Assembly (NCBI GenBank): GCA_903835255.1
Contig: CAILMI010000068.1
Coordinates: forward strand, 1-64,000
Reading direction: 5' to 3'
DNA length: 64,000 nucleotides
From: an uncultured Verrucomicrobia subdivision 3 bacterium
GTDB taxonomy: Bacteria; Verrucomicrobiota; Verrucomicrobiia; Limisphaerales; UBA11358
The first letter of the stretch is position 1. Every line of letters starts with the position of its first letter. Both the position numbers and the translations under genes were made by a program. The notes below the pieces were generated by a model. That model saw nothing but the letters and a program-made list of their open reading frames with translations. It had not been told where the DNA came from and ran no database searches. Positions 1-64,000 of the stretch are shown here, piece after piece.

Positions 1-1
1 T

Positions 2-1195
2 GGGGCGCGGTTGGTGACGGCGAGCACGACGCCTACGAACTTGGCGGTGGTGCTGACGTACAATGGGGCTGGCAATGCACCTACGAACGCGGGGAGTTAC
101 ACGGTGATCGGGGTGATTAACGATGCGAACTACCAGGGGAGTGCGACGAACACGCTGGTGGTTTATCCAGCGGGTCCCACAATTATACAGCAGCCGACAA
201 ATCAAACGGTTGTGAGGGGGGAAACGGCAATATTCAACGTTACTGCAGTTGGAGCTGACCCGCTTCGTTACCAGTGGCGGAGCAATGGGGTGAAGATAGC
301 GTTTGCTACAAATTCAACACTTATTCTCACCAATGTTTCAACAAAGACTGCCGCCATTTACAGCGTTGTAGTCACGAACTCTTCTGGAATCGTCACAAGC
401 AGCCTCGCACAATTGACAGTCGTACTTCTACAGGCTCCTTTGACTTTGAATAAGACGGGGCTTGGAACTTTAAAGGGTGCAACCAATAATCAAATTTTGA
501 TCATCGGCAATCTGTATAAACTCAGCGCCAAGGCAGCCAAAGGATTTGTTTTTAAAAATTGGACGAATGGTTTAGGTGTCTCGTTGACCAATTCGACTAA
601 GCTGTCTTTCCTGATGCGCAGCAACCTCTCTCTGACGGCTAATTTTATCGAAACCAGCCTGCCGAAATTGACCATCACCTCGCCCCAAAAGAATGCCAAA
701 TTGAATGGAAGTTCGGTTGGTATGATCGGGACTGCTTCAGATGCCTGGGCGGTCACCAATGTAAGTTATTCGGTCAACAGCGGGGGATGGAACACCGCGA
801 GCACGGGAAACAATTATTCCAATTGGACGGCAACCGTTACACTGACCGCTGGAACAAACACAATCCGGGTTTATGCTCGGAATCAGGGGGGATTGTCTTC
901 GTTGACCAACAGCCTTAATGTCATTGCGACTAATGTGCTGACCTTGAATCTCGTCATCAATTCGCAAAACCAAACACCCATGCAGGCCCGGTCGATGGCG
1001 GTTGCCGTGCCAGTAATCAAGGGATTTACCTTCAGCCTGGAGCTCTCTGCCGGTGTGCCGGGACATATCGAGTATTCCACGGATTTAGTGCACTGGACGA
1101 CATGGACTAATTTTGACGGGTCCAGCACCCTCCTGCAGTTCAATGATCCGCAAGCGGGTGAATCCAGTCGCTTTTACCGGGCTGTGACACCGTAA
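2..1195 (+). CDS. Large secreted/surface protein, C-terminal part (5' end outside window)
   Basis: The reading frame is open to the window edge, so only the last ~398 residues are seen. In order they show the end of an MBG-type module (YNGAGNAPTNAGSYTV, then DANYQGS), an Ig-like module with the usual QPTNQTVVRGETAIF opening and YQW core, a module like the divergent InlB B-repeat (LSAKAAKGFVFKNWTNG), and a further beta-sandwich (TITSPQKNAKLNGSSVGMIG). The C-terminus ends in SSRFYRAVTP, a FYRxxxP-type tail also present in the two secreted proteins at 33-37 kb. Known family context: such modular proteins are exported and act in adhesion or polymer binding. Which ligand is bound cannot be told. 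The upstream part may carry the catalytic or targeting domain. Confidence 0.8.
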   Translation, partial: GARLVTASTTPTNLAVVLTYNGAGNAPTNAGSYTVIGVINDANYQGSATNTLVVYPAGPTIIQQPTNQTVVRGETAIFNVTAVGADPLRYQWRSNGVKIAFATNSTLILTNVSTKTAAIYSVVVTNSSGIVTSSLAQLTVVLLQAPLTLNKTGLGTLKGATNNQILIIGNLYKLSAKAAKGFVFKNWTNGLGVSLTNSTKLSFLMRSNLSLTANFIETSLPKLTITSPQKNAKLNGSSVGMIGTASDAWAVTNVSYSVNSGGWNTASTGNNYSNWTATVTLTAGTNTIRVYARNQGGLSSLTNSLNVIATNVLTLNLVINSQNQTPMQARSMAVAVPVIKGFTFSLELSAGVPGHIEYSTDLVHWTTWTNFDGSSTLLQFNDPQAGESSRFYRAVTP

Positions 1196-1468
1196 CCCCA
1201 AGGTCTGGACGGTGCTATCAATTGGAACGGTGAAAATTGTTATCGGTATGGTGGCTTACTTTGAACAGTAAGCCCCGACATCCTCTCTTTCCCATTCCAT
1301 TTCCCAATCCTGTCAAATTTTATTTTCATTTTGCCGGGTGCTTCCTCGCGGTCGGTTGAAGGTTTAAAACTGTCTTGAAACGTCGGCTTGTGCCGCTTGG
1401 CAGCGTGTTCGCGGCACGGACGTTTTTGATCCAGCGGGCGTGTGAAAATCATGTGCTAGGGTTCGGTC

Positions 1469-1561
1469 GTGCCCGTCAATTCCTCTCATCCCGATTATAC
1501 CGCGATGATTTTGCCCTGGCTCACGATGCGCGATGTCTTGGCAGGTGAGGAGGTTGGTTGA
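1469..1561 (+). pseudogene. Short remnant resembling the N-terminus of a phage portal-like (DUF4055-type) protein
   Basis: A GTG-started frame of 30 codons contains HPDY, a Trp nine residues on, RDVLAGE, then a stop. This spacing (HPxY, W, RDxxAGE) is what I recall at the start of DUF4055 phage proteins, which are several hundred residues long. Here only the first 30 codons remain before the toxin-antitoxin pair begins. It is read as a decayed phage gene. The identification is from memory of the family pattern and is tentative. Confidence 0.35.
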
Positions 1562-1586
1562 CAGCTCTAAACGGTTCCATTATGGT
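1558..1586 (+). promoter_or_regulatory. Promoter of the toxin-antitoxin pair, probably leaderless
   Basis: A perfect -35 box TTGACA (1558-1563) is followed after 17 bp by TATGGT (1581-1586). Transcription should start about 7 bases later, at the ATG of the antitoxin at 1593, so the transcript would have no 5' leader. Autorepression by the antitoxin would be expected at this site, but no operator was identified. Confidence 0.6.
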
Positions 1587-1592
1587 TTTTTT

Positions 1593-1865
1593 ATGGCTGA
1601 ATACACGCTCAAGAATATCCCTGAAGAAATTTATCACCGGGCCCAATCGGCGGCCGAAAGCAGTCTGCGTTCACTGAATCAAGAAATCATCTTCCGATTG
1701 CGCCGCTCATTTGATTCTGAAGATGCGCGCACCGCCGCGCTCCACGCCAAGTGGGTGATGGAAGCTTTGAAATCCGGGCCCGCCAAGCCGTTTCGGGTCG
1801 CTGACATGGATGCCGCATTTCAAAAAAGCGTCCGTCGCGCCAAAGCCCGGAGATCGGGCCAGTGA
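1593..1865 (+). CDS. Antitoxin of a type II toxin-antitoxin pair (ribbon-helix-helix, Arc/FitA-like)
   Basis: The 90-residue product starts MAEYTLKNIPEEIYHR and continues with RSLNQEIIFRLRRSF, the short strand plus two helices of Arc/CopG/FitA-type DNA-binding antitoxins. The C-terminal half is basic and less ordered, as expected for the part that wraps the toxin. The ATG at 1593 is chosen over a frame extension to 1533 because the family fold begins there and a good promoter ends just before it. Its stop overlaps the toxin start by 4 bases (GTGA), so the two are cotranslated. It should neutralise the toxin and repress the operon. Confidence 0.8.
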   Translation: MAEYTLKNIPEEIYHRAQSAAESSLRSLNQEIIFRLRRSFDSEDARTAALHAKWVMEALKSGPAKPFRVADMDAAFQKSVRRAKARRSGQ

Positions 1866-2170
1866 AGCTGAAATATCGTCCACTCTATCTGTCCGACGTT
1901 GCGGAATGCGCTGATTACCTATTCACGGAAGCCAACGAGAAGGTGGCTGCCGACTGGTATCAGGCGCTTAAAAAAGCCGTGGACCACATTCAGCGGGTGC
2001 CGGAGATTGGTCGCGTGCGTCAGGATTTGCCCGTGGTGGGAATCCGCACGCTCAACCTGCGCAAATATCCCAACTATATTGTTTTTTACCGGCTAGAGAA
2101 AAACACGATTGAATTACTCCGCATCCGCCACGGCATGATGAATTGGACGGAATTATTCATAGCAGAGTGA
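1862..2170 (+). CDS. parE: RelE/ParE-superfamily toxin
   Basis: The 102-residue protein has the ParE pattern: an N-terminal strand (KLKYRPLYLSDVAECADYL), two helices with a Trp (ADWYQALKKAV), then GRVRQDL, GIRTLNLRKYPNYIVFYR and ELLRIRHGMMN. ParE members act on DNA gyrase, whereas RelE members cut mRNA on the ribosome. The sequence is closer to ParE, but the target is an inference. The start is GTG, overlapping the antitoxin stop. The pair lies between two short non-functional fragments, so it may have arrived as a mobile cassette. Confidence 0.85.
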   Translation: MKLKYRPLYLSDVAECADYLFTEANEKVAADWYQALKKAVDHIQRVPEIGRVRQDLPVVGIRTLNLRKYPNYIVFYRLEKNTIELLRIRHGMMNWTELFIAE

Positions 2171-2486
2171 TGGGTGTGAGCCGCTGGCGGACATCGTGCC
2201 TGTGAATCTGGATCCTTACCGGTTGGACGCGGATTACAAGCATCGGCTGCGTTCCACGCCGTTGCTAACGGCGTGGGTGGCGGATTCGGTGGGAGCGGTG
2301 GGGGGATTTCTGGAGTTCCGCGGTCACGACTTAATTCATTTTTTTAGAGGTGTAACACGAAATGGACGTGGGTTTTTAAAGGGTTGACCACCTCTCCCCG
2401 GCCCTCTCCCCCATTTCATGGCGGAGGGGGGGAAGACAGCGGAAGCGATTGAGCTGCGTCAGCCGGGCGGCGTTTGGCCCTATTCT
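2171..2486. other. Intergenic stretch with a possible gene remnant
   Basis: From 2196 a GTG-started frame reads VPVNLDPYRLDADY, then RLRSTPLL and WVADSVGAVGG before degenerating near 2330. It begins with the same VPVN as the remnant at 1469 and could be a second piece of the same phage-type gene, but this is weak. The rest (2390-2450) is C/G-rich with a loose inverted repeat between the convergent toxin and eboC genes. No firm terminator was found. Confidence 0.3.
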
Positions 2487-3356
2487 TTAAGTGGCCGGGA
2501 TGAAGCGCTGAAGAAAAAGCGTGGCACCGAATAAAATCAGGAAAGTGCCGGCCAGCCAGGGCGGACACTGCGGTGCCACGGCCAGCCAGTCGACCCAGAC
2601 GATGCCCGCCAGCAGTCCGGACACGGTCCGGGTGGCGCGGACGGATCCCGACTTGAAAACGCCCCAGGCGCAGCGCGCCGTCCACAAGCCCAGAATCGCT
2701 GAAACGCCCCAGGCTGCATTTTGCGCGGCGCCGCGATTCATCAGCAACGCCAAGCCGATGGGGGCGAGGAGCAGCAGCAGCGGCCACAGCGGCACCGGGC
2801 CGCGGAAACTTTCCCGCCGCGCGACATAGCTTAAGCCCACCACATAGAGCGCGAGTGCCGCCCCGCACCAGACCGGGCCGCCGCCCAAGCCGTCTTGCCC
2901 GGCCGTGCCAGCGATGACATACACCCAGAACCGGCAGGCGCCCATCAGCCACGGCGAAACGGTGATGACCTTGTGGGCTGCATTGTAAATCACGATGCAG
3001 AGGGCGAGCACCAGGGCCAGCGCCGCAGCGGCCTTTCCCACAAAGCACAGGATGAGAATCCCCAGCCCTAGCCAGCCCCAGCCATAACGCCAGACCGTCT
3101 GCCGAGAGATTTTGCCGGACGGGATCGGACGCGACCTCCGGCGTTGCTGATCAAACTCCGCATCAAAGGCGTCGTTCAAAAACATCCCGCCGGTGTAGAG
3201 CGCGCTGACGCCCAGCAGGAGCAGCACCAGTTTCCCGGGAGTGCCACCGCCGGAAAGCCACCAGCCCGCCAGGCAGTTCGACCAGACGGTGGGCAGATTC
3301 GAAACGCGACCGAGAATGAGCAGGAGGCCCAGCTGCCGGGTGAAATTCAAATTCAT
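2487..3356 (-). CDS. eboC: UbiA-family prenyltransferase EboC
   Basis: This is a 289-residue integral membrane protein with about eight hydrophobic segments. The first aspartate-rich motif NDxxDxxxD is at residues 61-69 (NDAFDAEFD), followed by RRSRPIPSGKIS, the UbiA prenyl-diphosphate/Mg site. UbiA enzymes move a prenyl chain onto an aromatic or sugar-like acceptor. The gene starts 24 bp after the eboE stop on the same strand, which identifies it as EboC rather than a menaquinone or haem enzyme. The Ebo pathway has been linked to movement of a secondary metabolite to the periplasm in cyanobacteria. The substrate is unknown here. Confidence 0.8.
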   Translation of the reverse strand: MNLNFTRQLGLLLILGRVSNLPTVWSNCLAGWWLSGGGTPGKLVLLLLGVSALYTGGMFLNDAFDAEFDQQRRRSRPIPSGKISRQTVWRYGWGWLGLGILILCFVGKAAAALALVLALCIVIYNAAHKVITVSPWLMGACRFWVYVIAGTAGQDGLGGGPVWCGAALALYVVGLSYVARRESFRGPVPLWPLLLLLAPIGLALLMNRGAAQNAAWGVSAILGLWTARCAWGVFKSGSVRATRTVSGLLAGIVWVDWLAVAPQCPPWLAGTFLILFGATLFLQRFIPAT

Positions 3357-3380
3357 CGGGTGGAAAGCTAAGCAGAAAAC

Positions 3381-4544
3381 TCAGCGCCTGGCGAGCCCGC
3401 GTTCCGTCAGCCGCCCCAGCGTCCAGTTGTATTCGGCCACCAGCTGTTCAACCACGCTGCGGCTCTTTAATTCTGGCGGCAGCACCTCCCAGGTATAGGT
3501 TTCCATTTCAAGATGAGGGCATTGACCGGGATTTTCCGCCAGCCAATCCAGTGCGCCCAGCAGATGGTCATTCGTGTTTTGGAATGGCAGTCCCGCGGGG
3601 GCATGGAGCGGCACGTGAAAATGGATTCGCCACTCCGAGGCGATCAGAGGGTCGGCCGCCAGCGCTTCCGGCAGGTCGCGGTAATAGTGCAAACGGCACT
3701 CGAGATCGCGCGCAACGACCTGGTGCAGATACACGTCGTCGGCAAAATTCTTGAGTGCGGCCCGCGCCCCGGGGGTAGGCGCGGTTTTCAGCGCTGAGCT
3801 CAAATGGATCTTGCTGATGGGGATACTGGCATTTTTCAGGGCGGCCAGGGCCTGTCGCGGTTCCTCGTAAGCCACGGCGAAATGGCAGGTGTCATAATTC
3901 ACCCCCAGATACTTCGCCGCACGCGAATCCTTCGGGCGCAGCGCCCGCAGGCGCTGGAAGAAAGAAATTGTCTCGGCAGTGTTTTCCAGGAGCCCGAGCG
4001 GTTCCGGTTCGAGCGCCAGCTGCAGCCGGCACTGGGACGTTTCATTCAGCCGCGCGATGTGTTCGATACTGCTCCAGAGGTTTTCAAAAATGCGCTGCTC
4101 CTGGTCCGGGCAGCGGATGAATTCCTTGAACGATCCGGGCAGGGTGCTCACGCTGCCCTCCATCCCTGGGGGCAGGATCGCCGCCAGCAAATCGCACAGG
4201 CGGTTGGTATAGGTCAATCGTTCCGGGGTGGTCCAGTCGGGGGCATAGACCTGTTCCTTGACGCGGGTGCCGTGAAACTGGCCGTAGGGAAATCCGTTAA
4301 TGGTGAACACGTAGCTGTTCTGCCGGTCGAGCCAGCGCTGGAAAGCCAGCAATTTACCCGGCTCCTCCAATTCCAGGGCTGCCGTATGGCTCAGGCGCAG
4401 GCCGATGGCGTAGGGGGCGTGCGGGCTCACACGGTCGCGCACGGCGAGCGCGGACTGCTCGAGGGACGCAAAGGTTTCAGCCCATGTTTCACCGCGATGG
4501 ATGTTCGTGCAGTAGGCCAGATGGCGTCCGTATTGGAGTTCCAC
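3381..4544 (-). CDS. eboE: Metabolite traffic protein EboE (sugar isomerase-like TIM barrel)
   Basis: The 387-residue protein matches the EboE pattern closely: LAYCTNIHRGETW near the start, GLRLSHTAALEL, YVFTINGFPYGQFHGTRVK, VYAPDWTTPERLTYTNRL, and LEMETYTWEVLP near the end. The fold is that of xylose isomerase/AP endonuclease TIM barrels. The start is a GTG at 4544 with CAGGTGG-type purines around it. It is the first gene of a two-gene operon with eboC. EboD (a sugar phosphate cyclase) and EboF (a phosphodiesterase) are not in the window, and EboB lies at 53.6 kb. The reaction of EboE has not been shown. Confidence 0.85.
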   Translation of the reverse strand: MELQYGRHLAYCTNIHRGETWAETFASLEQSALAVRDRVSPHAPYAIGLRLSHTAALELEEPGKLLAFQRWLDRQNSYVFTINGFPYGQFHGTRVKEQVYAPDWTTPERLTYTNRLCDLLAAILPPGMEGSVSTLPGSFKEFIRCPDQEQRIFENLWSSIEHIARLNETSQCRLQLALEPEPLGLLENTAETISFFQRLRALRPKDSRAAKYLGVNYDTCHFAVAYEEPRQALAALKNASIPISKIHLSSALKTAPTPGARAALKNFADDVYLHQVVARDLECRLHYYRDLPEALAADPLIASEWRIHFHVPLHAPAGLPFQNTNDHLLGALDWLAENPGQCPHLEMETYTWEVLPPELKSRSVVEQLVAEYNWTLGRLTERGLARR

Positions 4545-4701
4545 CTGAGAAAAATGGGTTTAATTGATCCCCTTGGCAAAGCCAAAAGACGGAAAGGGCA
4601 GGGGAATCCACCGGCAGAATCAGACCCCATTCCGGCCTCCGGGTCCCGATCGAGTGAAAGTGAGATGGCTCGAATACGGGAAGGTGGGTCCGGCTTCGCC
4701 C

Positions 4702-4729
4702 TTGCCGCGGACGATGGGGTTTCTATAAT
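4702..4729 (+). promoter_or_regulatory. serS promoter, probably leaderless
   Basis: TTGCCG (4702-4707) and a perfect TATAAT (4724-4729) are separated by 16 bp. The GTG start of serS lies at 4736, seven bases after the -10 box, where transcription should begin. No Shine-Dalgarno would be present in such a transcript. Confidence 0.6.
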
Positions 4730-4735
4730 CCGTCC

Positions 4736-6049
4736 GTGCTCGACATTGAATTGATCCGCAACCGTACGGAGTTTGTCCGTGCCCAGCTCGCCTTGCGCGG
4801 GGCAGGGGACGAGGCGCTCATTGATAAAATCCTTCAAGCCGACGCCCAGCGGCGGACCCTCCTGACCGAGGTGGAATCTCTTAAATCCCAGCGCAACCGG
4901 GTGTCCAAAGAAATCGGCGCGCTAATGGGCCAGAAAAAACTGGCGGAGGCGGAAGCGAAAAAAACCGAGACGCGCGATCTCGGCGATCGAATTGCCGCGC
5001 TGGATCAGGGCGTTAAACAGGCGGACGCCGAGCGCGACCGGCTAATGCTGCAGGTGCCCAACCTGCCGCAGGCATCGGTGCCGACGGGCCGGACAGCGGC
5101 GGACAATCCAGAAGTGCGGGTCCATGGCGCCAAGCCGGAGTTCGCGTTCAAGCCCAAGTCGCACGTGGAATTGTGCGAATCGCTGCAGCTGGTGGATTTC
5201 GCCCGCGCCGCCAAACTTTCCGGCAGCGGCTTTCTGCTCTACACCCACTGGGGCGCCCGGCTGGAACGGGCTCTGATCTCGTTCTTACTGGACATGCACA
5301 TCGCCGAAAACGGCTACACGGAGGTGTCCCCGCCGCTGATGGTAGGGGAACAATGCCTGGTGGGCGTGGGGCAGTTCCCTAAATTCAAGGACCAGTATTA
5401 CGGCGTGGCGGAGGGGGACGACGCTAAAAACCTGGGCAAGCTGTATCTGATTCCCACGGCGGAGACCCCGGTGGCAAACATCCACCGCGAGGAAATTCTG
5501 CCGGAGCGCCGTCTGCCGATTCGCTATTGCGCCTACACGCCGTGCTTCCGGGGCGAGGCGGGGGCGGCGGGGGTCGGGACGCGCGGCATGATCCGGGTGC
5601 ATCAGTTCGACAAGGTGGAGCTGATCCAAATTGTGAAGCCGGAGAGCGGCGACGAAGCCCTGGAGGGGATGGTGGGGCACGCCGAAAAAGTGTTGCAGCG
5701 GCTGGGCCTGCATTATCGGATCCTCCTGTTGTGCACGGGCGACATGGGCTTCGGCAGCACCAAGACTTATGATCTGGAAGTCTGGGCGCCAGGGCAGGGG
5801 AGCTACCTCGAAGTTTCGAGCTGCTCCAACTGCGGGGATTTCCAGTCGCGCCGGATGAATCTGCGCTACAAGACGGCCGCCGGGGAAAACCAATTTCCGC
5901 ACATCCTTAACGGGAGCGGCACGGCGCTGGCCCGGCTGTTCGTGGCCCTGATTGAAACGCATCAGCAAGCCGATGGCAGCGTGACCATCCCCGCCGCCCT
6001 GCAGCCGTATTTGAAGACCGACCGAATCACCGCAGCGGACTTGGGATGA
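4736..6049 (+). CDS. serS: Serine--tRNA ligase
   Basis: This cytoplasmic enzyme charges tRNA-Ser with serine. The 437-residue protein has the long N-terminal coiled-coil arm (residues ~25-110, rich in K/E/Q) that reads the tRNA variable arm, then the class II core. Motif 2 is at about 263-297 (TPCFRGEAGAAG, then RVHQFDKVEL) and motif 3 near 391 (NGSGTALARLFVALIE). The length is normal for the family. The GTG start gives the standard beginning MLDIELIRNR, which fixes the start. It is monocistronic or followed loosely by glgA (about 100 bp gap). Confidence 0.97.
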   Translation: MLDIELIRNRTEFVRAQLALRGAGDEALIDKILQADAQRRTLLTEVESLKSQRNRVSKEIGALMGQKKLAEAEAKKTETRDLGDRIAALDQGVKQADAERDRLMLQVPNLPQASVPTGRTAADNPEVRVHGAKPEFAFKPKSHVELCESLQLVDFARAAKLSGSGFLLYTHWGARLERALISFLLDMHIAENGYTEVSPPLMVGEQCLVGVGQFPKFKDQYYGVAEGDDAKNLGKLYLIPTAETPVANIHREEILPERRLPIRYCAYTPCFRGEAGAAGVGTRGMIRVHQFDKVELIQIVKPESGDEALEGMVGHAEKVLQRLGLHYRILLLCTGDMGFGSTKTYDLEVWAPGQGSYLEVSSCSNCGDFQSRRMNLRYKTAAGENQFPHILNGSGTALARLFVALIETHQQADGSVTIPAALQPYLKTDRITAADLG

Positions 6050-6146
6050 GCCTTATCCCCGTAAGGCCGCCGCTTGCACAATTGCACAAGGTGCCGATGG
6101 ATTTGACGTGGAAGAAAAGTAAGCTGCTTGCCTGAAATTGATACGC

Positions 6147-7643
6147 GTGAAAATCCTTCTCGCCAGCAGCGAAATCCATCCGTTCTCCAAAACCGGCGGG
6201 CTGGCCGACATGGTCGGGGCGCTGGGCAAAGCGCTTGCCCGCGCCGGTCACGACGTGGCGCTGGTCACCCCGCTCTACGGATTCATCCGCGCCAAATTTC
6301 CCAATCTGATCCGCGAGGAATGGACGTTTGATTTGCCGCTGGGGACGCGGAGGGAGCAGGGGGGGCTGTGGTCGCTGAAAGTGGAGCAGGGGTTGACTGT
6401 GTACTTCGTGGAGCATCCGGGGTTTTTTGATCGGCAGGGAATTTATTTTGAGGGTCACATCAGTTACGCGGACAACGCCGAGCGTTTCATTTATTTCTCC
6501 AAATGCGTGGCGCATCTGGCGCGGTACTGGCCCCAGCCGCCGGAGGTGGTTCACTTGCACGACTGGCAGACCGCGCTGGTGCCGGCGCTGATGCTCCAGC
6601 AGCGGACAGAAGGGTGGGGGACTCCTCCGCCCACCTGCCTGACCATTCATAATCTGGCGTATCAGGGGGTGTTTCCCGCGGACGCCTTTGCCCTGACCAA
6701 TCTGCCGCAGGAATTCTTCCGACCGGATGGCGCCGAGTTTTACGGACAGCTCAACTGTCTCAAGACGGGCATCGTGTTTGCGGATGCGCTCACCACCGTC
6801 AGCCCGCGCTACGCCCGCGAAATCACCACCGAGGCGCTCGGGTGCGGACTCGATGACCGGCTGCGCCAGCGCCGCAAGCAGCTGTTTGGAATTCTTAACG
6901 GCGTGGATTATGGCGAATGGAACACCGCCAAAAATCCCTACCTGGCACACCCTTATTCCGCAGCCCAGCTGGACGGCAAGACCCTCTGCAAGCTGGCCCT
7001 GCAGCGGGAGATGGGGCTGCCGGAGAGAAAGGAGGTGCCGCTGTTTGGAACCATTTCCAGGCTGGCCGAACAAAAAGGCGTGGACATCGAGCTCGGCGCT
7101 TTGGAGGAGATGCTCAGCGCCGATATCCAATTTGTTCTTCTGGGCAGCGGATCGCCCGCATTTGAGCTGGGCTATCAAAAATTGCAGGAGCGGTTCCCGG
7201 GTCAGGTGGCCGTGCGCTTGGGCTACAACGAGGGGCTGGCGCATCGCATTGAAGCCGGCTGCGATTTTTTCATCATGCCGTCGCAGTTTGAACCCTGCGG
7301 CCTGAACCAGATGTACAGCCTCCGCTACGGCACCATTCCCATTGTGCGCGCCACCGGCGGATTGGATGACACGGTGACCGACTACAACCAGGACTCGACC
7401 CGGGCCAATGGCGTCAAATTTCAGGAATATTCCGCCCGCGCCCTGGCCAAGGCCATCCGCAAAGCCCTCGCCATTTACAGCCAGCCCGACTTGCTGCACC
7501 GCTTTCGCCGTAATGGAATGAAGGCCGACTTTTCCTGGAAACAGACGGTTCCTCAGTACCTGAAGGTTTACGAGTCCGCCCAATCGCTCAGCGCCAGTCC
7601 CCAAGGTGCCGGCGCGCCCATTCCAGATATCAGCGAACCCTGA
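6147..7643 (+). CDS. glgA: Glycogen synthase (ADP-glucose type)
   Basis: This is a GT5 glycosyltransferase that adds glucose from ADP-glucose to glycogen. The N-terminal ADP-glucose site is FSKTGGLADMVGAL (residues ~13-26). DWQTAL and HNLAYQGVFP follow in the catalytic domain, and the C-terminal Rossmann domain has GTISRLAEQKG and FEPCGLNQMYSLRYG (EPCGL signature) followed by TGGLDDTV. GTG at 6147 gives the family-like start MKILLASSEIHP. A TTG nine bases upstream (6138) is the alternative. No clear ribosome site is seen. The length (~498) is typical. Confidence 0.95.
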   Translation: MKILLASSEIHPFSKTGGLADMVGALGKALARAGHDVALVTPLYGFIRAKFPNLIREEWTFDLPLGTRREQGGLWSLKVEQGLTVYFVEHPGFFDRQGIYFEGHISYADNAERFIYFSKCVAHLARYWPQPPEVVHLHDWQTALVPALMLQQRTEGWGTPPPTCLTIHNLAYQGVFPADAFALTNLPQEFFRPDGAEFYGQLNCLKTGIVFADALTTVSPRYAREITTEALGCGLDDRLRQRRKQLFGILNGVDYGEWNTAKNPYLAHPYSAAQLDGKTLCKLALQREMGLPERKEVPLFGTISRLAEQKGVDIELGALEEMLSADIQFVLLGSGSPAFELGYQKLQERFPGQVAVRLGYNEGLAHRIEAGCDFFIMPSQFEPCGLNQMYSLRYGTIPIVRATGGLDDTVTDYNQDSTRANGVKFQEYSARALAKAIRKALAIYSQPDLLHRFRRNGMKADFSWKQTVPQYLKVYESAQSLSASPQGAGAPIPDISEP

Positions 7644-7861
7644 ACGCGTCCCATGCCCTAAGGCACCGTTATTAATTAAATATAACATACATTGTGCATC
7701 TTTAATTATGCGGGGGGTTGGTTTGGTGTGGGACAATGCGGATTGGTAATGGATTGGAATTTGAGGCACTTTACAGTCATGGGAGATAAATCATTGCGGG
7801 CGTTACGCCAAGGGGTCGGATCCTGTTGCGGCTGTCTGTCGCGGCTGCTTCCAAGTTTCAA

Positions 7862-7867
7862 TAAAAT
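7862..7867 (+). promoter_or_regulatory. -10 box just before the DUF2721 gene
   Basis: TAAAAT ends seven bases before the ATG at 7874, the same spacing as at serS and the antitoxin. No good -35 box lies 16-18 bp upstream, so this is weaker than those two. Confidence 0.35.
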
Positions 7868-7873
7868 CAACCA

Positions 7874-8311
7874 ATGAAATTCCAGGAACTCATTCCCATC
7901 CTCCAGGCCTCGATCAGTCCGGTGATTTTGATGTCCGGGGTCGGTCTTCTGATGCTATCCATGACCAACCGCTTTGGGCGAGTGATTGATCGGTCGCGCC
8001 AGTTGTCGGAGGCCATACACAAATCGTCCGAACCCGAGAAAGACCGGCTGGCGCCACAACTTGTAATACTGGTCCGACGGGCTCAGCTCCTGCGCTTTGC
8101 CATCACGTTCGCGACGATGAGCGTGCTGTGGGCGGCTTTTCTGATCATGGCCATGTTTCTTGCTGAATTCCTACACGCGGAAGTCGTCCTGCTAGCCGCC
8201 ATCCTCTTTATGGCTTGTCTGATTTCCATCGTCATCTCGCTGCTCGCTTTTCTCCAGGACATCAACCTGTCCCTGCAAGCCCTCAAAATCGTTTTAAGGC
8301 AGAAGGGCTAA
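7874..8311 (+). CDS. DUF2721 membrane protein
   Basis: The 145-residue protein carries the DUF2721 pattern: SPVILMSGVGLLMLSMTNR, RVIDRSRQL, then QLVILVRRAQLLRFAIT. It has three predicted membrane helices (about residues 15-32, 76-98 and 102-125), with the RSRQL/RRAQLLR stretch between the first and second on one face. The function of the family is unknown. The gene stands alone between glgA and the convergent hrpA, with a repeat unit downstream. Confidence 0.85.
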   Translation: MKFQELIPILQASISPVILMSGVGLLMLSMTNRFGRVIDRSRQLSEAIHKSSEPEKDRLAPQLVILVRRAQLLRFAITFATMSVLWAAFLIMAMFLAEFLHAEVVLLAAILFMACLISIVISLLAFLQDINLSLQALKIVLRQKG

Positions 8312-8666
8312 AATAGACTGGGTGCCTCCCCTGCCCCGAAACGTTTCATAAGGTGCATTGACCTCGCTGGGCTGGCGGCGATTATTCCGCTCCGCAATCA
8401 TTCACTTCTTGCCCGCGTGGCATAGCAGTTCTTGGCAACTGTGGGACAAGCAGGGCGCGTCACTCCGTGCGCGCCGTCGTGGTAACCCCGCACGCGTGGG
8501 TTGGCAACCGCGGCGTGCAGGGGACTGCCCGCCCTACCTACCGATGTTTCAAGGTTAAGTTTAACGGACAAATTTTGGAGTTCGGGTTTACCCCGAATTC
8601 TGAAGTTTGCGTCCGTGAGTTAGGGTCAGCCCGCTGCCCTGCCCTCCAATACGGCCCTGAGTGTAT
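8312..8666. other. Intergenic stretch holding a single copy of the composite repeat
   Basis: This gap lies between two convergent genes. It contains one unit of the 90-bp repeat (8450-8538) with its left flank from about 8426. At 8576-8606 two back-to-back copies of a GTTCGGGTTT/CCCCGAATTC motif occur, which also marks the repeat islands near 16.1, 22.3 and 55.0 kb. No gene was recognised. Confidence 0.6.
8450..8538 (+). repeat. Composite intergenic repeat, solo unit
   Basis: This 89-bp unit has two hairpins: GGCGCG with its partner GCGCGCC around TCACTCCGT, and GTGCAG/CTGCCCGCC near the right end, closing with GCCCTACC. It matches the units at 21971-22060 and 22209-22298 in the same orientation, with more differences than those two have from each other. 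Confidence 0.8.
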
Positions 8667-11600
8667 TCACTCCCGGATCCGCTGCAGGGCTTGGTCCAGC
8701 CGCAGCGGCGACACCGGAACCGCCGTGCCTAGCTCCTGCGCAAACAGCGAGACCTGAAATTCCTCCACCAGCCAGCGGAAATCCGCACGGCGACGGCTTT
8801 GCTCTGGCGAGGACGACGGCTCAGCCTCGAGCTGGCGCAGTGCCGCCAGATACGGAGCGAGCTGCCGGCAGCGTTCCTGATCTTTCAACGGATTCAACGC
8901 GGCGCGTTCCATGCGGGTGGCCAGCGCCTTCAGGTACCGCGGCAAATGAAAAAGCTGTGCGTGCGGCGTGTGCTCTAAAAAACTCCGGGGCACCAGCGAT
9001 TCCAGCGCATTGACCCACGGATTGGCGGGTGCCTTTTTAGTGACGAAGGATAGCTGGTCCAGGGCGGAAAGCGTGCGCAGCTTGGACGCAGGGAGCACAG
9101 GAGAATCCCCGCAGCGTCGCCGGATTTCCTGGCGATGTTTCAGGATAAGGCCGACGGCATCGCAGAGCTGCGCGGCTATTCCAGGAATCAGACGCTGGGC
9201 GTGCTCCACGGCTTCCTGAAAAACGGCAGCCGTCAAGAGGGGCGGCACCGCCGACGGCAGCAAGTGGCGCCGAAGATTTTCATAGGCGGTTTCCTGCAAC
9301 TCCGCTGGCGGACAAAAGTCGGCCGCGAGCGCATCGAACCGGTACAGGGCGCGCAGATCTTTCTGCACCCAGGCGAAGTCTTTTTGCAGCGCCAGCTCCA
9401 CCAGCCGCTGCAATCCCCCGAGCGTGGCGGCACGGGCCAGGTCCGCGCTCCGGAACAGCCGGAGGTTCACCACGCCGTCCTCGCTCTCCAGCCCCGGCCA
9501 CGCATAGACCGGCACCCGCCCGGCATCACTCACAGGAATCCGCTCCGGCAAATCTCCAAAAATCCACGACTCCAGCCCGAATCGCTCCCAGTGTTCCGCT
9601 ACCCGGCTCCATGCGGGTCCATCGGAACCCGCTGGAACCTGCTCCAGCGTCCGCCGGAGCTCTCCCAGATCTCGGCTGATTCCGAGGGATTTCAGGTCAT
9701 TGCCCAGGACCTCGATGCGCGGTCGCAAATGCGCGGGGACGGCGTCAGCGCCCCAGATGTCCGCCGGCACCGCTACGCCGTAGCGCTGGCGGAGGAAGGC
9801 CGCCAGATCGCGCGGCAGCGAATCGCCGGCCGGCTGAAAGTCCTGGAGGATTTCCGCGATCTTGGGCGGAAAAGGCATCAGCTCTCGGCGGAGGCTTTTG
9901 GGAAGCGCGCGGAGCAATTCGCTGATTAGCCCCTCGCGCAGCCCGGGCACAGCCCATTCCACACGCGCCTGGGAGAGGGTTTGCGCCAGCCCAAAGCCGA
10001 GCTGGACCGTCACGCCATCCTGCTCTTCGCCCGGCGCATACGCATAGGACAAAGCCACCGGCTGGCCGCCCAGCGGGACGGCATCGGGAAACGCCTCCGC
10101 ATCGAAGTGGAGCTCCTGTCCTCCCACCAGATCCGCTTCGCGGGCGCAAAGAAACGCCGGCCCGCCCCGCTCCCGGATCAGCCGGTTGAGGGCGTCCACA
10201 GAGGAAATGTTTTGAATGCGCTGGGCGTAGAAATCAAAGAGCGCCTGATCAAGGTCCGCCAGGTCGTGGCGGCGGACGCGGGTCTGCCAGGTCTCAATCT
10301 TCTGGCGAACCTGGTGGTTGTGTTCCAAAAAAGCATAATGAGGCGGCAGCAGGCTCTTCCGGTCCGGTCCGCTAAGCACGCGCGTGTCGTCGGTGTCATT
10401 TTCCTCCGCCGCATCGGCCCGGCGCGACGGCAGTAACTCATCCTCCACCAGGGCGGCCCGGATGAAAATGGCGGCGGCTTCGGCGGGGTCCACATTGCCG
10501 TAGGCGACGGGAATCCTGCGGATTTCCAGCCCGTGAAGGGTGGAGCGCTCATCGACCAGCACTGCGCCCGCGCGGGAACTCCAGCGGGGATTTTGATGCG
10601 TGGTTTTACAGAGATGCGGCGCGAGCTGGAGGATCCACAGCGGATCAATACCCGCCACCGTGCGCGCAAACAATTGTGAGGTCTCGACAATTTCTCCGGT
10701 GACGATCCAGAGCGGCTGTCTCACCGGCGCGGGCCGGGACGGGGCTCCGGCGCGAGAGCGCGCCGCTGGTGCGGGGGGGCGTTCCTGACGGTCGTGCAAC
10801 GCGGAGCCGGGGAAAACGGCGATGGAGCGGTTGCCGGTGCCCCGATAAAGATTCCGCTCCTGGCGCTGCGCCACGTGGGCGATTAGCCCGGTGAGGATGG
10901 ACCGGTGGATGGCGGCATAGTCAGCGCTGCTCTCATTGAGGCGAAACCGGTCCAGCTCCCCCAGCGCTCCCTGGAGCTGGGCGTGCAGATCTTGCCACTC
11001 CCGCATCCGCAAATAGGAGAGGAAATGAGCCCGGCAAAATTTTCGGCGCTGCCCCTGCGACCGGAGCCGCTCCCACTCAACATGAACCGACTCCCAAATC
11101 TTCAGCAGGGTGAGAAAATCCGACTGGGGATGGAGGAAGCGGCGGTGGGCGGCGGCGGCGGCCTCGCGCTGATCCTGCGGCCGCTCGCGCGGATCCTGAA
11201 TGCTTAGGCCGGCGGCAATGATGAGCAGTTCCTTGGTAGCGCGCTCGTGCTGCGACTGCAGCAGCATCCGACCCAGGGTCGGGTCAATCGGCAGCCGCGA
11301 GAGGTCGCGGCCCAGCGGCGTCAACGCCCGGACCTCATCCAGCGCGCCCAGTTCCTGGAGCAGTCGGTAGCCGTCCTGAATCGCAGCGGGGGATGGCGGA
11401 TCTACGAACGGAAAGGACTCGATGTCGCCGAGCTGAAATGCCTTCATGCGCAGGATGACTTCGGCCAGGTTCGACCGCTGGATTTCCGGCTGGGTGAAGG
11501 CCGGCCGTGCCCGAAAATCTTCCTCGGAATAGAGCCGGATGCAGACGCCGTCCCGGACCCGGCCGCTGCGCCCCTTGCGCTGATTGGCACTACTCTGGGA

Positions 11601-12776
11601 GACGGGCTCCACCGGAAGCCGACGGGTCCGAGTGCGGGGATTGTAACGGCTGATGCGGGCTAGCCCGGAATCAATGACGTAACGGATGCCCGGGAGGGTG
11701 AGCGAGGTTTCCGCGATGTTCGTGGCGACGATGATTTTGCGCCGGTTCACGGGGGCGAAGACCCGCTGCTGCTCCGCCGCGCTTAATAGCCCGAACAGTG
11801 GGATAATCTCCGCCTCGCTGCCGAACCGGCCTTCCAGCAGGTCGCCCGTCTCCCGGATGTCCCGCTCGCCGGGCATGAAGATGAGAATATCGCCTCCCTC
11901 AGGCTGGTCCAGGGCCTGACCGGCGGCGCGCACGGCGGCGTCGATGTACGTGCTCTCGCCGCGCTCCTCCGAGTCCGCATCGAGGGGCGCATAGACCACT
12001 TCCACGGGATACAGACGACCGGAGACCTCGATGACGGGAGCGTCATTGAACGCCCGGGAAAAAACGCCCGTGTCAATCGTCGCCGAGGTGATGATGAGCT
12101 TGAGATCTTTCCGGCGGGCGAGCAGCCCCTTCAAATACCCCAGCAGGAAATCAATGTTCAGGCTGCGCTCGTGGGCTTCGTCAATGATCAGGCAATTGTA
12201 TTCCGAGAGCAGCGGATCGCTCTGGGTCTCCGCCAGCAGGATTCCGTCGGTCATCAATTTAATGTAGGAGTGGGGGCCGGAGCGGTCGTCAAACCGGATG
12301 GTGCAGCCCACTTCACGGCCCCACGTCACCTCCAGTTCTTCGGCAATGCGGCGGGAAATGGATAGGGCGGCGACCCGGCGCGGCTGGGTGCAACCGATCT
12401 TGGCCTCGATGCCTAGGCCCGCTTCAAGGCACATCTTGGGAATCTGCGTTGTTTTGCCCGAGCCAGTTTCCCCTGCAATGATTACGACCGGGTGAGCGCG
12501 AATGGCGGCGATCAGGTCATCCTTCCGCGCCGTGATGGGCAGATCTGGCGGGTAATGGATGCGGGGCAGATTCGACTGCCGGGCCTGGCGGAGCGCCACC
12601 GAGGCGCGGACCTGTGCGAGCAGGCGGTCCAGAACAGCGTCGTGCGTCTGCGGATGGCGCTGATCCCGCAAGAGGCGGACCAGGCGGCTGCCCAGCCGCG
12701 CCCAATCGGGGAGCATGGCCTGGGGCAGCAGTTGCCGGATTTCTTCAACGCGCGCGTCCTTCATGTCAGAGCCCAT
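8667..12776 (-). CDS. hrpA: ATP-dependent RNA helicase HrpA (DEAH box)
   Basis: This is a very large DEAH/RHA helicase of about 1369 residues, the full length of the HrpA family. Walker A is GETGSGKT (~residue 102 from the chosen start) and the DEAH box is LIIDEAHERS (~199), followed by SATIDTGVF, the helicase C domain with TNIAETSLTLPGIRYVIDSG and QRKGRSGR, the HA2 region, and the long C-terminal DUF3418 region. HrpA acts on mRNA processing and on stalled ribosomes. A TTG at 12806 extends the frame, but ATG at 12776 (or 12764, MKDARVEEIR) is more likely. It is convergent with the DUF2721 gene. Confidence 0.95.
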   Translation of the reverse strand: MGSDMKDARVEEIRQLLPQAMLPDWARLGSRLVRLLRDQRHPQTHDAVLDRLLAQVRASVALRQARQSNLPRIHYPPDLPITARKDDLIAAIRAHPVVIIAGETGSGKTTQIPKMCLEAGLGIEAKIGCTQPRRVAALSISRRIAEELEVTWGREVGCTIRFDDRSGPHSYIKLMTDGILLAETQSDPLLSEYNCLIIDEAHERSLNIDFLLGYLKGLLARRKDLKLIITSATIDTGVFSRAFNDAPVIEVSGRLYPVEVVYAPLDADSEERGESTYIDAAVRAAGQALDQPEGGDILIFMPGERDIRETGDLLEGRFGSEAEIIPLFGLLSAAEQQRVFAPVNRRKIIVATNIAETSLTLPGIRYVIDSGLARISRYNPRTRTRRLPVEPVSQSSANQRKGRSGRVRDGVCIRLYSEEDFRARPAFTQPEIQRSNLAEVILRMKAFQLGDIESFPFVDPPSPAAIQDGYRLLQELGALDEVRALTPLGRDLSRLPIDPTLGRMLLQSQHERATKELLIIAAGLSIQDPRERPQDQREAAAAAHRRFLHPQSDFLTLLKIWESVHVEWERLRSQGQRRKFCRAHFLSYLRMREWQDLHAQLQGALGELDRFRLNESSADYAAIHRSILTGLIAHVAQRQERNLYRGTGNRSIAVFPGSALHDRQERPPAPAARSRAGAPSRPAPVRQPLWIVTGEIVETSQLFARTVAGIDPLWILQLAPHLCKTTHQNPRWSSRAGAVLVDERSTLHGLEIRRIPVAYGNVDPAEAAAIFIRAALVEDELLPSRRADAAEENDTDDTRVLSGPDRKSLLPPHYAFLEHNHQVRQKIETWQTRVRRHDLADLDQALFDFYAQRIQNISSVDALNRLIRERGGPAFLCAREADLVGGQELHFDAEAFPDAVPLGGQPVALSYAYAPGEEQDGVTVQLGFGLAQTLSQARVEWAVPGLREGLISELLRALPKSLRRELMPFPPKIAEILQDFQPAGDSLPRDLAAFLRQRYGVAVPADIWGADAVPAHLRPRIEVLGNDLKSLGISRDLGELRRTLEQVPAGSDGPAWSRVAEHWERFGLESWIFGDLPERIPVSDAGRVPVYAWPGLESEDGVVNLRLFRSADLARAATLGGLQRLVELALQKDFAWVQKDLRALYRFDALAADFCPPAELQETAYENLRRHLLPSAVPPLLTAAVFQEAVEHAQRLIPGIAAQLCDAVGLILKHRQEIRRRCGDSPVLPASKLRTLSALDQLSFVTKKAPANPWVNALESLVPRSFLEHTPHAQLFHLPRYLKALATRMERAALNPLKDQERCRQLAPYLAALRQLEAEPSSSPEQSRRRADFRWLVEEFQVSLFAQELGTAVPVSPLRLDQALQRIRE

Positions 12777-12915
12777 CAGTGTAGCCAACCTAGCGGGCGG
12801 CGCCAATCCTGTTGCGACGGGTTGTGCGACCGCATTTATAAAACGTATAAAAAGGGACCGGACGAAGGCGGAAGTGACGGTGGGTGAATCCGGCAGGAAC
12901 TGGGGAGGCGGGGAT

Positions 12916-13251
12916 TTACGCCAGGAGCTGATTTAAGCGGGGATGCTGACGTTTGTACTGCTGAATCCGCCGGTTGTAGTGCCGCAGACGGCGCAACGCG
13001 TTGAGGACCAGATAGACGGCCAGTGCAATGAGGCCGAGGTTCAGGAACAGCAGCGGCAGCAGCCAGTGCGTGACTTCGTGGATTTCATAAGACCTGGAAG
13101 TGGCGATCAGCACGCTCAAGACCGAGAGGGGGAAGGCGAAGATGGCGGCCCCGGTGCGGAGCGTGGATAGCGCTGTGCGTTTTTCCGCCAGCAGCAGCTG
13201 CATCTCCTGAAGGATGATCATCTCCGGCGGCGTCTCCGATTCAGGATTCAT
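12916..13251 (-). CDS. Small two-helix membrane protein (DUF202-like)
   Basis: The 111-residue protein begins with a soluble stretch, then LAEKRTALSTLRTGAAIFAF and two hydrophobic segments (about residues 33-50 and 62-83), ending in a basic, Tyr/Gln-rich tail (RRIQQYKRQHPRL). The EKRTALSTLRTG signature resembles YidH/DUF202 proteins, which have no firm function. It is upstream of hrpA on the same strand but separated by ~140 bp. Confidence 0.7.
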   Translation of the reverse strand: MNPESETPPEMIILQEMQLLLAEKRTALSTLRTGAAIFAFPLSVLSVLIATSRSYEIHEVTHWLLPLLFLNLGLIALAVYLVLNALRRLRHYNRRIQQYKRQHPRLNQLLA

Positions 13252-13332
13252 AACAGGATTACCCTATCACATGCCGCGCAGGTATGAAACTTTGTCCGGC
13301 AGGCCTGCTGGACCGAATCCAGCCAGGGGGTA

Positions 13333-13758
13333 TTATTTTTTCAGCGGCGGACGGCTGTCGGGCGCGCCCACGTCGCAGGTGCCCGAGGGGCATTCAGGAC
13401 CGCCAAACCAGCGTCCAATGGCGACGCGATGTTTGGCAAACCATTCATAAAAACGGTCGGCAATCCACCGGACTCCCGGCCAGCGGGTCGGCGCAAGCAT
13501 CCAGCCCAGTCCGACCACGCGATACGCTTCCCGGAACGCCGCGACTTTGCGCACGATGCGCCCATCGGGAAAAACGCCATGCATCACGCCCATGACTTCT
13601 GCCTGGGTAACGCCGTAGGGTGCCGGATCAAAACCCGGCGCGGAGATATCCTCCAAGGCAAGCCGCCCCTGCCGGTCACGGCGCGAAAGCCAGTGGGCCT
13701 CCCGGCGGCAAAAAGGGCATTGACCGTCGTAAAGTAATTTAAATTCCCATCGACTCAT
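13333..13758 (-). CDS. Thiol-disulfide oxidoreductase DCC family protein (DUF393)
   Basis: The 141-residue protein has the DCC motif in FKLLYDGQCPFCRREA, where DGxCxxC is the thioredoxin-like redox site, followed by the usual G...MHGVFPDGRI and an aromatic C-terminal half ending in RWFGG. ATG at 13758 is preferred over a TTG at 13773 because the motif normally lies near residue 10. DCC proteins are presumed oxidoreductases with unknown partners. It is one of three small minus-strand genes between hrpA and the 577-residue unknown. Confidence 0.85.
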   Translation of the reverse strand: MSRWEFKLLYDGQCPFCRREAHWLSRRDRQGRLALEDISAPGFDPAPYGVTQAEVMGVMHGVFPDGRIVRKVAAFREAYRVVGLGWMLAPTRWPGVRWIADRFYEWFAKHRVAIGRWFGGPECPSGTCDVGAPDSRPPLKK

Positions 13759-13864
13759 GATGACGTCACACAAGTGTCCCCTGCCCTTCGGAAGCCGGCT
13801 GAAGACTGAAACGCGCCCCGCCGTGGCTCGGCATCCCCAAAGACATCGGTCGGGCAGACGCGGG

Positions 13865-14206
13865 CTAATTCTTATTGGCTTTGGCGGCTGCGGCCTTGTC
13901 GATGCGGATCAGGACCGCTTTATTGGCCTTGAGATATTTTTCCACCGTGGACCGGCCGCCGACCGAATTGGCGATGCGGACGGCATCGGGTTTGGCAAGT
14001 TTGTAGTGGACGAGCAATTTCCCGACCAGGCCGACTTGGAGATCCAGCTCCGCCATGCGCCAAATCTGACCGGATTCCAAAGGCTTCAAGACAAAGCGGG
14101 GTTTCGAGGAGCCATTGCCATTGCCATTGGCGGCGCGGGTTTTGGAGAGAGCCTTGGGCTTGGTTTTTTTGGACGCACCATTAGCGGCGGCTTTTTTGGT
14201 CGCCAT
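13865..14206 (-). CDS. Small basic conserved hypothetical protein
   Basis: From ATG 14206 the product is ~113 residues. The first 35 are Lys/Ala/Asn-rich and probably disordered (MATKKAAANGASKKTKPKAL). The rest is ordered: FVLKPLESGQIWRMAELDLQ, VGKLLVHYKLAKP and TVEKYLKANKAVLI, and looks like a small helical domain. A frame extension to ATG 14245 exists. The tail/core layout suggests a nucleic-acid-associated protein, but this is a guess. No family was recognised. Confidence 0.6.
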   Translation of the reverse strand: MATKKAAANGASKKTKPKALSKTRAANGNGNGSSKPRFVLKPLESGQIWRMAELDLQVGLVGKLLVHYKLAKPDAVRIANSVGGRSTVEKYLKANKAVLIRIDKAAAAKANKN

Positions 14207-14378
14207 TTTGGTACGCGTGGCGGACGGGCTCGATAATTTCCTCATTACTCATGTTGGACAGAATCCCTAGAATTAACCAGCTAAATTTTCTTCTCTGCCG
14301 CCAGAAAGACGCCCGCTGCCGTAAATTCCGCTCCGAAAAAAAGTTGGCGGGGGTCCTCCAATCGGCGAGGATGGCGGC

Positions 14379-16112
14379 ATGTCGTCCAATCATCCTTTGC
14401 CTGACGCGCCGGCTTCCTCCGCCGAGAACCCCAAGGAGTGGCAGGCGCTTCAATCCCGATTAGCCGTCCTCGAGGCCGGACAGGAAGGCCTGCAAACGGA
14501 AATCAAAGCGCTGCGCTTTCTTCTGGAACGGGTCATCGAGCACCGGCAGAAGTCGCACGGCGAGCTGGTGCTCATCCTTGCGGGATTGGTGAGCAAGCTG
14601 CCGATGAACGACATCGGGTTCACGGTCGCCAAACTGGTGGAGCACAACGCCCATGTCGGGGAAATTCTCACGGCGCTGATCAAGGGCGCCGTGTCGGAGA
14701 GCCTGCCGCAGCCGGCCTCGCTTAAATTATTAGAGCAGTCCAAGCAGGATCTGATGGCGGCGGTGAAGCCGGCGGTGGAGGAACTGCTCCGGCTGGAAGC
14801 GCCGTTTGAGCCGGAGTTGCTGCCCGCACTTATCGCGCAGCCGGAATTGTTTTTCTCGCCGGGAATGCTCCGGGCCAACCGCTGTTTTGTGAAGGGCCAG
14901 GTGCCCCGCGAACGGATCCTCCGGGAGTTTGGCGAAGCCGTCCTCCCGTTGTTCACTGACACCACCACGGATCCCAAGCTGAATCCGCGCCCCAAAGCAG
15001 AGGACGTGCTGCTGAGTTTCAAGCCGGATTTTGAAGCGCTGGCGGGGGCTTCATCTGGGCTGTCCTCCGACCAGCGGTCTGCGCTGCTGGCCCTGCACCG
15101 GAAGATCCAGAATAGCAGGACGGGGGCGGAAACGGCACCGGCGCAGAAGCGGGCCTTTGCCCGGCTCTCGTTCATCATGGAGCTGCTGCACTACTATAAA
15201 AATAAGAACACCGAGGCATCCGAGGGGCTTTATGCCCAGCGCCTGCCAGCCATGATTGAGCTGGTGGTCCTTTCCGGGGCAGCAGAGCGGCTGGACGAAA
15301 AAGAGATTCGGTCTGCCGAAGAGCTGCTGGCGTTCATCCTCAATCAGGACCAGCGCCAGATGGTGGTGAACAACATCGGAAAAGCGGGCGGGCTGGCGAA
15401 GACATTGAAGTTCGTTCTCCATTTCCGCACGGCCGCCCTGCCGCAGCCGGGCCCGCAGATGCAGGAGTTCATCAAGCATCTCCTTCCCGGGCAAAACCAG
15501 GTGCCGGCGCTCAGCCTGCTCCTGCGGTTGATCCGGCCGGAGATGCAGCAATTGTTCACCCAGCTGGTCCGGTCCACCGACCGCCTGTCCCGGCCTGAAG
15601 CCGAAACGTTAAGCAAGTCACTCCGGTCGGAACTGGGATTGGCCGTGCTGGAACCCGAAGCGGCCCCGCCCGCCGCCGGACCCGTCAAGCCGCCGGCCTG
15701 GGAATCCGTCAAGGAACTGATGGCGAACCGGGCGGACCCAACGGCGATTGCCGCCGCCATCCGCGACCGGCTGCATCACAAATACGATGCGGACGAATTA
15801 AAGCAGAGCTGGCTCATTTTAATTGAGGGCGATGTGCTGACTCTAATCAAAACCTTTTGCCAAATTCCCTATCTGCCCGACGGCACCACGGATGCGATCG
15901 CCCGAAATGTGCTGGAGACCTACGTGGTGAGGCTGACGCACGAGAAATATGCGACCACCTACAACAAGGTGGTGAACAGCCTGAAAAACATGGTCCAGGC
16001 CAATCCGGGAAATGCCATCCCATTTAATTTTGTAACACTGGTTAAATGGGTGGATCCGGAAGCCGCGAAAAAACTGAGTGCCGAGGCGCATATTCCAGCG
16101 GTCCAGGGATAA
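14379..16112 (+). CDS. Conserved hypothetical protein, 577 residues, helical
   Basis: I do not recognise a family. The first ~20 residues are Pro/Ser-rich, residues ~24-55 form a coiled coil (RLAVLEAGQEGLQTEIKALR), and the rest is almost entirely helical with many Leu/Glu pairs. A Pro/Ala linker lies near residue 430 (PEAAPPAAGPVKPP) and a C-terminal helical domain follows. There is no signal peptide or membrane segment, so the protein is probably cytoplasmic. It is transcribed alone, with aceE convergent downstream. The helical-repeat look suggests a scaffold, but nothing shows a function. Confidence 0.7.
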   Translation: MSSNHPLPDAPASSAENPKEWQALQSRLAVLEAGQEGLQTEIKALRFLLERVIEHRQKSHGELVLILAGLVSKLPMNDIGFTVAKLVEHNAHVGEILTALIKGAVSESLPQPASLKLLEQSKQDLMAAVKPAVEELLRLEAPFEPELLPALIAQPELFFSPGMLRANRCFVKGQVPRERILREFGEAVLPLFTDTTTDPKLNPRPKAEDVLLSFKPDFEALAGASSGLSSDQRSALLALHRKIQNSRTGAETAPAQKRAFARLSFIMELLHYYKNKNTEASEGLYAQRLPAMIELVVLSGAAERLDEKEIRSAEELLAFILNQDQRQMVVNNIGKAGGLAKTLKFVLHFRTAALPQPGPQMQEFIKHLLPGQNQVPALSLLLRLIRPEMQQLFTQLVRSTDRLSRPEAETLSKSLRSELGLAVLEPEAAPPAAGPVKPPAWESVKELMANRADPTAIAAAIRDRLHHKYDADELKQSWLILIEGDVLTLIKTFCQIPYLPDGTTDAIARNVLETYVVRLTHEKYATTYNKVVNSLKNMVQANPGNAIPFNFVTLVKWVDPEAAKKLSAEAHIPAVQG

Positions 16113-16433
16113 CCAATTGACCCCGAATTCCGAAATAGGGTAGGGATGGCGCGCTTCGCCGTCCCCGTTGCCAAGCGCAGCGCCAGGCGACAAAGCGAGT
16201 GGTGTGGTGCGTGAAACCGGGCACTATTTGTTCCGCCCGCTCCGCGCGGGCGGGGACAGCGCAGCGCGTTGTCATCTACCGTTTTCCGGTACGGCCCGCT
16301 TCGGAATTCGGGTTGAACGAATTGCCGCGGCCGGTCCCCTCGGGTGGGCGGATTCCTCATCCCTCGCCGACGGGATCTGGAGGCGGGCTCCTGAGTCGGT
16401 CGGGAATGATTCGCAAAAGCGTCAGGCGCCGGC
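16113..16433. other. Intergenic stretch filled by a palindrome-bounded element
   Basis: This gap lies between two convergent genes and holds the element at 16121-16314. The remaining ~100 bp (16320-16433) contain no gene that I can support. Confidence 0.5.
16121..16314. repeat. MITE-like element bounded by inverted EcoRI-like motifs
   Basis: The left end CCCCGAATTCCGAAAT (16121-16136) and the right end TTCGGAATTCGGGTT (16300-16314) are inverted copies of each other. The inside holds a strong palindrome (CCGCCCGCTCCGCGCGGGCGG near 16228-16253). The same end motif occurs in the repeat islands at 8.58, 22.32 and 55.01 kb. There is no coding capacity. Confidence 0.55.
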
Positions 16434-19127
16434 TTACACCAGCTGCGGCTGCACAAGCTCGGGATCGACTCCCATATCCTGGATGGCCTGCGCCACCACG
16501 TCGCGGCCGATCAGCCCTTTCTGCGACAGAGCGTAGAGCGTGCCGATGACCGTGGACTCCACATCCACCCCGAAGAAGCGGCGCAGACGTGTCCGCGTAT
16601 CGCTGCGCCCAAACCCGTCGGTGCCCAGCGTAAACAATCCGCCCGGAACCCACGGCGCAATCTGATCCGCCACCGTGCGAATGTTGTCCGAGACGGCCAC
16701 GAAGGCCCCCTGCTCTTTTGCGAGCAGCGTTTCGATGTAGGATTTCTGGGGCGGCTGGGTCGGATGCAACATGTTCCAGCGCTGACAGCGGAGCGCGTCG
16801 GTGCGCAGGAGCTTGTAGCTGGTCGCGCTCCAGACATCGGCGCTCACACCGTATTTGTCCGCGAGAATTTCCTGAGCTTTCAAAGCCGATTGCAGGATGG
16901 ATCCGCTGCCGAAAATATGCGCCTTAATTTTTCCGCCCTCCGCGCCGGGCTTGAACCGATACAGCCCCTTCAAGATCCCGTCTTCACACCCGGCGGGCAT
17001 GGCAGGCATCGGATGATTTTCGTTGTAGACCGCAAGGTAATAGAAAACGTCCTCGTTCTCGACATACATCCGGCGCAATCCGTCGGCCACGATGACTGCG
17101 AGCTCGTAGCTGAAGGCCGGATCGTAAGGCAGGCAGGTGGGAATGGTGCTCGCGTGCAGCAGGCTGTGTCCGTCTTGATGCTGCAAGCCTTCCCCGTTGA
17201 GGGTGGTCCGACCGGAAGTGGCTCCCAGCAGAAAGCCCTTGGCGCGGATGTCGCCCGCAAGCCAGAACAGATCCCCGACCCGCTGCGGGCCGAACATGGA
17301 ATAATATATGTAGAAGGGGACCATGGGAACGCCGTGCGTGGCGTAGCTGGTGCCCGCGGCGATAAAGGACGACATCGCGCCCGTCTCGCTGATGCCCTCT
17401 TCAAGGATCTGCCCGTCCTTGGCCTCGTGATAATAGGAAAGCGTCTGGCTATCCACCGGCTCGTATAGCTGTCCCTTGGAGGAATAAATCCCAATCTCGC
17501 GGAACAGCGTGTCGAGCCCAAAGGTCCGGGCCTCGTCGGGAATGATCGGAACCAGATGTCGGCTCAGCCCCTTGTGCTGCAGCATCAGGCTCAAAAGCCT
17601 TCCGAACGCCATGGTGGTGGACACGTCCCGCGCCGAGCCCCGTGCAAATTCAGCAAAGTGCGCCATGGTCGGCACATCCAACGGCACTGGCTTGACGATG
17701 CGGGCGGGGAGGAACCCGCCGAGCTTCTTGCGCTGGCCCAGGAGATATTTCATCTCCGGACTGTCAGCGGGCGGACGGTAAAAAGGCATGTCGGCGATGA
17801 CATCATCGCTGAGGGGAATGTCGAAGCGCGCCCGAAACTCGCGCAGCTCCTTCTCGTTCATCTTTTTCTGCTGGTGCGAGATATTCTTCCCCTCGCCCGC
17901 CTCGCCCAGGCCGTAGCCCTTGACCGTTTTGGCCAGCACCACCGTCGGCTGGCCCTTGTGCTCCATCGCAGATTTGTAGGCCGCGTACATTTTTCGCACG
18001 TCGTGGCCGCCGCGGAGCAGCTTGGAAATCTGGAGATCACTCAGGTGATGGACCAGCTCAAGTAGTTGAGGATATTTGCCGAAAAAATGGTGCCGCGTGT
18101 AGCTGCCCGGCTCCACGATGTATTTCTGGTAATCGCCGTCGCAGCATTCCTCCATGCGCTTCATCAGCAGGCCGGATTTGTCGCGCTTGAGGATCTCGTC
18201 CCATTCCGTCCCCCAGATAACTTTGATGACATTCCAGCCGGCGCCATGAAACAGGCTCTCCAGCTCCTGGATAATTTTGCCGTTGCCGCGCACCGGTCCG
18301 TCCAGCCGCTGGAGATTGCAATTCACCACCCAGATCAGGTTGTCGAGATTTTCGCGCGCCGCCAGCGTGATGGCCCCAAGCGATTCCGGCTCATCCGATT
18401 CGCCGTCGCCCAGGAACGCCCACACCTTGGGCTCCTCTTTCCACTGCGTCAACCCGCGCGCCTGGAGATAGCGATTGAACCGCGCTTGATACAGCGACAG
18501 GATCGGTCCCAGCCCCATGGAGACGGTGGGAAACTGCCAGAATTCAGGCATCAAATACGGATGCGGATAGGACGACAGGCCGCCGCCCGGGGCCAGTTCC
18601 TGGCGGAAATTCTGCAGCTGCTGCTCGTTGATGCGGCCCTCCAGATAGGCGCGCGCATACATTCCCGGCGCGGCGTGTCCCTGGAAATAGACGATGTCGC
18701 CAGGGAAATCATCCGCGGCTCCGCGGAAAAAATGATTTTGCGCCACTTCATACAATGTGGCGGAGGAGGCAAAAGAGGCGATGTGGCCGCCGACGTTGGT
18801 GGTGGAATTGGCTTTGACCACCATCGCCATCGCGTTCCAGCGGATGAGGCTTTTAATGCGGCGCTCGATCTCGCGGTCCCCCGGAAAGGCCGCCTGCTGG
18901 TCGGGTGGGATGGTGTTGACGTAGGCCGTGGTTGGGCCGGAGGAAGGGCGCGGTGTGGTGCGCAGCTGGTCCGCCAGTTTTTCGAGCAGTTGGGCGGTGC
19001 GCTCCGGCCCCTGACTTTGCAGGGACAGTTCAAACACCGATTGCAATGATTCGGACACCTTGTCGCCATTGCTGACGGGTGCCGAGGTGACGCTTGTGCC
19101 GTAAATATCTTTTTTTGATGCTTTCAC
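16434..19127 (-). CDS. aceE: Pyruvate dehydrogenase E1 component (homodimeric type)
   Basis: AceE decarboxylates pyruvate with thiamine diphosphate and passes the acetyl group to the lipoyl arm of E2. The 897-residue length fits the homodimeric class. The ThDP/Mg motif is GDGESDEPE at ~240-248 with NCN at 269-271. Other family blocks are GGHIASFASSATLYEV (~113), VPMVPFYIYYSMFGPQR and GRTTLNGEGLQHQDGHS. The start is GTG (19127) with AGAGG about 12 bases upstream. No E2 or E3 gene is adjacent, but a lipoate ligase is divergently transcribed 88 bp away, consistent with lipoylation of the complex. Confidence 0.97.
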   Translation of the reverse strand: MKASKKDIYGTSVTSAPVSNGDKVSESLQSVFELSLQSQGPERTAQLLEKLADQLRTTPRPSSGPTTAYVNTIPPDQQAAFPGDREIERRIKSLIRWNAMAMVVKANSTTNVGGHIASFASSATLYEVAQNHFFRGAADDFPGDIVYFQGHAAPGMYARAYLEGRINEQQLQNFRQELAPGGGLSSYPHPYLMPEFWQFPTVSMGLGPILSLYQARFNRYLQARGLTQWKEEPKVWAFLGDGESDEPESLGAITLAARENLDNLIWVVNCNLQRLDGPVRGNGKIIQELESLFHGAGWNVIKVIWGTEWDEILKRDKSGLLMKRMEECCDGDYQKYIVEPGSYTRHHFFGKYPQLLELVHHLSDLQISKLLRGGHDVRKMYAAYKSAMEHKGQPTVVLAKTVKGYGLGEAGEGKNISHQQKKMNEKELREFRARFDIPLSDDVIADMPFYRPPADSPEMKYLLGQRKKLGGFLPARIVKPVPLDVPTMAHFAEFARGSARDVSTTMAFGRLLSLMLQHKGLSRHLVPIIPDEARTFGLDTLFREIGIYSSKGQLYEPVDSQTLSYYHEAKDGQILEEGISETGAMSSFIAAGTSYATHGVPMVPFYIYYSMFGPQRVGDLFWLAGDIRAKGFLLGATSGRTTLNGEGLQHQDGHSLLHASTIPTCLPYDPAFSYELAVIVADGLRRMYVENEDVFYYLAVYNENHPMPAMPAGCEDGILKGLYRFKPGAEGGKIKAHIFGSGSILQSALKAQEILADKYGVSADVWSATSYKLLRTDALRCQRWNMLHPTQPPQKSYIETLLAKEQGAFVAVSDNIRTVADQIAPWVPGGLFTLGTDGFGRSDTRTRLRRFFGVDVESTVIGTLYALSQKGLIGRDVVAQAIQDMGVDPELVQPQLV

Positions 19128-19215
19128 TTGAGTAAATTACCTCTGCCAGCGCAGAAAAAACGCATGCAGATTAAACCCAATCCAGACCTCCAACGCTAGC
19201 GAAATCACTTTCTCC

Positions 19216-19953
19216 ATGAAGTTCCACCTGTCCCCCCTGCCCTCCCCCGCCGAACAGCTGTCCGGCGACGAAGCGCTGCTGGACCATTGCGAAAGCGGGC
19301 GCGGCGAGGAAACCCTCCTTTTCTGGCAGCCGCGCACGACCTTTGTCGTCGTCGGCTACGCCAACGCCGTCAGCACCGAGGTGAATCAGGCAGCCTGCGC
19401 GGCCGCCGGGGTTCCGGTTTTCCGGCGCTGCTCGGGCGGCGGCACGGTCCTGCAGGGCGTCGGCTGCCTGAATTATGCTCTGGTCCTGCAAATCCGGGAG
19501 GACGGGCCGCTGCGCAGCATCACCTCGGCCAACCGCTTCATCATGGAACGGAACCGCGCAGCGATTGAAACGCTCTTTCCAGGATCCCCGCCCTCCGCCT
19601 CCCGCATTACCGTCCGCGGCCACACCGATCTCTGCCTGGGCGACTTGAAATTCTCCGGCAATTCCCAGCGCCGCAAAAAAAACTTCCTGCTTTTCCACGG
19701 CAGCATCCTTTTGGACTTTCCCCTCGCCCGGGTCAGCGAACTGCTGCCCATGCCCTCGCTGCAGCCCGAGTACCGCGCCCGCCGCCGCCATGACGAATTC
19801 CTTATCAATCTCCACCGCCCCGCGGCGCAGGTTCAAGATGCCCTGCGAGCCGCCTGGAATGCCGACGAGCCGTTGCAGGGATTCCCCGAATTCGAAGCCC
19901 GCCAGCTGGCTGCGGAAAAATATTCGACCTACGCATGGAATTTGAAACTGTGA
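19216..19953 (+). CDS. lplA: Lipoate--protein ligase A family protein
   Basis: This 245-residue BPL/LplA/LipB-fold protein has the lipoate-ligase sites: RRCSGGGTVLQG (residues ~74-85) and LKFSGNSQRRKKNFLLFHGS with the catalytic lysine of the KxSGN motif near residue 154. It should attach lipoate to the E2 subunits of 2-oxoacid dehydrogenases. Its position back-to-back with aceE supports this. It lacks the extra C-terminal accessory domain of E. coli LplA, so an octanoyltransferase role (LipM/LipL-like) is also possible. Confidence 0.85.
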   Translation: MKFHLSPLPSPAEQLSGDEALLDHCESGRGEETLLFWQPRTTFVVVGYANAVSTEVNQAACAAAGVPVFRRCSGGGTVLQGVGCLNYALVLQIREDGPLRSITSANRFIMERNRAAIETLFPGSPPSASRITVRGHTDLCLGDLKFSGNSQRRKKNFLLFHGSILLDFPLARVSELLPMPSLQPEYRARRRHDEFLINLHRPAAQVQDALRAAWNADEPLQGFPEFEARQLAAEKYSTYAWNLKL

Positions 19954-19988
19954 CATGAACTCTGAAAGAACAGTTCGCGTCAGCGTTG

Positions 19989-20090
19989 CAGGGCGGAACA
20001 AATAGGGATAAGACACCCGCTTTGCCCATCCCTTTCCGTCGCCTGACGCTGCGCTCGGCGCCGGTGACGCCGCAGCGCGGCATCCCTGCC
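19989..20090 (+). repeat. 102-bp intergenic repeat (family 2), copy 1
   Basis: The unit runs from CAGGGCGGAACAAATAGGG to CGGCATCCCTGCC and contains a hairpin of GCTGCG and CGCAGC around CTCGGCGCCGGTGACGC. Copies 2 and 3 lie at 21488 and 21729 in the same orientation. Here it fills the gap between the convergent lplA and rsmB-type genes. Confidence 0.75.
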
Positions 20091-20168
20091 TGGTGTGATT
20101 GCTAAGATCTTTGAAGCGCGGCGCGTTGCTCCTGTCCACTGCGGTGTTCGGGGTAAAACCTCCGGACT

Positions 20169-21338
20169 TCAGGTGGCGCGGGCAGGTGCCGTCGCCCGCC
20201 GGCGCCAGCCGGCGATGAACATTCCGTTTCCGCCCAGATCCTGCGGCCAGAGGGTTTTAACAGGAGCCGACGCGAGGGGACTCTGATTTTCCGAAATCTC
20301 CGGCAGCGGCAGCGGTACAAATTCAGCCGCAAACTTGGCATTGAAATCGTCCATCACCCCGGTCGTCTCGGCCCGCGTCAAGGTGCAGACGGAGTAGATC
20401 AATTTGCCGCCGGGCTTCACGCTGGGCGCAACATGCGAGAGCAATTTCTTTTGAATTTCAGAAAGCTCGCGCACATCGTCCACGGTGGTCGTCCAGCGCG
20501 CCTGGGGATTCCGCTGCCAGGTTCCCACCCCGCTGCAGGGCGCATCCACCAGCACCCCGTCGAACTTCGTTTTGGTCGGCAGCTTTATTCCCCCATCCCA
20601 GAATACAGCGCGGTAATTAAACGCCTTGGCCCGGCCCGCGCGCCGCTTGAGCTTGGTCAGACGCCACTCCGCGCGGTCGCTGGCCCAGATCAGCCCCTTG
20701 TTCTGCATCAGATCAGACAGGTGCAGCGTCTTGCCGCCCTCGCCAGCGCAGGTGTCCCACCAGGTCTCTCCCGGATTCGGATCGCACAGCCATCCCACCC
20801 GCTGTGAGGCGATGTCTTGGATCTCAAATTCGCCGGCGTGAAACTCCGGCGTTTTGAACAAATCCGTCTCGCCGCGGAACAGCAGCGCGTCCGGCAAAAA
20901 TGAACTGACTTCCGCGCCCGCCAATTTTCTCGCCAGCGCCTCCCCTGTCCCACGCTTGGCTCGGAGCCAAAGTTTAGGCGTCCGCTGCAAGGAAAGCAGC
21001 CACGCGTCACTCACGTCCATTTGCTCCGCTGCCCACGCTGGGACGGCCTGAGCGCGGATCTCGGCCAGCGGCACGCTGGATTCATTCGCGCGAAAACGTT
21101 CATCCAAGCGCAGCGCGAGGCGCATCTTGGATTCCACCCCGCGCTCCTCCCGCAGCCACACATGCCACCGGTAATAAATGAAAACCGTCCGGGCAATCTC
21201 CGTCGCGTCAAACGGCGCGAGGTCCTTGATTTGCTTGAGCACCTCGCGCAAGGCGGCGTCGGCCGGCTTATCCCTGCCGGTTTGCCGGATCACTTCCGCC
21301 GCTATCTCATGAACTTTATGAATCACAGCCCGCAGCAT
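20169..21338 (-). CDS. RsmB/NOP-family rRNA m5C methyltransferase
   Basis: The enzyme methylates a cytosine in rRNA with S-adenosylmethionine. The N-terminal ~150 residues are the NusB/RsmB-like helical part. The SAM domain has WWDTCAGEGGKTLHLSDL (motif I), DAPCSGVGTWQRNP (motif IV with one catalytic Cys) and YSVCTLTRAET (motif VI with the second Cys). A frame extension reaches 21398, but ATG 21338 (MLRAVIHKVHEI) starts the recognisable domain. The target base is not certain, so no gene number is assigned. Confidence 0.88.
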   Translation of the reverse strand: MLRAVIHKVHEIAAEVIRQTGRDKPADAALREVLKQIKDLAPFDATEIARTVFIYYRWHVWLREERGVESKMRLALRLDERFRANESSVPLAEIRAQAVPAWAAEQMDVSDAWLLSLQRTPKLWLRAKRGTGEALARKLAGAEVSSFLPDALLFRGETDLFKTPEFHAGEFEIQDIASQRVGWLCDPNPGETWWDTCAGEGGKTLHLSDLMQNKGLIWASDRAEWRLTKLKRRAGRAKAFNYRAVFWDGGIKLPTKTKFDGVLVDAPCSGVGTWQRNPQARWTTTVDDVRELSEIQKKLLSHVAPSVKPGGKLIYSVCTLTRAETTGVMDDFNAKFAAEFVPLPLPEISENQSPLASAPVKTLWPQDLGGNGMFIAGWRRRATAPARAT

Positions 21339-21487
21339 ATCCGATGTGGTAGGGCAGCACAACGCGCAGATGCCGTATGCCGCCAATGAGTCAAACATCT
21401 TAATCCGAGCCTCATCTTATTATTTCGAACTCCGAAATGGAGTTCGAGCCCGCGTGGGAGAGTCAGCGCGCTGCGCTGACACCGCCC

Positions 21488-21589
21488 GGGAGGCGAAACG
21501 AATGGGCATAAGACACCCGCCTTGCCCATCGCTTTCCGTCGCCGGACGCTGCGCTCGGCCCGTGGACGCCGCAGCGCGGTATCCCTGCC
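21488..21589 (+). repeat. 102-bp intergenic repeat (family 2), copy 2
   Basis: It is similar to copy 1 over its full length. GATAAG is replaced by GCATAAG, and the central hairpin keeps GCTGCG/CGCAGC with a shortened loop. The sequence after it (CCAAGACTGTTGAAGTGCGG) also resembles what follows copy 1. Confidence 0.75.
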
Positions 21590-21728
21590 TAGGCGTTGGG
21601 ACGGCCAAGACTGTTGAAGTGCGGTGCGGCTCGGTGCGGTAGAAAAGCTTTCTTCGGAAACGGGTTTCAAAATGAGATTCCACCATCCAAGCAGGTAGAG
21701 GGCATCGCGCTGCGATGCCCCCGCCCGA

Positions 21729-21831
21729 CAGGGCGGAACGAACGGGAATAAAACACTCGCCTTGCGACGCGTTTTCCGGCGCCTGACGCTGCGCTCGGCG
21801 CCGGGGACGCCGCAGCGCGGCGATCCCTACC
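21729..21831 (+). repeat. 102-bp intergenic repeat (family 2), copy 3
   Basis: It has the same ends and hairpin as copy 1 (CAGGGCGGAAC to GATCCCTACC) with scattered changes. It is followed by a second palindromic arm pair ending GCGCAGCGCGATGACC, as at 54580-54600. Confidence 0.75.
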
Positions 21832-21970
21832 TTTAAAAAACCGGCGCGGGAGGGACTTTCCTTCCGGCACCTTTCCAGACGCTCGATGAACGCGGGCGAG
21901 GTTAGCGCAGCGCGATGACCCGCCGCGCTGGCGCAAACCCCTTTGGGCAATTCTTGGCACCTGTGAGACA

Positions 21971-22060
21971 GGTAGGGCGCGTCACTCCGTGCGCGCCGTC
22001 GTGGTAAACCAGGACGCGCAGGTTGGCAATCGCGGCGGGCAGAGGACTGCCCGCCCTACC
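21971..22060 (+). repeat. Composite repeat, unit 1 of the 22-kb pair
   Basis: This 90-bp unit runs from GGTAGGGCGCGTCACTCC to CTGCCCGCCCTACC, with two internal hairpins. By eye it differs from unit 2 (22209-22298) at only two positions. A conserved left flank (TTCTTGGCACCTGTGAGACA) is shared with the solo copy at 8.4 kb and the copy at 54.9 kb. Confidence 0.85.
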
Positions 22061-22208
22061 TGCGCGCTTTTTGCGCAAGCGGATCGCTTTATTATTTGCT
22101 CGGCTTCAGTAGCACGAGCAGACCGGATACATCCCGATGGATGAAGGATGTATGGATCTGGATTGACCGACCCAAGGATCGGCTGCCGCCCTCTATGAAT
22201 CGCGGTTA
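22061..22208 (+). repeat. Conserved 148-bp spacer between the two repeat units
   Basis: This spacer contains GCGCAAGCGGATCGCTTT, CGGCTTCAGTAGCA and GACCGACCCAAGGA. It reappears in inverted orientation at 54725-54873 between two further units, with an estimated 75-80% identity. It has no coding frame of note. Its conservation as a block suggests that it belongs to the element, possibly as a structured RNA. Confidence 0.7.
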
Positions 22209-22298
22209 GGTAGGGCGCGTCACTCCGTGCGCGCCGTCGTGGTAAACCAGAACGCGCAGGTTGGCAATCGTGGCGGGCAGAGGACTGCCCGCCCTACC
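22209..22298 (+). repeat. Composite repeat, unit 2 of the 22-kb pair
   Basis: This is a direct copy of 21971-22060 with two differences by eye. It is followed by CCAAGGTTAACCCGAATTTCGG, the end motif of the islands. Confidence 0.85.
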
Positions 22299-22391
22299 CA
22301 CTCATATGCCAAGGTTAACCCGAATTTCGGAGCTCCCCACCGACCCTCTTGCGCTCCTGCTTGCGGGGCGAGGCGGAGGAGCGTTTCCGCA

Positions 22392-22424
22392 ATAAAAAAG
22401 CGGCCTCTTAAAAAAGAGGCCGCC
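22392..22424 (-). terminator. Rho-independent terminator of acnA
   Basis: A perfect 10-bp stem (GCGGCCTCTT with AAGAGGCCGC, 22400-22409 and 22414-22423) encloses a four-base loop. On the minus strand it is followed by TTTTTTATT. It lies about 20 bp after the acnA stop codon. Confidence 0.92.
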
Positions 22425-22442
22425 GGGATGGAATCTTGAGCT

Positions 22443-25148
22443 TTACGCCTTTGCTACCAGCTGGCGCAGCACATACGGCAAAATGCCGCCGTGCCGGTAA
22501 TAATCGATCTCGATGGGTGTGTCGATGCGGCAGCCCACGGCCACAGTCTCCACCCGGCCATCTTTGCGCGTGATCTTCAGGGTGAGATCCTGCTGCGGCT
22601 GGATGTGGGCATCGAGGCCGACAATGTCGTAGGTCTCGGTGCCGTCGAGCTTCAGGGTTTGCGCGGTGGTGCCCTCCTTGAACTGGAGCGGCAGAACACC
22701 CATTCCGACGAGGTTGCTGCGGTGGATGCGCTCAAAGCTCTGGGCAACAACCGCTTTCACGCCCAGGAGATTCGTGCCTTTGGCAGCCCAATCGCGGCTG
22801 GAGCCAGTGCCGTATTCCTGCCCGGCCAGAATGATGAGCGGGATGCCTTTTGCCTGATACGCTATGGAGGCGTCATAGATGGAGGTCTTCTGTCCGTCGG
22901 GACCGAAGGTGTTTCCGCCCTCCTCGCCCCCGAGCATGAGATTCTTGATCCGGACGTTGGCGAACGTGCCGCGCGTCATGATGCGGTCATTGCCACGACG
23001 GGATCCGTAGCTGTTGAAGTCAGCGAACTCCACGCCGCTGTCGCCCAGGAATTTCCCAGCGGGCGACGCCTTCTTGATCGCGCCCGCCGGCGAGATGTGA
23101 TCGGTGGTGACGGAATCGCCGAAGACGCCCAGCGCGCGGGCGCCGGTGATGGGCTGGATGCTGCCGGGTGTCATCGCAAAGTTTTCGAAGAACGGCGGCT
23201 CCTGGATGTAGGTAGACTTGCGGTCCCACTCATAGACATTGCCGACGCTCGAGGGAATCTCATTCCACTTGGGATTCTGCGCGGCAAAGTTTTTATACAG
23301 CTTCCGGAAAATCTCCGGCTTGAGCGCGGACTGCATCGCATCGCGGACCTCTTGCAAGGTCGGCCAGAGGTCGGCGAGATAGACCGGCGCACCGGACTGG
23401 TCCTTGCCGAGCGGTTCGCAGCTCAAATCGATGTCCACCCGGCCCGCCAGCGCGAAGGCGACCACCAGCGGCGGAGACATCAGGAAATTCGACTTCACGT
23501 TCTGGTGCACGCGCGCCTCAAAGTTGCGGTTCCCGGAAAGCACCGAGGCGGTGACAAAATCGTTCTTCACCACCGCGTCCTCGATGGCCGGGTCGAGCGG
23601 GCCTGAATTGCCGATACAAGTCGTGCAGCCGTAGCCGACAGTGTTGAAGCGGAGCTTGTTGAGATAGGGAGTCAGGCCGGTCTTCTTGAGGTAATCCGTC
23701 ACCACGCGCGACCCCGGGGCGAGCGAAGCCTTGACGGCCGGGTTCACTTTGAGCCCCTTCTCGACCGCCTTCTTGGCCAGCAATCCGGCGGCGAGCATGA
23801 CGCTGGGGTTGCTGGTGTTGGTGCAGCTGGTGATGGCGGCGATCAGCACCGAGCCGGTGCCGACGACGGCTTTTTTCTTGGACGCCAGCTCCACCTTGAC
23901 CGATGTGGCGAACGCCTGGCGGGATTTGCCGAACCCGTTTTCGGTGACCGGCCGCTGGATGGCATTGAAGAATTCGCGGCGCAGATTGCCGAGTTCGATC
24001 CGGTCCTGCGGACGCTTGGGGCCGGCCACGCTGGGCCGCACGCTGGCGAGATCCAGTTCGACGACCTGCGTGTAATCAATCTGACCGGCGGTCGGCATGC
24101 CCCACAGGCCCTGGGCGCGATAGTAATTTTCGTAGAGCCGGCAATGGTCCTCGCTGCGGCCGGTGGCGCGCAGGTAGTTGACGCATTCCTCATCGATCGG
24201 AAAGAAGCCCATGGTGGCGCCGTATTCGGGCGCCATGTTGGCAATCGTGGCCCGGTCCACCAGCGGCAGCGCCGCCGCGCCCGGCCCAAAGAACTCGACG
24301 AACTTGCCCACCACCTTGGTCTTGCGAAGCAGTTGCGTGACGGTGAGGGCTAGATCGGTGGCGGTGACGCCCTCGGAAAGCGCGCCGGTGAGGTGGACGC
24401 CCACGACGTCGGGCGTGAGGAAGTAGACCGGCTGGCCCAGCATGCCCGCCTCCGCCTCGATGCCGCCGACGCCCCAGCCCACGATGCCGAGACCGTTGAT
24501 CATGGTGGTATGCGAATCGGTGCCGACCAGCGTGTCGGGGTAATAGACCTTGCCGGCGTTCAACACGCCTTTGGCGAGGTATTCGAGATTCACCTGATGC
24601 ACGATGCCGATGCCGGGGGGGACGACCTTGAACGTGTCAAACGCCTGCATGCCCCATTTGAGAAATTGATAGCGCTCCCGGTTACGGGTGAATTCCAGGT
24701 CCAGATTGCGGGCCATGGCATCGGCTGTGCCCGAGAAATCGACCTGCACCGAATGGTCCACCACCAAGTCCACCGGCACCAGCGGCTCGATAATCTTTGG
24801 ATTCTTGCCCAGCTTGGCCACGGCGGTGCGCATGGCCGCCAAGTCCACCAGCAGGGGCACGCCGGTGAAATCCTGCAGGACGATGCGGGCGACGACGAAG
24901 GGGATTTCCGCCGTGCGCGATGCCACTGGTTTCCAGTTAGCGAGCTCACGGACGCTCGCCTCCTGGACTTTCAACCCGTCGCAGTTGCGCAGCACCGACT
25001 CCAGCACAAGGCGAATGGAGACCGGCAGGCGGGAGATGGGGCCGATGCCCGCGGCTTCCAGGGCCGGCACCGAATAAAATTGGCCGGTCTTCCCGTTACC
25101 AAGATCCAAAGGTTTCAGGGTGCCGAAAAGGTTATGGGGCGAGCTCAT
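22443..25148 (-). CDS. acnA: Aconitate hydratase A
   Basis: This is a TCA-cycle enzyme that interconverts citrate and isocitrate through a [4Fe-4S] cluster. From ATG 25148 it has ~901 residues, the AcnA/IRP length. The cluster cysteines are in [11 protein letters not shown] (C442) and [14 protein letters not shown] (C508, C511). [20 protein letters not shown] is the N-terminal active-site block, and the C-terminal swivel domain has [17 protein letters not shown] and [21 protein letters not shown] at 25160 extends the frame but is unlikely. A TTGACA lies at 25198-25203 on this strand with only a weak -10, so the promoter is uncertain. A strong terminator follows the gene. Confidence 0.97.
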
Positions 25149-25254
25149 AATTAATTTCAAATCTTAAAGAGCCCAAAATGAAGAGGAAGGGCTTGCGTGT
25201 CAAGCGAACGGAGGCAACTGTCGGAGGCAACCCTCGGCCCTCTGCGGGCTGGGT

Positions 25255-26505
25255 TCAGGAGTTGGGGCTGCTCTTTTGGGGGATGAAATCGATTGCGAAC
25301 GCGATTGCCATTGCCGCGGCGGCAAAGATAAAGACGAGGACATACGCAGAATCGGTCCGGTGAATGAGGTGCGCCGCGCCATAGGCTTCCACCGCCTGCG
25401 CCAGGGCGAAAAACATCGTGGCCTTGCTCCAGACCGATTTGTGTAATAGCGGATCCCCGTTGGCGATTTCTTGAGAACGCGCCAGAAAGGTGGAGATGAT
25501 TCCTGGCATGCATAGCCCTGCCAGAAAGCAGGAAGCTGTCAGCGCAATCAAGGAAGTGCCAGTGAGCAGCAGGGCCACGGCCGCGAACTGGATTGGAATG
25601 GCGCAGCGCAAGGTGCGGCGGATTCCCATGCGGTCGCTGAGGTGTCCCAAGACAAAGGGTCCAATGAGGGCGCCGGCGGCATAAATCAGGTAGAAGTGGG
25701 CGCCCACGGTGACGCCCAATTTGAGGCTTCTTTCCAGGTAGTCGAATAAGAACACCATATGAGGGACAACCCCCAGGGCAACGAGCGCGTATTGAATGCA
25801 GAAGAGATGGGTTCCCCGGGGGGCTTTGTGCGGCTCGATTGCCTGTTGGATGGAGGCGGGCGGCCATAAGCGCCATGTCAATGCCGTGGTTGCCAGCGAA
25901 AGCAGTCCCAATCCAATCCAGACCGTGCTGAGCCCGTGATGCAGCAGCAGCGGCACCAGAGATCCGGCACACACGATGCCGAGGCTTAATCCGAAGAGGG
26001 ATCTCTGGCTGAGGGCCCCGCGCTGGTGGCGTTCGACACAGGCGAGCACGGTTGGCGCTGCCAGGACGATAATCATGCCCCCGGCAATGCCTGAGATGAT
26101 TCGCCAAAAAAAGAACCAAGCAAATGGGAGAGACGGGCTGGCACAGGTCAGAAAGGAAAGACTCACCAGCAGCATCATTCCGCGCAGCAAGGCTGGGGCA
26201 GAAATATGGCGCGCCGCTTTCACCGCGTAGAGAGCGCCGCCCAGATATCCCAACAGATTTGCGGCGGCCAGAAATGCGGCGGCGCCCTTGCTAAACCAGC
26301 CGGCGGCAACCAAGGCGGGCTGAACGGGAGCGAAGGCAAAGCGGGCCAGCCCCAAGCCCACGAGGCTGGCGCCCATCGCGGCCATCGCCGCCGTGCCCGC
26401 CCGGAGAGTGACAGCGGGAGCCGGCACGGCGGCGGATGCCCTCCCCAGCTGCGGCCGATTGGCCGCGGAACGAGGGGGGGAACTTTTTTCGGGCGCCGCA
26501 TTCAT
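25255..26505 (-). CDS. YbfB/YjiJ-family MFS transporter
   Basis: The 416-residue protein has twelve predicted membrane helices. The first helix contains GASLVGLGLARFAFAPVQPAL, the YbfB/YjiJ signature. The block FWRIISGIAGGMIIVLAAP and the loop HLSDRMGIRRTL (MFS motif A-like) follow. The substrate is unknown. An N-terminal ~35-residue Pro/Ala/Arg-rich cytoplasmic tail precedes helix 1. The gene is divergent from the oxygenase fusion operon (242 bp between starts), so the two could share regulation. Confidence 0.85.
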   Translation of the reverse strand: MNAAPEKSSPPRSAANRPQLGRASAAVPAPAVTLRAGTAAMAAMGASLVGLGLARFAFAPVQPALVAAGWFSKGAAAFLAAANLLGYLGGALYAVKAARHISAPALLRGMMLLVSLSFLTCASPSLPFAWFFFWRIISGIAGGMIIVLAAPTVLACVERHQRGALSQRSLFGLSLGIVCAGSLVPLLLHHGLSTVWIGLGLLSLATTALTWRLWPPASIQQAIEPHKAPRGTHLFCIQYALVALGVVPHMVFLFDYLERSLKLGVTVGAHFYLIYAAGALIGPFVLGHLSDRMGIRRTLRCAIPIQFAAVALLLTGTSLIALTASCFLAGLCMPGIISTFLARSQEIANGDPLLHKSVWSKATMFFALAQAVEAYGAAHLIHRTDSAYVLVFIFAAAAMAIAFAIDFIPQKSSPNS

Positions 26506-26652
26506 GTGTGGCTTTTATGGCTGTCTTATCGAGTTTTGACAGGCTTGAAAATAGACAAACCCGGACTGGGTCGCCAAGGGATAAGCATCAGGCTTGCGAT
26601 TTTTTTTTGAGGAGGCTGGCAGTAATCGAATGGGATTCAGCAGGGGTTTGGC

Positions 26653-26681
26653 TTGAGATTCTCGCCCCGTCGCCGGATAAT
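26653..26681 (+). promoter_or_regulatory. Promoter of the oxygenase-sugar operon
   Basis: TTGAGA (26653-26658) and GATAAT (26676-26681) are 17 bp apart, giving a 5' leader of about 60 bases before the ATG at 26748. No operator palindrome was identified. Confidence 0.5.
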
Positions 26682-26747
26682 GGGTTTTCAAATAGCCAAG
26701 TTATTTCCGCTTCTTAGGAACACAAGAAACTCACTTTAAACTGAGCC

Positions 26748-29027
26748 ATGAGTGACATTCGATTAAGTGATTACAGCCTGGTGGGCAGGGACAGTGCCCT
26801 GGCGATTGAAAAGGGGCTGGCGGAGGCCACATGGTATGCCTCGCCCCTTCCCAAGGCGCAGCTTCGCGAGTTGCTGGCGCGCCGGGACGGGCCGGCGCTT
26901 CGGGACACTCTCATCTGGTTCGCCCTGCTGATTGGGGCTGGCGTCTGGGGGTATTCCTGGTGGGGCAGCTGGTGGGCGATTCTTCCCTTTGGCATCTACA
27001 GCGTCATTTACGCCTCGACCTCAGATTCCCGCTGGCACGAGTCGAGCCATGGAACAGCCTTTAAGACGGACTGGATGAACAATGCTCTCTATGAAATCGC
27101 TTCGTTCATGGTGCTCCGCGAATCCACGCCCTGGCGCTGGAGCCATACGCGGCATCACAGCGACACCATCATTGTGGGCCGCGATCCTGAAATCGCCGTG
27201 CCCCGGCCGCCGGATCTTAAGGCGCTGTTCCTTAGTTTTTTTAACATCAAGAATTTCCCCGCCTATGCCCGCACGGTGTGGCTCCACAGCATCGGAAAAC
27301 TGACGCCGGAGGAGCGCACCTACATTCCGGAATCCGAGTATGGCAAGGTGTTTTTTCGCGCCCGCATCTACCTCCTGATTTACGGATCGGTGGCCGGCCT
27401 GGCGGTCTATCAGCACAGCCTGCTGCCATTGATGTATATCGGTCTGCCGAACCTGTGGGGCGCCTGGCTGATGCCGATCTATGGCTACACCCAGCACGCG
27501 GGCCTGGCTGAGAATGTGCTCGACCACCGCCTGAATTGCCGGACGGTCCACATGAATCCGGTCAACCGGTTTTTCTATTGGAACATGAACTACCATGTGG
27601 AACACCACATGTTTCCTCTGGTTCCGTATCACGCGCTTCCGCGGCTGCACGCGCTGGTCAAGTCCGACATGCCCAAGCCCTATGGCGGGCTGCTGGAGGC
27701 GTGGCGCGAAATCATTCCCGCCGTGCTGCGGCAGATCAAAGACCCCGCCTACCACGTCAAGCGCGCGCTGCCCACCCCCACGGACCGCAAAGAAGCCCCG
27801 TCTGCGGCCAGCGCCCTGGCCACTGCCGCCCTCACCGCCGCCGGCCGGCCGGTGGTGGATGGCTGGATAGAGGTCTGCGCCACCCATTACTTTTTTGTAG
27901 AAGACGTTGTCCGCTTTGATCATGGGAATCGGACCTACGCCATCTACCGCACGGCCGATGGGAACTTCTATGCCAGCGACGGCATTTGCACCCATGGCAA
28001 CACCCACCTTGCCGACGGCCTCGTGAAGGGAAAGCTGATCGAGTGCCCCAAGCATAACGGGCGATTTGATGTCACCGATGGTTCCCCGAAGCGCAAACCG
28101 GCCTGCGTCCGTCTGCAGACGTTTCCCGTGCGTGTCGCCGACGGGAAGATTTTTCTAAACATCACCCCGCCGGAATCCGCAGCGGCGGCGCCCAAGACCC
28201 TCCGTTTCCGCGTGGTGAGCAATGATAATGTGGCCACCTTCATCAAGGAGCTGGTGCTGGAGCCGGCGGACGCGGAATCGGCGGTGAGCTATCAGCCGGG
28301 CGATTATCTGCAGCTGGACATCCCGGCTTATGGGGAAATTCGCTTCAGGGATATCCCGGTTAGGATGCCGTTTTCCAAGACCTGGGAGGAGCAGCATGTG
28401 TATGATTTCAGGAGTGAAAACGCGGCGCCGCTCCGCCGCAACTATTCGCTGGCCACGAATCCGGCCGCAGACCGGCAGCTGCGATTCAATGTCCGCATTG
28501 CCACGCCGCCCCGGGGGCAGGCCTGCAACGGAGGCGCGGGCTCCGCTTACGTCCATTGTTTAAAGGCGGGCGACACGGTCACTGCCATCGGTCCCTTTGG
28601 GGATTTCCATATCAAGCCGACCCAAAGCGAGATGGTCTATCTGGGGGGCGGGTCCGGAATGGCGCCGCTGCGGTCGCATATTTCAAACCTGCTGGAGACG
28701 CAGAACAGCACCCGCAAGATCAGCCTGTGGTATGGGGCCCGTTCGCTGCAGGAGGTTTTTTACCGCGATTATTTTGAAGGTCTCGAAAAACGGTTTCCCA
28801 ACTTCACCTTTCATCTGGCCTTATCCGAGCCGCAGCCCAGCGACTGCTGGACCGGGCGCACGGGCATGATCCATGAAGTCCTGAAGCGCGATTATCTGGA
28901 CGCGCATGCGGGGCCCGCCGGGGTGGAGTATTATCTGTGCGGCCCGCCGGTGTTGATTCAGGCGGCGGTCGCGGATTTGAAGGGGCTGGGAGTGCCTCCC
29001 CACCAGATTGCCTTTGACGAATTTTAA
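26748..29027 (+). CDS. Three-domain oxygenase: desaturase-type di-iron hydroxylase + Rieske ferredoxin + NqrF-like reductase
   Basis: This single 759-residue protein joins three parts. Residues ~1-340 are a membrane fatty-acid-desaturase/hydroxylase domain with the His boxes HESSH (97-101), HTRHH (133-137) and HVEHH (283-287), plus H250. Residues ~370-475 are a Rieske ferredoxin with CTH (C414, H416) and CPKH (C433, H436). Residues ~485-759 are a FAD/NAD(P)H reductase very like the C-terminal part of NqrF, with RNYS (564-567), GPFGDF, GGGSGMAPLRSHI and CGPP (731-734). A whole electron chain from NADH to the di-iron site is thus in one chain. The separate counterparts are MocD, MocE and MocF of rhizopine catabolism, or alkane-hydroxylase-type systems. 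The downstream sugar genes favour O-demethylation or hydroxylation of a sugar-like compound. This is an inference; lipid oxidation is the alternative. Confidence 0.88.
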   Translation: MSDIRLSDYSLVGRDSALAIEKGLAEATWYASPLPKAQLRELLARRDGPALRDTLIWFALLIGAGVWGYSWWGSWWAILPFGIYSVIYASTSDSRWHESSHGTAFKTDWMNNALYEIASFMVLRESTPWRWSHTRHHSDTIIVGRDPEIAVPRPPDLKALFLSFFNIKNFPAYARTVWLHSIGKLTPEERTYIPESEYGKVFFRARIYLLIYGSVAGLAVYQHSLLPLMYIGLPNLWGAWLMPIYGYTQHAGLAENVLDHRLNCRTVHMNPVNRFFYWNMNYHVEHHMFPLVPYHALPRLHALVKSDMPKPYGGLLEAWREIIPAVLRQIKDPAYHVKRALPTPTDRKEAPSAASALATAALTAAGRPVVDGWIEVCATHYFFVEDVVRFDHGNRTYAIYRTADGNFYASDGICTHGNTHLADGLVKGKLIECPKHNGRFDVTDGSPKRKPACVRLQTFPVRVADGKIFLNITPPESAAAAPKTLRFRVVSNDNVATFIKELVLEPADAESAVSYQPGDYLQLDIPAYGEIRFRDIPVRMPFSKTWEEQHVYDFRSENAAPLRRNYSLATNPAADRQLRFNVRIATPPRGQACNGGAGSAYVHCLKAGDTVTAIGPFGDFHIKPTQSEMVYLGGGSGMAPLRSHISNLLETQNSTRKISLWYGARSLQEVFYRDYFEGLEKRFPNFTFHLALSEPQPSDCWTGRTGMIHEVLKRDYLDAHAGPAGVEYYLCGPPVLIQAAVADLKGLGVPPHQIAFDEF

Positions 29028-29029
29028 AT

Positions 29030-29923
29030 ATGCCTCACAACCTCAACGACGGTTCTGCTCGGCCGCCCCGGCTCAAAATCTATCTCAACCTCGGCACGCT
29101 GGTGGATCTCCCCTCCCATTCCCAGTGGCCGCGGCTGGAAGGCGCGGAAGCGATGGCCTGCCTGAAGGAGGCGGGGTTTGAGGGGGTTCAAGACGGAGAC
29201 CCGGCAGTGTGCCGGCAGGCGGGAATAGGCAGTGCCGGCAGCGGCCGCGTGGATTCCCTCACCGACGCGGAAGCCCTGGCCCGGCGGATGAAATCGCTCG
29301 GCCACGAATGCGCCACGGTTCACGTCGGCAGCGGCTTCGAGGACGATGCCGCCATGGACGCGCTGGTTCATTCCATTTTAAAAGCCTCGGAGGTGGTTGA
29401 TTTCCCTCTCTACATTGAAACCCATCGCGCCACGATCACGCAGGACGCCTGGCGAACGATTCAGCTGGCCCGGCGGATTCCCGCCGTCCGTTTCAACGGC
29501 GATTTCAGCCATTTCTACACAGGGCAGGAGCTTCCCTATGGCGATCTGGAAGCCAAGTGGCGCGCCATGCAGCCGATCTTTGATCGCGTGCGCTTCCTGC
29601 ACGGCCGGATTGGCAACACCGCCTGTATGCAGGTGGACGTGGGGGACGGTGCCGCCGCCGTGCCGCAGGCCTTCGGCATTCATGATTTTCTGGCGCACTT
29701 CCGCGAGATGTGGACACGGGCGATGGCGGGCTTTCTGTCCTCGGCACGGCCGGGTGACTACCTGGTTTTCGCCCCAGAAATTCTCGCCCCTTACATCTAC
29801 TATGGCCGGAAATTTCTGGCGCCCGACGGCACTCTGCGGGAGGAATCCGACCGGTATGCTCAGGCGCTGGTGTATGCGCGGATTGCCCGCGAATGTTTTG
29901 AGCGCGCCCAGCAACGCCTATGA
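29030..29923 (+). CDS. Sugar isomerase/epimerase-like TIM-barrel protein
   Basis: The 297-residue protein has the layout of xylose-isomerase-like TIM barrels: YLNLGTLVDLP and EAGFEGVQDG at the start, ATVHVGSGF, then YIETHRATITQD, RFNGDFSHFYTG and FLHGRIGN with candidate metal ligands Glu, Asp and His. It starts 2 bp after the oxygenase stop and overlaps the next gene by 4 bases (ATGA). MocC/IolE-type isomerases are the nearest functional parallel. The substrate is unknown. Confidence 0.75.
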   Translation: MPHNLNDGSARPPRLKIYLNLGTLVDLPSHSQWPRLEGAEAMACLKEAGFEGVQDGDPAVCRQAGIGSAGSGRVDSLTDAEALARRMKSLGHECATVHVGSGFEDDAAMDALVHSILKASEVVDFPLYIETHRATITQDAWRTIQLARRIPAVRFNGDFSHFYTGQELPYGDLEAKWRAMQPIFDRVRFLHGRIGNTACMQVDVGDGAAAVPQAFGIHDFLAHFREMWTRAMAGFLSSARPGDYLVFAPEILAPYIYYGRKFLAPDGTLREESDRYAQALVYARIARECFERAQQRL

Positions 29924-30987
29924 TTCAACAGCGCGCCTTTGGGAGTCTTTCAACGGGTGAGGGGGTGGATGAGTACACCCTCACCAATGCGCGCGGGCTG
30001 TCGCTCAAGGTCATTACCTATGGAGGCATCGTCACTCAATTACATGTGCCGGACCGGGAGGGACGGCTGGCGGATGTGGTGCTGGGCTTCAATCAACTTG
30101 AATCTTACCTTGCCGGCCATCCCTATTTTGGCTGCATCACGGGCCGGGTTGCCGGGCGGCTGACCCGCGGCATTTTTTCGCTCGACGGTCAGGCCCACGC
30201 GCTGGCCATCAATGATCCCCCCAATCATCTCCATGGCGGCCGAGTGGGGTTCGACAAGCGGATTTGGAAGGCGGAAGTCTTTCGAGAAGGCCAAGAGCGG
30301 CTGCAGTTGAGCTATCACAGTCCCGATGGCGAGGAGGGGTATCCCGGGAATGTCCGCGTGAGCGTCACTTATTCCCTGACGGACTCGGATGAATTTGTGA
30401 TTGCCTACGAAGGGGTGACCGACCGGGCCACGCCGCTTAATCTGACGCATCACGGCTATTTCAATCTGGCGGGCGAAGGCAGCGGGCCGGTCGGGGATCA
30501 GCTGCTTCAGATTTTTGCGGAGGAATATGCGCCTGCCGATGACGCCATGACCCTGCTCGGTCGCCGTGAACCCGTTGCCGGGCGCGCCAATGATTTCACA
30601 CGGCCCCGGCGCATCGGCGATGTCCTGCCGGACCTGTGGAAGCGTCACGGCGACCTCTATTTCATCCGTCCCCGCGCCGTATCTTCCCCGGCGCCGGTTG
30701 CACGGGTATGGGATCCCTCCAGTGGCCGGGAGATGACCATTTCAAGCACCGAACCCTGTTTGCAGCTGTATACGGGCGTTTCGCTGGACGGCACTTTGGC
30801 CGGAAAATCCGGCGGGCGGTATGGTCCGCATTCAGCGCTCTGCTTGGAGTGCCAGGGCTATCCCGGCGGCATCGACCAGCCGCATCTGGGGGATATTGTT
30901 CTTCGTCCTGGCTTCATCTATCGCCAGACCACGCGTCATGCGTTTTCCATCGCGGAAAGCCGTGCAGCATTTTCGGACAGGCACTAA
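29920..30987 (+). CDS. galM: Aldose 1-epimerase (mutarotase)
   Basis: The 355-residue protein interconverts alpha and beta anomers of free sugars. It shows the GalM pattern: LKVITYGGIVTQLHVPDR, ADVVLGFNQLESYLAGHPYFGCITGRVAGR, NHLHGGRVGFDKRIW (catalytic His), TPLNLTHHGYFNLAG (second His), and CLECQGYPGGIDQP, where GalM normally has its catalytic Glu. The start overlaps the upstream stop (ATGA). Its presence implies that the pathway handles a free aldose, which bears on the substrate of the oxygenase. Confidence 0.92.
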   Translation: MIQQRAFGSLSTGEGVDEYTLTNARGLSLKVITYGGIVTQLHVPDREGRLADVVLGFNQLESYLAGHPYFGCITGRVAGRLTRGIFSLDGQAHALAINDPPNHLHGGRVGFDKRIWKAEVFREGQERLQLSYHSPDGEEGYPGNVRVSVTYSLTDSDEFVIAYEGVTDRATPLNLTHHGYFNLAGEGSGPVGDQLLQIFAEEYAPADDAMTLLGRREPVAGRANDFTRPRRIGDVLPDLWKRHGDLYFIRPRAVSSPAPVARVWDPSSGREMTISSTEPCLQLYTGVSLDGTLAGKSGGRYGPHSALCLECQGYPGGIDQPHLGDIVLRPGFIYRQTTRHAFSIAESRAAFSDRH

Positions 30988-31003
30988 CCTCAACTCCTCT
31001 TTT

Positions 31004-32086
31004 ATGGATTTAAATATTCAACCCCCGTTTCCGATTAAAAAAGATTTTCGCATCGGAGTTCTTGGCAGCGGGTTCATCGTGAACGACTGCCACCTGGTCA
31101 GCTATCGCAAGGCGGGTTTTAACCCCGTTGGCATTGCGTCGCGCTCCCGGGAGAATGCGGCGAAGGTCGCTGCGCGGCATGCCATCCCGAAAGTTTACGA
31201 TGGCTACGATCAATTGCTGGATGACCCATCGATTGAGGTGCTTGACATCGCTGTGCCGCCGAACGCTCAGCTGGGCCTCATTCGCGCCGCGTGCGCGCGC
31301 AAAACCGTGAAAGGCATTCTGGCGCAAAAGCCGCTGGGAATGAATTATGCCGAAGCGCGCGAGGCGGTGCTGTGCTGCGAGCGCGCCGGCATCGTGCTGG
31401 GGGTGAATCAGAACATGCGCTACGATCAATCTGTGCGCGCCGCCAAAACGCTGCTCCAGAACGGCACCCTCGGCGAGCCGGTGCTGGCCACGATCGATAT
31501 GCGCGGCATTCCCCATTGGATGCCCTGGCAGGCGGAGCTTGGCTGGCTTACCCTGCGGGTCATGTCCGCCCACCACCTCGACTGCTTCCGCTATTGGTTC
31601 GGCGATCCGGAGGGGATTTATTGCAGCACGCGCACGGATCCGCGCATGACATTTCCCCACACCGACGGCATCTGTGCTTACATCCTCGAATACAAGAATG
31701 GGCTGCGCTGCGTGGCGGTGGACGACACCTGGACCGGTCCTGCCCGCGAGGGATGCCCCAGCGCCATCGGCATTCAGTGGCGCATCGAGGGGTTAAACGG
31801 TCTGGCCATTGGCGATCTGGGCTGGTGCAAGGATCCTTACACCAGCGCTTCCACTCTGCGTTATGCCGCCAAGGGTGACGCTGCTTTCCATGAGCCGAAA
31901 TGGAGCGGCAGCTGGTTTCCCGATGCGTTTGCCGGAACGATGGGCCAGCTTTTAATCGCGCTGGAAACCGGGCGTGAGCCGGCCATCAGCGGGCGTGACA
32001 ATTTGAAAACCATGGCGCTGGTGGATGCGGCGTATTTGAGCGCGGAGAAAAAACGGTCGGTAACCCTTTCTGAAATCATAGACTAA
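31004..32086 (+). CDS. Gfo/Idh/MocA-family oxidoreductase
   Basis: From ATG 31004 the product has 360 residues. The NAD(P) fold begins FRIGVLGSGFIVNDCH (GxGxxx near 18-23), followed by VYDGYDQLLDDPSIEVLDIA and the nucleotide-site loop KGILAQKPLG, where Gln replaces the usual Glu of EKP. A C-terminal alpha/beta domain holds MSAHHLDCFRYWFG. Members oxidise hydroxyls of sugars and inositols, and MocA of rhizopine catabolism belongs here. It is the fourth gene of the operon, 16 bp after galM. The frame stays open well upstream into galM, but that part does not belong to the protein. Confidence 0.88.
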   Translation: MDLNIQPPFPIKKDFRIGVLGSGFIVNDCHLVSYRKAGFNPVGIASRSRENAAKVAARHAIPKVYDGYDQLLDDPSIEVLDIAVPPNAQLGLIRAACARKTVKGILAQKPLGMNYAEAREAVLCCERAGIVLGVNQNMRYDQSVRAAKTLLQNGTLGEPVLATIDMRGIPHWMPWQAELGWLTLRVMSAHHLDCFRYWFGDPEGIYCSTRTDPRMTFPHTDGICAYILEYKNGLRCVAVDDTWTGPAREGCPSAIGIQWRIEGLNGLAIGDLGWCKDPYTSASTLRYAAKGDAAFHEPKWSGSWFPDAFAGTMGQLLIALETGREPAISGRDNLKTMALVDAAYLSAEKKRSVTLSEIID

Positions 32087-32104
32087 ACCCAAAAAAACCA
32101 TCCT

Positions 32105-32926
32105 ATGAAACTTGGCATCATTAACAGCGCGTTCGGCCAGGCCGGCGTGGACACCGTCACCGGCCTCAGGCATATCTCCCGTATCGGATTTGATTGCGTG
32201 GATATTTTCACCGAGGCGATGACCCTTTCAAAAAAGGAGAAGCTGCTGATCGCCCGGACCTGCGAGAAGGAACACTTGCCTATCGTCTCCGTGGTGGTCG
32301 TCGCCACCGGGCTCATTGATTTCAATGATCCCGTCCGCGCTTTCCATGTGGCCCGGTGCAAGCGGTTTGTGGACCTCGCCGCCGAGTTTGGGGCCAGCAA
32401 CATCCTGCTAGTGCTAGGGGAATACATCTGGCAGCGCGAGGTCATACCGCCTGCCGCCCAGTGGCAGTGGGCGGTGGAAACCTGCCGAGAAATTGCGGAT
32501 TACGCGGATAAAAAGAATGTGGATCTGGCCCTCGAGCTTGAACCCTTCCGGCTGAGCCTTCTCAATAACGTCCATGAAATGGTGCGCTTTGTGGACGACT
32601 GCAAACATCCTCGGGTGCGGGCGAACATCGATGTGAGCCACCTGGTGCTGTCGGACTCCAGCCCGCTCGATTTAAAAAAACTCAAGGGCAAAGCCGTTCA
32701 TGTGCACATCAGCGATTGCGATGGCAAGGTTCACGGCGACCTTCCGCCCGGACGCGGCATTGTGAAGTTTGAGCCGTATCTGCAGGCCATCAAAGAATTA
32801 AAGATGAGCGGAGCGGTTTCCATAGAGCTGGAATATTCTCCGGATCCGAAACGGATTGTGGAATGGGTGACAGAGGCTTATGTGCAGACAGACCGTCTGA
32901 TGCAAATGGTGGGCCTCCGGGGTTGA
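32105..32926 (+). CDS. Sugar phosphate isomerase/epimerase (TIM barrel)
   Basis: The 273-residue protein is a typical AP-endonuclease-2 TIM barrel. Metal-site blocks are LALELEPF (Glu), ANIDVSHLVLSD (Asp, His), VHVHISDCDGKVHGD and SIELEY (Glu). It starts 18 bp after the dehydrogenase and closes the operon. IolE/IolI/MocC-type dehydratases or epimerases of inositol pathways are the nearest functional class. It differs strongly from the other TIM-barrel gene of the operon, so the two probably do different steps. Confidence 0.82.
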   Translation: MKLGIINSAFGQAGVDTVTGLRHISRIGFDCVDIFTEAMTLSKKEKLLIARTCEKEHLPIVSVVVVATGLIDFNDPVRAFHVARCKRFVDLAAEFGASNILLVLGEYIWQREVIPPAAQWQWAVETCREIADYADKKNVDLALELEPFRLSLLNNVHEMVRFVDDCKHPRVRANIDVSHLVLSDSSPLDLKKLKGKAVHVHISDCDGKVHGDLPPGRGIVKFEPYLQAIKELKMSGAVSIELEYSPDPKRIVEWVTEAYVQTDRLMQMVGLRG

Positions 32927-33023
32927 GGGGACTTCAAGGAATAGCAAGTCGCCCAAATGAAAACCCAAATTTCGGAAGCGGACACTCTTGCAGACGCTCA
33001 CTCTTGCGGTCGATTATTGGCAA

Positions 33024-33227
33024 CTACCCAGAAAGTCCGGCACGCTCATGTTCACTTAGGGCCGGTTGTTCCACGCCGGATCTCCCGGCTTGACCTGATA
33101 CATGTAAGCCCACCGTGCCGATGGGTGAGGCACTGTTCGCGGTGACGGGGCCGGATGCGATGGTGGTGAGCGATAACGTTGAAACGCTGAGCAAGCCCAG
33201 CAGCGCGCCAGAAATTATTTTATTCAT
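33024..33227 (-). pseudogene. Truncated paralogue of the glycine-rich secreted protein
   Basis: The frame begins MNKIISGALLGLLSVSTLSL, nearly the signal peptide of the protein at 35673-37295 (MNKIISGGLLGFLTVLTLSI), continues TIASGPVTANSA with a deletion relative to the paralogue, and then loses similarity and stops. About 180 bp upstream of its ATG (33228-33410) are also closely copied from the region upstream of the paralogue (37296-37478). Only the promoter region and export signal were duplicated or retained. Confidence 0.7.
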
Positions 33228-33410
33228 AGTTCCGAACTCCGTGGGAACAGGGTTTGACACTGGTTCAAACAAGATTAGAGGTCCACGGAGAGATACCCGG
33301 AAAGATGAGTGACAAGAGCGATGCTAAAGCAATCGGAGGGGTGGCAAGCTTCAAGTCATCCGATTTGGACCGGGTTTCATAAATATCACGCCAAGGAAAT
33401 ACAACGGTTC
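33228..33410 (-). repeat. Duplicated upstream region of the glycine-rich protein gene
   Basis: This block matches 37296-37478 with about one change in eight to ten bases. Shared stretches include CTCCGTGGGAACAGGGTTTG, GGTCCACGGAGAG, GATGAGTGACAAGAGCGATG and CAAGCTTCAAGTCATCC. It may hold a promoter read on the minus strand. Confidence 0.75.
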
Positions 33411-33497
33411 CCCACCCGTCAGCCCGCTCGTCAGCCGCCTGCTTCCGGAATTACGGGATCCCGGAAGCAATCTGCAGACTCCCCCCATCGTCCGCCA

Positions 33498-35567
33498 TTA
33501 CGGCGAGCGCACGCGATAGTATTGGGTAGCGCGATTCGTGTTTTGAGTGTCGTTAAATTGATAGTTCCCCGAGCCGGCCGGGGTTTCCACCACTGGGCCC
33601 AGCAGGGTCCAGTTAACCAGCGGCAGAGCTAGGTTGGTGGTGCTCAAGGCCGTGAAGCCCAGACCGGTCAGGTTGGTAAAGCTCAATTGGAACCCGCCCC
33701 CGGCCGATAATGGAGTGCCCGTCAGGCTGAAGGCGACTGGCGCATTGGTCACCTGGGATTCATAGGCGCCCATATCTACGATGGCAGCGATGATGCGCGG
33801 ATTAAGATCTAAATCTAGGGCGGTGGTGACGTAGGCGTTATCCCCGGTATTGCGGCAGGGTGAGGACGCCTGCAAATGGTAGTCATCGATACCGGCGTTC
33901 ACGAATTGCGGATCGGTATCAATATTCCCCGAACCGCTGGACGGCAGCGGCAGCGTGCAGGAATTGCCGAATACCCCAAAATAATAGTTTAAGTAATTAA
34001 CACTCCCACCCGTATTCAGATAGACAATGCAGTTGACCGCGCTTGCATTGTACAGGCCGCCGCCGCGGTAGGTTGTTGAGTTGCCGGCAATGGTGCAGTT
34101 GGTAAAATATCCATTGTAGGCACCCCCGCCCTCCACAGAAGTGTTGCCTGCGATCAAGCAGTTATTCATTGCTGCGCTCTTGCCACCGCCTCCTTGAGAG
34201 GTGCCTGTATTTTTTAGCAGCTTGCAGCGTAAAAGAGTGCCGTTGGCGACTCCACCGCCATAAGTAGCCGTGTTGGAGATCACCAAGCAGTTGTCTAAAG
34301 TGGAACTATAAGCTCCGCCACCGGAAAAAGTCGTGCCGGCAGTATTATTTGAAAGCGTGCAGTTCGTAAGGGTGCAGGTGTGGGCCCCGCCGCCATCTTT
34401 TTGCGATTTATTCCCAAATAGCGTGCAGGCGCTGAGGGTGCTGGACATTCCCCCGCCTCCGTAGGATCGCGCGGTGTTATTGGAGAGAGCGCAGTTGTCG
34501 AGCGTGCTATTAACCACCCCGCCCCCATTAAACGCGTTATTACCTAGGAGCGTGCAGTGGGTCAGCGTGCTGGCATTAGCGCCGCCGCCATCAGAACTGA
34601 ATTGAGTGGTCTTATTTGAGATCAGAAGGCAGCTGGATAAAATACCGTAGCTGAGCCCACCGCCGAAGCCATCGCTGGTGTTACCGATCAGGGTGCAGCG
34701 ATAGAGCGTGTTGGAATAGCCCCCGCCGCCATCTCCGGTGGCGTAGTTGTTCGTCAGCGTGCAGTCATAGAGCGTTCCCCGATACACCCCGCCCGCATTG
34801 ATCCCTCTGCTGCCGGTAATCCAGCAATTGCTGATAACGACCTGGGAAGAGGCCGCGTAAACTCCCCCTCCAAAGGAAGTGACATTCCCGTTAGTAAGGG
34901 TAAAGCCTGCCAGCAGGGCGCCATTCGTCATCCACACACAGCGGATGCTGGAGCCGCCGATGATCGTGGTGAATGACGGCCCATTGACGCTGCGCACCGT
35001 GATCGCTTTATTGATCAGCACCCGGTTATCGTATGCCTGATCGTCTGGAGTCGTGCCGACACCATAGACGCCGTTCGTCACCAGCACGGTATTCCCTGCC
35101 ACTGCCGCATTGATGGCGTCCTGGATATTGGTTGCAGCGGTAACCCAGCTCGAATAAGGGAAAGCCGGCGTAGGGTTATTTGGATTCACGAACTGGGTAT
35201 CCAAGGACAGCGTGGTCAAGGTGATATCACTCCCGTAATAAATCCCGGCACTGTTGGTTGCCACCAACCGCGAATGATAAAGCGTCCCCGGGGCTAGGCC
35301 GCTCAGGAGGTTGGTCACGTTTAAGGTAATATTGGTCGCCACCAGCGTGTTGGTGGCGCTGTAATTGCCATAGTTGGTGGTCAACCCGTATTGAAACCAC
35401 GCCTTGCTCGCCGCGCTATTAGGATTGACCGTTCCATTGAGCATGACCGTGGTGGCGGTGAGATTGCTGACCGCCAGCGTGGTGACGGTGGGCAGCGCCG
35501 CCTGAGCGGTGGGCATCAAGTGAAGCGCACAGCTCAGCGCGAGAGCGATAATGATTTTGTTTTTCAT
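33498..35567 (-). CDS. Secreted right-handed beta-helix protein with FN3 module
   Basis: The 689-residue protein has a signal peptide (MKNKIIIALALSCALHLMPT, cut near AQA). An FN3-like module follows (TTVMLNGTVNPNSAASKAWF, TTNYGNY, APGTLYHSRLVATNSAG), then a long run of beta-helix coils, each with a GGG turn and a Cys (pattern S.L..CTL.NNTA..GGG), about residues 220-560. An SPCRNTG and DLDLNPRI.....DMGAYE block (choice-of-anchor Q type) and a C-terminal domain ending YYRVRSP follow. Such Cys/Gly-rich helices resemble polymorphic outer-membrane proteins and adhesins. It is probably surface-bound. Its neighbour on the same strand shares the C-terminal domain. Confidence 0.85.
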   Translation of the reverse strand: MKNKIIIALALSCALHLMPTAQAALPTVTTLAVSNLTATTVMLNGTVNPNSAASKAWFQYGLTTNYGNYSATNTLVATNITLNVTNLLSGLAPGTLYHSRLVATNSAGIYYGSDITLTTLSLDTQFVNPNNPTPAFPYSSWVTAATNIQDAINAAVAGNTVLVTNGVYGVGTTPDDQAYDNRVLINKAITVRSVNGPSFTTIIGGSSIRCVWMTNGALLAGFTLTNGNVTSFGGGVYAASSQVVISNCWITGSRGINAGGVYRGTLYDCTLTNNYATGDGGGGYSNTLYRCTLIGNTSDGFGGGLSYGILSSCLLISNKTTQFSSDGGGANASTLTHCTLLGNNAFNGGGVVNSTLDNCALSNNTARSYGGGGMSSTLSACTLFGNKSQKDGGGAHTCTLTNCTLSNNTAGTTFSGGGAYSSTLDNCLVISNTATYGGGVANGTLLRCKLLKNTGTSQGGGGKSAAMNNCLIAGNTSVEGGGAYNGYFTNCTIAGNSTTYRGGGLYNASAVNCIVYLNTGGSVNYLNYYFGVFGNSCTLPLPSSGSGNIDTDPQFVNAGIDDYHLQASSPCRNTGDNAYVTTALDLDLNPRIIAAIVDMGAYESQVTNAPVAFSLTGTPLSAGGGFQLSFTNLTGLGFTALSTTNLALPLVNWTLLGPVVETPAGSGNYQFNDTQNTNRATQYYRVRSP

Positions 35568-35672
35568 GGTTCTGAATTCTGAGTTAAGTCCCGCCCAGCC
35601 GTGGGGTCTCCACAGGCAGAGTTCGGGTCGCCACTTTAGGTTCGTTGCTTCGTTATTTTTTAAAAACGGATT

Positions 35673-37295
35673 TTAAGGCGAACGCACGCGGTAGAAACGG
35701 GTGGGGTTGTTCGTCGCCTGCGGGTCGGTGAATTGATACCGGCCCGGCGGATTCTCCACGGGCGCGCCCAGCACCGTCCAGTTAGTCAGCGGCACGGCCA
35801 CGTTGGTGCTGCCCAGCACGCTGAAGCCCAGACCGGTCAGGTTGGTGAAGTTCAGTTGGAACCCGCCCCCGGCCGATAATGGAGTGCCCGTCAGGCTGAA
35901 GGCGACTGGCGGACTCACGCTGTTGGTGAAGGTCAGGTCGCTGCCGTAGTTCGTGCCCGCACTGTTGGCGGCCGCCAACCGATAATGATACACCGTGCCC
36001 GGTGCCAGCCCGCTCAGGAGATAACTCACATTCAAGATCCCATTCGTCGCTGCCAGATTGTTGGTGGAACTGAAGCTGCCATAGTTGGTGCTCGTGCCGT
36101 ATTGGAAATACGCCGCAGTGTCCGCGCCATCGGGATTCACCGTGCCGTTGAGCGTTGCGCTGGCCGCCGTGATGCCGCTCGCCCCCATAGTGTTCACTGC
36201 CGGCGCGAGAACCATCACCAAGATTTGCACGAACCCGTTACCGGCCTGCGAACCGCCAACATTTATCTGATTAAAGCCGGCATTGATAGAACCGCCGCCA
36301 CCGCCGCCGCCATTCAGGTCACCGTTGCCGCCGGTGTAACCGCCGCCGCCACCGCCGCCGCCGGGCAAACTGCCGCCACCATTGCAACCACCGCCACCAC
36401 CGCCAAAACCACCGGTGCCGCCGCTGACGACTCCAATGCTACCGCCAGCCAGGCCAGCAGTAAACCCAGCGCCACCACCACTGCCATAAGCACCGCCGCC
36501 GCCGTTACCAAAAAAACCGCCGCCGCCGCCGCCACCTCTACTGTCACCGCCGCCGCCAAATCCCTCGCCAGCGCTGGTGAGTCCATCGCCGGCACCCCCG
36601 GTATAAGCAGCGCCGCCGCCGCCACCAGCGACGACTAAGGCATTGGTAGTGCCAGAGAAAAAGGAGACCCCGAAACTACCACCCCCCCCAGCGCCATAGT
36701 TCATGCTGCCCGGGGTGACACCTCCCATTCCTCCGACAGCAATTTTGACCCGCTGCCCTTGAGTCAGGCTAAAGTCTCCCCTGATTAGAGCTCCCAAGCC
36801 GCCGCTCAAGCCGCCTTGAGCGCCGGAGGCTACAATCCGATAGATTCCGCTCGCCGGCACCGTCCAGTCAACCGATCTGCCAGTGTAGTTAAATGTATTG
36901 GTCTCCAACGGCGCCGCGATCAGGTTGGCGAAGATCTGGTCACCGCCATAACTGGTGCCGGCACTGTTGGCCGCCACCAGCTGGAAATGGTAAACCGTCC
37001 CTGCCAAAAAACCGCTGACGAGATGGCTCACATTCAAGACCGAATTGGTCGCCGCCAAATTATTGGTGGAACTGTAGCTGCCGTAGTGGGTGCTGGTGCC
37101 GTATTGGAAGTACGCCGCAGTCGCCCCGCCGCCGGGATTCACCGTGCCATTGAGCGCGGCGTTGGTCGCGGTGACAGGGCCGGCTGCGATGGTGGCCACC
37201 GTTGGCAGGCCAATCGGTGCCGCTTGGACGGTGGTAATTGATAAAGTTAAAACAGTGAGGAATCCCAGCAGCCCGCCGGAAATTATTTTATTCAT
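35673..37295 (-). CDS. Secreted glycine-rich protein with two FN3 modules
   Basis: From ATG 37295 it has 540 residues. A signal peptide (MNKIISGGLLGFLTVLTLSI) is followed by an FN3-like module, then FNYTGRSVDWTVPASGIYRI and a glycine-rich domain (about residues 160-350) with long GGG runs. This is the type in which polyglycine helices pack around a core, also known in animal ALK receptors and in bacterial surface proteins. A second FN3-like module and the C-terminal domain ending FYRVRSP follow. That domain is almost identical in sequence to the one in the neighbour. A frame extension to 37340 exists, but the signal peptide starts at 37295. Confidence 0.82.
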   Translation of the reverse strand: MNKIISGGLLGFLTVLTLSITTVQAAPIGLPTVATIAAGPVTATNAALNGTVNPGGGATAAYFQYGTSTHYGSYSSTNNLAATNSVLNVSHLVSGFLAGTVYHFQLVAANSAGTSYGGDQIFANLIAAPLETNTFNYTGRSVDWTVPASGIYRIVASGAQGGLSGGLGALIRGDFSLTQGQRVKIAVGGMGGVTPGSMNYGAGGGGSFGVSFFSGTTNALVVAGGGGGAAYTGGAGDGLTSAGEGFGGGGDSRGGGGGGGFFGNGGGGAYGSGGGAGFTAGLAGGSIGVVSGGTGGFGGGGGGCNGGGSLPGGGGGGGGYTGGNGDLNGGGGGGGSINAGFNQINVGGSQAGNGFVQILVMVLAPAVNTMGASGITAASATLNGTVNPDGADTAAYFQYGTSTNYGSFSSTNNLAATNGILNVSYLLSGLAPGTVYHYRLAAANSAGTNYGSDLTFTNSVSPPVAFSLTGTPLSAGGGFQLNFTNLTGLGFSVLGSTNVAVPLTNWTVLGAPVENPPGRYQFTDPQATNNPTRFYRVRSP

Positions 37296-37561
37296 GGTTC
37301 TGTACTCCGTGGGAACAGGGTTTGATACCGGTTCAATCAAGATTAAAGGTCCACGGAGAGGAACCCGGAAAGATGAGTGACAAGAGCGATGTTAAAGCAA
37401 TCGGAGGGGGTAACAAGCTTCAAGTCATCCTATTTGGACCGGGCTGACTGACAAATAAAACGACAAGGAACTTCAACGGTCGAATCCGAATGGTCCCCCC
37501 TCCCCTCCTCAGAAAGAGGAGAGGGGATTGAAAAAAATCCAATCTACCAGAGCGGCTCCGA

Positions 37562-38521
37562 TCAGAGCGCCCGGATGAAGTTCGAACCGAAGTTCATGAA
37601 GTCGAAGGCGTGCAGCCCGTATTCCTCGGCCAGATCCTTGCACACTTGGATGCCGCGCACGCTGTTGCCGCGGGCGTCGAGCCGCGGGGAATACACGGCA
37701 ATGCTCAACTGGCGGTTCACCACCGCCATGATTCCGCCGGCCACACCGCTTTTGGCAGGCAGGCCCACGCGATAGGCCCATTCCCCGGCAAAATCATACA
37801 TGCCGCAGGTCAACATCACCGAGAGGGCATCTTTGACGAAATGCATGTCGAATACCTCATCGTGGGTCACCGGGTTGGCGCCGATGTTCGCCAGCGTGGC
37901 GCCGATCATGGCCAGGTCGCGGCTGTTAACCAGTACGGAGCACTGGGAGAAATATTGGTGCAGGGTGTGATCGACGGCGCCGTCGATTATATCGAAGTTC
38001 CGGAGCAAGTGGGCGATGGCGCGGTTGCGATGGCCGGTCTCGGATTCCGAGTTGCAGACCGCCTGATCCACGCGCAGTTCGCGGTGGGCAGCCTGGCTCA
38101 AGCGCTTCACAAAGTTGGCCACCCCGGCCTCCGGCGAAGAGCCCTTGATGAGATTGGCCACCGAGATGGCGCCCGCGTTGACCATGGGGTTGAAGGGGCG
38201 ATTGAGAGCGTCCAGCTGGATGGAGTTGAAGGCCTCGCCGCTGGGCTCGATTCCCACGTGGCGGAGCGTCTCCTCCCGCCCATGCTGCTCGAGCGCCATC
38301 AAGAAGGCTAGCGGCTTACAGATGGACTGGATGGTGAACTCCTGCTGACTGTCCCCCACCGAAAATTCCTCGCCGGTGGCCGTCACCAGGCTGATGCCAA
38401 AATGATTTGGGTTGGCCTTGCCCAGTTCAGGAATGTAGGTGGCAACCACCCCGTCATTGTTGGAACGATGACGTTCGTAAACTTGCGCAATATAAGATTT
38501 GAGCTGCGAGAGATCTTTCAT
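37562..38521 (-). CDS. glsA: Glutaminase A
   Basis: GlsA hydrolyses glutamine to glutamate and ammonia. From ATG 38521 it has 319 residues, the normal length. The beta-lactamase-like active site is FTIQSICKP with the SxxK pair S66/K69. Other blocks are VNAGAISV, CNSESETGHRNRAIAHLL, LPAKSGVAGGIMAVV and GNSVRGIQVCKDLAEEYGLH. A longer frame to 38662 overlaps the STAS gene and is not real. The start lies 19 bp after the STAS stop, so the two form an operon. Some glutaminases carry a fused STAS domain, so the pairing may be functional. Confidence 0.95.
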   Translation of the reverse strand: MKDLSQLKSYIAQVYERHRSNNDGVVATYIPELGKANPNHFGISLVTATGEEFSVGDSQQEFTIQSICKPLAFLMALEQHGREETLRHVGIEPSGEAFNSIQLDALNRPFNPMVNAGAISVANLIKGSSPEAGVANFVKRLSQAAHRELRVDQAVCNSESETGHRNRAIAHLLRNFDIIDGAVDHTLHQYFSQCSVLVNSRDLAMIGATLANIGANPVTHDEVFDMHFVKDALSVMLTCGMYDFAGEWAYRVGLPAKSGVAGGIMAVVNRQLSIAVYSPRLDARGNSVRGIQVCKDLAEEYGLHAFDFMNFGSNFIRAL

Positions 38522-38540
38522 GGACAGGGGCCTCAGAAAA

Positions 38541-38855
38541 TCATTGGACGGACTGGAGGGCGGCAGCCCGGTCCGGGTGCATCGGGAAAAAGGAGGAGAG
38601 TCCGCTGAGCTGGAACACCTCCGCCACCTGGGGCGAGACGCTGCACAGGGCGATTTTGGCATTTTGCTTCCGGCAGCGCTTGGCGGCCGTCAACATGACG
38701 CGCAACCCGAGGCTGCTCACGAAATCCACCGCCGCCATATCCAAAACCAGCGATGCCGGAACGGCATCCAGCGAGGCATTAATGCGCGCTTCAATCGACG
38801 ACGACGTGTTGTTATCGATGCGTCCAATCAGTTCAATCAAACCCGGTTGTTCCAT
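38541..38855 (-). CDS. STAS-domain anti-sigma-factor antagonist (RsbV/SpoIIAA type), glutaminase-linked
   Basis: The 104-residue protein is a single STAS domain: IELIGRIDNNTSSSIEARIN, LVLDMAAVDFVSSLGLRVML, and VFQLSGLSSFFPMH at the end. S48, two residues ahead of the Gly, is in the usual phospho-acceptor position. STAS proteins bind RsbW-like kinases and are switched off by phosphorylation. The partner could be the ATPase encoded divergently 280 bp away. It lies directly upstream of glsA. Confidence 0.88.
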   Translation of the reverse strand: MEQPGLIELIGRIDNNTSSSIEARINASLDAVPASLVLDMAAVDFVSSLGLRVMLTAAKRCRKQNAKIALCSVSPQVAEVFQLSGLSSFFPMHPDRAAALQSVQ

Positions 38856-39135
38856 ATTTTTTATTTTTGTTTTTACCTATTTTTTAGCAATGTGCTTTTG
38901 AACTCGGCGTCAGATTCAAATGCACGGAAAACCTATTTGCAACAGAGACTTGTGTCGAGAACTTTTAGTCCCGCGTTGTTGATTTTTCTTTCGGACGCGC
39001 AGAGGAGCTTGCCTCGAAAGTTCATTTAACTTGCGAGCCGGTGAAAACCATTGCTACCCTCCCAGACATGGCCGATGTGCAACTGAACCTAACCGCCGGA
39101 GTCGGCAGTGTGACCGATAGCAATCGGCAGTAATC

Positions 39136-39555
39136 ATGGAGAACCAAACCCTTATCCTGCAGGTCAAAAATAATTTTGACGACATCCCCGCCGCCAACGA
39201 AGCGGCCTCGGTCTGGCTGGGCGACCGCAATGCGCCCCCGGCCATCGATTATCTCGCCAACCTGGCCATCGAGGAACTCGTCACCAACTGCATCAAGTAC
39301 GGCTACGACGATGCCGGGGAACATCAGGTTCAAATCACGCTGAGCCTGGCGGACAGCCAGATGCAGCTGACCGTCACCGATGACGGCCACGCCTTCAATC
39401 CTCTGGACCTGCCGCCGCCGGACACGAACCTGCCCGTGGAAGAGCGGCCCATTGGCGGGCTGGGAATTCATCTATTGCGCCAGATGTCCGACCGGATGGA
39501 ATACGTCCGGATTGACGGCAAGAACCAACTCACTCTCTGGAAACGTTACACTTGA
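39136..39555 (+). CDS. RsbW/SpoIIAB-like serine kinase (anti-sigma factor ATPase)
   Basis: The 139-residue GHKL-fold protein has the N box EELVTN (46-51), the G1 box DDGHAFNP (82-89) and the G2 box GGLGIHLL (107-114). Such kinases phosphorylate STAS partners on Ser and bind either the partner or a client. Four STAS-containing proteins lie within 7 kb, but no sigma factor or PP2C phosphatase is seen. The last codons (WKRYT and stop) are part of a 40-bp tandem duplication. The gene starts an apparent operon to 48.0 kb. Confidence 0.88.
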   Translation: MENQTLILQVKNNFDDIPAANEAASVWLGDRNAPPAIDYLANLAIEELVTNCIKYGYDDAGEHQVQITLSLADSQMQLTVTDDGHAFNPLDLPPPDTNLPVEERPIGGLGIHLLRQMSDRMEYVRIDGKNQLTLWKRYT

Positions 39556-39611
39556 AGAAACTGTTTGCGCAACTCTCTGGAAACGTTACACTTGAAGAAA
39601 CTGTTTGCGCA
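39532..39611 (+). repeat. 40-bp perfect tandem duplication at the kinase stop codon
   Basis: The unit starting ACTCTCTGGAAACGTTACAC occurs twice without change (39532-39571 and 39572-39611). The first copy includes the end of the kinase gene. The second is intergenic. The kinase frame is unaffected, because its stop codon lies in the first copy. Confidence 0.95.
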
Positions 39612-39644
39612 AATAAACAACGAAACATCTCTGACTCACCAGCC

Positions 39645-39983
39645 ATGAATCTAACCTTGGAATCCAGCGAACTGTCCGGAGGCACCCGTCTTTTGAAACT
39701 GCGCGGCAACATCGACCTGATGGGCGTGAATGCGGTCAGCACCCGGTTTTATGCCTTTTGCGGCGGAGAAGCCCCGCAGGTGAGGGTGGATCTCTCCGCG
39801 GTTGAGTTTGTCGCCTCGCTGGGCATCGGCATGCTGCTGCAGGCGGCCAAGACCGTCAAGGCCCGGGGCGGTCAGTTGCAATTCCTCAACCCGACCCCTG
39901 CCGTCCACGCGGCCTTGGAGATCTCGGGCTTGAATCAGTTTGTCATTCAAGGCGATGCCGCCGCCGGCACCGGTACGGCTTGA
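39645..39983 (+). CDS. STAS-domain anti-sigma-factor antagonist
   Basis: From ATG 39645 the product has 112 residues in the STAS fold: GTRLLKLRGNIDLMGVNAVS, VRVDLSAVEFVASLGIGMLL and AALEISGLNQFVIQGDAA. S58 is the candidate phospho-acceptor. It follows the RsbW-like kinase by 89 bp, the classical antagonist/kinase pairing. A TTG-started extension through the tandem duplication (from 39552) is an artefact of the repeat. Confidence 0.88.
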   Translation: MNLTLESSELSGGTRLLKLRGNIDLMGVNAVSTRFYAFCGGEAPQVRVDLSAVEFVASLGIGMLLQAAKTVKARGGQLQFLNPTPAVHAALEISGLNQFVIQGDAAAGTGTA

Positions 39984-40004
39984 TTAGCTACCCACTCGAG
40001 CACC

Positions 40005-41507
40005 ATGAGTCCGGAGATCCTGAGCAGCGGTGATCCGACCGCCCTCACCTACGCCCTGCTGATTTTAGCCGTCGGACTGGCTCTGGTATTCGAATTCGTC
40101 AACGGCTTTCACGACACCGCCAACGCGGTGGCCACCGTCATTTACACCCGCACCCTCAACCCCACACCCGCGGTGATCTGGTCGGGCATTTGGAATCTGA
40201 TCGGCGTGCTGACCAGCTCCGGAGCCGTCGCCTTCGGCATTCTGGCACTGTTGCCCGTGGATTTGATTTTGAACATTGGATCGGCCGGCGGTTTTGCCAT
40301 GGTCTTTTCCCTGCTCGCCTCGGCCATCCTCTGGAATGTGGGGACGTGGTATTGGGGCCTGCCCGCATCCAGCTCCCACACGCTGATTGGCTCCATCCTC
40401 GGCGTGGGCCTGGCCAACGCGCTGATGGGCCCGGAACACTCCCTGGCCAGCGGCTTCAACTGGGGCAAGGTCCAGGAAGTGGGGCTGGGCCTGATGATCT
40501 CGCCGCTGATCGGGTTTCTCGGCGCGGCGTTGCTGCTGATTGCCGCCAAGCGGCTCGTGCGCTCGCCCGAGCTGTATGCGCCGCCGCCTGAAAACGGGCG
40601 GCCCTCCCGTAAAACCCGCGGCCTGCTCATCCTGACCTGCACCGGCGTGAGCTTTGCCCACGGATCCAACGACGGACAGAAGGGCATGGGCCTGGTCCTG
40701 CTGATCCTCATCGGCATCCTTCCGGGATCCTTTGCCCTCAAAATGACGACCGACCCGGAAACCCTCTTAGGAATACGGGCCCAGGCCGTCGCCCTGGCGC
40801 CGGCGTTCAGATCGTCTGCCCAGGGAAAATCAGTGTCCGCAGCAGAGACGCAAACAACCCTTTCTCTGTTCATCAAATCCAAAGGGCAGCCCTCGCCGGA
40901 AGTTCTCGCGGCCTCCGCCTCTGTGTGCGAAGAGATCGCCTCTGAATTAAACGGAGTCAAAGCTCTCCAAGAACTCCCCCTCAAGGAACGCAGCCAACTT
41001 CGCAACCAGCTCTATCTCCTCTCCAAAGCCATCGGCAAACTGGATCGCGCCGGAGCGCTGGACCCAAACCCGGAAATCCGGGACCAGCAGCGGGCGCTGG
41101 CGAAAAGTGCGGAACAAATAACCCTCTTCATCCCCGCCTGGGTGAAATACGCCGTCGCCCTGGCTCTGGGACTCGGCACCATGATCGGGTATCAGCGCAT
41201 TGTCAAAACGGTGGGCGAAAAAATCGGCAAGGAAAAGCTGACCTACGCCCAGGGCGCCTCCGCCGAATGCATGGCCATGGGCACCATCCTGCTGGCCGAC
41301 CGCTTCGGCCTTCCCATCAGCACCACCCACGTGCTCTCCTCCGGCATCGCCGGCACCATGGCGGCCAACCGATCCGGCCTGCAGACGGCGACCGTCCGGA
41401 ATGTGATGATCGCCTGGGTGCTCACCCTGCCCGTCTGTGTCTTTCTGGGCGCCCTGCTCTTCGCCCTGACCCTGAACGGAATCGCCCTTTTCCTCGGTCA
41501 CTTCTGA
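40005..41507 (+). CDS. pit: Inorganic phosphate transporter, PiT family
   Basis: The 500-residue membrane protein has the two inverted PiT signatures, FEFVNGFHDTANAVATV (residues ~25-41) and VSFAHGSNDGQKGMGLVLL (~214-232), with about ten membrane helices and a hydrophilic central loop of ~130 residues (250-380). It carries phosphate with a cation. The C-terminal half has ECMAMGTILLADRFGLPIST and THVLSSGIAGTM. It starts 21 bp after a STAS gene, so it is probably cotranscribed. Control of phosphate uptake by the partner switch is conceivable. Confidence 0.93.
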   Translation: MSPEILSSGDPTALTYALLILAVGLALVFEFVNGFHDTANAVATVIYTRTLNPTPAVIWSGIWNLIGVLTSSGAVAFGILALLPVDLILNIGSAGGFAMVFSLLASAILWNVGTWYWGLPASSSHTLIGSILGVGLANALMGPEHSLASGFNWGKVQEVGLGLMISPLIGFLGAALLLIAAKRLVRSPELYAPPPENGRPSRKTRGLLILTCTGVSFAHGSNDGQKGMGLVLLILIGILPGSFALKMTTDPETLLGIRAQAVALAPAFRSSAQGKSVSAAETQTTLSLFIKSKGQPSPEVLAASASVCEEIASELNGVKALQELPLKERSQLRNQLYLLSKAIGKLDRAGALDPNPEIRDQQRALAKSAEQITLFIPAWVKYAVALALGLGTMIGYQRIVKTVGEKIGKEKLTYAQGASAECMAMGTILLADRFGLPISTTHVLSSGIAGTMAANRSGLQTATVRNVMIAWVLTLPVCVFLGALLFALTLNGIALFLGHF

Positions 41508-41655
41508 TCCGGAACCGTTTAAAATTAAACCGCCAATGATCGTGACGCTCCTGGCGGAAACAATCGCCGACGAGAAAATCCAGAAATAAGAAAACCCGCA
41601 ATTGACAAGACCGCCGGAAATCTCCAGCCTGATTGGCACATAAAACAATATTAAT

Positions 41656-42039
41656 ATGAGCGTTCTTAATATCACTTCCTCCCAGAAAACCAACGGCGCG
41701 GGCCAGCCTGAAATCACCCTGGTCCTGGACGGCAACCTCGACAACTCCACGGTGGCAAGCCTGCAGGCGCACCTGACAACCGCGCTGACGGCCAAGCCAT
41801 CCCAGATAATCTTTGATCTGGCCACGCTCAAGTACGTCACCAGCTCGGGCATCCGCCTGTTCTTTATGGCGGTCAAGCAGCAGAAGCCGCACGGCGGCCG
41901 GGTCTCTTTCGTCAACCTCCAGCCCCAGATCAAGGAAGTTTTCGCCATCATGGGGAGCCTGCCGGATATGAGCATTTTCAAAGACCAGGCGGAACTCGAC
42001 GCTTACCTGCTCACCCGCCAGCGGATGCATCAGAAGTGA
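41656..42039 (+). CDS. STAS-domain protein upstream of the triple binding protein
   Basis: The 127-residue protein is one STAS domain (ITLVLDGNLDNSTVASLQ, IIFDLATLKYVTSSGIRLFF, VFAIMGSLPDMSIF). S63 is the candidate phospho-acceptor, in TSSG. It is 148 bp after the PiT gene and 37 bp before the ABC binding-protein gene. AT-rich sequence lies directly before its ATG, but no firm promoter was recognised. Confidence 0.87.
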   Translation: MSVLNITSSQKTNGAGQPEITLVLDGNLDNSTVASLQAHLTTALTAKPSQIIFDLATLKYVTSSGIRLFFMAVKQQKPHGGRVSFVNLQPQIKEVFAIMGSLPDMSIFKDQAELDAYLLTRQRMHQK

Positions 42040-42076
42040 CCTCCGCCCCGCGCCGCACTGACTCCCTTCCATCCCC

Positions 42077-45022
42077 GTGATCGAAACGTTCAAACGCCTG
42101 TTCCTCGGGCTGAGCCTGATTGCACTCGCAGCGGGCGTCCTGCTCTATACCGATCGCGGGTCCCGTAACAACGGGCGCGGACAGTCCACGAATCCCGGGG
42201 ATCCCGTCAAAGTCATACGCGTGGCGATGGTGCAGCACGCCTCCATTCCGGCCTTGGATGATGGGGTCACCGGCATTTTCGAGGGTCTCGCCGACCGCGG
42301 GTATCAGGACGGCGTGCGACTGGAAGTCAAACGCTACAATGCGGAGTCGGACATCGGCACCGCCAACGCCATTGCCAAGGAAGTGACCAGCGGCAGCTTC
42401 GACCTGATTCTCAGCGCCAGCACGGTCTCGCTGCAGACCGTCGCCAACGCCAACAAAGTCGGGCGCCGCACGACCCATGTGTTCGGGCTTGTGAGCGACC
42501 CCTACAGCACCGGCGTGGGCATCGCGGCCAGCAACCACATGGTTCATCCCCCCTATATGACCGGCTACGGATCCATCCAGCCGGTGGAAAAAATCTTCCG
42601 CACCGCCCGCGAGATGCGGCCCGAACTGAAATCTGTGGGCCTGGCCTGGAATCCCGCCGAGCCCAACTCCGTGGCCCAGACCAAGCTGGCCCGCGCTGTC
42701 TGCGCCCAACTCGGCATCACCCTCGTCGAGGCCAATGCCGAAAACAGCACCGCCGCCCTGGAAGCGGTCAACTCCCTGATCTCCCGCGGCGTGGAGGCCA
42801 TCTGGATCAGCGGCGACGTCACGATCTCCCTCGCCTCGGACATGATCCTCAACACCTGCCGTCGTGCTCGCATCCCGGTCTTCACCGCCCTGCCGCCCCA
42901 TGTCACCCGCGGATCGCTTTTTGATTTCGGTGCCAACTACACCGAGATTGGCCGGGTGGTGGGCCACCTCGCCGCCGATGTGCTGGACGGCAAAAGCCCC
43001 GCCAGCATTCCGGTTGAGAATTACACCACGGAACTTTTCCTTTTCAATGAAACCGTTCTCGAGGGATTGAAGGATAAATGGACCATCCCCCCAGCATTGC
43101 GTCAGCGCGCCAATGGCTGGATCACCGCGACAGAGACCAACCTGCCGTCCGTGCGCGCTGCCGCGCCGCAGCCGCGGAAGCCGCAGCCCGGCCGCGTCTA
43201 TAAAATTGGCCTGGCCTACTTCGCCCCGGAAGCCGGCGGGGAGGCCTGCATGCGCGGCATCTTTGACGGGTTGCGCCAACAGGGGTTTGAGGAGGGGAAA
43301 AACCTCGAGGTCCGCCGCGCCCACGCTCAAGGGGAAATCGTCAATATCCCCCAGATGCTCCAGAATTTCGACGGCTCGGATGTGGATCTGGTGCTGCCCA
43401 TGAGCACCCCCGTCATCAGCGCCGCCTGCGGCTTCGTCAAACACAAGCCGGTCGTCTTCACCTACTGCTCCGATCCGGTCGCCGCCGGCGCCGGCACGTC
43501 GTTCAGCAACCACCTCCCCCATGTGACCGGAATCGGCTCCTTCCCGCCCGTGCAGGATATGGTCGATTTGATCCATCAAACCCTGCCCCAGGCCCGGACC
43601 ATCGGCATCCTCTACAACGCCTCCGAGGCTAATTCCGTCAAGGTCGTCCAGGTGGCGCGCGGACTCTTTTCCGACGCCGGGATGAAGCTCGAGGAGATCA
43701 CCGTGGCGTCCTCCTCCGATGTGCTGCAGGCAGCCCAAGCGCTGGCCAGCCGCCATGTGGATGCTTTTTATATTCAGGGCGACAACACCGTGGTCCAGGC
43801 CTTCGATGCGGTGATTAAAGTCTGCCGCGACGCCAAGATGCCCCTGTTCGTGGATGATCCGGACATCGCCAAGCGCGGGGCGACAGCCTGTGTGGGGCTG
43901 GGCTATTATCGACCCGGCTTCGCGGCGGGACAGCCGATCGCACGGGTTCTCCTGGGCGAAAGCCCGGCGAATATCCCCATGGAAAACGTCTCGGAAAAAG
44001 CGCTCTGGCTTAACCTGCCCGAAGGGGAACGGCTCGGCTTGAAATTCCCCAAAGCCATTCTTGAGGAGGCGGCGAAGGCGGTGGCCCCTCCCCGCACCAG
44101 CGCGACCAACTCACCCGCGCCACTGTCGCGCAAGGTCAAAATTGATCTGATTGAAAACATGGAGACGCCCAATGTGGAGATCAACCGCGAAGGGATTCTG
44201 GCTGGATTCGAGCAGGCCGGACTCGTCCGCGGCCGTGACTTCGACTTGCGGATTCGCAACGCCCAGGGGGATATGGCCACCCTGAGCACGATGGTGGATG
44301 CCGCCGTGAGCGACCGGGTGGATTTGATCCTCACCTCCACCACCCCTGCCCTGCAGGCCGCGCTGCGCCGCGCCAACAGTCAGCGGATTGTCTTCTCGCT
44401 CGTAGCCAACCCCGTGGTGGCTGGCGCAGGAAAAAGCGACACCGACCATCTGCCACTGGTAACCGGGGCCTACATCAGTGCGCCGCACGATCTGGGCCTG
44501 GCGGCATTGCGCCAGTGCCTGCCCAAAATCAAGCGCATCGGCACCCTCTTCGTGCCCGCCGAGGTGAATTCCGTCTATTATAAAAACGAACTCGTGAAGG
44601 CGGCCACCGCCCTGGGCATCGAGGTGGAGACGGTGGGCGTCAATACCAGCTCCGATGTATCCGACGCGGCCCTGGCCCTCTGCGGGCTCCGGGTGGACGC
44701 CATCTGCCAGATCTCCGACAATCTCACAGGCGCCAGTTTCACCAGCATTGCGCAGGCCGCGCGCCGCGCCCGCCTGCCGCTGATGGGCTTTGCCTCGCTC
44801 CAGACCCGGGATGGGGCTTTCATGACCGTCTCGAGGGATTATTACGACGGCGGCGTGGCGGCGGCGCAAATGGCGGCGCGCGTGCTCCGGGGCGAGCCGC
44901 CGGCGAACATCCCCTTTCATCTCGTGGAAAAATTGAAATACAATTTTAACCCCGCCGCCGCCGCCCGCTGCGGCATCGTCATTCCGCCGGAACTGCTCCG
45001 GCTCGGTGAAATCGTGAATTAA
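42077..45022 (+). CDS. ABC importer substrate-binding protein with three tandem binding modules
   Basis: The 981-residue protein starts with a membrane anchor or signal (LFLGLSLIALAAGVLLYT). It then repeats the ABC_sub_bind fold (COG2984 type) three times: about residues 45-345 (VIRVAMVQHASIPALDDGVT), 372-670 (YKIGLAYFAPEAGGEACMRG) and 685-978 (KIDLIENMETPNVEINREGI). Each module has its own G..NP or S.P.. ligand-side loops, the block NP/NA-E-NSV, and an end like G..PA.IP. Linkers are Pro/Ala-rich. One module is normal for the family; three in one chain is unusual. The permease and ATPase of this class follow downstream. The ligand could be an aromatic amino acid or a related small molecule, as in TrpXYZ systems, but this is an inference. 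Confidence 0.9.
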   Translation: MIETFKRLFLGLSLIALAAGVLLYTDRGSRNNGRGQSTNPGDPVKVIRVAMVQHASIPALDDGVTGIFEGLADRGYQDGVRLEVKRYNAESDIGTANAIAKEVTSGSFDLILSASTVSLQTVANANKVGRRTTHVFGLVSDPYSTGVGIAASNHMVHPPYMTGYGSIQPVEKIFRTAREMRPELKSVGLAWNPAEPNSVAQTKLARAVCAQLGITLVEANAENSTAALEAVNSLISRGVEAIWISGDVTISLASDMILNTCRRARIPVFTALPPHVTRGSLFDFGANYTEIGRVVGHLAADVLDGKSPASIPVENYTTELFLFNETVLEGLKDKWTIPPALRQRANGWITATETNLPSVRAAAPQPRKPQPGRVYKIGLAYFAPEAGGEACMRGIFDGLRQQGFEEGKNLEVRRAHAQGEIVNIPQMLQNFDGSDVDLVLPMSTPVISAACGFVKHKPVVFTYCSDPVAAGAGTSFSNHLPHVTGIGSFPPVQDMVDLIHQTLPQARTIGILYNASEANSVKVVQVARGLFSDAGMKLEEITVASSSDVLQAAQALASRHVDAFYIQGDNTVVQAFDAVIKVCRDAKMPLFVDDPDIAKRGATACVGLGYYRPGFAAGQPIARVLLGESPANIPMENVSEKALWLNLPEGERLGLKFPKAILEEAAKAVAPPRTSATNSPAPLSRKVKIDLIENMETPNVEINREGILAGFEQAGLVRGRDFDLRIRNAQGDMATLSTMVDAAVSDRVDLILTSTTPALQAALRRANSQRIVFSLVANPVVAGAGKSDTDHLPLVTGAYISAPHDLGLAALRQCLPKIKRIGTLFVPAEVNSVYYKNELVKAATALGIEVETVGVNTSSDVSDAALALCGLRVDAICQISDNLTGASFTSIAQAARRARLPLMGFASLQTRDGAFMTVSRDYYDGGVAAAQMAARVLRGEPPANIPFHLVEKLKYNFNPAAAARCGIVIPPELLRLGEIVN

Positions 45023-45029
45023 AGCCCCC

Positions 45030-46289
45030 ATGGAAATCACCCCCCTCGCCCGCGAAGGCCGTCACGAGCTGCAGCTCAAAGGCCGGCTCGACGCCAACTG
45101 GGCGGAACACGTCGGCAGCGCCATCGAGACCGCCGTCCGCGCCGGGCAGCACCACATCGACCTAGAATTCGCCCAGGTGGATTACATCAGCTCGGCAGGC
45201 ATCCGGATTCTGCTGAAATATCATAAGCAGCTCCTGACCGCGCGGGGCGCTCTACGGGTGGTGAAACCCACCGCAAGTGTCTTGGCCGTGCTGGAACTCT
45301 CGGGCATTGCCACCCTGCTGGTGGCGAATGCAACGCCGACGCCCGCTGCGCAGGCGCCGGCGGCGGGGCGCACCTGGAAACGGGAGGAGGTCACCTTTGA
45401 ATCCCATGCCCTGGGGACTGGAGGCACGCTGGAGGGCCGTCTGGTGGGCCATCCTGAAAAATTTTCCAAAGGCCAGTTGTCCGCCGCGGAAAGCCAGCGG
45501 ATCCGTTTTGGCGCCGGACTGTTCGGGGTGGGTTTGGGAGCGTTCGGCAGTGAGCAGGAAGACGGCTCCGGCCGTTTTGGTGAATTTCTGGCGGCCGGGG
45601 GCGCAGCGCTCGCCCAACCCACCGACGGCAGCAGCGTGCCGGATTTTCAAGTGACGGAAGGCCAGCTGGTGCCCGAGGTGAATGTGCTCTACGGCCTGAC
45701 TGCCAGCGGCAGTTTTTCAAGGCTCCTGCGCTTCGAGGCGGCGTCCAGTCCGCGCGGCACGATTCCGCTAGCGAACCTCGTTGAGGCGGCCCTGGAAGAA
45801 CTGCGCGCCGATGCCGCGGGGTTTGTTATCGTGGCCGAGAGCGCCAGCCTGGTGGGAGCTACCCTCCGCCAGTCGCCCGCCCGCGCCAATGGAAAATCGC
45901 CCTGGTCTTTTCCGGGCGTGCGCGACTGGCTTTCCTTCACCACCGAAAGGACCGATGAACGCCATCTGGCTCTGATTGTCGGCTTCGTCGAGCGCAAGCC
46001 GCTGCCCGACAGCGCGCCCTTCCTTCGCCCCATCGGCCCCGGCACACAGGCTCAAGGTCATTTTCACGCGGCGGCCTTTCCCTACCGCCCGCTGCCCAAG
46101 GGGAACATTCCCCTCACGGAAAGCATCGCCACCCTGCTCGGAACGGAATCCGCCCAGACGGTCCTGCACTTGCTGACCGATGAACGCCCGTTCGAGGGCG
46201 TGGGCCAGACCGATCTGATGCGGGGCGCCTGCTGGGTCGGGCCCCTGAAGCTACTGGGCCGCGGCCCTTCCACGAGCCACACACCATGA
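45030..46289 (+). CDS. STAS domain fused to an unknown domain, ABC-importer accessory
   Basis: Residues 1-98 of 419 are a STAS domain (HELQLKGRLDANWAEHVG, DYISSAGIRILLKYH, with S55 as the candidate phospho-site). A Pro/Ala linker (PTPAAQAPAAG) leads to a ~310-residue region that I do not recognise. It contains GKSPWSFPGVRDWLSF, ALIVGFVERKPLPDS and GTQAQGHFHAAAFPYRPLPKG. It has no membrane segment. Its gene sits between the binding protein (7 bp before) and the permease (4-bp overlap), so it is almost certainly cotranslated with the importer. A role in gating or assembling the importer by phosphorylation is an inference. Confidence 0.8.
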   Translation: MEITPLAREGRHELQLKGRLDANWAEHVGSAIETAVRAGQHHIDLEFAQVDYISSAGIRILLKYHKQLLTARGALRVVKPTASVLAVLELSGIATLLVANATPTPAAQAPAAGRTWKREEVTFESHALGTGGTLEGRLVGHPEKFSKGQLSAAESQRIRFGAGLFGVGLGAFGSEQEDGSGRFGEFLAAGGAALAQPTDGSSVPDFQVTEGQLVPEVNVLYGLTASGSFSRLLRFEAASSPRGTIPLANLVEAALEELRADAAGFVIVAESASLVGATLRQSPARANGKSPWSFPGVRDWLSFTTERTDERHLALIVGFVERKPLPDSAPFLRPIGPGTQAQGHFHAAAFPYRPLPKGNIPLTESIATLLGTESAQTVLHLLTDERPFEGVGQTDLMRGACWVGPLKLLGRGPSTSHTP

Positions 46290-47233
46290 CACTGCTGATC
46301 GGCGCCACCACCATTGGATTAATCCTCGCGCTTCTGGCGCTGGGGGTTTATCTGAGCTTCCGCATCTTTAACTTCCCGGACATCACCGCGGATGGCTCCA
46401 TCACGCTGGGGGCGGCGGTCACCGCCACGCTGCTGGTGCACCATGTCTCCCCTGCCCTGGCCACGCTGGCTGGTTTCGGCGCGGGCGTTCTGGCGGGCAT
46501 GGCCACCGGCCTGCTGCACACCAAATTCAAGATCAATAGCTTGCTCAGCGGCATTCTGGTGATGACCGCGCTGTACTCGGTGAACCTCCACGTGATGGGC
46601 AAGAGCAACGTGCCCCTGCTCAACGAGACCACCCTGGCAAGCCAGGCCGAGGGGCTCGGCATGAAATGGCTGCATCTCGGGGTGGACGCCGAACTCCATG
46701 TGTTTGGCTGGACTGTGGGATTGCGCGATGCCGCCACGCTGCTGGCCATGCTGCTTCTGGTCGCGGGCCTGGGCCTGCTGCTTTACCTCTTTTTCCGGAC
46801 CAACCTCGGCACCGCCATGCGGGCCACCGGCGACAACCCCCAGATGATCCGGGCGCTGGGCGTGAGCGTGGATTTCATCATCATTCTTGGACTAGCCCTC
46901 TCCAACGGGCTCATCGCGCTGGCCGGCTCCCTGCTGGCGCAGTATCAAGGATTTGCCGACGTGCAAATGGGCATCGGCATGGTGGTCTGGGGCCTCGCCA
47001 GCGTCATCATCGGCGAGGCGCTGGTCGGCAGTTCCCGCATTGGACTGCTCATCACCGGCGCAGTGATCGGCTCCGTGCTATTCCGCCTGCTGGTCGCCAT
47101 CGCGCTGCGCTGGGGACTAAACCCCAACGACCTCAAGCTCATCACCGCCGCCTTCGTCTTTGTGGCCCTCGTCGCGCCCAGCCTGCTGCGCAAGCTCAAA
47201 CCAGCCCCCCAACCCAAACCCTCGGAGGCCTGA
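46286..47233 (+). CDS. ABC importer permease (COG4120, TrpY-like)
   Basis: The 315-residue protein has about nine membrane helices in the BPD_transp_2 pattern: LALLALGVYLSFRIFNFPDI, ADGSITLGAAVTATLL, KINSLLSGILVMTALYSVNL, FFRTNLGTAMRATGDNPQMI and ANGLIALAGSLLAQYQGFAD-like stretches. This class pairs with COG2984 binding proteins and COG1101 ATPases, which are both present. The start overlaps the preceding stop (ATGA), and the ATPase starts 1 bp after its stop. Confidence 0.92.
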   Translation: MTLLIGATTIGLILALLALGVYLSFRIFNFPDITADGSITLGAAVTATLLVHHVSPALATLAGFGAGVLAGMATGLLHTKFKINSLLSGILVMTALYSVNLHVMGKSNVPLLNETTLASQAEGLGMKWLHLGVDAELHVFGWTVGLRDAATLLAMLLLVAGLGLLLYLFFRTNLGTAMRATGDNPQMIRALGVSVDFIIILGLALSNGLIALAGSLLAQYQGFADVQMGIGMVVWGLASVIIGEALVGSSRIGLLITGAVIGSVLFRLLVAIALRWGLNPNDLKLITAAFVFVALVAPSLLRKLKPAPQPKPSEA

Positions 47234-47234
47234 C

Positions 47235-48047
47235 ATGCTCGCCATCGCCAACGTCACCAAGACCTTTAACCCCGGCACACCCAATGAGGTGCGGGCCCTG
47301 CGCAACGTCTCCCTGGTCCTGGAAAACGGCTCGTTCCTCATCATCATCGGCACCAACGGCTCCGGGAAATCCACCCTGCTCAACGCCGTCGCCGGCTCTT
47401 TCTACGCCGACTCCGGCTCGCTCACCCTGGCCGGACAAACCATCACGCGCTGGCCGGAGCATCGCCGGGCCAAACTCATCGGGCGCGTGTTCCAAAACCC
47501 TTTCAGCGGCACAGCCCCGAGCATGTCCATCGCCGAGAACCTCGCCATGGCCGCGCACCGGGGACGTCCCCGCGGCTTCGGCTGGGCCCTCAACCAACGG
47601 CTGAAGTCGGAATTGCGCGACCGCATCCGCTCCCTCAACATGGGGCTGGAGGATCGCATTGATAACGCCATCGGGACGCTGTCCGGCGGACAGCGCCAGG
47701 CGCTGACGCTGCTGATGGCCTCCTGGCTCAAGCCCGAGCTACTGCTGCTGGATGAGCACACTGCCGCGCTCGACCCCAAGAGCGCTGACCAGGTCATCCG
47801 GCTGACCCATGAAATCATCCAGCGCGACAAGCTCACCACCCTGATGGTCACCCACTCCATGCAGCAGGCGGTGCACTTGGGCGACCGGATTGTGATGATG
47901 CACCGCGGCCAGGTGCTGCACGATTTGCAGGGGGCCGAGCGGGCGCGGGTGCGGCCCGAGGACCTTCTCAAACGCTTCGACGACGTGCGCCGGAGAGAGC
48001 AGCTGGACCCAACTGTAGCGGAAATGCTGCAGCGGAATTACATCTAA
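47235..48047 (+). CDS. ABC importer ATPase (COG1101, TrpZ-like)
   Basis: From ATG 47235 the product has 270 residues. Walker A is GTNGSGKS (39-46), the signature is LSGGQRQALTLLMA, and Walker B is LLLLDEHTAALD, with the switch His in LMVTHSMQQAVHLGDR. It energises the importer whose binding protein and permease are just upstream. A frame extension to 47160 overlaps the permease and is not real. This is the last gene of the cluster; ~150 bp without a gene follow. Confidence 0.95.
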   Translation: MLAIANVTKTFNPGTPNEVRALRNVSLVLENGSFLIIIGTNGSGKSTLLNAVAGSFYADSGSLTLAGQTITRWPEHRRAKLIGRVFQNPFSGTAPSMSIAENLAMAAHRGRPRGFGWALNQRLKSELRDRIRSLNMGLEDRIDNAIGTLSGGQRQALTLLMASWLKPELLLLDEHTAALDPKSADQVIRLTHEIIQRDKLTTLMVTHSMQQAVHLGDRIVMMHRGQVLHDLQGAERARVRPEDLLKRFDDVRRREQLDPTVAEMLQRNYI

Positions 48048-48200
48048 ATCCGCATCGGCACTTCTGATGAGGAATAGTTCAAGAGCTGACCCGACACAAT
48101 TTACCCCAGCCAGAGCGTCACTCTCGAAACGTAAAAAAGCATCCCCGCAAAGCGGTTCAAAATTTTAGAAAACAGTCAACAACTCCACTCCACAAAATAA

Positions 48201-48491
48201 ATGAAAACAAAAAAAACGACCACAAACTACCTTTTGATTCGCCATAAAGTGAAAGACTTCAGAAAATGGAAGCCGGGCTACGACCAGGACGAACCCAAGC
48301 GCAAGGCGGCGGGTCTCACAGAGGTGTCCCTGATGCGTAACAAGAAAAGCCGCAATGATCTCGTCATCTTGTTTGCGGCCAGCAGCCTGCCAAAAGCCCG
48401 GGCGTTTTGTGCCCGGAAAGATCTGGCCGTGCTTATGAAACAGCTCGGAGTGATCGGGAAGCCGGAGCTCCTGGTGCTGGTTGGCGCCTGA
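48201..48491 (+). CDS. Small dimeric alpha/beta-barrel-like protein
   Basis: The 96-residue protein reads YLLIRHKVKDFRKWKPGYDQ, KAAGLTEVSLMRNKKSRNDL, VILFAASSLPKARAFC and LMKQLGVIGKPELLVL. This order (strand, Lys/Trp helix, strand with V.R, strand, helix) is that of ABM/dimeric alpha-beta barrel proteins. Monooxygenase or ligand-binding roles are both possible. It is 5' of the FUSC efflux operon by ~115 bp, and coupling to efflux of an aromatic compound is speculative. Confidence 0.6.
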   Translation: MKTKKTTTNYLLIRHKVKDFRKWKPGYDQDEPKRKAAGLTEVSLMRNKKSRNDLVILFAASSLPKARAFCARKDLAVLMKQLGVIGKPELLVLVGA

Positions 48492-48606
48492 TTAGAAAGC
48501 GTGGACCTGGGAGAGCGGGGCTGCACCCCGCCGCCGGCTCAAAGAATCAAGGATGAACCTGCGGGCAGTTTGCAATCGGGATCATTCCTTCCGGCATCCA
48601 TCATTC

Positions 48607-50640
48607 ATGATCTGGAGCCTTCACCCGGAAACTTTCCGCTACGCCCTGGCGCTGTGGCTGGCAACCGTGCTGGCCCTTGTGACCTCCTTCTTTCTGCAGA
48701 TCGAGCCGGCCCAATGGGCGGCCGTCACGGTCTGGACGGTCTTCATGCAGAACCCCCGGATGAATTATTCCAAGATGCTGTGGTGGGGGCTGGGAACACT
48801 CATCGGGGCTGCCATGGCTGTGCTCCTGACCGTCTGTTTCAACCAGGCCCCGGAGGTCTTCCTGCTGTTTCTGTCACTGTGGGTCGCCGGCTGCGCATCC
48901 ATCGCCCCGCTGGTCAGCAGCTTTCGCGCGTACGGCGCGGTGCTGGCCGGCTTCACTTGCGCCATCATCTCCCTGGCCACCATCGATCATCCCGACCACA
49001 TTTTCCCGCTGGTCATCTCCCGAGTCTCCTGCATCTTTATTGGAATGGCGTCTGCTGTCGTGACAATGAGCGTTTTACTGCCCCGGCACCAGCACTGGCG
49101 CGAGACGCTGCATCATCTGGAAGAACATCTTCGTTCCGCTCTGCTCCAAACCGCCAAGGCTTTGCATCCCCATCCGGCAGCGCCCTCTCCTTTTATCTGG
49201 CGCCAGATGCTGGACCGTTTATCCACGGTGGAAAATACCCTCCGGATCACCACGGCCGAGACGGCCGATTCGCGGGCGCGTGCCCCGCAGGCGTCCAGCT
49301 TGGTGGCCACCCTGTTCAATTTACTGGCCCGAGCGCAGGCCGTGGAGGCGCAACTTACGCGAGCCGACGCCGGCATGCCGGCCGACTCTCTCGCGGCACT
49401 CTTGCGCCGCACTCAGGCGTTGCTGGAAACCTTCGCTGCCACGCTGGCCGCTCCCTCTAGCCAAACCTGGACATCCCAGCTAGTAGACCAACTCCGCAGT
49501 TTAAAGCTGGAAGCGGCCGCCCTGCGCCAAAGCGCTTCAAAAACGGAGACGGGAGCGCCGCTTTCCGACCGGTTCCTCGCGGACCGGCTGGAGGAGATGC
49601 TCCAGGACCTGGAAGGGGCCGCGCAGGACTGGTCGGGCTTATTCGGACCCTGGCATTCAAAGCGTCCCTCCGCTCTGGCAGTGCATCGGGACTATCCCAG
49701 CGCGCTGGTTCACGGCTTGCGCATGTTTCTGACCATGAGCTTGGCGGGCGCCTTCTGGTTCCTCACCGAATGGCCGTCGGCTCCCCAGTTCATTCTGTTT
49801 GTCGCGGTGGCGTGTTCGCTGCTCTCTCTGTTGCCGCGCGCCATCGACCTGGGCTATCCCTTCATCAAACGGGCCGCCTTTTGCGCCATCGCCGCCTTTG
49901 TGATCGCCTTTTGGCTGCTCCCCAAGGGCGAGGGGTTTTTATTCCTGGCCCTGGCGCTCGGGCTTTTTCTGCTGCCAGCGGCCTACATCTGGCGCCAGCC
50001 GCGACCGCTGGTCACCGGCGTGGTTTCCATGCTGGTCTTTTACGGCCTGACCCTGCCCGCCAATTCGATGAACTACGATATCGCCGTATTTTTGAACAAT
50101 GCCGTGGCGTTGCTGGCCGCGACCGGGTGCAGTTTTTTCGCCTTTCACGCCGTGCCCGCTCTCAGTTTGAAAGCGCGGCGCTTCTGGCTGCTGCGGGCGG
50201 CGCGCCGGGATCTGGCCGGGTACGCCCGCGGCCGGGCTGGACTTTCGGAACAGCGCTGGACCAGCCTGATGTTTGACCGGCTCCGGCTGCTGCACCGGAC
50301 CGCCGGGGAACCGTCGCTGGCGGCCAGCCTGCCCGAAGCGGAGACGGAATTGCTGGTCAACCTCCAGCTCGGGCTGCGCTGGCTGAGCTTGCGAGCTCTT
50401 CTCCGGGCCGATCAGTTTTCTCCGGCAACAGCTCAGGTGGTTGCTGATTCGCTCCGGGAATTCCGGAAATTTCTCCGCCGCCCAGAATCCCTGGCCCCGT
50501 TTTTGCAGACCGCCTGTGTGCGGCTGAAAGAGGCCGGAGGCTCAACGAGCAACCCGTCTGAACCCCACGCCGCGGCATTGGCGGAACTGCGGGAAATGAT
50601 CCTCCTGCTCCAAACCGCCGCACGCTTCCACGCCAAATGA
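48607..50640 (+). CDS. FUSC-family inner-membrane exporter (AaeB-like)
   Basis: The protein (677 residues from ATG 48607; an ATG at 48553 adds 18) has two bundles of membrane helices (about residues 10-165 and 365-540), each followed by a soluble helical domain, the FUSC layout. The first block is TFRYALALWLATVLALVTSF, and the second has LVHGLRMFLTMSLAGAFWFL. AaeB exports aromatic carboxylic acids. The next three genes code for AaeX-, AaeA- and outer-membrane-like parts, joined by 4-bp overlaps. The later start is chosen because the first helix follows directly. Confidence 0.9.
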   Translation: MIWSLHPETFRYALALWLATVLALVTSFFLQIEPAQWAAVTVWTVFMQNPRMNYSKMLWWGLGTLIGAAMAVLLTVCFNQAPEVFLLFLSLWVAGCASIAPLVSSFRAYGAVLAGFTCAIISLATIDHPDHIFPLVISRVSCIFIGMASAVVTMSVLLPRHQHWRETLHHLEEHLRSALLQTAKALHPHPAAPSPFIWRQMLDRLSTVENTLRITTAETADSRARAPQASSLVATLFNLLARAQAVEAQLTRADAGMPADSLAALLRRTQALLETFAATLAAPSSQTWTSQLVDQLRSLKLEAAALRQSASKTETGAPLSDRFLADRLEEMLQDLEGAAQDWSGLFGPWHSKRPSALAVHRDYPSALVHGLRMFLTMSLAGAFWFLTEWPSAPQFILFVAVACSLLSLLPRAIDLGYPFIKRAAFCAIAAFVIAFWLLPKGEGFLFLALALGLFLLPAAYIWRQPRPLVTGVVSMLVFYGLTLPANSMNYDIAVFLNNAVALLAATGCSFFAFHAVPALSLKARRFWLLRAARRDLAGYARGRAGLSEQRWTSLMFDRLRLLHRTAGEPSLAASLPEAETELLVNLQLGLRWLSLRALLRADQFSPATAQVVADSLREFRKFLRRPESLAPFLQTACVRLKEAGGSTSNPSEPHAAALAELREMILLLQTAARFHAK

Positions 50641-50846
50641 TTCCCCACTTCTTGTTCCAGGAAATCAACTTCTGCGGCATTTATCTCCCGCCGTTTTTTC
50701 TGAGCCTGCTTTTGACTGGCTTGGTCTACCTGCCCCTGCACCGCTGCTGGGACCGGATGGAGATTCAGCGCTGGGTCTGGAACAGGCCGGTTTGGGAACT
50801 GGGTCTGTTCATCATCCTGCTGTCGCTCATCACTTTTATTTTATGA
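50637..50846 (+). CDS. aaeX: DUF1656 small membrane protein (AaeX-like)
   Basis: The 69-residue protein reads FQEINFCGIYLPPFFLSLLL, then LVYLPLHRCWDRM and a second hydrophobic helix. This is the DUF1656 pattern of an N-terminal E....GIY.PP motif and two membrane helices. It overlaps the FUSC stop and the HlyD start by 4 bases each. The family always accompanies FUSC/HlyD efflux pairs; its own role is not known. Confidence 0.92.
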   Translation: MIPHFLFQEINFCGIYLPPFFLSLLLTGLVYLPLHRCWDRMEIQRWVWNRPVWELGLFIILLSLITFIL

Positions 50847-51742
50847 CCGCTGACATCCAAAAAAACCGCTTCGACGAACGCTGGTTTGTGCGCTTCGGCA
50901 ATACCGCCTTCACCCTGTTAGTCGCCGGCCTGCTGGGCTGGCTGCTCTGGCGCTATTACGTGCTGTCGCCCTGGACGCGCGACGGGCGCATCCGGGTGGA
51001 AACCGTCCCGGTAGCCGCCGAGGTTTACGGCAAGGTCAGCGAAGTGGCCGTGGTCGAAAACCAGTTCGTGCACCGCGGCGATGTGCTGTTCGTCATTGAT
51101 CCAGAAGAATTCCGTCTGGCGCTCGCCAAGGCGGCCGCCATCCTCAAAAGCCGGCAGGAAGAAATGACGCTTCGCCAAACCCTAGCCCAGCGTCGCACCC
51201 GGCTGAGCGTGGAAGGCATCTCTCAGGAAGAACAGCAGACCGCGGAGAGCGCCGCCGCCATCGCTGCCGCCGCCTATCAGGAAGCGCAGGCGCAATACGA
51301 TCTGGCCAAACTCAATCTGGAGCGCACCACAGTCCGTTCGCCGGCCAATGGCTACGTGGACAACCTGCGCCTGCGCGTCGGGAATTATGCCACGGTGGGA
51401 CAGCCCAAGCTCGCGGTCATCGACAGCGATTCGTTCTGGGTCTGCGGCTATTTCGAGGAGACCAAGCTCCCCCGCCTGCACTCAGGCAATCCGGCCGTGA
51501 TTAAACTCATGGGCGTGGGCCCCACCCTTTCCGGCCACGTGGAGAGCATCAGCTCGGGCATCGCTGACCAAAACGGATCGACCGACATCCAGGGACTGGC
51601 CAATGTGAATCCGGTTTTCTATTGGGTCCGATTAGCCCAGCGCATCCCTGTCCGAATCCATCTGGATAACGTCCCTGAAGGCATCCATCTGGCCGCCGGG
51701 ATGACCTGCTCCATCACCGTGAATTCTCCCCAGTCCAAATGA
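50843..51742 (+). CDS. HlyD-family periplasmic adaptor (AaeA-like)
   Basis: From ATG 50843 the product has 299 residues. One N-terminal membrane helix (FTLLVAGLLGWLLWRYYVL), the lipoyl half-motifs RIRVETVPVAAEVYGKVSEV and TVRSPANGYVDNLRLRVGNY, a short coiled-coil hairpin between them (~85-150) and a beta-barrel domain follow the membrane-fusion protein order. It links the FUSC pump to the outer-membrane factor encoded next, whose start overlaps its stop. Confidence 0.93.
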   Translation: MTADIQKNRFDERWFVRFGNTAFTLLVAGLLGWLLWRYYVLSPWTRDGRIRVETVPVAAEVYGKVSEVAVVENQFVHRGDVLFVIDPEEFRLALAKAAAILKSRQEEMTLRQTLAQRRTRLSVEGISQEEQQTAESAAAIAAAAYQEAQAQYDLAKLNLERTTVRSPANGYVDNLRLRVGNYATVGQPKLAVIDSDSFWVCGYFEETKLPRLHSGNPAVIKLMGVGPTLSGHVESISSGIADQNGSTDIQGLANVNPVFYWVRLAQRIPVRIHLDNVPEGIHLAAGMTCSITVNSPQSK

Positions 51743-53226
51743 ATCCGACGCCCCAAAACGGCACTGCCATCCGCCCGCGCTGGCGTCGCTCTATCCAGAA
51801 CGCTTTTCTGGCAGCCCTGCTGGGGTCGGGGTGCGCCGCCGGGCCCGACTACAAAAAGCCGGTGTCCGCCGTGCCGCCCGAGTGGGGCTGGAAAGTGGCG
51901 CAGCCGGCCGATCCCGCCCTCCGCAGCGACTGGTGGCAGCTGTTCGAGGATCCTGTCCTGAATGATTTAGAAGCCCGAGCCACCCAGGCCAACCCCGGGC
52001 TTCAGGTCGCCGTCGCGCGCGTGGATCAGTCGCGGGCCATCGCGCGCCTGGATGCCTCTGAGTTTTTTCCGCAAATTAGTTTCAATCCTTCCGTGACCTA
52101 TTTTCAAACGGCTCCCACCGCCTGGGTTTACCCGCTGCAAAAAACCGCCACCACGCTGCCGCTGGATTTGAGCTACGAAGTGGATCTCTGGGGAAAGGTC
52201 CGGCGCTCGCTGGAATCCGCCCGCAGCGAGGCGCAAGCCAATGTGGCCGATTATTACCAAGTGCTCCTGACGCTGCACGGGGACGTGGCGGTGAATTATT
52301 TTCTGCTGCGCCAATTGGATTCCCAGACAGCATTGCTGCGGGAAATTTTGGCAGTGCGGGAAAAATGCATCCAGCTCATCACCGAGCGATTTGCATCCGG
52401 GCTGACTTCCAAAATGGATTTGGACCGGGACCTTGTGGAGCTGGCCCATGCCCGAAACGGGGTCGAGGAAATAGAACGGCAGCGTGACGAACTGCAACAT
52501 GCTTTGGCTGTCCTCTGCGGCGAGCCGGCCGGAGCCTTCCGCATCCCGCCCGCGCCGCTCCGGAACGTTTTGCCATCCATTCCGATGGGCCTGCCCTCGA
52601 CACTGCTGGAACGCCGGCCCGATGTGGCGGAGGCCGAGCGGAGAATGGCCGCCGCCAATGCCCAGATCGGGGTGGCGAAGGCGGCGTTTTTCCCGGCCAT
52701 CGCGCTGACCGGAGCCGCCGGGTATTCCTCCTTCGAGGCCAGCAGCCTCTTGAACTGGGAAAGTCGTTTTTTCCAGTTCGGGCCCTCGATGTCCCTGCCT
52801 CTCCTCAACGGCGGCCGCCTCAAATCCCAGATCAGTGGCGCCCGCGCCGCTTACCGGGCCGCCTGCGCCGACTACCGAGCCCAAGTCTTAAAAGCCTTTC
52901 AGGAAGTCACCGACTCCATCGTCAGCCAGCAAAGTTACGGGCAGCAGTCGGCGACACAGGCCGAAGCTGTGGCCGCCACCGAACATCTCGCCGGATTATC
53001 CCAGGAACGCTATCAAAGCGGCCTGATCAACTATCTGGAAGTGCTGGATTCCAAACGAATCCAACTGCAGACCCAGTTCCAGTGGGTGCAACTCCAGGCC
53101 TTGCAATGGGTGGCGACAGTCCACCTGGTCAAGGCCTTGGGCGGCGGCTTCGAAGCCCAAATCCTGGAATCAAAAACGATGGCCCAACCCTTGCCTGACG
53201 CGCTACCGCCCGGAAAAAAACCGTGA
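51739..53226 (+). CDS. Outer-membrane efflux factor (TolC/NodT type lipoprotein)
   Basis: The 495-residue protein has a lipoprotein-like signal with a Cys at residue 32 in LLGSGCAAGPDYKKP, the NodT start. Two OEP repeats follow (WWQLFEDPVLNDLEARA, ANPGLQVAVARVDQSRA; then RRPDVAEAERRMAAANAQIG, AKAAFFPAIALTG, QERYQSGLINYLEVLDSKR). It forms the outer-membrane channel of the efflux system encoded by the three preceding genes. It is the last gene of that operon. Confidence 0.93.
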   Translation: MNPTPQNGTAIRPRWRRSIQNAFLAALLGSGCAAGPDYKKPVSAVPPEWGWKVAQPADPALRSDWWQLFEDPVLNDLEARATQANPGLQVAVARVDQSRAIARLDASEFFPQISFNPSVTYFQTAPTAWVYPLQKTATTLPLDLSYEVDLWGKVRRSLESARSEAQANVADYYQVLLTLHGDVAVNYFLLRQLDSQTALLREILAVREKCIQLITERFASGLTSKMDLDRDLVELAHARNGVEEIERQRDELQHALAVLCGEPAGAFRIPPAPLRNVLPSIPMGLPSTLLERRPDVAEAERRMAAANAQIGVAKAAFFPAIALTGAAGYSSFEASSLLNWESRFFQFGPSMSLPLLNGGRLKSQISGARAAYRAACADYRAQVLKAFQEVTDSIVSQQSYGQQSATQAEAVAATEHLAGLSQERYQSGLINYLEVLDSKRIQLQTQFQWVQLQALQWVATVHLVKALGGGFEAQILESKTMAQPLPDALPPGKKP

Positions 53227-53325
53227 CCGACGGCCAAGCCCTTCCCTTTTCCAGCCCAAAGGGTGAACCGGAGAGTTTCCAGTTGTGCCCGCGCGATCCC
53301 ACTCTATCTTTGAGTCAATAACGAT

Positions 53326-53625
53326 ATGACTCGGCAGCAACTCCTCGACCTCTACTTTCTCGATGCGCGGCACCGCCTGATTGAACTGGCGGCTTTCCTG
53401 GATCGACTGGAACGCGCCCAGGGACCGGCGGATTACCGCCTCACCCACTTTCGCGCCGCATTGGTGGGACTGGCCGGCAGTAAAAAAAATAAAACCAAGA
53501 CAGCCCTGCTTGCCTTCAGCGATGTGAGCACCCGACCGGTGACAACCGCCGCAACCCAGGGCGCCACGGGCGCTCCTCCTCCAAAAGTTCCACTCCCGCG
53601 CAGCCGGGCGCGTCGTTCAAAATAG
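53326..53625 (+). CDS. Small hypothetical protein upstream of eboB
   Basis: The 99-residue product has an ordered N-terminal half ([30 protein letters not shown]), predicted helical, and a Lys/Thr/Pro-rich basic tail that may be disordered. The stop is 4 bp before eboB, so the two are cotranslated. It is much shorter than EboA and does not show its pattern to me. I treat it as an ebo-linked gene of unknown function. Confidence 0.65.
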
Positions 53626-53629
53626 TGAT

Positions 53630-54430
53630 ATGAAATACATCGAACCCCACGCCCACATGGTCAGCCGCACGACGGAGGACTATGAGCGCATGGCGCTGGC
53701 GGGCTGCGAGGCCGTCTGTGAACCTGCTTTCTGGGCGGGGTACGACCGCTGTTCGGCGGACGGCTTTCATGATTATTTTTCCCAGCTCACCCGTTACGAA
53801 CCCCGCCGGGCGGCGCGATTCGGCCTGATACATTTCTGCTGGCTCGGCCTGAATTCAAAGGAGGCGGAGGACCTGACCCTCGCTGGAGAGGTGCTCGCAC
53901 TGCTCCCGGAATTTATAGACCAGCCCAACGTGCTGGGCATCGGCGAAATCGGTCTCAACAAGAATTCACGGAACGAGCTGCGCGTTCTGGAGATGCAGGT
54001 GGATTTTGCCGCGCGCCACCACCAGCTGATCCTGGTGCACACGCCACATCTGGAGGACAAGTGGAAGGGCACGCGCCTCATCCTGGATGTCCTCAAAAAT
54101 GACCAGCGCCTCCGGCCCGAGCGCATTCTCATCGATCACGTGGAGGAGCACACCGTCGGGATGGTTCTGGACAGCGGGATGTGGGCGGGCATGACGCTGT
54201 ATCCGGAAACCAAGTGCACCCCGGCGCGGGCCATCGACATGCTGGAAACCTACGGGCGCGAAAAGCTCTGGATGAACAGCGCCTGCGACTGGGGGGTGAG
54301 CGATCCGCTGGCCGTGCCGAAGGCGGCGCTGGAAATGAGGAAGCGCGGGCACCCGCCCGGCGCGATTGAACGAGTCCTCTTTGACAACCCGAAAAAGTTT
54401 TTGAGGCAGTCAGGGAAATTCACGCTGTGA
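53630..54430 (+). CDS. eboB: TatD-family hydrolase EboB
   Basis: The 266-residue metal-dependent hydrolase matches EboB nearly throughout: [20 protein letters not shown] (metal HxH at 7/9), [60 protein letters not shown] and [17 protein letters not shown], and an Asp in NSACDWG. Normal TatD proteins lack these blocks. It belongs to the same pathway as eboE-eboC, 49 kb away. It is the second gene of a two-gene operon. Confidence 0.9.
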
Positions 54431-54635
54431 GCCTTATCCCGCGGCCCGCGACATAATTCAATTCCGAAGCAAGTGGTAGCGGCATCGCGCTGCGATGCCT
54501 CCGCGCCGCATCCGGCGCGGAAGAGATTTTGAAGGCAGTCCGTTGCGTTCCCCTTCTGACGCCCGCTCAACGCAGGCGAGATCATCGCAGCGCGATGACC
54601 CTATGGCAGTTCAACTTAACCTTGGGATATTGGCC

Positions 54636-54724
54636 GGTCGGGGGGGCAGCCCCCGGCCCGCCGCGGCTGCCAACCTACGTCACCTTATCCCCGAGGCGGC
54701 GCGCACGGAGTGACGCGCCCTACC
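54636..54724 (-). repeat. Composite repeat, inverted unit 1 of the 54.7-kb pair
   Basis: Read on the minus strand, it matches the 90-bp unit at 22209-22298, with extra changes in the middle. It ends (plus strand) GGCGCGCACGGAGTGACGCG followed by CCCTACC. Confidence 0.75.
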
Positions 54725-54873
54725 TGACCGCGATCCAGCGTGGGCGGCGGTCGGTCCTTGGGTCGGTCCATCCGGATCTGGGTATCCCTCATCCATCAGG
54801 ACGGATACGGTCTGCTCTTGCTACTGAAGCCGGGGTAATAACAAAGCGATCCGCTTGCGCAAAAAAGTCCGCA
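54725..54873 (-). repeat. Inverted copy of the conserved spacer
   Basis: The reverse complement aligns with 22061-22208 along its whole length, sharing GCGCAAGCGGATCGCTTT, CGGCTTCAGTAGCA, GAGCAGACCG and GACCGACCCAAGGA. Spacer length (149 versus 148 bp) is conserved. Confidence 0.72.
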
Positions 54874-54960
54874 GGTAGGGCGGGCAGTCCCCTGCCCGCC
54901 GCGGTTGCAACCCGCGCGTGCGGATTTACCACGATGGCGCGCACGCAGCAACGCCCTACC
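54874..54960 (-). repeat. Composite repeat, inverted unit 2 of the 54.7-kb pair
   Basis: Read on the minus strand, it matches 21971-22060. The flank beyond it (CTGTCCCAGAGTTGCTAAGA) is the inverted form of the left flank of the 22-kb copy and of the solo unit at 8.4 kb. Confidence 0.78.
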
Positions 54961-55024
54961 TGTCCCAGAGTTGCTAAGAACTGCCCTACCATGCTGGCGC
55001 AAACTCCTATTTCGGAATTCGGGT

Positions 55025-56926
55025 TTAGTTGGCCCAAAGAGTGCCCGCCGAGCTCACCGGCATGAACTGGTTGTTCCCGATGTATTGCAGTTCCACCGCG
55101 GAGCCCTGGACGCCCGAAAGACTCCCGTTGGTTCCTTGAGTGGTGGAAGTCTGAAGGGAAGCCTGCAGGTTATAAAGACCTCCGCCAAAGACCCCCGCCG
55201 CCAGCGTGCCTCCGTCCGACGAGGAAGCGACACAGTTCCAAGTTTTCCCTGGGGTGCCGCTTTGTGCCGACCAAGTCGCTCCGTAATCGAGGGAGCAATA
55301 AATGCCCCCGTTTTGGGAGACCGCCACCAGCCGGCTTCCGTCGGCGGAGCCGGCTATAGCCGCCCACGTGTAAACGAGCGAACTCGCCTGCTGCGTCCAA
55401 GAGGCGCCGCGATTGTTCGAAGTGTAAATACCGCCTCCCGTTTCCACTGCCGCAAGCCGACTGCCGTCCGCCGAAGAACTGACAGAAACCCAGTTTTTAA
55501 CCGGGGCGCCCGTCGGAGCCCACGCGCTTCCGGAGTTGGTGTAGATGCCGCCACCCGCGACCACGGCCACCAGATTGGTGCCGTCGGCCGACGAGGCCAC
55601 CGAAAACCAACTCGTAGAAGGCGCGGAAGTTTGGAGTGCCCAAGTAGCGCCCGAATCTGTGGAGACATAGATCCGTCCGCCATTCACCACCCCCACTAAA
55701 CGGCTGCCGTCCGATGACGACGCCAACGAACTCCAATTGGTTGAAGGCGCAGAGTTGATAGCCCACGTAACTCCTGCATTGGTGGAGCAGTACATGGCAT
55801 TATTATTTCTAGCCGCCACCAGTTTGATTCCGTTCGCCGACGAGGCCACCGCTTGCCAGGCGGCACTCAGCGAACCGCTCACGGACCAGGTTTTACCTGA
55901 ATCAATGGAGGTATAAACCTTGGTGCTGGAAGAGTTAGCCGCCGCAACCCATTTCATTCCGTCGCTGGAGCAGGCGATGCTCGCCCAGTTGGCATTTGCC
56001 ACGCTGGATTGCTGCCAGGATGCATTCCCGAATCCAAAAAAATTGCCCAGTATGGATTGGTTGGTGTTCTGCAAAATCCCCCATCCGCCCTTGCCCGCGC
56101 CGGAGACCCGCACGATGTCGCCGATGACCGGGGCCGCCGGAAGCTGAACCGTTACTCGTTGCGCATTGGTCAAGAGATAGCCGGTGTCGATCGCCGCCTG
56201 CACGGTCGTGCCAGTTGGAACTAGCCAGCCCACCAGACCATTGCCGAAAAAACTTCCGGAGAAACGATTGCCGTACAGATTGGTGAACGTGCTGGCGCCG
56301 GTGAAAGTCTGGGTCGCATTCAACAATGCGACGTTCGTCGACAGCCGCGCATCGCCCACCGTGCCCGTCGCGAGACGCGAGGCATCCAGGGACGTTAGCG
56401 CCGCCCCGTTCCCGCCAAACACATTGCCGGAGTTGGTGAGGACGACCGTGCTGGTATAGCCCGCAAATGCGCTGGAAGGCAGCGTGCCAGTCAATTGCGC
56501 AGACGACACGGTGCCCAGGAGGTTGCTGGCGGTGTTGGCAAACGCAGCATAGGGCACGGGCAGCAGCGGCTGGCGCGGTGTCAGATTAGTGAAGGTCGCC
56601 GCGCCGTTGGTCCGCACGGCAATTTGCAGCCAGTAATTCGATCCAGTGTAAAGGCCCGGACCAAAATCTAGCGTGGTCGTAAACAAGCCGCTGGAGACAA
56701 GGACAGCCGCGTTGGTAAGGAGCGGGCCGACAGCCACACCGGACTGATTTGTAGGATAAAGCGAAAAGGAGAAATCATAGGTGCCGCTGGCAGGGCTGGC
56801 GCCGACATTGAGCCGTCCCTGATAGAAGAACGCCGTCCCCTGGGCGCTGGCGGAGCCCCCCTGAAATTGGAGAATGAAAAACACTCCGCTCAGGACGGAA
56901 AACCAACGGCTTTTAATTAGGCGCAT
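55025..56926 (-). CDS. Secreted BNR/sialidase-like repeat protein
   Basis: From ATG 56926 it has ~633 residues. A signal peptide ends near QGGSASAQG. The next ~110 residues form a beta domain (FFYQGRLNVGASPASGTYDF, PRQPLLPVPYAAFAN) that I recall as frequent in secreted verrucomicrobial proteins. A central part has TSTVVLTNSGNVFGGNGAAL and an ADRL-like tail-fibre flavour. From ~320 to 600 there are about seven BNR-type repeats of ~40 residues (pattern W..VASS.DG..L.A...GGGIY.S.D.GATW), which fold as a beta-propeller. It lacks the FYRxxxP tail of the other surface proteins. No catalytic residues of sialidases are evident, so binding is likelier than hydrolysis. Confidence 0.8.
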   Translation of the reverse strand: MRLIKSRWFSVLSGVFFILQFQGGSASAQGTAFFYQGRLNVGASPASGTYDFSFSLYPTNQSGVAVGPLLTNAAVLVSSGLFTTTLDFGPGLYTGSNYWLQIAVRTNGAATFTNLTPRQPLLPVPYAAFANTASNLLGTVSSAQLTGTLPSSAFAGYTSTVVLTNSGNVFGGNGAALTSLDASRLATGTVGDARLSTNVALLNATQTFTGASTFTNLYGNRFSGSFFGNGLVGWLVPTGTTVQAAIDTGYLLTNAQRVTVQLPAAPVIGDIVRVSGAGKGGWGILQNTNQSILGNFFGFGNASWQQSSVANANWASIACSSDGMKWVAAANSSSTKVYTSIDSGKTWSVSGSLSAAWQAVASSANGIKLVAARNNNAMYCSTNAGVTWAINSAPSTNWSSLASSSDGSRLVGVVNGGRIYVSTDSGATWALQTSAPSTSWFSVASSADGTNLVAVVAGGGIYTNSGSAWAPTGAPVKNWVSVSSSADGSRLAAVETGGGIYTSNNRGASWTQQASSLVYTWAAIAGSADGSRLVAVSQNGGIYCSLDYGATWSAQSGTPGKTWNCVASSSDGGTLAAGVFGGGLYNLQASLQTSTTQGTNGSLSGVQGSAVELQYIGNNQFMPVSSAGTLWAN

Positions 56927-56984
56927 GACGGACAGGATCCTAGCATACCCAGATAACAAGCCAACGTTGAAAAAACCGTCAGGT

Positions 56985-58112
56985 TTAGCGGGATTGAACC
57001 AGCACGCGGAAGGCCCGGCCCAGATGGTCCGGATGCGTCAGGGTTTGAAACTGGCGCGCGCGGCGGGCATCCCAATCCCCCAGCGATTGGCTCGAAAGAG
57101 CCGCCGCGAGGATTGGCGTCAGAAAGTGAGACTGAGTCGAGAAACTCTCAGTCGAGAGACCGGCGGCTTCCCCCACCGTCTGGAGGGCGGAGAAATTGAC
57201 ATGGGCGGTCAGGTCCTGTTCGCCCGGAGAGGCCAGCAAATCGTCGCTGAGGCGATGACGGAAATACGCGCGGAGCGTGCCGCGGAGCCGGGCCGGGGAT
57301 AACAGTTCCTCCGCGCTGTGCCCGTAGTCAATCGTGAGCAGCTTGCCCTGCGCCAGCATGCCGGCCGCGTGGCGCCACCATTTTTCGGCTGCAGGACAGG
57401 CCTCCACGGTGTAATCATCGGGCAGCACGTCCAGCAGCGCGCCCGGCAACGTGCGGAGGACGGCGGGCAACTCCCCCTCGAGGTCGGCGGGCAGGCCCGG
57501 GATTTTGGCCCAGACGAATTTTTCGCCTTCAACGGCCACGCCCCACTCAAACCACTGCCGCTGCCGGGCGTCCCACCCCAAGCGGTGGACAGGCAGAGCG
57601 TCGAGGAGTTCATTGCTGAAAAAAATGCCTGAGAAGGAAACGGCCCGGCCCGGCCCGGCTGCACCGAGGGCGGCGGGGTCTTGCCAGCGGACATTGGGGA
57701 ATTCCCGGAGGGTTTCCTGCTGCCACGCCTTCCGGCGCGGCGAGGGCTCGAGGATGTGATATTCAATCTGCTCAAACAGCCCGGGCCGGTGACGCTGCAG
57801 CCACCCTAGAATATCCTTCGCCAACCGACCATCGTGCGCGCCCGCCTCGACCAACGTCCTCCCCAACAGCCCCTCTTCCATCCAGCGGCAAAACTGGAAC
57901 GCCAGCAGCTGGCCGAAGAGTTCGCCGGTGCTGACGCTGGTGTAAAAATCGCCGCGCCGCCCCACCCGATCCTGCTGGGTTTCGTAATACCCCTTTCCCG
58001 GGGAGTACAGAGCCAGTTCCATGAAACGGGCAAAGGGCAGGACGCCGCGGGCGGCGGCTTCGTCCTGGATATGATGGAACAGGGTTTTCACGACTTGCGT
58101 TTGGCGGGGCAT
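56985..58112 (-). CDS. SAM-dependent methyltransferase, MidA/NDUFAF7 family
   Basis: The 375-residue protein has the family blocks GVLPFARFMELALYSPGKGY, RRGDFYTSVSTGELFGQLLA, VEAGAHDGRLAKDIL (SAM motif I), YHILEPSPRRKAWQ, FFSNELLDALPVHRL and LLTIDYGHSAEELL. The mitochondrial member methylates an arginine of complex I subunit NDUFS2. The bacterial role is less clear. Its start is only 29 bp from that of the divergent pilT gene, so promoters must overlap one of the two genes. Confidence 0.9.
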   Translation of the reverse strand: MPRQTQVVKTLFHHIQDEAAARGVLPFARFMELALYSPGKGYYETQQDRVGRRGDFYTSVSTGELFGQLLAFQFCRWMEEGLLGRTLVEAGAHDGRLAKDILGWLQRHRPGLFEQIEYHILEPSPRRKAWQQETLREFPNVRWQDPAALGAAGPGRAVSFSGIFFSNELLDALPVHRLGWDARQRQWFEWGVAVEGEKFVWAKIPGLPADLEGELPAVLRTLPGALLDVLPDDYTVEACPAAEKWWRHAAGMLAQGKLLTIDYGHSAEELLSPARLRGTLRAYFRHRLSDDLLASPGEQDLTAHVNFSALQTVGEAAGLSTESFSTQSHFLTPILAAALSSQSLGDWDARRARQFQTLTHPDHLGRAFRVLVQSR

Positions 58113-58141
58113 TGGCTAGTGTGCTGACCGCGAAAGGGACT

Positions 58142-59239
58142 ATGGCTAAAATCGATGCGTTTTTCAATTTGATGTTTGAGCAGAAGGCCTCCGATCTTCA
58201 CATGGCCGCGGGCAACCCCCCCATGCTCCGGATCAATGGCGAACTCCAGCGCGTGGATTACCCGGTCCTGGAGAATGACACGCTCAAGGCATTGCTCTAC
58301 GAGATCGCGCCGGACTACAAAATCAAACAGTTCGAGGAGACCGGCGACGTGGACTTCGGCTATGAAATCCCGAGAATCTCCCGGTTCCGCGTCAATTTTT
58401 TTAACCAGAAAAACGGCATCGCTGCCGTGTTCCGGCAGATTGCCAGCCGGGTGCTGGCGTTTGAAGACTTTGAAAAGATGGATATGCCGCTGCCGGCCGT
58501 GCTGAAAAAATTCTGCACGCTCAACCGCGGGCTGGTGGTAGTGACCGGGCCGACCGGCTCGGGGAAATCCACCACGCTGGCCGCGATGGTGGACTACTGC
58601 AACCGGAATCGCAAAGACCACATTATCACCGTCGAAGACCCGGTGGAATTCGTCCATGAGAGCAAGAGCTGCCTGGTGAACCACCGCGAGGTAGGCACGC
58701 ACACCAAGTCCTTTGCCAGTGCTCTGCGCGGGGCGCTGCGCGAAGATCCTGACATCCTGATGGTGGGGGAAATGCGCGATCTCGAAACTATCGAGCTGGC
58801 GATCACGGCGGCGGCGACGGGTCATCTGGTCTTCGGAACCCTGCACACGCAGAGCGCGTCCAAGACCGTGGACCGGATCATCGATGTTTTTCCCGCGGAC
58901 CAGCAGAACAAGATCCGCCAGACGCTTTCCGAAGCGATGAAGGGGGTGGTGGCGCAGACCCTGTTCAAGCGCAGCGACAAGAAGGGCCGGGTAGCCGCGT
59001 TTGAAATCCTGGTGTTCAACACTGCCATCGCCAACCTCGTGCGCGAGGGCAAGACCCACCAGATACCGGGCATGATCCAGGTAGGCAAGAAACAGGGCAA
59101 CCAACCCTTGGACGACCACATCATGGAACACGTCCGCATGAGGCGGATCACGCCGGAGGAGGCCTACGAGAAGGCGCTGGACAAGAAAAAATTCCGCAGC
59201 CTGCTCGCGCGGCCGCCGGAGGACGAGGACTCGCTTTGA
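58142..59239 (+). CDS. pilT: Type IV pilus retraction ATPase PilT (first paralogue)
   Basis: The 365-residue product from ATG 58142 starts MAKIDAFFNLMFEQKASDLH, with the N-terminal PAS-like PilT domain, then VVTGPTGSGKSTTLAAMVDY (Walker A), the Asp box VEDPVEFVH, Walker B-like LMVGEMRDLETIELAI and the His box ATGHLVFGTLHT. It should power pilus retraction and twitching. A second paralogue follows 3 bp later. No other pilus gene is in the window. Confidence 0.93.
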   Translation: MAKIDAFFNLMFEQKASDLHMAAGNPPMLRINGELQRVDYPVLENDTLKALLYEIAPDYKIKQFEETGDVDFGYEIPRISRFRVNFFNQKNGIAAVFRQIASRVLAFEDFEKMDMPLPAVLKKFCTLNRGLVVVTGPTGSGKSTTLAAMVDYCNRNRKDHIITVEDPVEFVHESKSCLVNHREVGTHTKSFASALRGALREDPDILMVGEMRDLETIELAITAAATGHLVFGTLHTQSASKTVDRIIDVFPADQQNKIRQTLSEAMKGVVAQTLFKRSDKKGRVAAFEILVFNTAIANLVREGKTHQIPGMIQVGKKQGNQPLDDHIMEHVRMRRITPEEAYEKALDKKKFRSLLARPPEDEDSL

Positions 59240-59242
59240 TTT

Positions 59243-60472
59243 ATGCGGAGACCCGAACTGGACCAGATTTTTTTGACCATGCTGGCGTCACAGCCGGAAG
59301 TTTCCGACGTTTTATTCACTGTGGGCCGACCGCCGCAGGTGGAGGCCTACGGGGAACTCAAGCCGGTGATCCTGGATCCGCCCCTGGAACAGCTCACCCC
59401 CTTCCAGATCGAAACCATTGCGCTGAACATCATCGGCGACAGCCTCTGGCAGATTGAGGATTTATTGCGCCACGGTTCCTGCGATGGGTCCTATGCGCTG
59501 TCTGACAAAGCCCGCTTCCGGGTCAATGTGTTTTCCCAGCGGGGCAATTATTCCATCGTCTGCCGCCAGCTCAACACGAGCATCCCCACGCTGGACCAAT
59601 TGAAGATGCCGGAGGTGATGCGGAAAATTCCCCTGGAAAAAACCGGGCTGGTCCTGGTCACTGGATCGACAGGGTCGGGGAAATCCACCACGCTGGCCGC
59701 CGTTCTGGATTGCATCAACGGGAGCAAGCCGGTCCATATTGTCACGCTCGAGGACCCGATTGAATACGTTCATCCGCACAAGGCGGCCACCTTCAACCAG
59801 CGCGAGCTGGGCTCCGATTTCGACAGCTATGCCAACGGCTTGCGGGCGGCGCTGCGGCAGGCGCCCAAGGTGATTCTGGTCGGAGAAATGCGGGACCGGG
59901 ACACGGTGAAGATTGCCCTGAGCGCGGCAGAAACCGGGCACCTGGTGCTGAGCACGCTGCACACGATTAATGCCGGCGACACCATCAACCGCATTCTCGG
60001 CATGTTTGAGCCAGATCAGCAGGAACAGATTCGGCTGCGGCTGGCAGACACGCTGCGCTGGGTGATCAGCCAGCGCCTCGCGCCCAAGGTGGGCGGCGGA
60101 CGGGCGGCGCTGCTCGAAATCATGGGCTCCAATCTCCGCACCCAGGACTCCATCCGCATGGGCGAAAGCGAAGGGAAAACGTTTTACGAGATCATCGAGG
60201 CAAGCCATTCCTTTGGCTGGCGCACCTTTGATCAGGCCTGCCTCGAGGGTTACGAACAGGGCGCCCTGACCGAGGAGACCGCCCTGCTCTATTGCACCAA
60301 GCGCAGCGTCGTGACCCGGGGCATTGACACCATCAAGAAAGGTCGCGGCGCCCTGAATGATACTGCCGGTTCCTTGCGGATGAAGCCCGCCCCTGCCAGC
60401 CCGCCCGACGGAAAATCCAATGCCGCCGCCGCGACAGCCCCACCGCCCCTGCTAAAAATCAAAACGTTATGA
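59243..60472 (+). CDS. PilT-like ATPase (second paralogue, PilU-like position)
   Basis: The 409-residue protein repeats the PilT plan with clear divergence: SDVLFTVGRPPQVEAYGEL, VLVTGSTGSGKSTTLAAVLD (Walker A), LEDPIEYVHPH, ILVGEMRDRDTVKIALSAAE and LVLSTLHTINAGDTINRIL, then GRAALLEIMGSNLRTQDSIR. The C-terminal tail of ~50 residues is Pro/Ala/Ser-rich. It lies in the place that PilU takes in other bacteria. Its stop overlaps the start of a small receiver-like gene by 4 bases. Confidence 0.9.
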   Translation: MRRPELDQIFLTMLASQPEVSDVLFTVGRPPQVEAYGELKPVILDPPLEQLTPFQIETIALNIIGDSLWQIEDLLRHGSCDGSYALSDKARFRVNVFSQRGNYSIVCRQLNTSIPTLDQLKMPEVMRKIPLEKTGLVLVTGSTGSGKSTTLAAVLDCINGSKPVHIVTLEDPIEYVHPHKAATFNQRELGSDFDSYANGLRAALRQAPKVILVGEMRDRDTVKIALSAAETGHLVLSTLHTINAGDTINRILGMFEPDQQEQIRLRLADTLRWVISQRLAPKVGGGRAALLEIMGSNLRTQDSIRMGESEGKTFYEIIEASHSFGWRTFDQACLEGYEQGALTEETALLYCTKRSVVTRGIDTIKKGRGALNDTAGSLRMKPAPASPPDGKSNAAAATAPPPLLKIKTL

Positions 60473-60942
60473 CCGGCTCTTTCGATTTTGTCAGCACCGA
60501 GGATAAACCGGCGTTGATTGCCTTCTCCACGCCAGAATGGACGGAGGTGGTCACGACAGCCCTCAACGAATTGGGTTACAAGGTGCACACCGCCGCCACC
60601 CACAGCGACTTTCTGGTCCGGTTCGGCCAGGTCCAATACCAGGTCATCCTCCTTGAAGAATTATTTGCGGCGAACACGCGGGAGGAAAATCTGACCCTGA
60701 AAGCCGTGCAGACCATGCCCGTCACTCAGCGGCGTCACGCCACCTTTTTCATGGTTGGAAATTCGTTCCAGACCTTCGCCCCCATGGAAGCCTTCCAGCA
60801 CAGCGTCCATGCCGTCATCAACAGCTCCGAACTGTTCCTGATCAAGCCGCTCATCGAAAAAGCCGTGGCGGATAACACCCGTTTCCTCCAGAGCTTTCGG
60901 GACGTCCAAAACCGCGTGTATTCCAGCAACGCCCGAGCGTGA
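60469..60942 (+). CDS. Receiver-like small protein linked to PilT
   Basis: The 157-residue product has the alternation of a response-regulator receiver fold: KPALIAFSTPEWTEVVTTAL, YKVHTAATHSDFLVRFG, YQVILLEELF where the phospho-Asp strand should be (LLEE instead of a D), ATFFMVG and HAVINSSELFLIKPLIEKAV. The acidic pocket is not intact, so it is probably not phosphorylated. Its start overlaps the second pilT stop, so it likely acts with the retraction motor. The fold assignment is an inference. Confidence 0.65.
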   Translation: MTGSFDFVSTEDKPALIAFSTPEWTEVVTTALNELGYKVHTAATHSDFLVRFGQVQYQVILLEELFAANTREENLTLKAVQTMPVTQRRHATFFMVGNSFQTFAPMEAFQHSVHAVINSSELFLIKPLIEKAVADNTRFLQSFRDVQNRVYSSNARA

Positions 60943-60967
60943 CAGTCCACCCGTCCGGTTTCATCCC

Positions 60968-61711
60968 ATGATTCGGCTCGACCAAGCCCTGGTGGAACGC
61001 GGCCTCTGCCCCAGCCGGGAACAGGCCAAACGCGCCATCCTCGCCGGACAGGTCCGCATCAATCAACACCCCGCCCGCAAAGCCAGCGACACCGTCAAAC
61101 CCGCGGACACGATCGCCCTGGACGCGCCGGAGCCGTTTGTCAGCCGGGGCGGCCGCAAACTGGATCATGCCCTCACCCACTTCAAGCTGGACGTCACCGG
61201 GGCCACCGCCCTCGATCTAGGCGCCTCCACCGGCGGGTTCACCGACTGCCTGCTGCAGCGCGGCGCCGCGCGGGTTTTTGCTGTGGATGTCGGGCAGGGC
61301 CAGCTCGCCTGGAAGCTGCGGTGCGATCCGCGCGTCGTGGTCATGGAAAAAACCAATGCGCGGCACCTGAACATCGCGCGGATGCCCGACACCTTCGCGC
61401 CCGCCGATCTGGCGGTGGTCGACTGCTCCTTCATCTCCCTTAAAAAAATCTTGCCGCCCGCCATTGCATTATTAAAAACAGACGGCAAAATTGTCGCGCT
61501 GATCAAACCGCAGTTCGAGGCCGGCAAAACGGAGGCCGACCGGGGCCGCGGCGTCATCAGCGATCCGGCCATCCACGAACGCGTGCTCCAGGAATTGGAA
61601 TCCTTTGCCGCCGCCCAGCCGGGGCTCGATTGGCAGGGGGTGACCGAATCGCCGCTGACAGGCCCGGCGGGCAACAAAGAATTTTTGGTATTGATTGAAA
61701 AAAAACGCTGA
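60968..61711 (+). CDS. tlyA: TlyA-family rRNA methyltransferase
   Basis: The 247-residue protein has an N-terminal S4 RNA-binding domain (IRLDQALVERGLCPSREQAK, AGQVRINQHPARKASD) and a FtsJ-like SAM domain (FVSRGGRKLDHALTHFKLDV, ALDLGASTGGFTDCLLQRGA, VDCSFISLKKILPPA, ALIKPQFEAGK). TlyA 2'-O-methylates ribosomal RNA. It is often adjacent to nadK, as here, where the two genes overlap by 17 bp. Confidence 0.93.
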   Translation: MIRLDQALVERGLCPSREQAKRAILAGQVRINQHPARKASDTVKPADTIALDAPEPFVSRGGRKLDHALTHFKLDVTGATALDLGASTGGFTDCLLQRGAARVFAVDVGQGQLAWKLRCDPRVVVMEKTNARHLNIARMPDTFAPADLAVVDCSFISLKKILPPAIALLKTDGKIVALIKPQFEAGKTEADRGRGVISDPAIHERVLQELESFAAAQPGLDWQGVTESPLTGPAGNKEFLVLIEKKR

Positions 61712-62579
61712 CACAATCCGGCGCATCGGCCTCATCGGCAATTCCGAGAAGGTCTCGCGCGCCCATGTGGTCCGACGCGCCGCCCAGCTCATCCGGCGCG
61801 CCGGACGCGCGGTCTTCTGCGACGCCGCAACCGCCCGGGTTGCCTCGCTGCGCTGCCCCGCTTTTGCAGATGTCGCATCGCTGGCCCGGGAAGTGGATCT
61901 GCTGCTGGTTTTTGGCGGAGACGGAACCCTGCTCCGCGTTGCGCGCGATATCGCCGGCTCTTCCACCCCCGTGCTGGGCGTCAATATAGGAGGTCTGGGA
62001 TTCCTTACTGGCGTTCGCTCCGACGAATTGGCGCTGGCCTTAAAACGCCTCTGGGCGGGGGCGTTCCGCTACGAGTCGCGCGCCCTGATCGAGGTCAGCG
62101 GACGCTGCCATGGAAAACAAATCCGCGAAACCGCCCTCAACGATGTCGTCGTCAGCCGGGGCGCCGTCTCCCGCCTCATCAGCTTGGACGTGAGCGTGGA
62201 CGGGGAGCTAATCACCCGGTATCGTTGTGACGGCCTCATCATCAGTTCGCCGACGGGGTCCACGGCCTATTCCCTGTCAGCGGGCGGGGCGGTGGTGCTG
62301 CCCACGGCCGAAGTGTTTGCGATGACGCCGGTCTGTCCGCATGCCCTTTCAAACCGCTCCATCATTTTGCCGCTCTCCTCAAAAATACTCATCCACGCCC
62401 TCAGCCCCTTGCACTCCACCATCGTGAGCGCGGACGGCCAGGTCGTGGGCGAACTGGATACGGGGGAAGAAGTCATCATCCGCCGCAGCCGCCGGGCCAT
62501 CCGGCTGGTGCATCTGGAGGGCAATTCATTCCTGGAAGCCCTGCGGCGCAAGCTGCAGTGGCGCGGCACCTATCTGTGA
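61695..62579 (+). CDS. nadK: NAD kinase
   Basis: The enzyme phosphorylates NAD to NADP. The 294-residue protein has LLLVFGGDGTLLRVARDIAG (GGDGT motif), GVNIGGLGFLTGV, ALNDVVVSRGAVSRL (NE/D motif region) and CDGLIISSPTGSTAYSLSAG. The start is a TTG that overlaps the end of tlyA; it gives MKKNADTIRRIGLIGN, the correct place for the first strand. Confidence 0.95.
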   Translation: MKKNADTIRRIGLIGNSEKVSRAHVVRRAAQLIRRAGRAVFCDAATARVASLRCPAFADVASLAREVDLLLVFGGDGTLLRVARDIAGSSTPVLGVNIGGLGFLTGVRSDELALALKRLWAGAFRYESRALIEVSGRCHGKQIRETALNDVVVSRGAVSRLISLDVSVDGELITRYRCDGLIISSPTGSTAYSLSAGGAVVLPTAEVFAMTPVCPHALSNRSIILPLSSKILIHALSPLHSTIVSADGQVVGELDTGEEVIIRRSRRAIRLVHLEGNSFLEALRRKLQWRGTYL

Positions 62580-62633
62580 AGGCACATTTAACATGAATTC
62601 TAAAACAAGAGGCCTTTCCCATCCCGCACTGAC

Positions 62634-63659
62634 ATGGTTCGCTTAAAAGACATTGCCCTGCAGGTGGGGGTTTCGATCATGACGGTGTCGAAGTCCCTGC
62701 GCGACGCGCCGGATGTTTCTGCGGCCACCAAGTCCCGGATCCAGGGCGTCGCCCGGCAGATGGGCTATGTGCCGGATTCCAGCGCGCAAGGCCTCCGCAC
62801 CAAGACCACCCGCCTGTTCGGCCTGCTCATCCCCGCCTCCACCAATCCGGTTTACGCCCGCATGGTCATGGCCATTGAAGAACACGCCCATGAACTGGGC
62901 TACGACGTCCTATTGGCGCACTCGCTCAACAAGCCCGAACGCGAGGAACAGTGCCTCCGCCGGTTCCTGTCCCGGCGGGTGGACGGATTGTTCATCTCGC
63001 CGGTTTACCGGTTTGAAGCGGAAGCGCGGATTTACCAGGAAGTGATCGCAAGCCAGACGCCCGCGGTGCTGCTCGGCCCGCCAGCCCCCTTCTGCAAATC
63101 CTTCCCCAGCGTGGAACTGGAGGAGCTGGTGGCCAGCTATCACGCCACCCAGCACCTGCTCAAACTCGGACACCGGCGCATCGCCTACCTTACCGGCCCC
63201 TCGGCCGCGCCCTGGGCGCATGAACGCTTCGAGGGCTATCGCCGCGCCCTGCGCGAAACCGGACTTGAGGTCGACGACACGCTGGTCTTCCAATCCGGCA
63301 GCACCATCGAAGACGGCACCAAAGCCGCGCTGCAGCTGCTAAATGAAGGCTGCACCGCCACCGCCGTGCAGGCCGTCAGCGACCTCGTGGCCATCGGCTG
63401 CGCGGACACCCTTCTCTCCCAGGGCCTGAGCATTCCCGGGGACATCTCCGTAGTCGGCTTTGGCAATATTCTGGCGGCGGAATATTTCCGTGTGCCGCTG
63501 ACGACTCTCCGCCAGCCAAAATACCGGCTCGGCGTGGCCGCCGTGGAAACCATGATGAAATTGATTCGGGGCGGCCCACTCGAATCCCAGCGGCTGTCTG
63601 CCGAATTGATTGTACGCCAGAGCACGGCCCCGCCCCGAGCGCCAGGTCCTTTGAAATAG
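62634..63659 (+). CDS. LacI-family transcriptional regulator
   Basis: The 341-residue protein begins with the LacI helix-turn-helix (VRLKDIALQVGVSIMTVSKS) and hinge helix (SSAQGLRTKTTRLFGLLIPA), followed by a periplasmic-binding-protein-like sensor domain (SRRVDGLFISPVYRFEAEAR, HRRIAYLTGPSAAPWAHERF, PGDISVVGFGNILAAEYFRV, TTLRQPKYRLG). The effector should be a sugar or related compound. There is no sugar gene next to it, so its targets are elsewhere, possibly the operon at 26.7 kb. Confidence 0.93.
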   Translation: MVRLKDIALQVGVSIMTVSKSLRDAPDVSAATKSRIQGVARQMGYVPDSSAQGLRTKTTRLFGLLIPASTNPVYARMVMAIEEHAHELGYDVLLAHSLNKPEREEQCLRRFLSRRVDGLFISPVYRFEAEARIYQEVIASQTPAVLLGPPAPFCKSFPSVELEELVASYHATQHLLKLGHRRIAYLTGPSAAPWAHERFEGYRRALRETGLEVDDTLVFQSGSTIEDGTKAALQLLNEGCTATAVQAVSDLVAIGCADTLLSQGLSIPGDISVVGFGNILAAEYFRVPLTTLRQPKYRLGVAAVETMMKLIRGGPLESQRLSAELIVRQSTAPPRAPGPLK

Positions 63660-63784
63660 CCGCGCGCGGCCTGCGCGGAAGCAACTGAATCGCCTGGTGT
63701 GCCGGTTCGCTGCGCAGCGTCCTCGGGCTAATAATTTCCGTTCTTGCGATTCTGCGCGCGGACTTTAACCTTTCCGCCGTTTAA

Positions 63785-64000
63785 ATGGCTATGAATTACA
63801 AAATCTCTCACCGCGCCGCCTCCCTCGCCCCGTCCCTAACCCTGGCCATTGATTCCAAGGCCAAGGCCATGAAAGCCGCCGGAGAGGACGTCGTCGGCTT
63901 TGGCGCCGGCGAACCGGATTTCGACACGCCCCAGCACATCAAGGATGCCTCCGCCCAGGCGCTCGCGGCAGGATTCACAAAATACACGCCCAGCGCCGGC
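63785..64000 (+). CDS. Class I aminotransferase, N-terminal part (runs off window)
   Basis: An ATG at 63785 (a second ATG is at 63791) opens a frame to the window edge reading [20 protein letters not shown], then [20 protein letters not shown] and TKYTPSAG. This is the start of pyridoxal-phosphate aspartate/aromatic aminotransferases of the AspC/AAT class I-beta type. The PLP lysine lies beyond the window. TTGCGA (63744-63749) and TTTAAC occur upstream, but their spacing is poor. Confidence 0.88.

Follow-up and report, generated by a model that had tools for sequence, protein, structure and literature searches.

An IS630-type MITE family with a REP-dimer core and modular composites in a genome of Verrucomicrobia subdivision 3

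Elements in the window and their gene setting

The window, a stretch of 64,000 nucleotides on contig C68 of a MAG from an uncultured Verrucomicrobia subdivision 3 bacterium (3.17 Mb in 70 contigs, 97.5% complete), holds three copies of an interspersed element, and all three are in gaps between named genes, as the first-pass annotation had described. Element 1 is flanked by genes for an aconitase and an RsmB/F-type methyltransferase, element 2 by a TatD-like and a BNR/sortilin-like gene, and a solo element by genes for a DUF2721 protein and a helicase. The best relatives of the aconitase are in MAGs labelled Verrucomicrobia, Verrucomicrobiales or Limisphaerales. According to that annotation, the element consists of two 90-bp units around a conserved spacer, and most of this description held. 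The units at 21971-22060 and 22209-22298 show exactly two differences (22013, G/A, and 22033, C/T), the same unit-spacer-unit order is present inverted at 54636-54960 with a spacer of ~149 bp, a solo unit is located at 8450-8538, and folding gave the two GC-rich hairpins claimed for each unit. Furthermore, searching the window for the unit's first 26 bases at up to 3 mismatches gave four matches, compared to a mean of 0 in 100 shuffles. Units and spacer had therefore been placed rightly, but the limits of the element had been drawn too narrowly, leaving out terminal inverted repeats. With these included, the full elements span about 21945-22318 (right end truncated), 54604-54986 and 8423-8570, as listed below, where L and R are the left and right terminal inverted repeats and U is the unit. 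At the left border of element 1, TT is found at 21943-21944 instead of the outer TA.

21945-22318, plus strand: composite element 1, L-U-spacer A-U-R, its right end truncated into another repeat (CCCGAATTTCGG...)
21945-21971, plus strand: left terminal inverted repeat (L) of element 1, IS630-like
21972-22059, plus strand: unit U1 of element 1, a REP dimer (GTAG-hairpin ... hairpin-CTAC)
21972-21997, plus strand: REP1 of U1, GTAGGGCGCGTCACTCCGTGCGCGCC
22034-22059, minus strand: REP2 of U1 (inverted), GTAGGGCGGGCAGTCCTCTGCCCGCC
22061-22208, plus strand: spacer A of element 1, 148 bp
22210-22297, plus strand: unit U2 of element 1, a REP dimer
22299-22318, plus strand: truncated right terminal inverted repeat (R) of element 1, ending ...CCAAGGTTAA
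54604-54986, minus strand: composite element 2, complete L-U-spacer A-U-R, 383 bp
54602-54603: TA target duplication of element 2, right side (empty-site copies in L253)
54987-54988: TA target duplication of element 2, left side
54875-54958, minus strand: first REP dimer of element 2
54727-54865, minus strand: spacer A of element 2
54638-54723, minus strand: second REP dimer of element 2, with another core variant, CTCGGGGATAAGGTGACG
8423-8570, plus strand: solo element, L-U-R
8451-8537, plus strand: REP dimer of the solo element

Other repeats are also present in the window. A second interspersed repeat (CGCCTGACGCTGCGCTCGGCGCCGG...) fills the gap beside element 1, with copies at 19989-20081, 21489-21581 and 21729-21821. 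A perfect 40-bp direct tandem duplication (ACTCTCTGGAAACGTTACACTTGAAGAAACTGTTTGCGCA) is located at 39532-39611, where two ORFs overlap, and diverged long direct repeats (170-283 nt) occur at 33111-37409 in a block of large repetitive minus-strand ORFs.

Terminal inverted repeats, TA target sites and the IS630 partner

When the copies were aligned outward, sequence conservation was found to reach beyond the unit edges. The left end reads TATAGCMGTTCTTGGCAACTKTGGGACAG and the right end CCGCCGATGTCCCAAGGTTAAGTTGAACTGCCATA, which as reverse complement matches the left one imperfectly, the two being alignable over ~30 bp. A 22-base left-end pattern gave 74 matches genome-wide and its reversed control 0, so that the MAG holds at least 74 left ends, together with at least 125 units. 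The whole-genome search proposed by the first-pass annotation likewise returned many copies, namely 51 matches to the composite query, 22 to the spacer and 94 copies of the first hairpin. In 40 further left-end loci that we fetched, a REP dimer or its decayed start follows in nearly all cases, and we saw no MITE free of any REP-dimer trace among the well-preserved left ends. Complete solo elements measure ~148 bp and are nearly palindromic, their own model matching on both strands, and composites measure ~380 bp. The family is thus short, non-coding, multi-copy and bounded by terminal inverted repeats. Four of these MITEs (L173, L177, L194 and L025) have on their right side, adjoining or nearby, a different short repeat, TAGCGTCGGGTTCGTTTTGTGAGCGGATTTCCTTCAATGACGCTATGA, which has the inverted ends CATAGCGTC and GACGCTATG and is possibly another MITE.

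The borders are enriched in TA. At the left border T is found in 58 and A in 56 of 74 copies, with a preceding C in 43; at the right border the figures are 47 and 45 of 60, with a following G in 26. The context is typically C-TA-G and composition is near random further out. About a quarter of the ends are not TA, some copies reading TC, CA or GA, which we read as decay or off-consensus targets.

We looked for empty sites by comparing elements inserted in other repeat families with uninterrupted copies of those repeats in the same genome. This reference was chosen because the intergenic DNA next to aconitase is too diverged across species to align, and none of 80 aconitase loci of other species carried the unit. 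Interspersed repeats like CGCCTGACGCTGCGCTCGGCGCCGG adjoin many elements and served for this purpose. The element at C14:98647 sits within a repeat that has seven uninterrupted matches among the loci, some of them overlapping; that at C64:62776 sits within another, whose uninterrupted site is found in two overlapping loci; and the composite at 54604-54986 sits within a third, with two uninterrupted copies. In all three cases the flanks, put together with a single TA between them, are back in register with the uninterrupted repeat, which reveals a 2-bp TA duplication. Because the register is restored across the whole composite at 54604-54986, this element was inserted as one piece. Both the border enrichment and the three empty sites therefore show the TA target-site duplication of an IS630-type MITE.

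Compared with the terminal repeats of IS630 elements in three genomes of the same genus (G003, G006 and G013), the MITE ends agree at 19-23 of 30 bases. In G003 and G013 the IS630 ends read TATAGCATTTCAYATTKACATTGGGACATA and TATAGYRATTAACAATAAMATTGGGACATA, the first being identical to the MITE right end at 23 of 30 positions. In fact, the best among 40,005 TA-starting 30-mers from 134 loci were MITE copies of relatives (G002, G003, G005 and G009) and the ends of three IS630 elements (L215, L216 and L218). IS630 and MITE ends are alike over about 30 bp only. The IS630 element of G013 encodes HTH_Tnp_IS630 (PF01710) and DDE_3 (PF13358) in two overlapping frames, and DDE_3 is present in 21 of 36 genomes searched. 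As the ends resemble IS630 terminal repeats of same-genus genomes, we assign the element to the IS630-type MITEs. Its own genome gave 0 DDE_3 matches, an absence that in a MAG 97.5% complete is not proof, and the IS630 DNA of G013 had no match there in a search run without a positive control; the mobilizer is therefore deduced from relatives, where the likeness of the ends makes IS630 the likely one. A transposase in the same genome is not strictly required of a MITE. The left end itself occurs 0-3 times in each of seven same-genus genomes, compared to 74 times in the MAG.

REP dimers, spacers and composites

The unit consists of two inverted palindromes, each with a GTAG tag (REP1, GTAGGGCGCGTCACTCCGTGCGCGCC, and, inverted, REP2, GTAGGGCGGGCAGTCCTCTGCCCGCC), and is a GTAG-tagged REP dimer of the REPIN/BIME kind. 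REP2 shows compensatory changes between species at two stem pairs, from GC to CG in five sequences and from GC to UA in one, and this is the hairpin covariation for which a check had been proposed. Few copies and hairpins without covariation had been named as what would speak against the first-pass view; copies are many and REP2 does covary. Where that view hesitated between a REP/BIME and a MITE family, the element turned out to be both, as the GTAG-tagged dimer lies inside an IS630-type MITE. The "larger element" that it had also suggested is equally real, since L and R enclose units and spacer.

In same-genus genomes the unit disperses on its own, being mostly found alone and with sharp borders at GTAG and CTAC. 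In G009 (C59, 50611-52207) REP dimers are arranged in tandem without a long spacer, and one of the strands carries roughly twelve first hairpins. G009 also has perfect copies of REP1 and REP2 at no more than about 800 bp from a Y1 transposase gene, which scores 70 bits against IS200 (over the cut-off) vs 24 bits against canonical RAYT (cut-off 80); such proximity was seen at 1 of 20 Y1 loci fetched from relatives. The whole family in the MAG could be a pure REP/BIME (REPIN) family with its own RAYT, the flanking inverted repeats being incidental, and the dimers that stand alone in many relatives, as well as tandem forms such as the one in G009 with its ~85-bp period, fit such an origin. We consider it improbable for the MAG, where 122 of the 125 units have a terminal repeat or a spacer next to them (42 of the 125 being L-U-R) and only three have neither, and where the insertion borders and the empty sites lie at the TA of the terminal repeat and not at GTAG. 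Moreover, a search for the RAYT-type transposase gene suggested earlier found no Y1_Tnp in this genome; Y1_Tnp is present in 51 of 59 genomes searched. We therefore keep to a MITE that carries the dimer in its interior.

Composites follow the plan L-U-(spacer-U)n-R, L and R enclosing one, two or three units. Depending on the array, the spacer position is filled by spacer A, by spacer B (~122 bp) or by a longer relative, C, which makes at least three spacer types. Each of the 22 matches of spacer A in the MAG adjoins units, and the mean pairwise identity of spacer A between elements is 87%. A phage, plasmid or viral source for it was considered and rejected, as it matched no phage or plasmid record and a 31-base piece had no exact match in viral contigs. 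In L059 and L068 (C24), the unit is followed not by the right end but by a sequence related to, though diverged from, the beginning of spacer A (ctgcggacttttttgtgattgagttgtgttattattt), which may be a fourth spacer or a truncated array.

The conserved spacer had also been taken as a hint of a structured RNA, and under this reading it would be a small or regulatory RNA with the units as terminators or processing hairpins. A mean column identity of 91% over 21 aligned copies, a minus strand that folds better than 200 shuffles (z -3.15) and a T-run after the last unit hairpin are in agreement with it. However, the plus strand reaches only z -1.46, just one of 24 pairs is doubly changed (covariation term -0.33), a test made weak by the 91% identity, as low divergence leaves it little power, and Rfam returned no family at gathering score, its single sub-threshold match being located in the unit. 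Spacers B and C occupy the place of spacer A, which is furthermore absent from all 35 other genomes searched, and young transposed copies stay conserved without selection. All these data make an RNA gene very unlikely.

Arrays repeat at a fixed period, about 238 bp with spacer A and 211 bp with spacer B. They can comprise three or more units, and several contigs break off within them. Units are more alike within one element (mean 0.87) than between different elements (0.81-0.83), and some elements contain two different core variants. That the repeats are simply a satellite or minisatellite growing in place, with no transposition, would account for the fixed periods, the two, three or more modules and the contigs that end in arrays, but solo and composite copies at many unrelated, TA-bounded sites with empty counterparts leave it hardly any credibility as the sole explanation. 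Array change is here a process secondary to transposition, and we read the composites as the spread of ready-made composites together with recombination between direct units.

Origin of the family and relation to known elements

TA-bordered terminal inverted repeats, 2-bp TA duplications, at least 74 sites and IS630-like ends within the same genus characterize this family, and we hold, with a probability of roughly 0.87, that it is a non-autonomous IS630-type MITE with a REP-dimer interior, i.e. two inverted GTAG-tagged palindromes. An IS630 transposase acting in trans would have excised complete L-U-R elements and inserted them at (C)TA(G) sites. An ancestral MITE of the genus would have acquired the REP dimer, probably via Y1/RAYT-type transposition, and the dimer would then have multiplied as MITE cargo. 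A piece of DNA caught between two REP dimers and bounded by the same terminal repeats could move with them as one element, and the empty site of 54604-54986 shows such a move for one composite. Recombination between direct copies of the dimer could in turn add or remove spacer-unit modules, which we propose because one-, two- and three-unit forms, a fixed period and mixed unit variants are all found. This explanation needs no cellular function; copies near genes may influence where transcripts end or how stable the RNA is.

GTAG/CGTC repeats have been surveyed before, with REP dimers found in many phyla and Opitutus terrae, also of the Verrucomicrobia, being rich in GTAG repeats (PMC3733652). 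The closest parallel is the GTAG-15 repeat of Anabaena variabilis, in which REP dimers lie inside long TATAGGA...TCCTATA palindromes, with TATA at start and end (PMC3733652). That case belongs to another phylum and has other sequences, IS630 is not mentioned there and no spacer-unit arrays were seen (PMC3733652). RUP of Streptococcus pneumoniae is likewise short and non-coding, and its terminal inverted repeats resemble those of an IS630 element, IS630-Spn1 (PMC3049150), and NEMIS and Nezha are other short non-coding bacterial MITEs with terminal inverted repeats resembling an IS (PMC3733652). Unlike all of them, the element of the MAG has a REP-dimer core and a modular size, and its IS630 partner is found only in relatives. 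The pneumococcal BOX elements, whose ends resemble ISSpn2, have the plan boxA-(boxB)n-boxC (PMC3049150), and our composites share with them two end modules and a variable number of tandem inner modules; the likeness is one of plan and we claim no kinship of sequence. The inner module here is a REP dimer plus a spacer of one of at least three types, unlike in BOX. Finally, REPIN/BIME elements with a RAYT are made of inverted GTAG-tagged palindromes, sometimes clustered with segments of flanking DNA (PMC2817692, PMC3733652), whereas in the MAG the dimers are carried within a MITE and the search found neither a RAYT nor any other Y1 gene. We found no prior description of the family in a literature search of open-licence papers. 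It is a new family of IS630-type MITEs that is built around a REP dimer and forms modular composites; its kind is known, the combination is unusual.

Its interest lies in bringing together RAYT-linked REP dimers and IS630 MITEs, two classes of small bacterial repeats that are as a rule studied separately, since a single element with a clear border and empty sites unites them. It also serves as a caution that a conserved spacer between repeats is not necessarily an RNA gene. Furthermore, it illustrates how a genome in which we found no RAYT can still maintain REP dimers, and by what route modular elements of the BOX type could form. Tentatively, and with rather less than even confidence, we suggest that a REP dimer whose own transposase was lost from the lineage lives on only as cargo of an IS630 MITE, its duplicated copies acting as recombination handles that capture unrelated DNA, such as spacers A, B and C, into new transposable composites. 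If so, this would be a route by which small mobile elements gain inner sequence.
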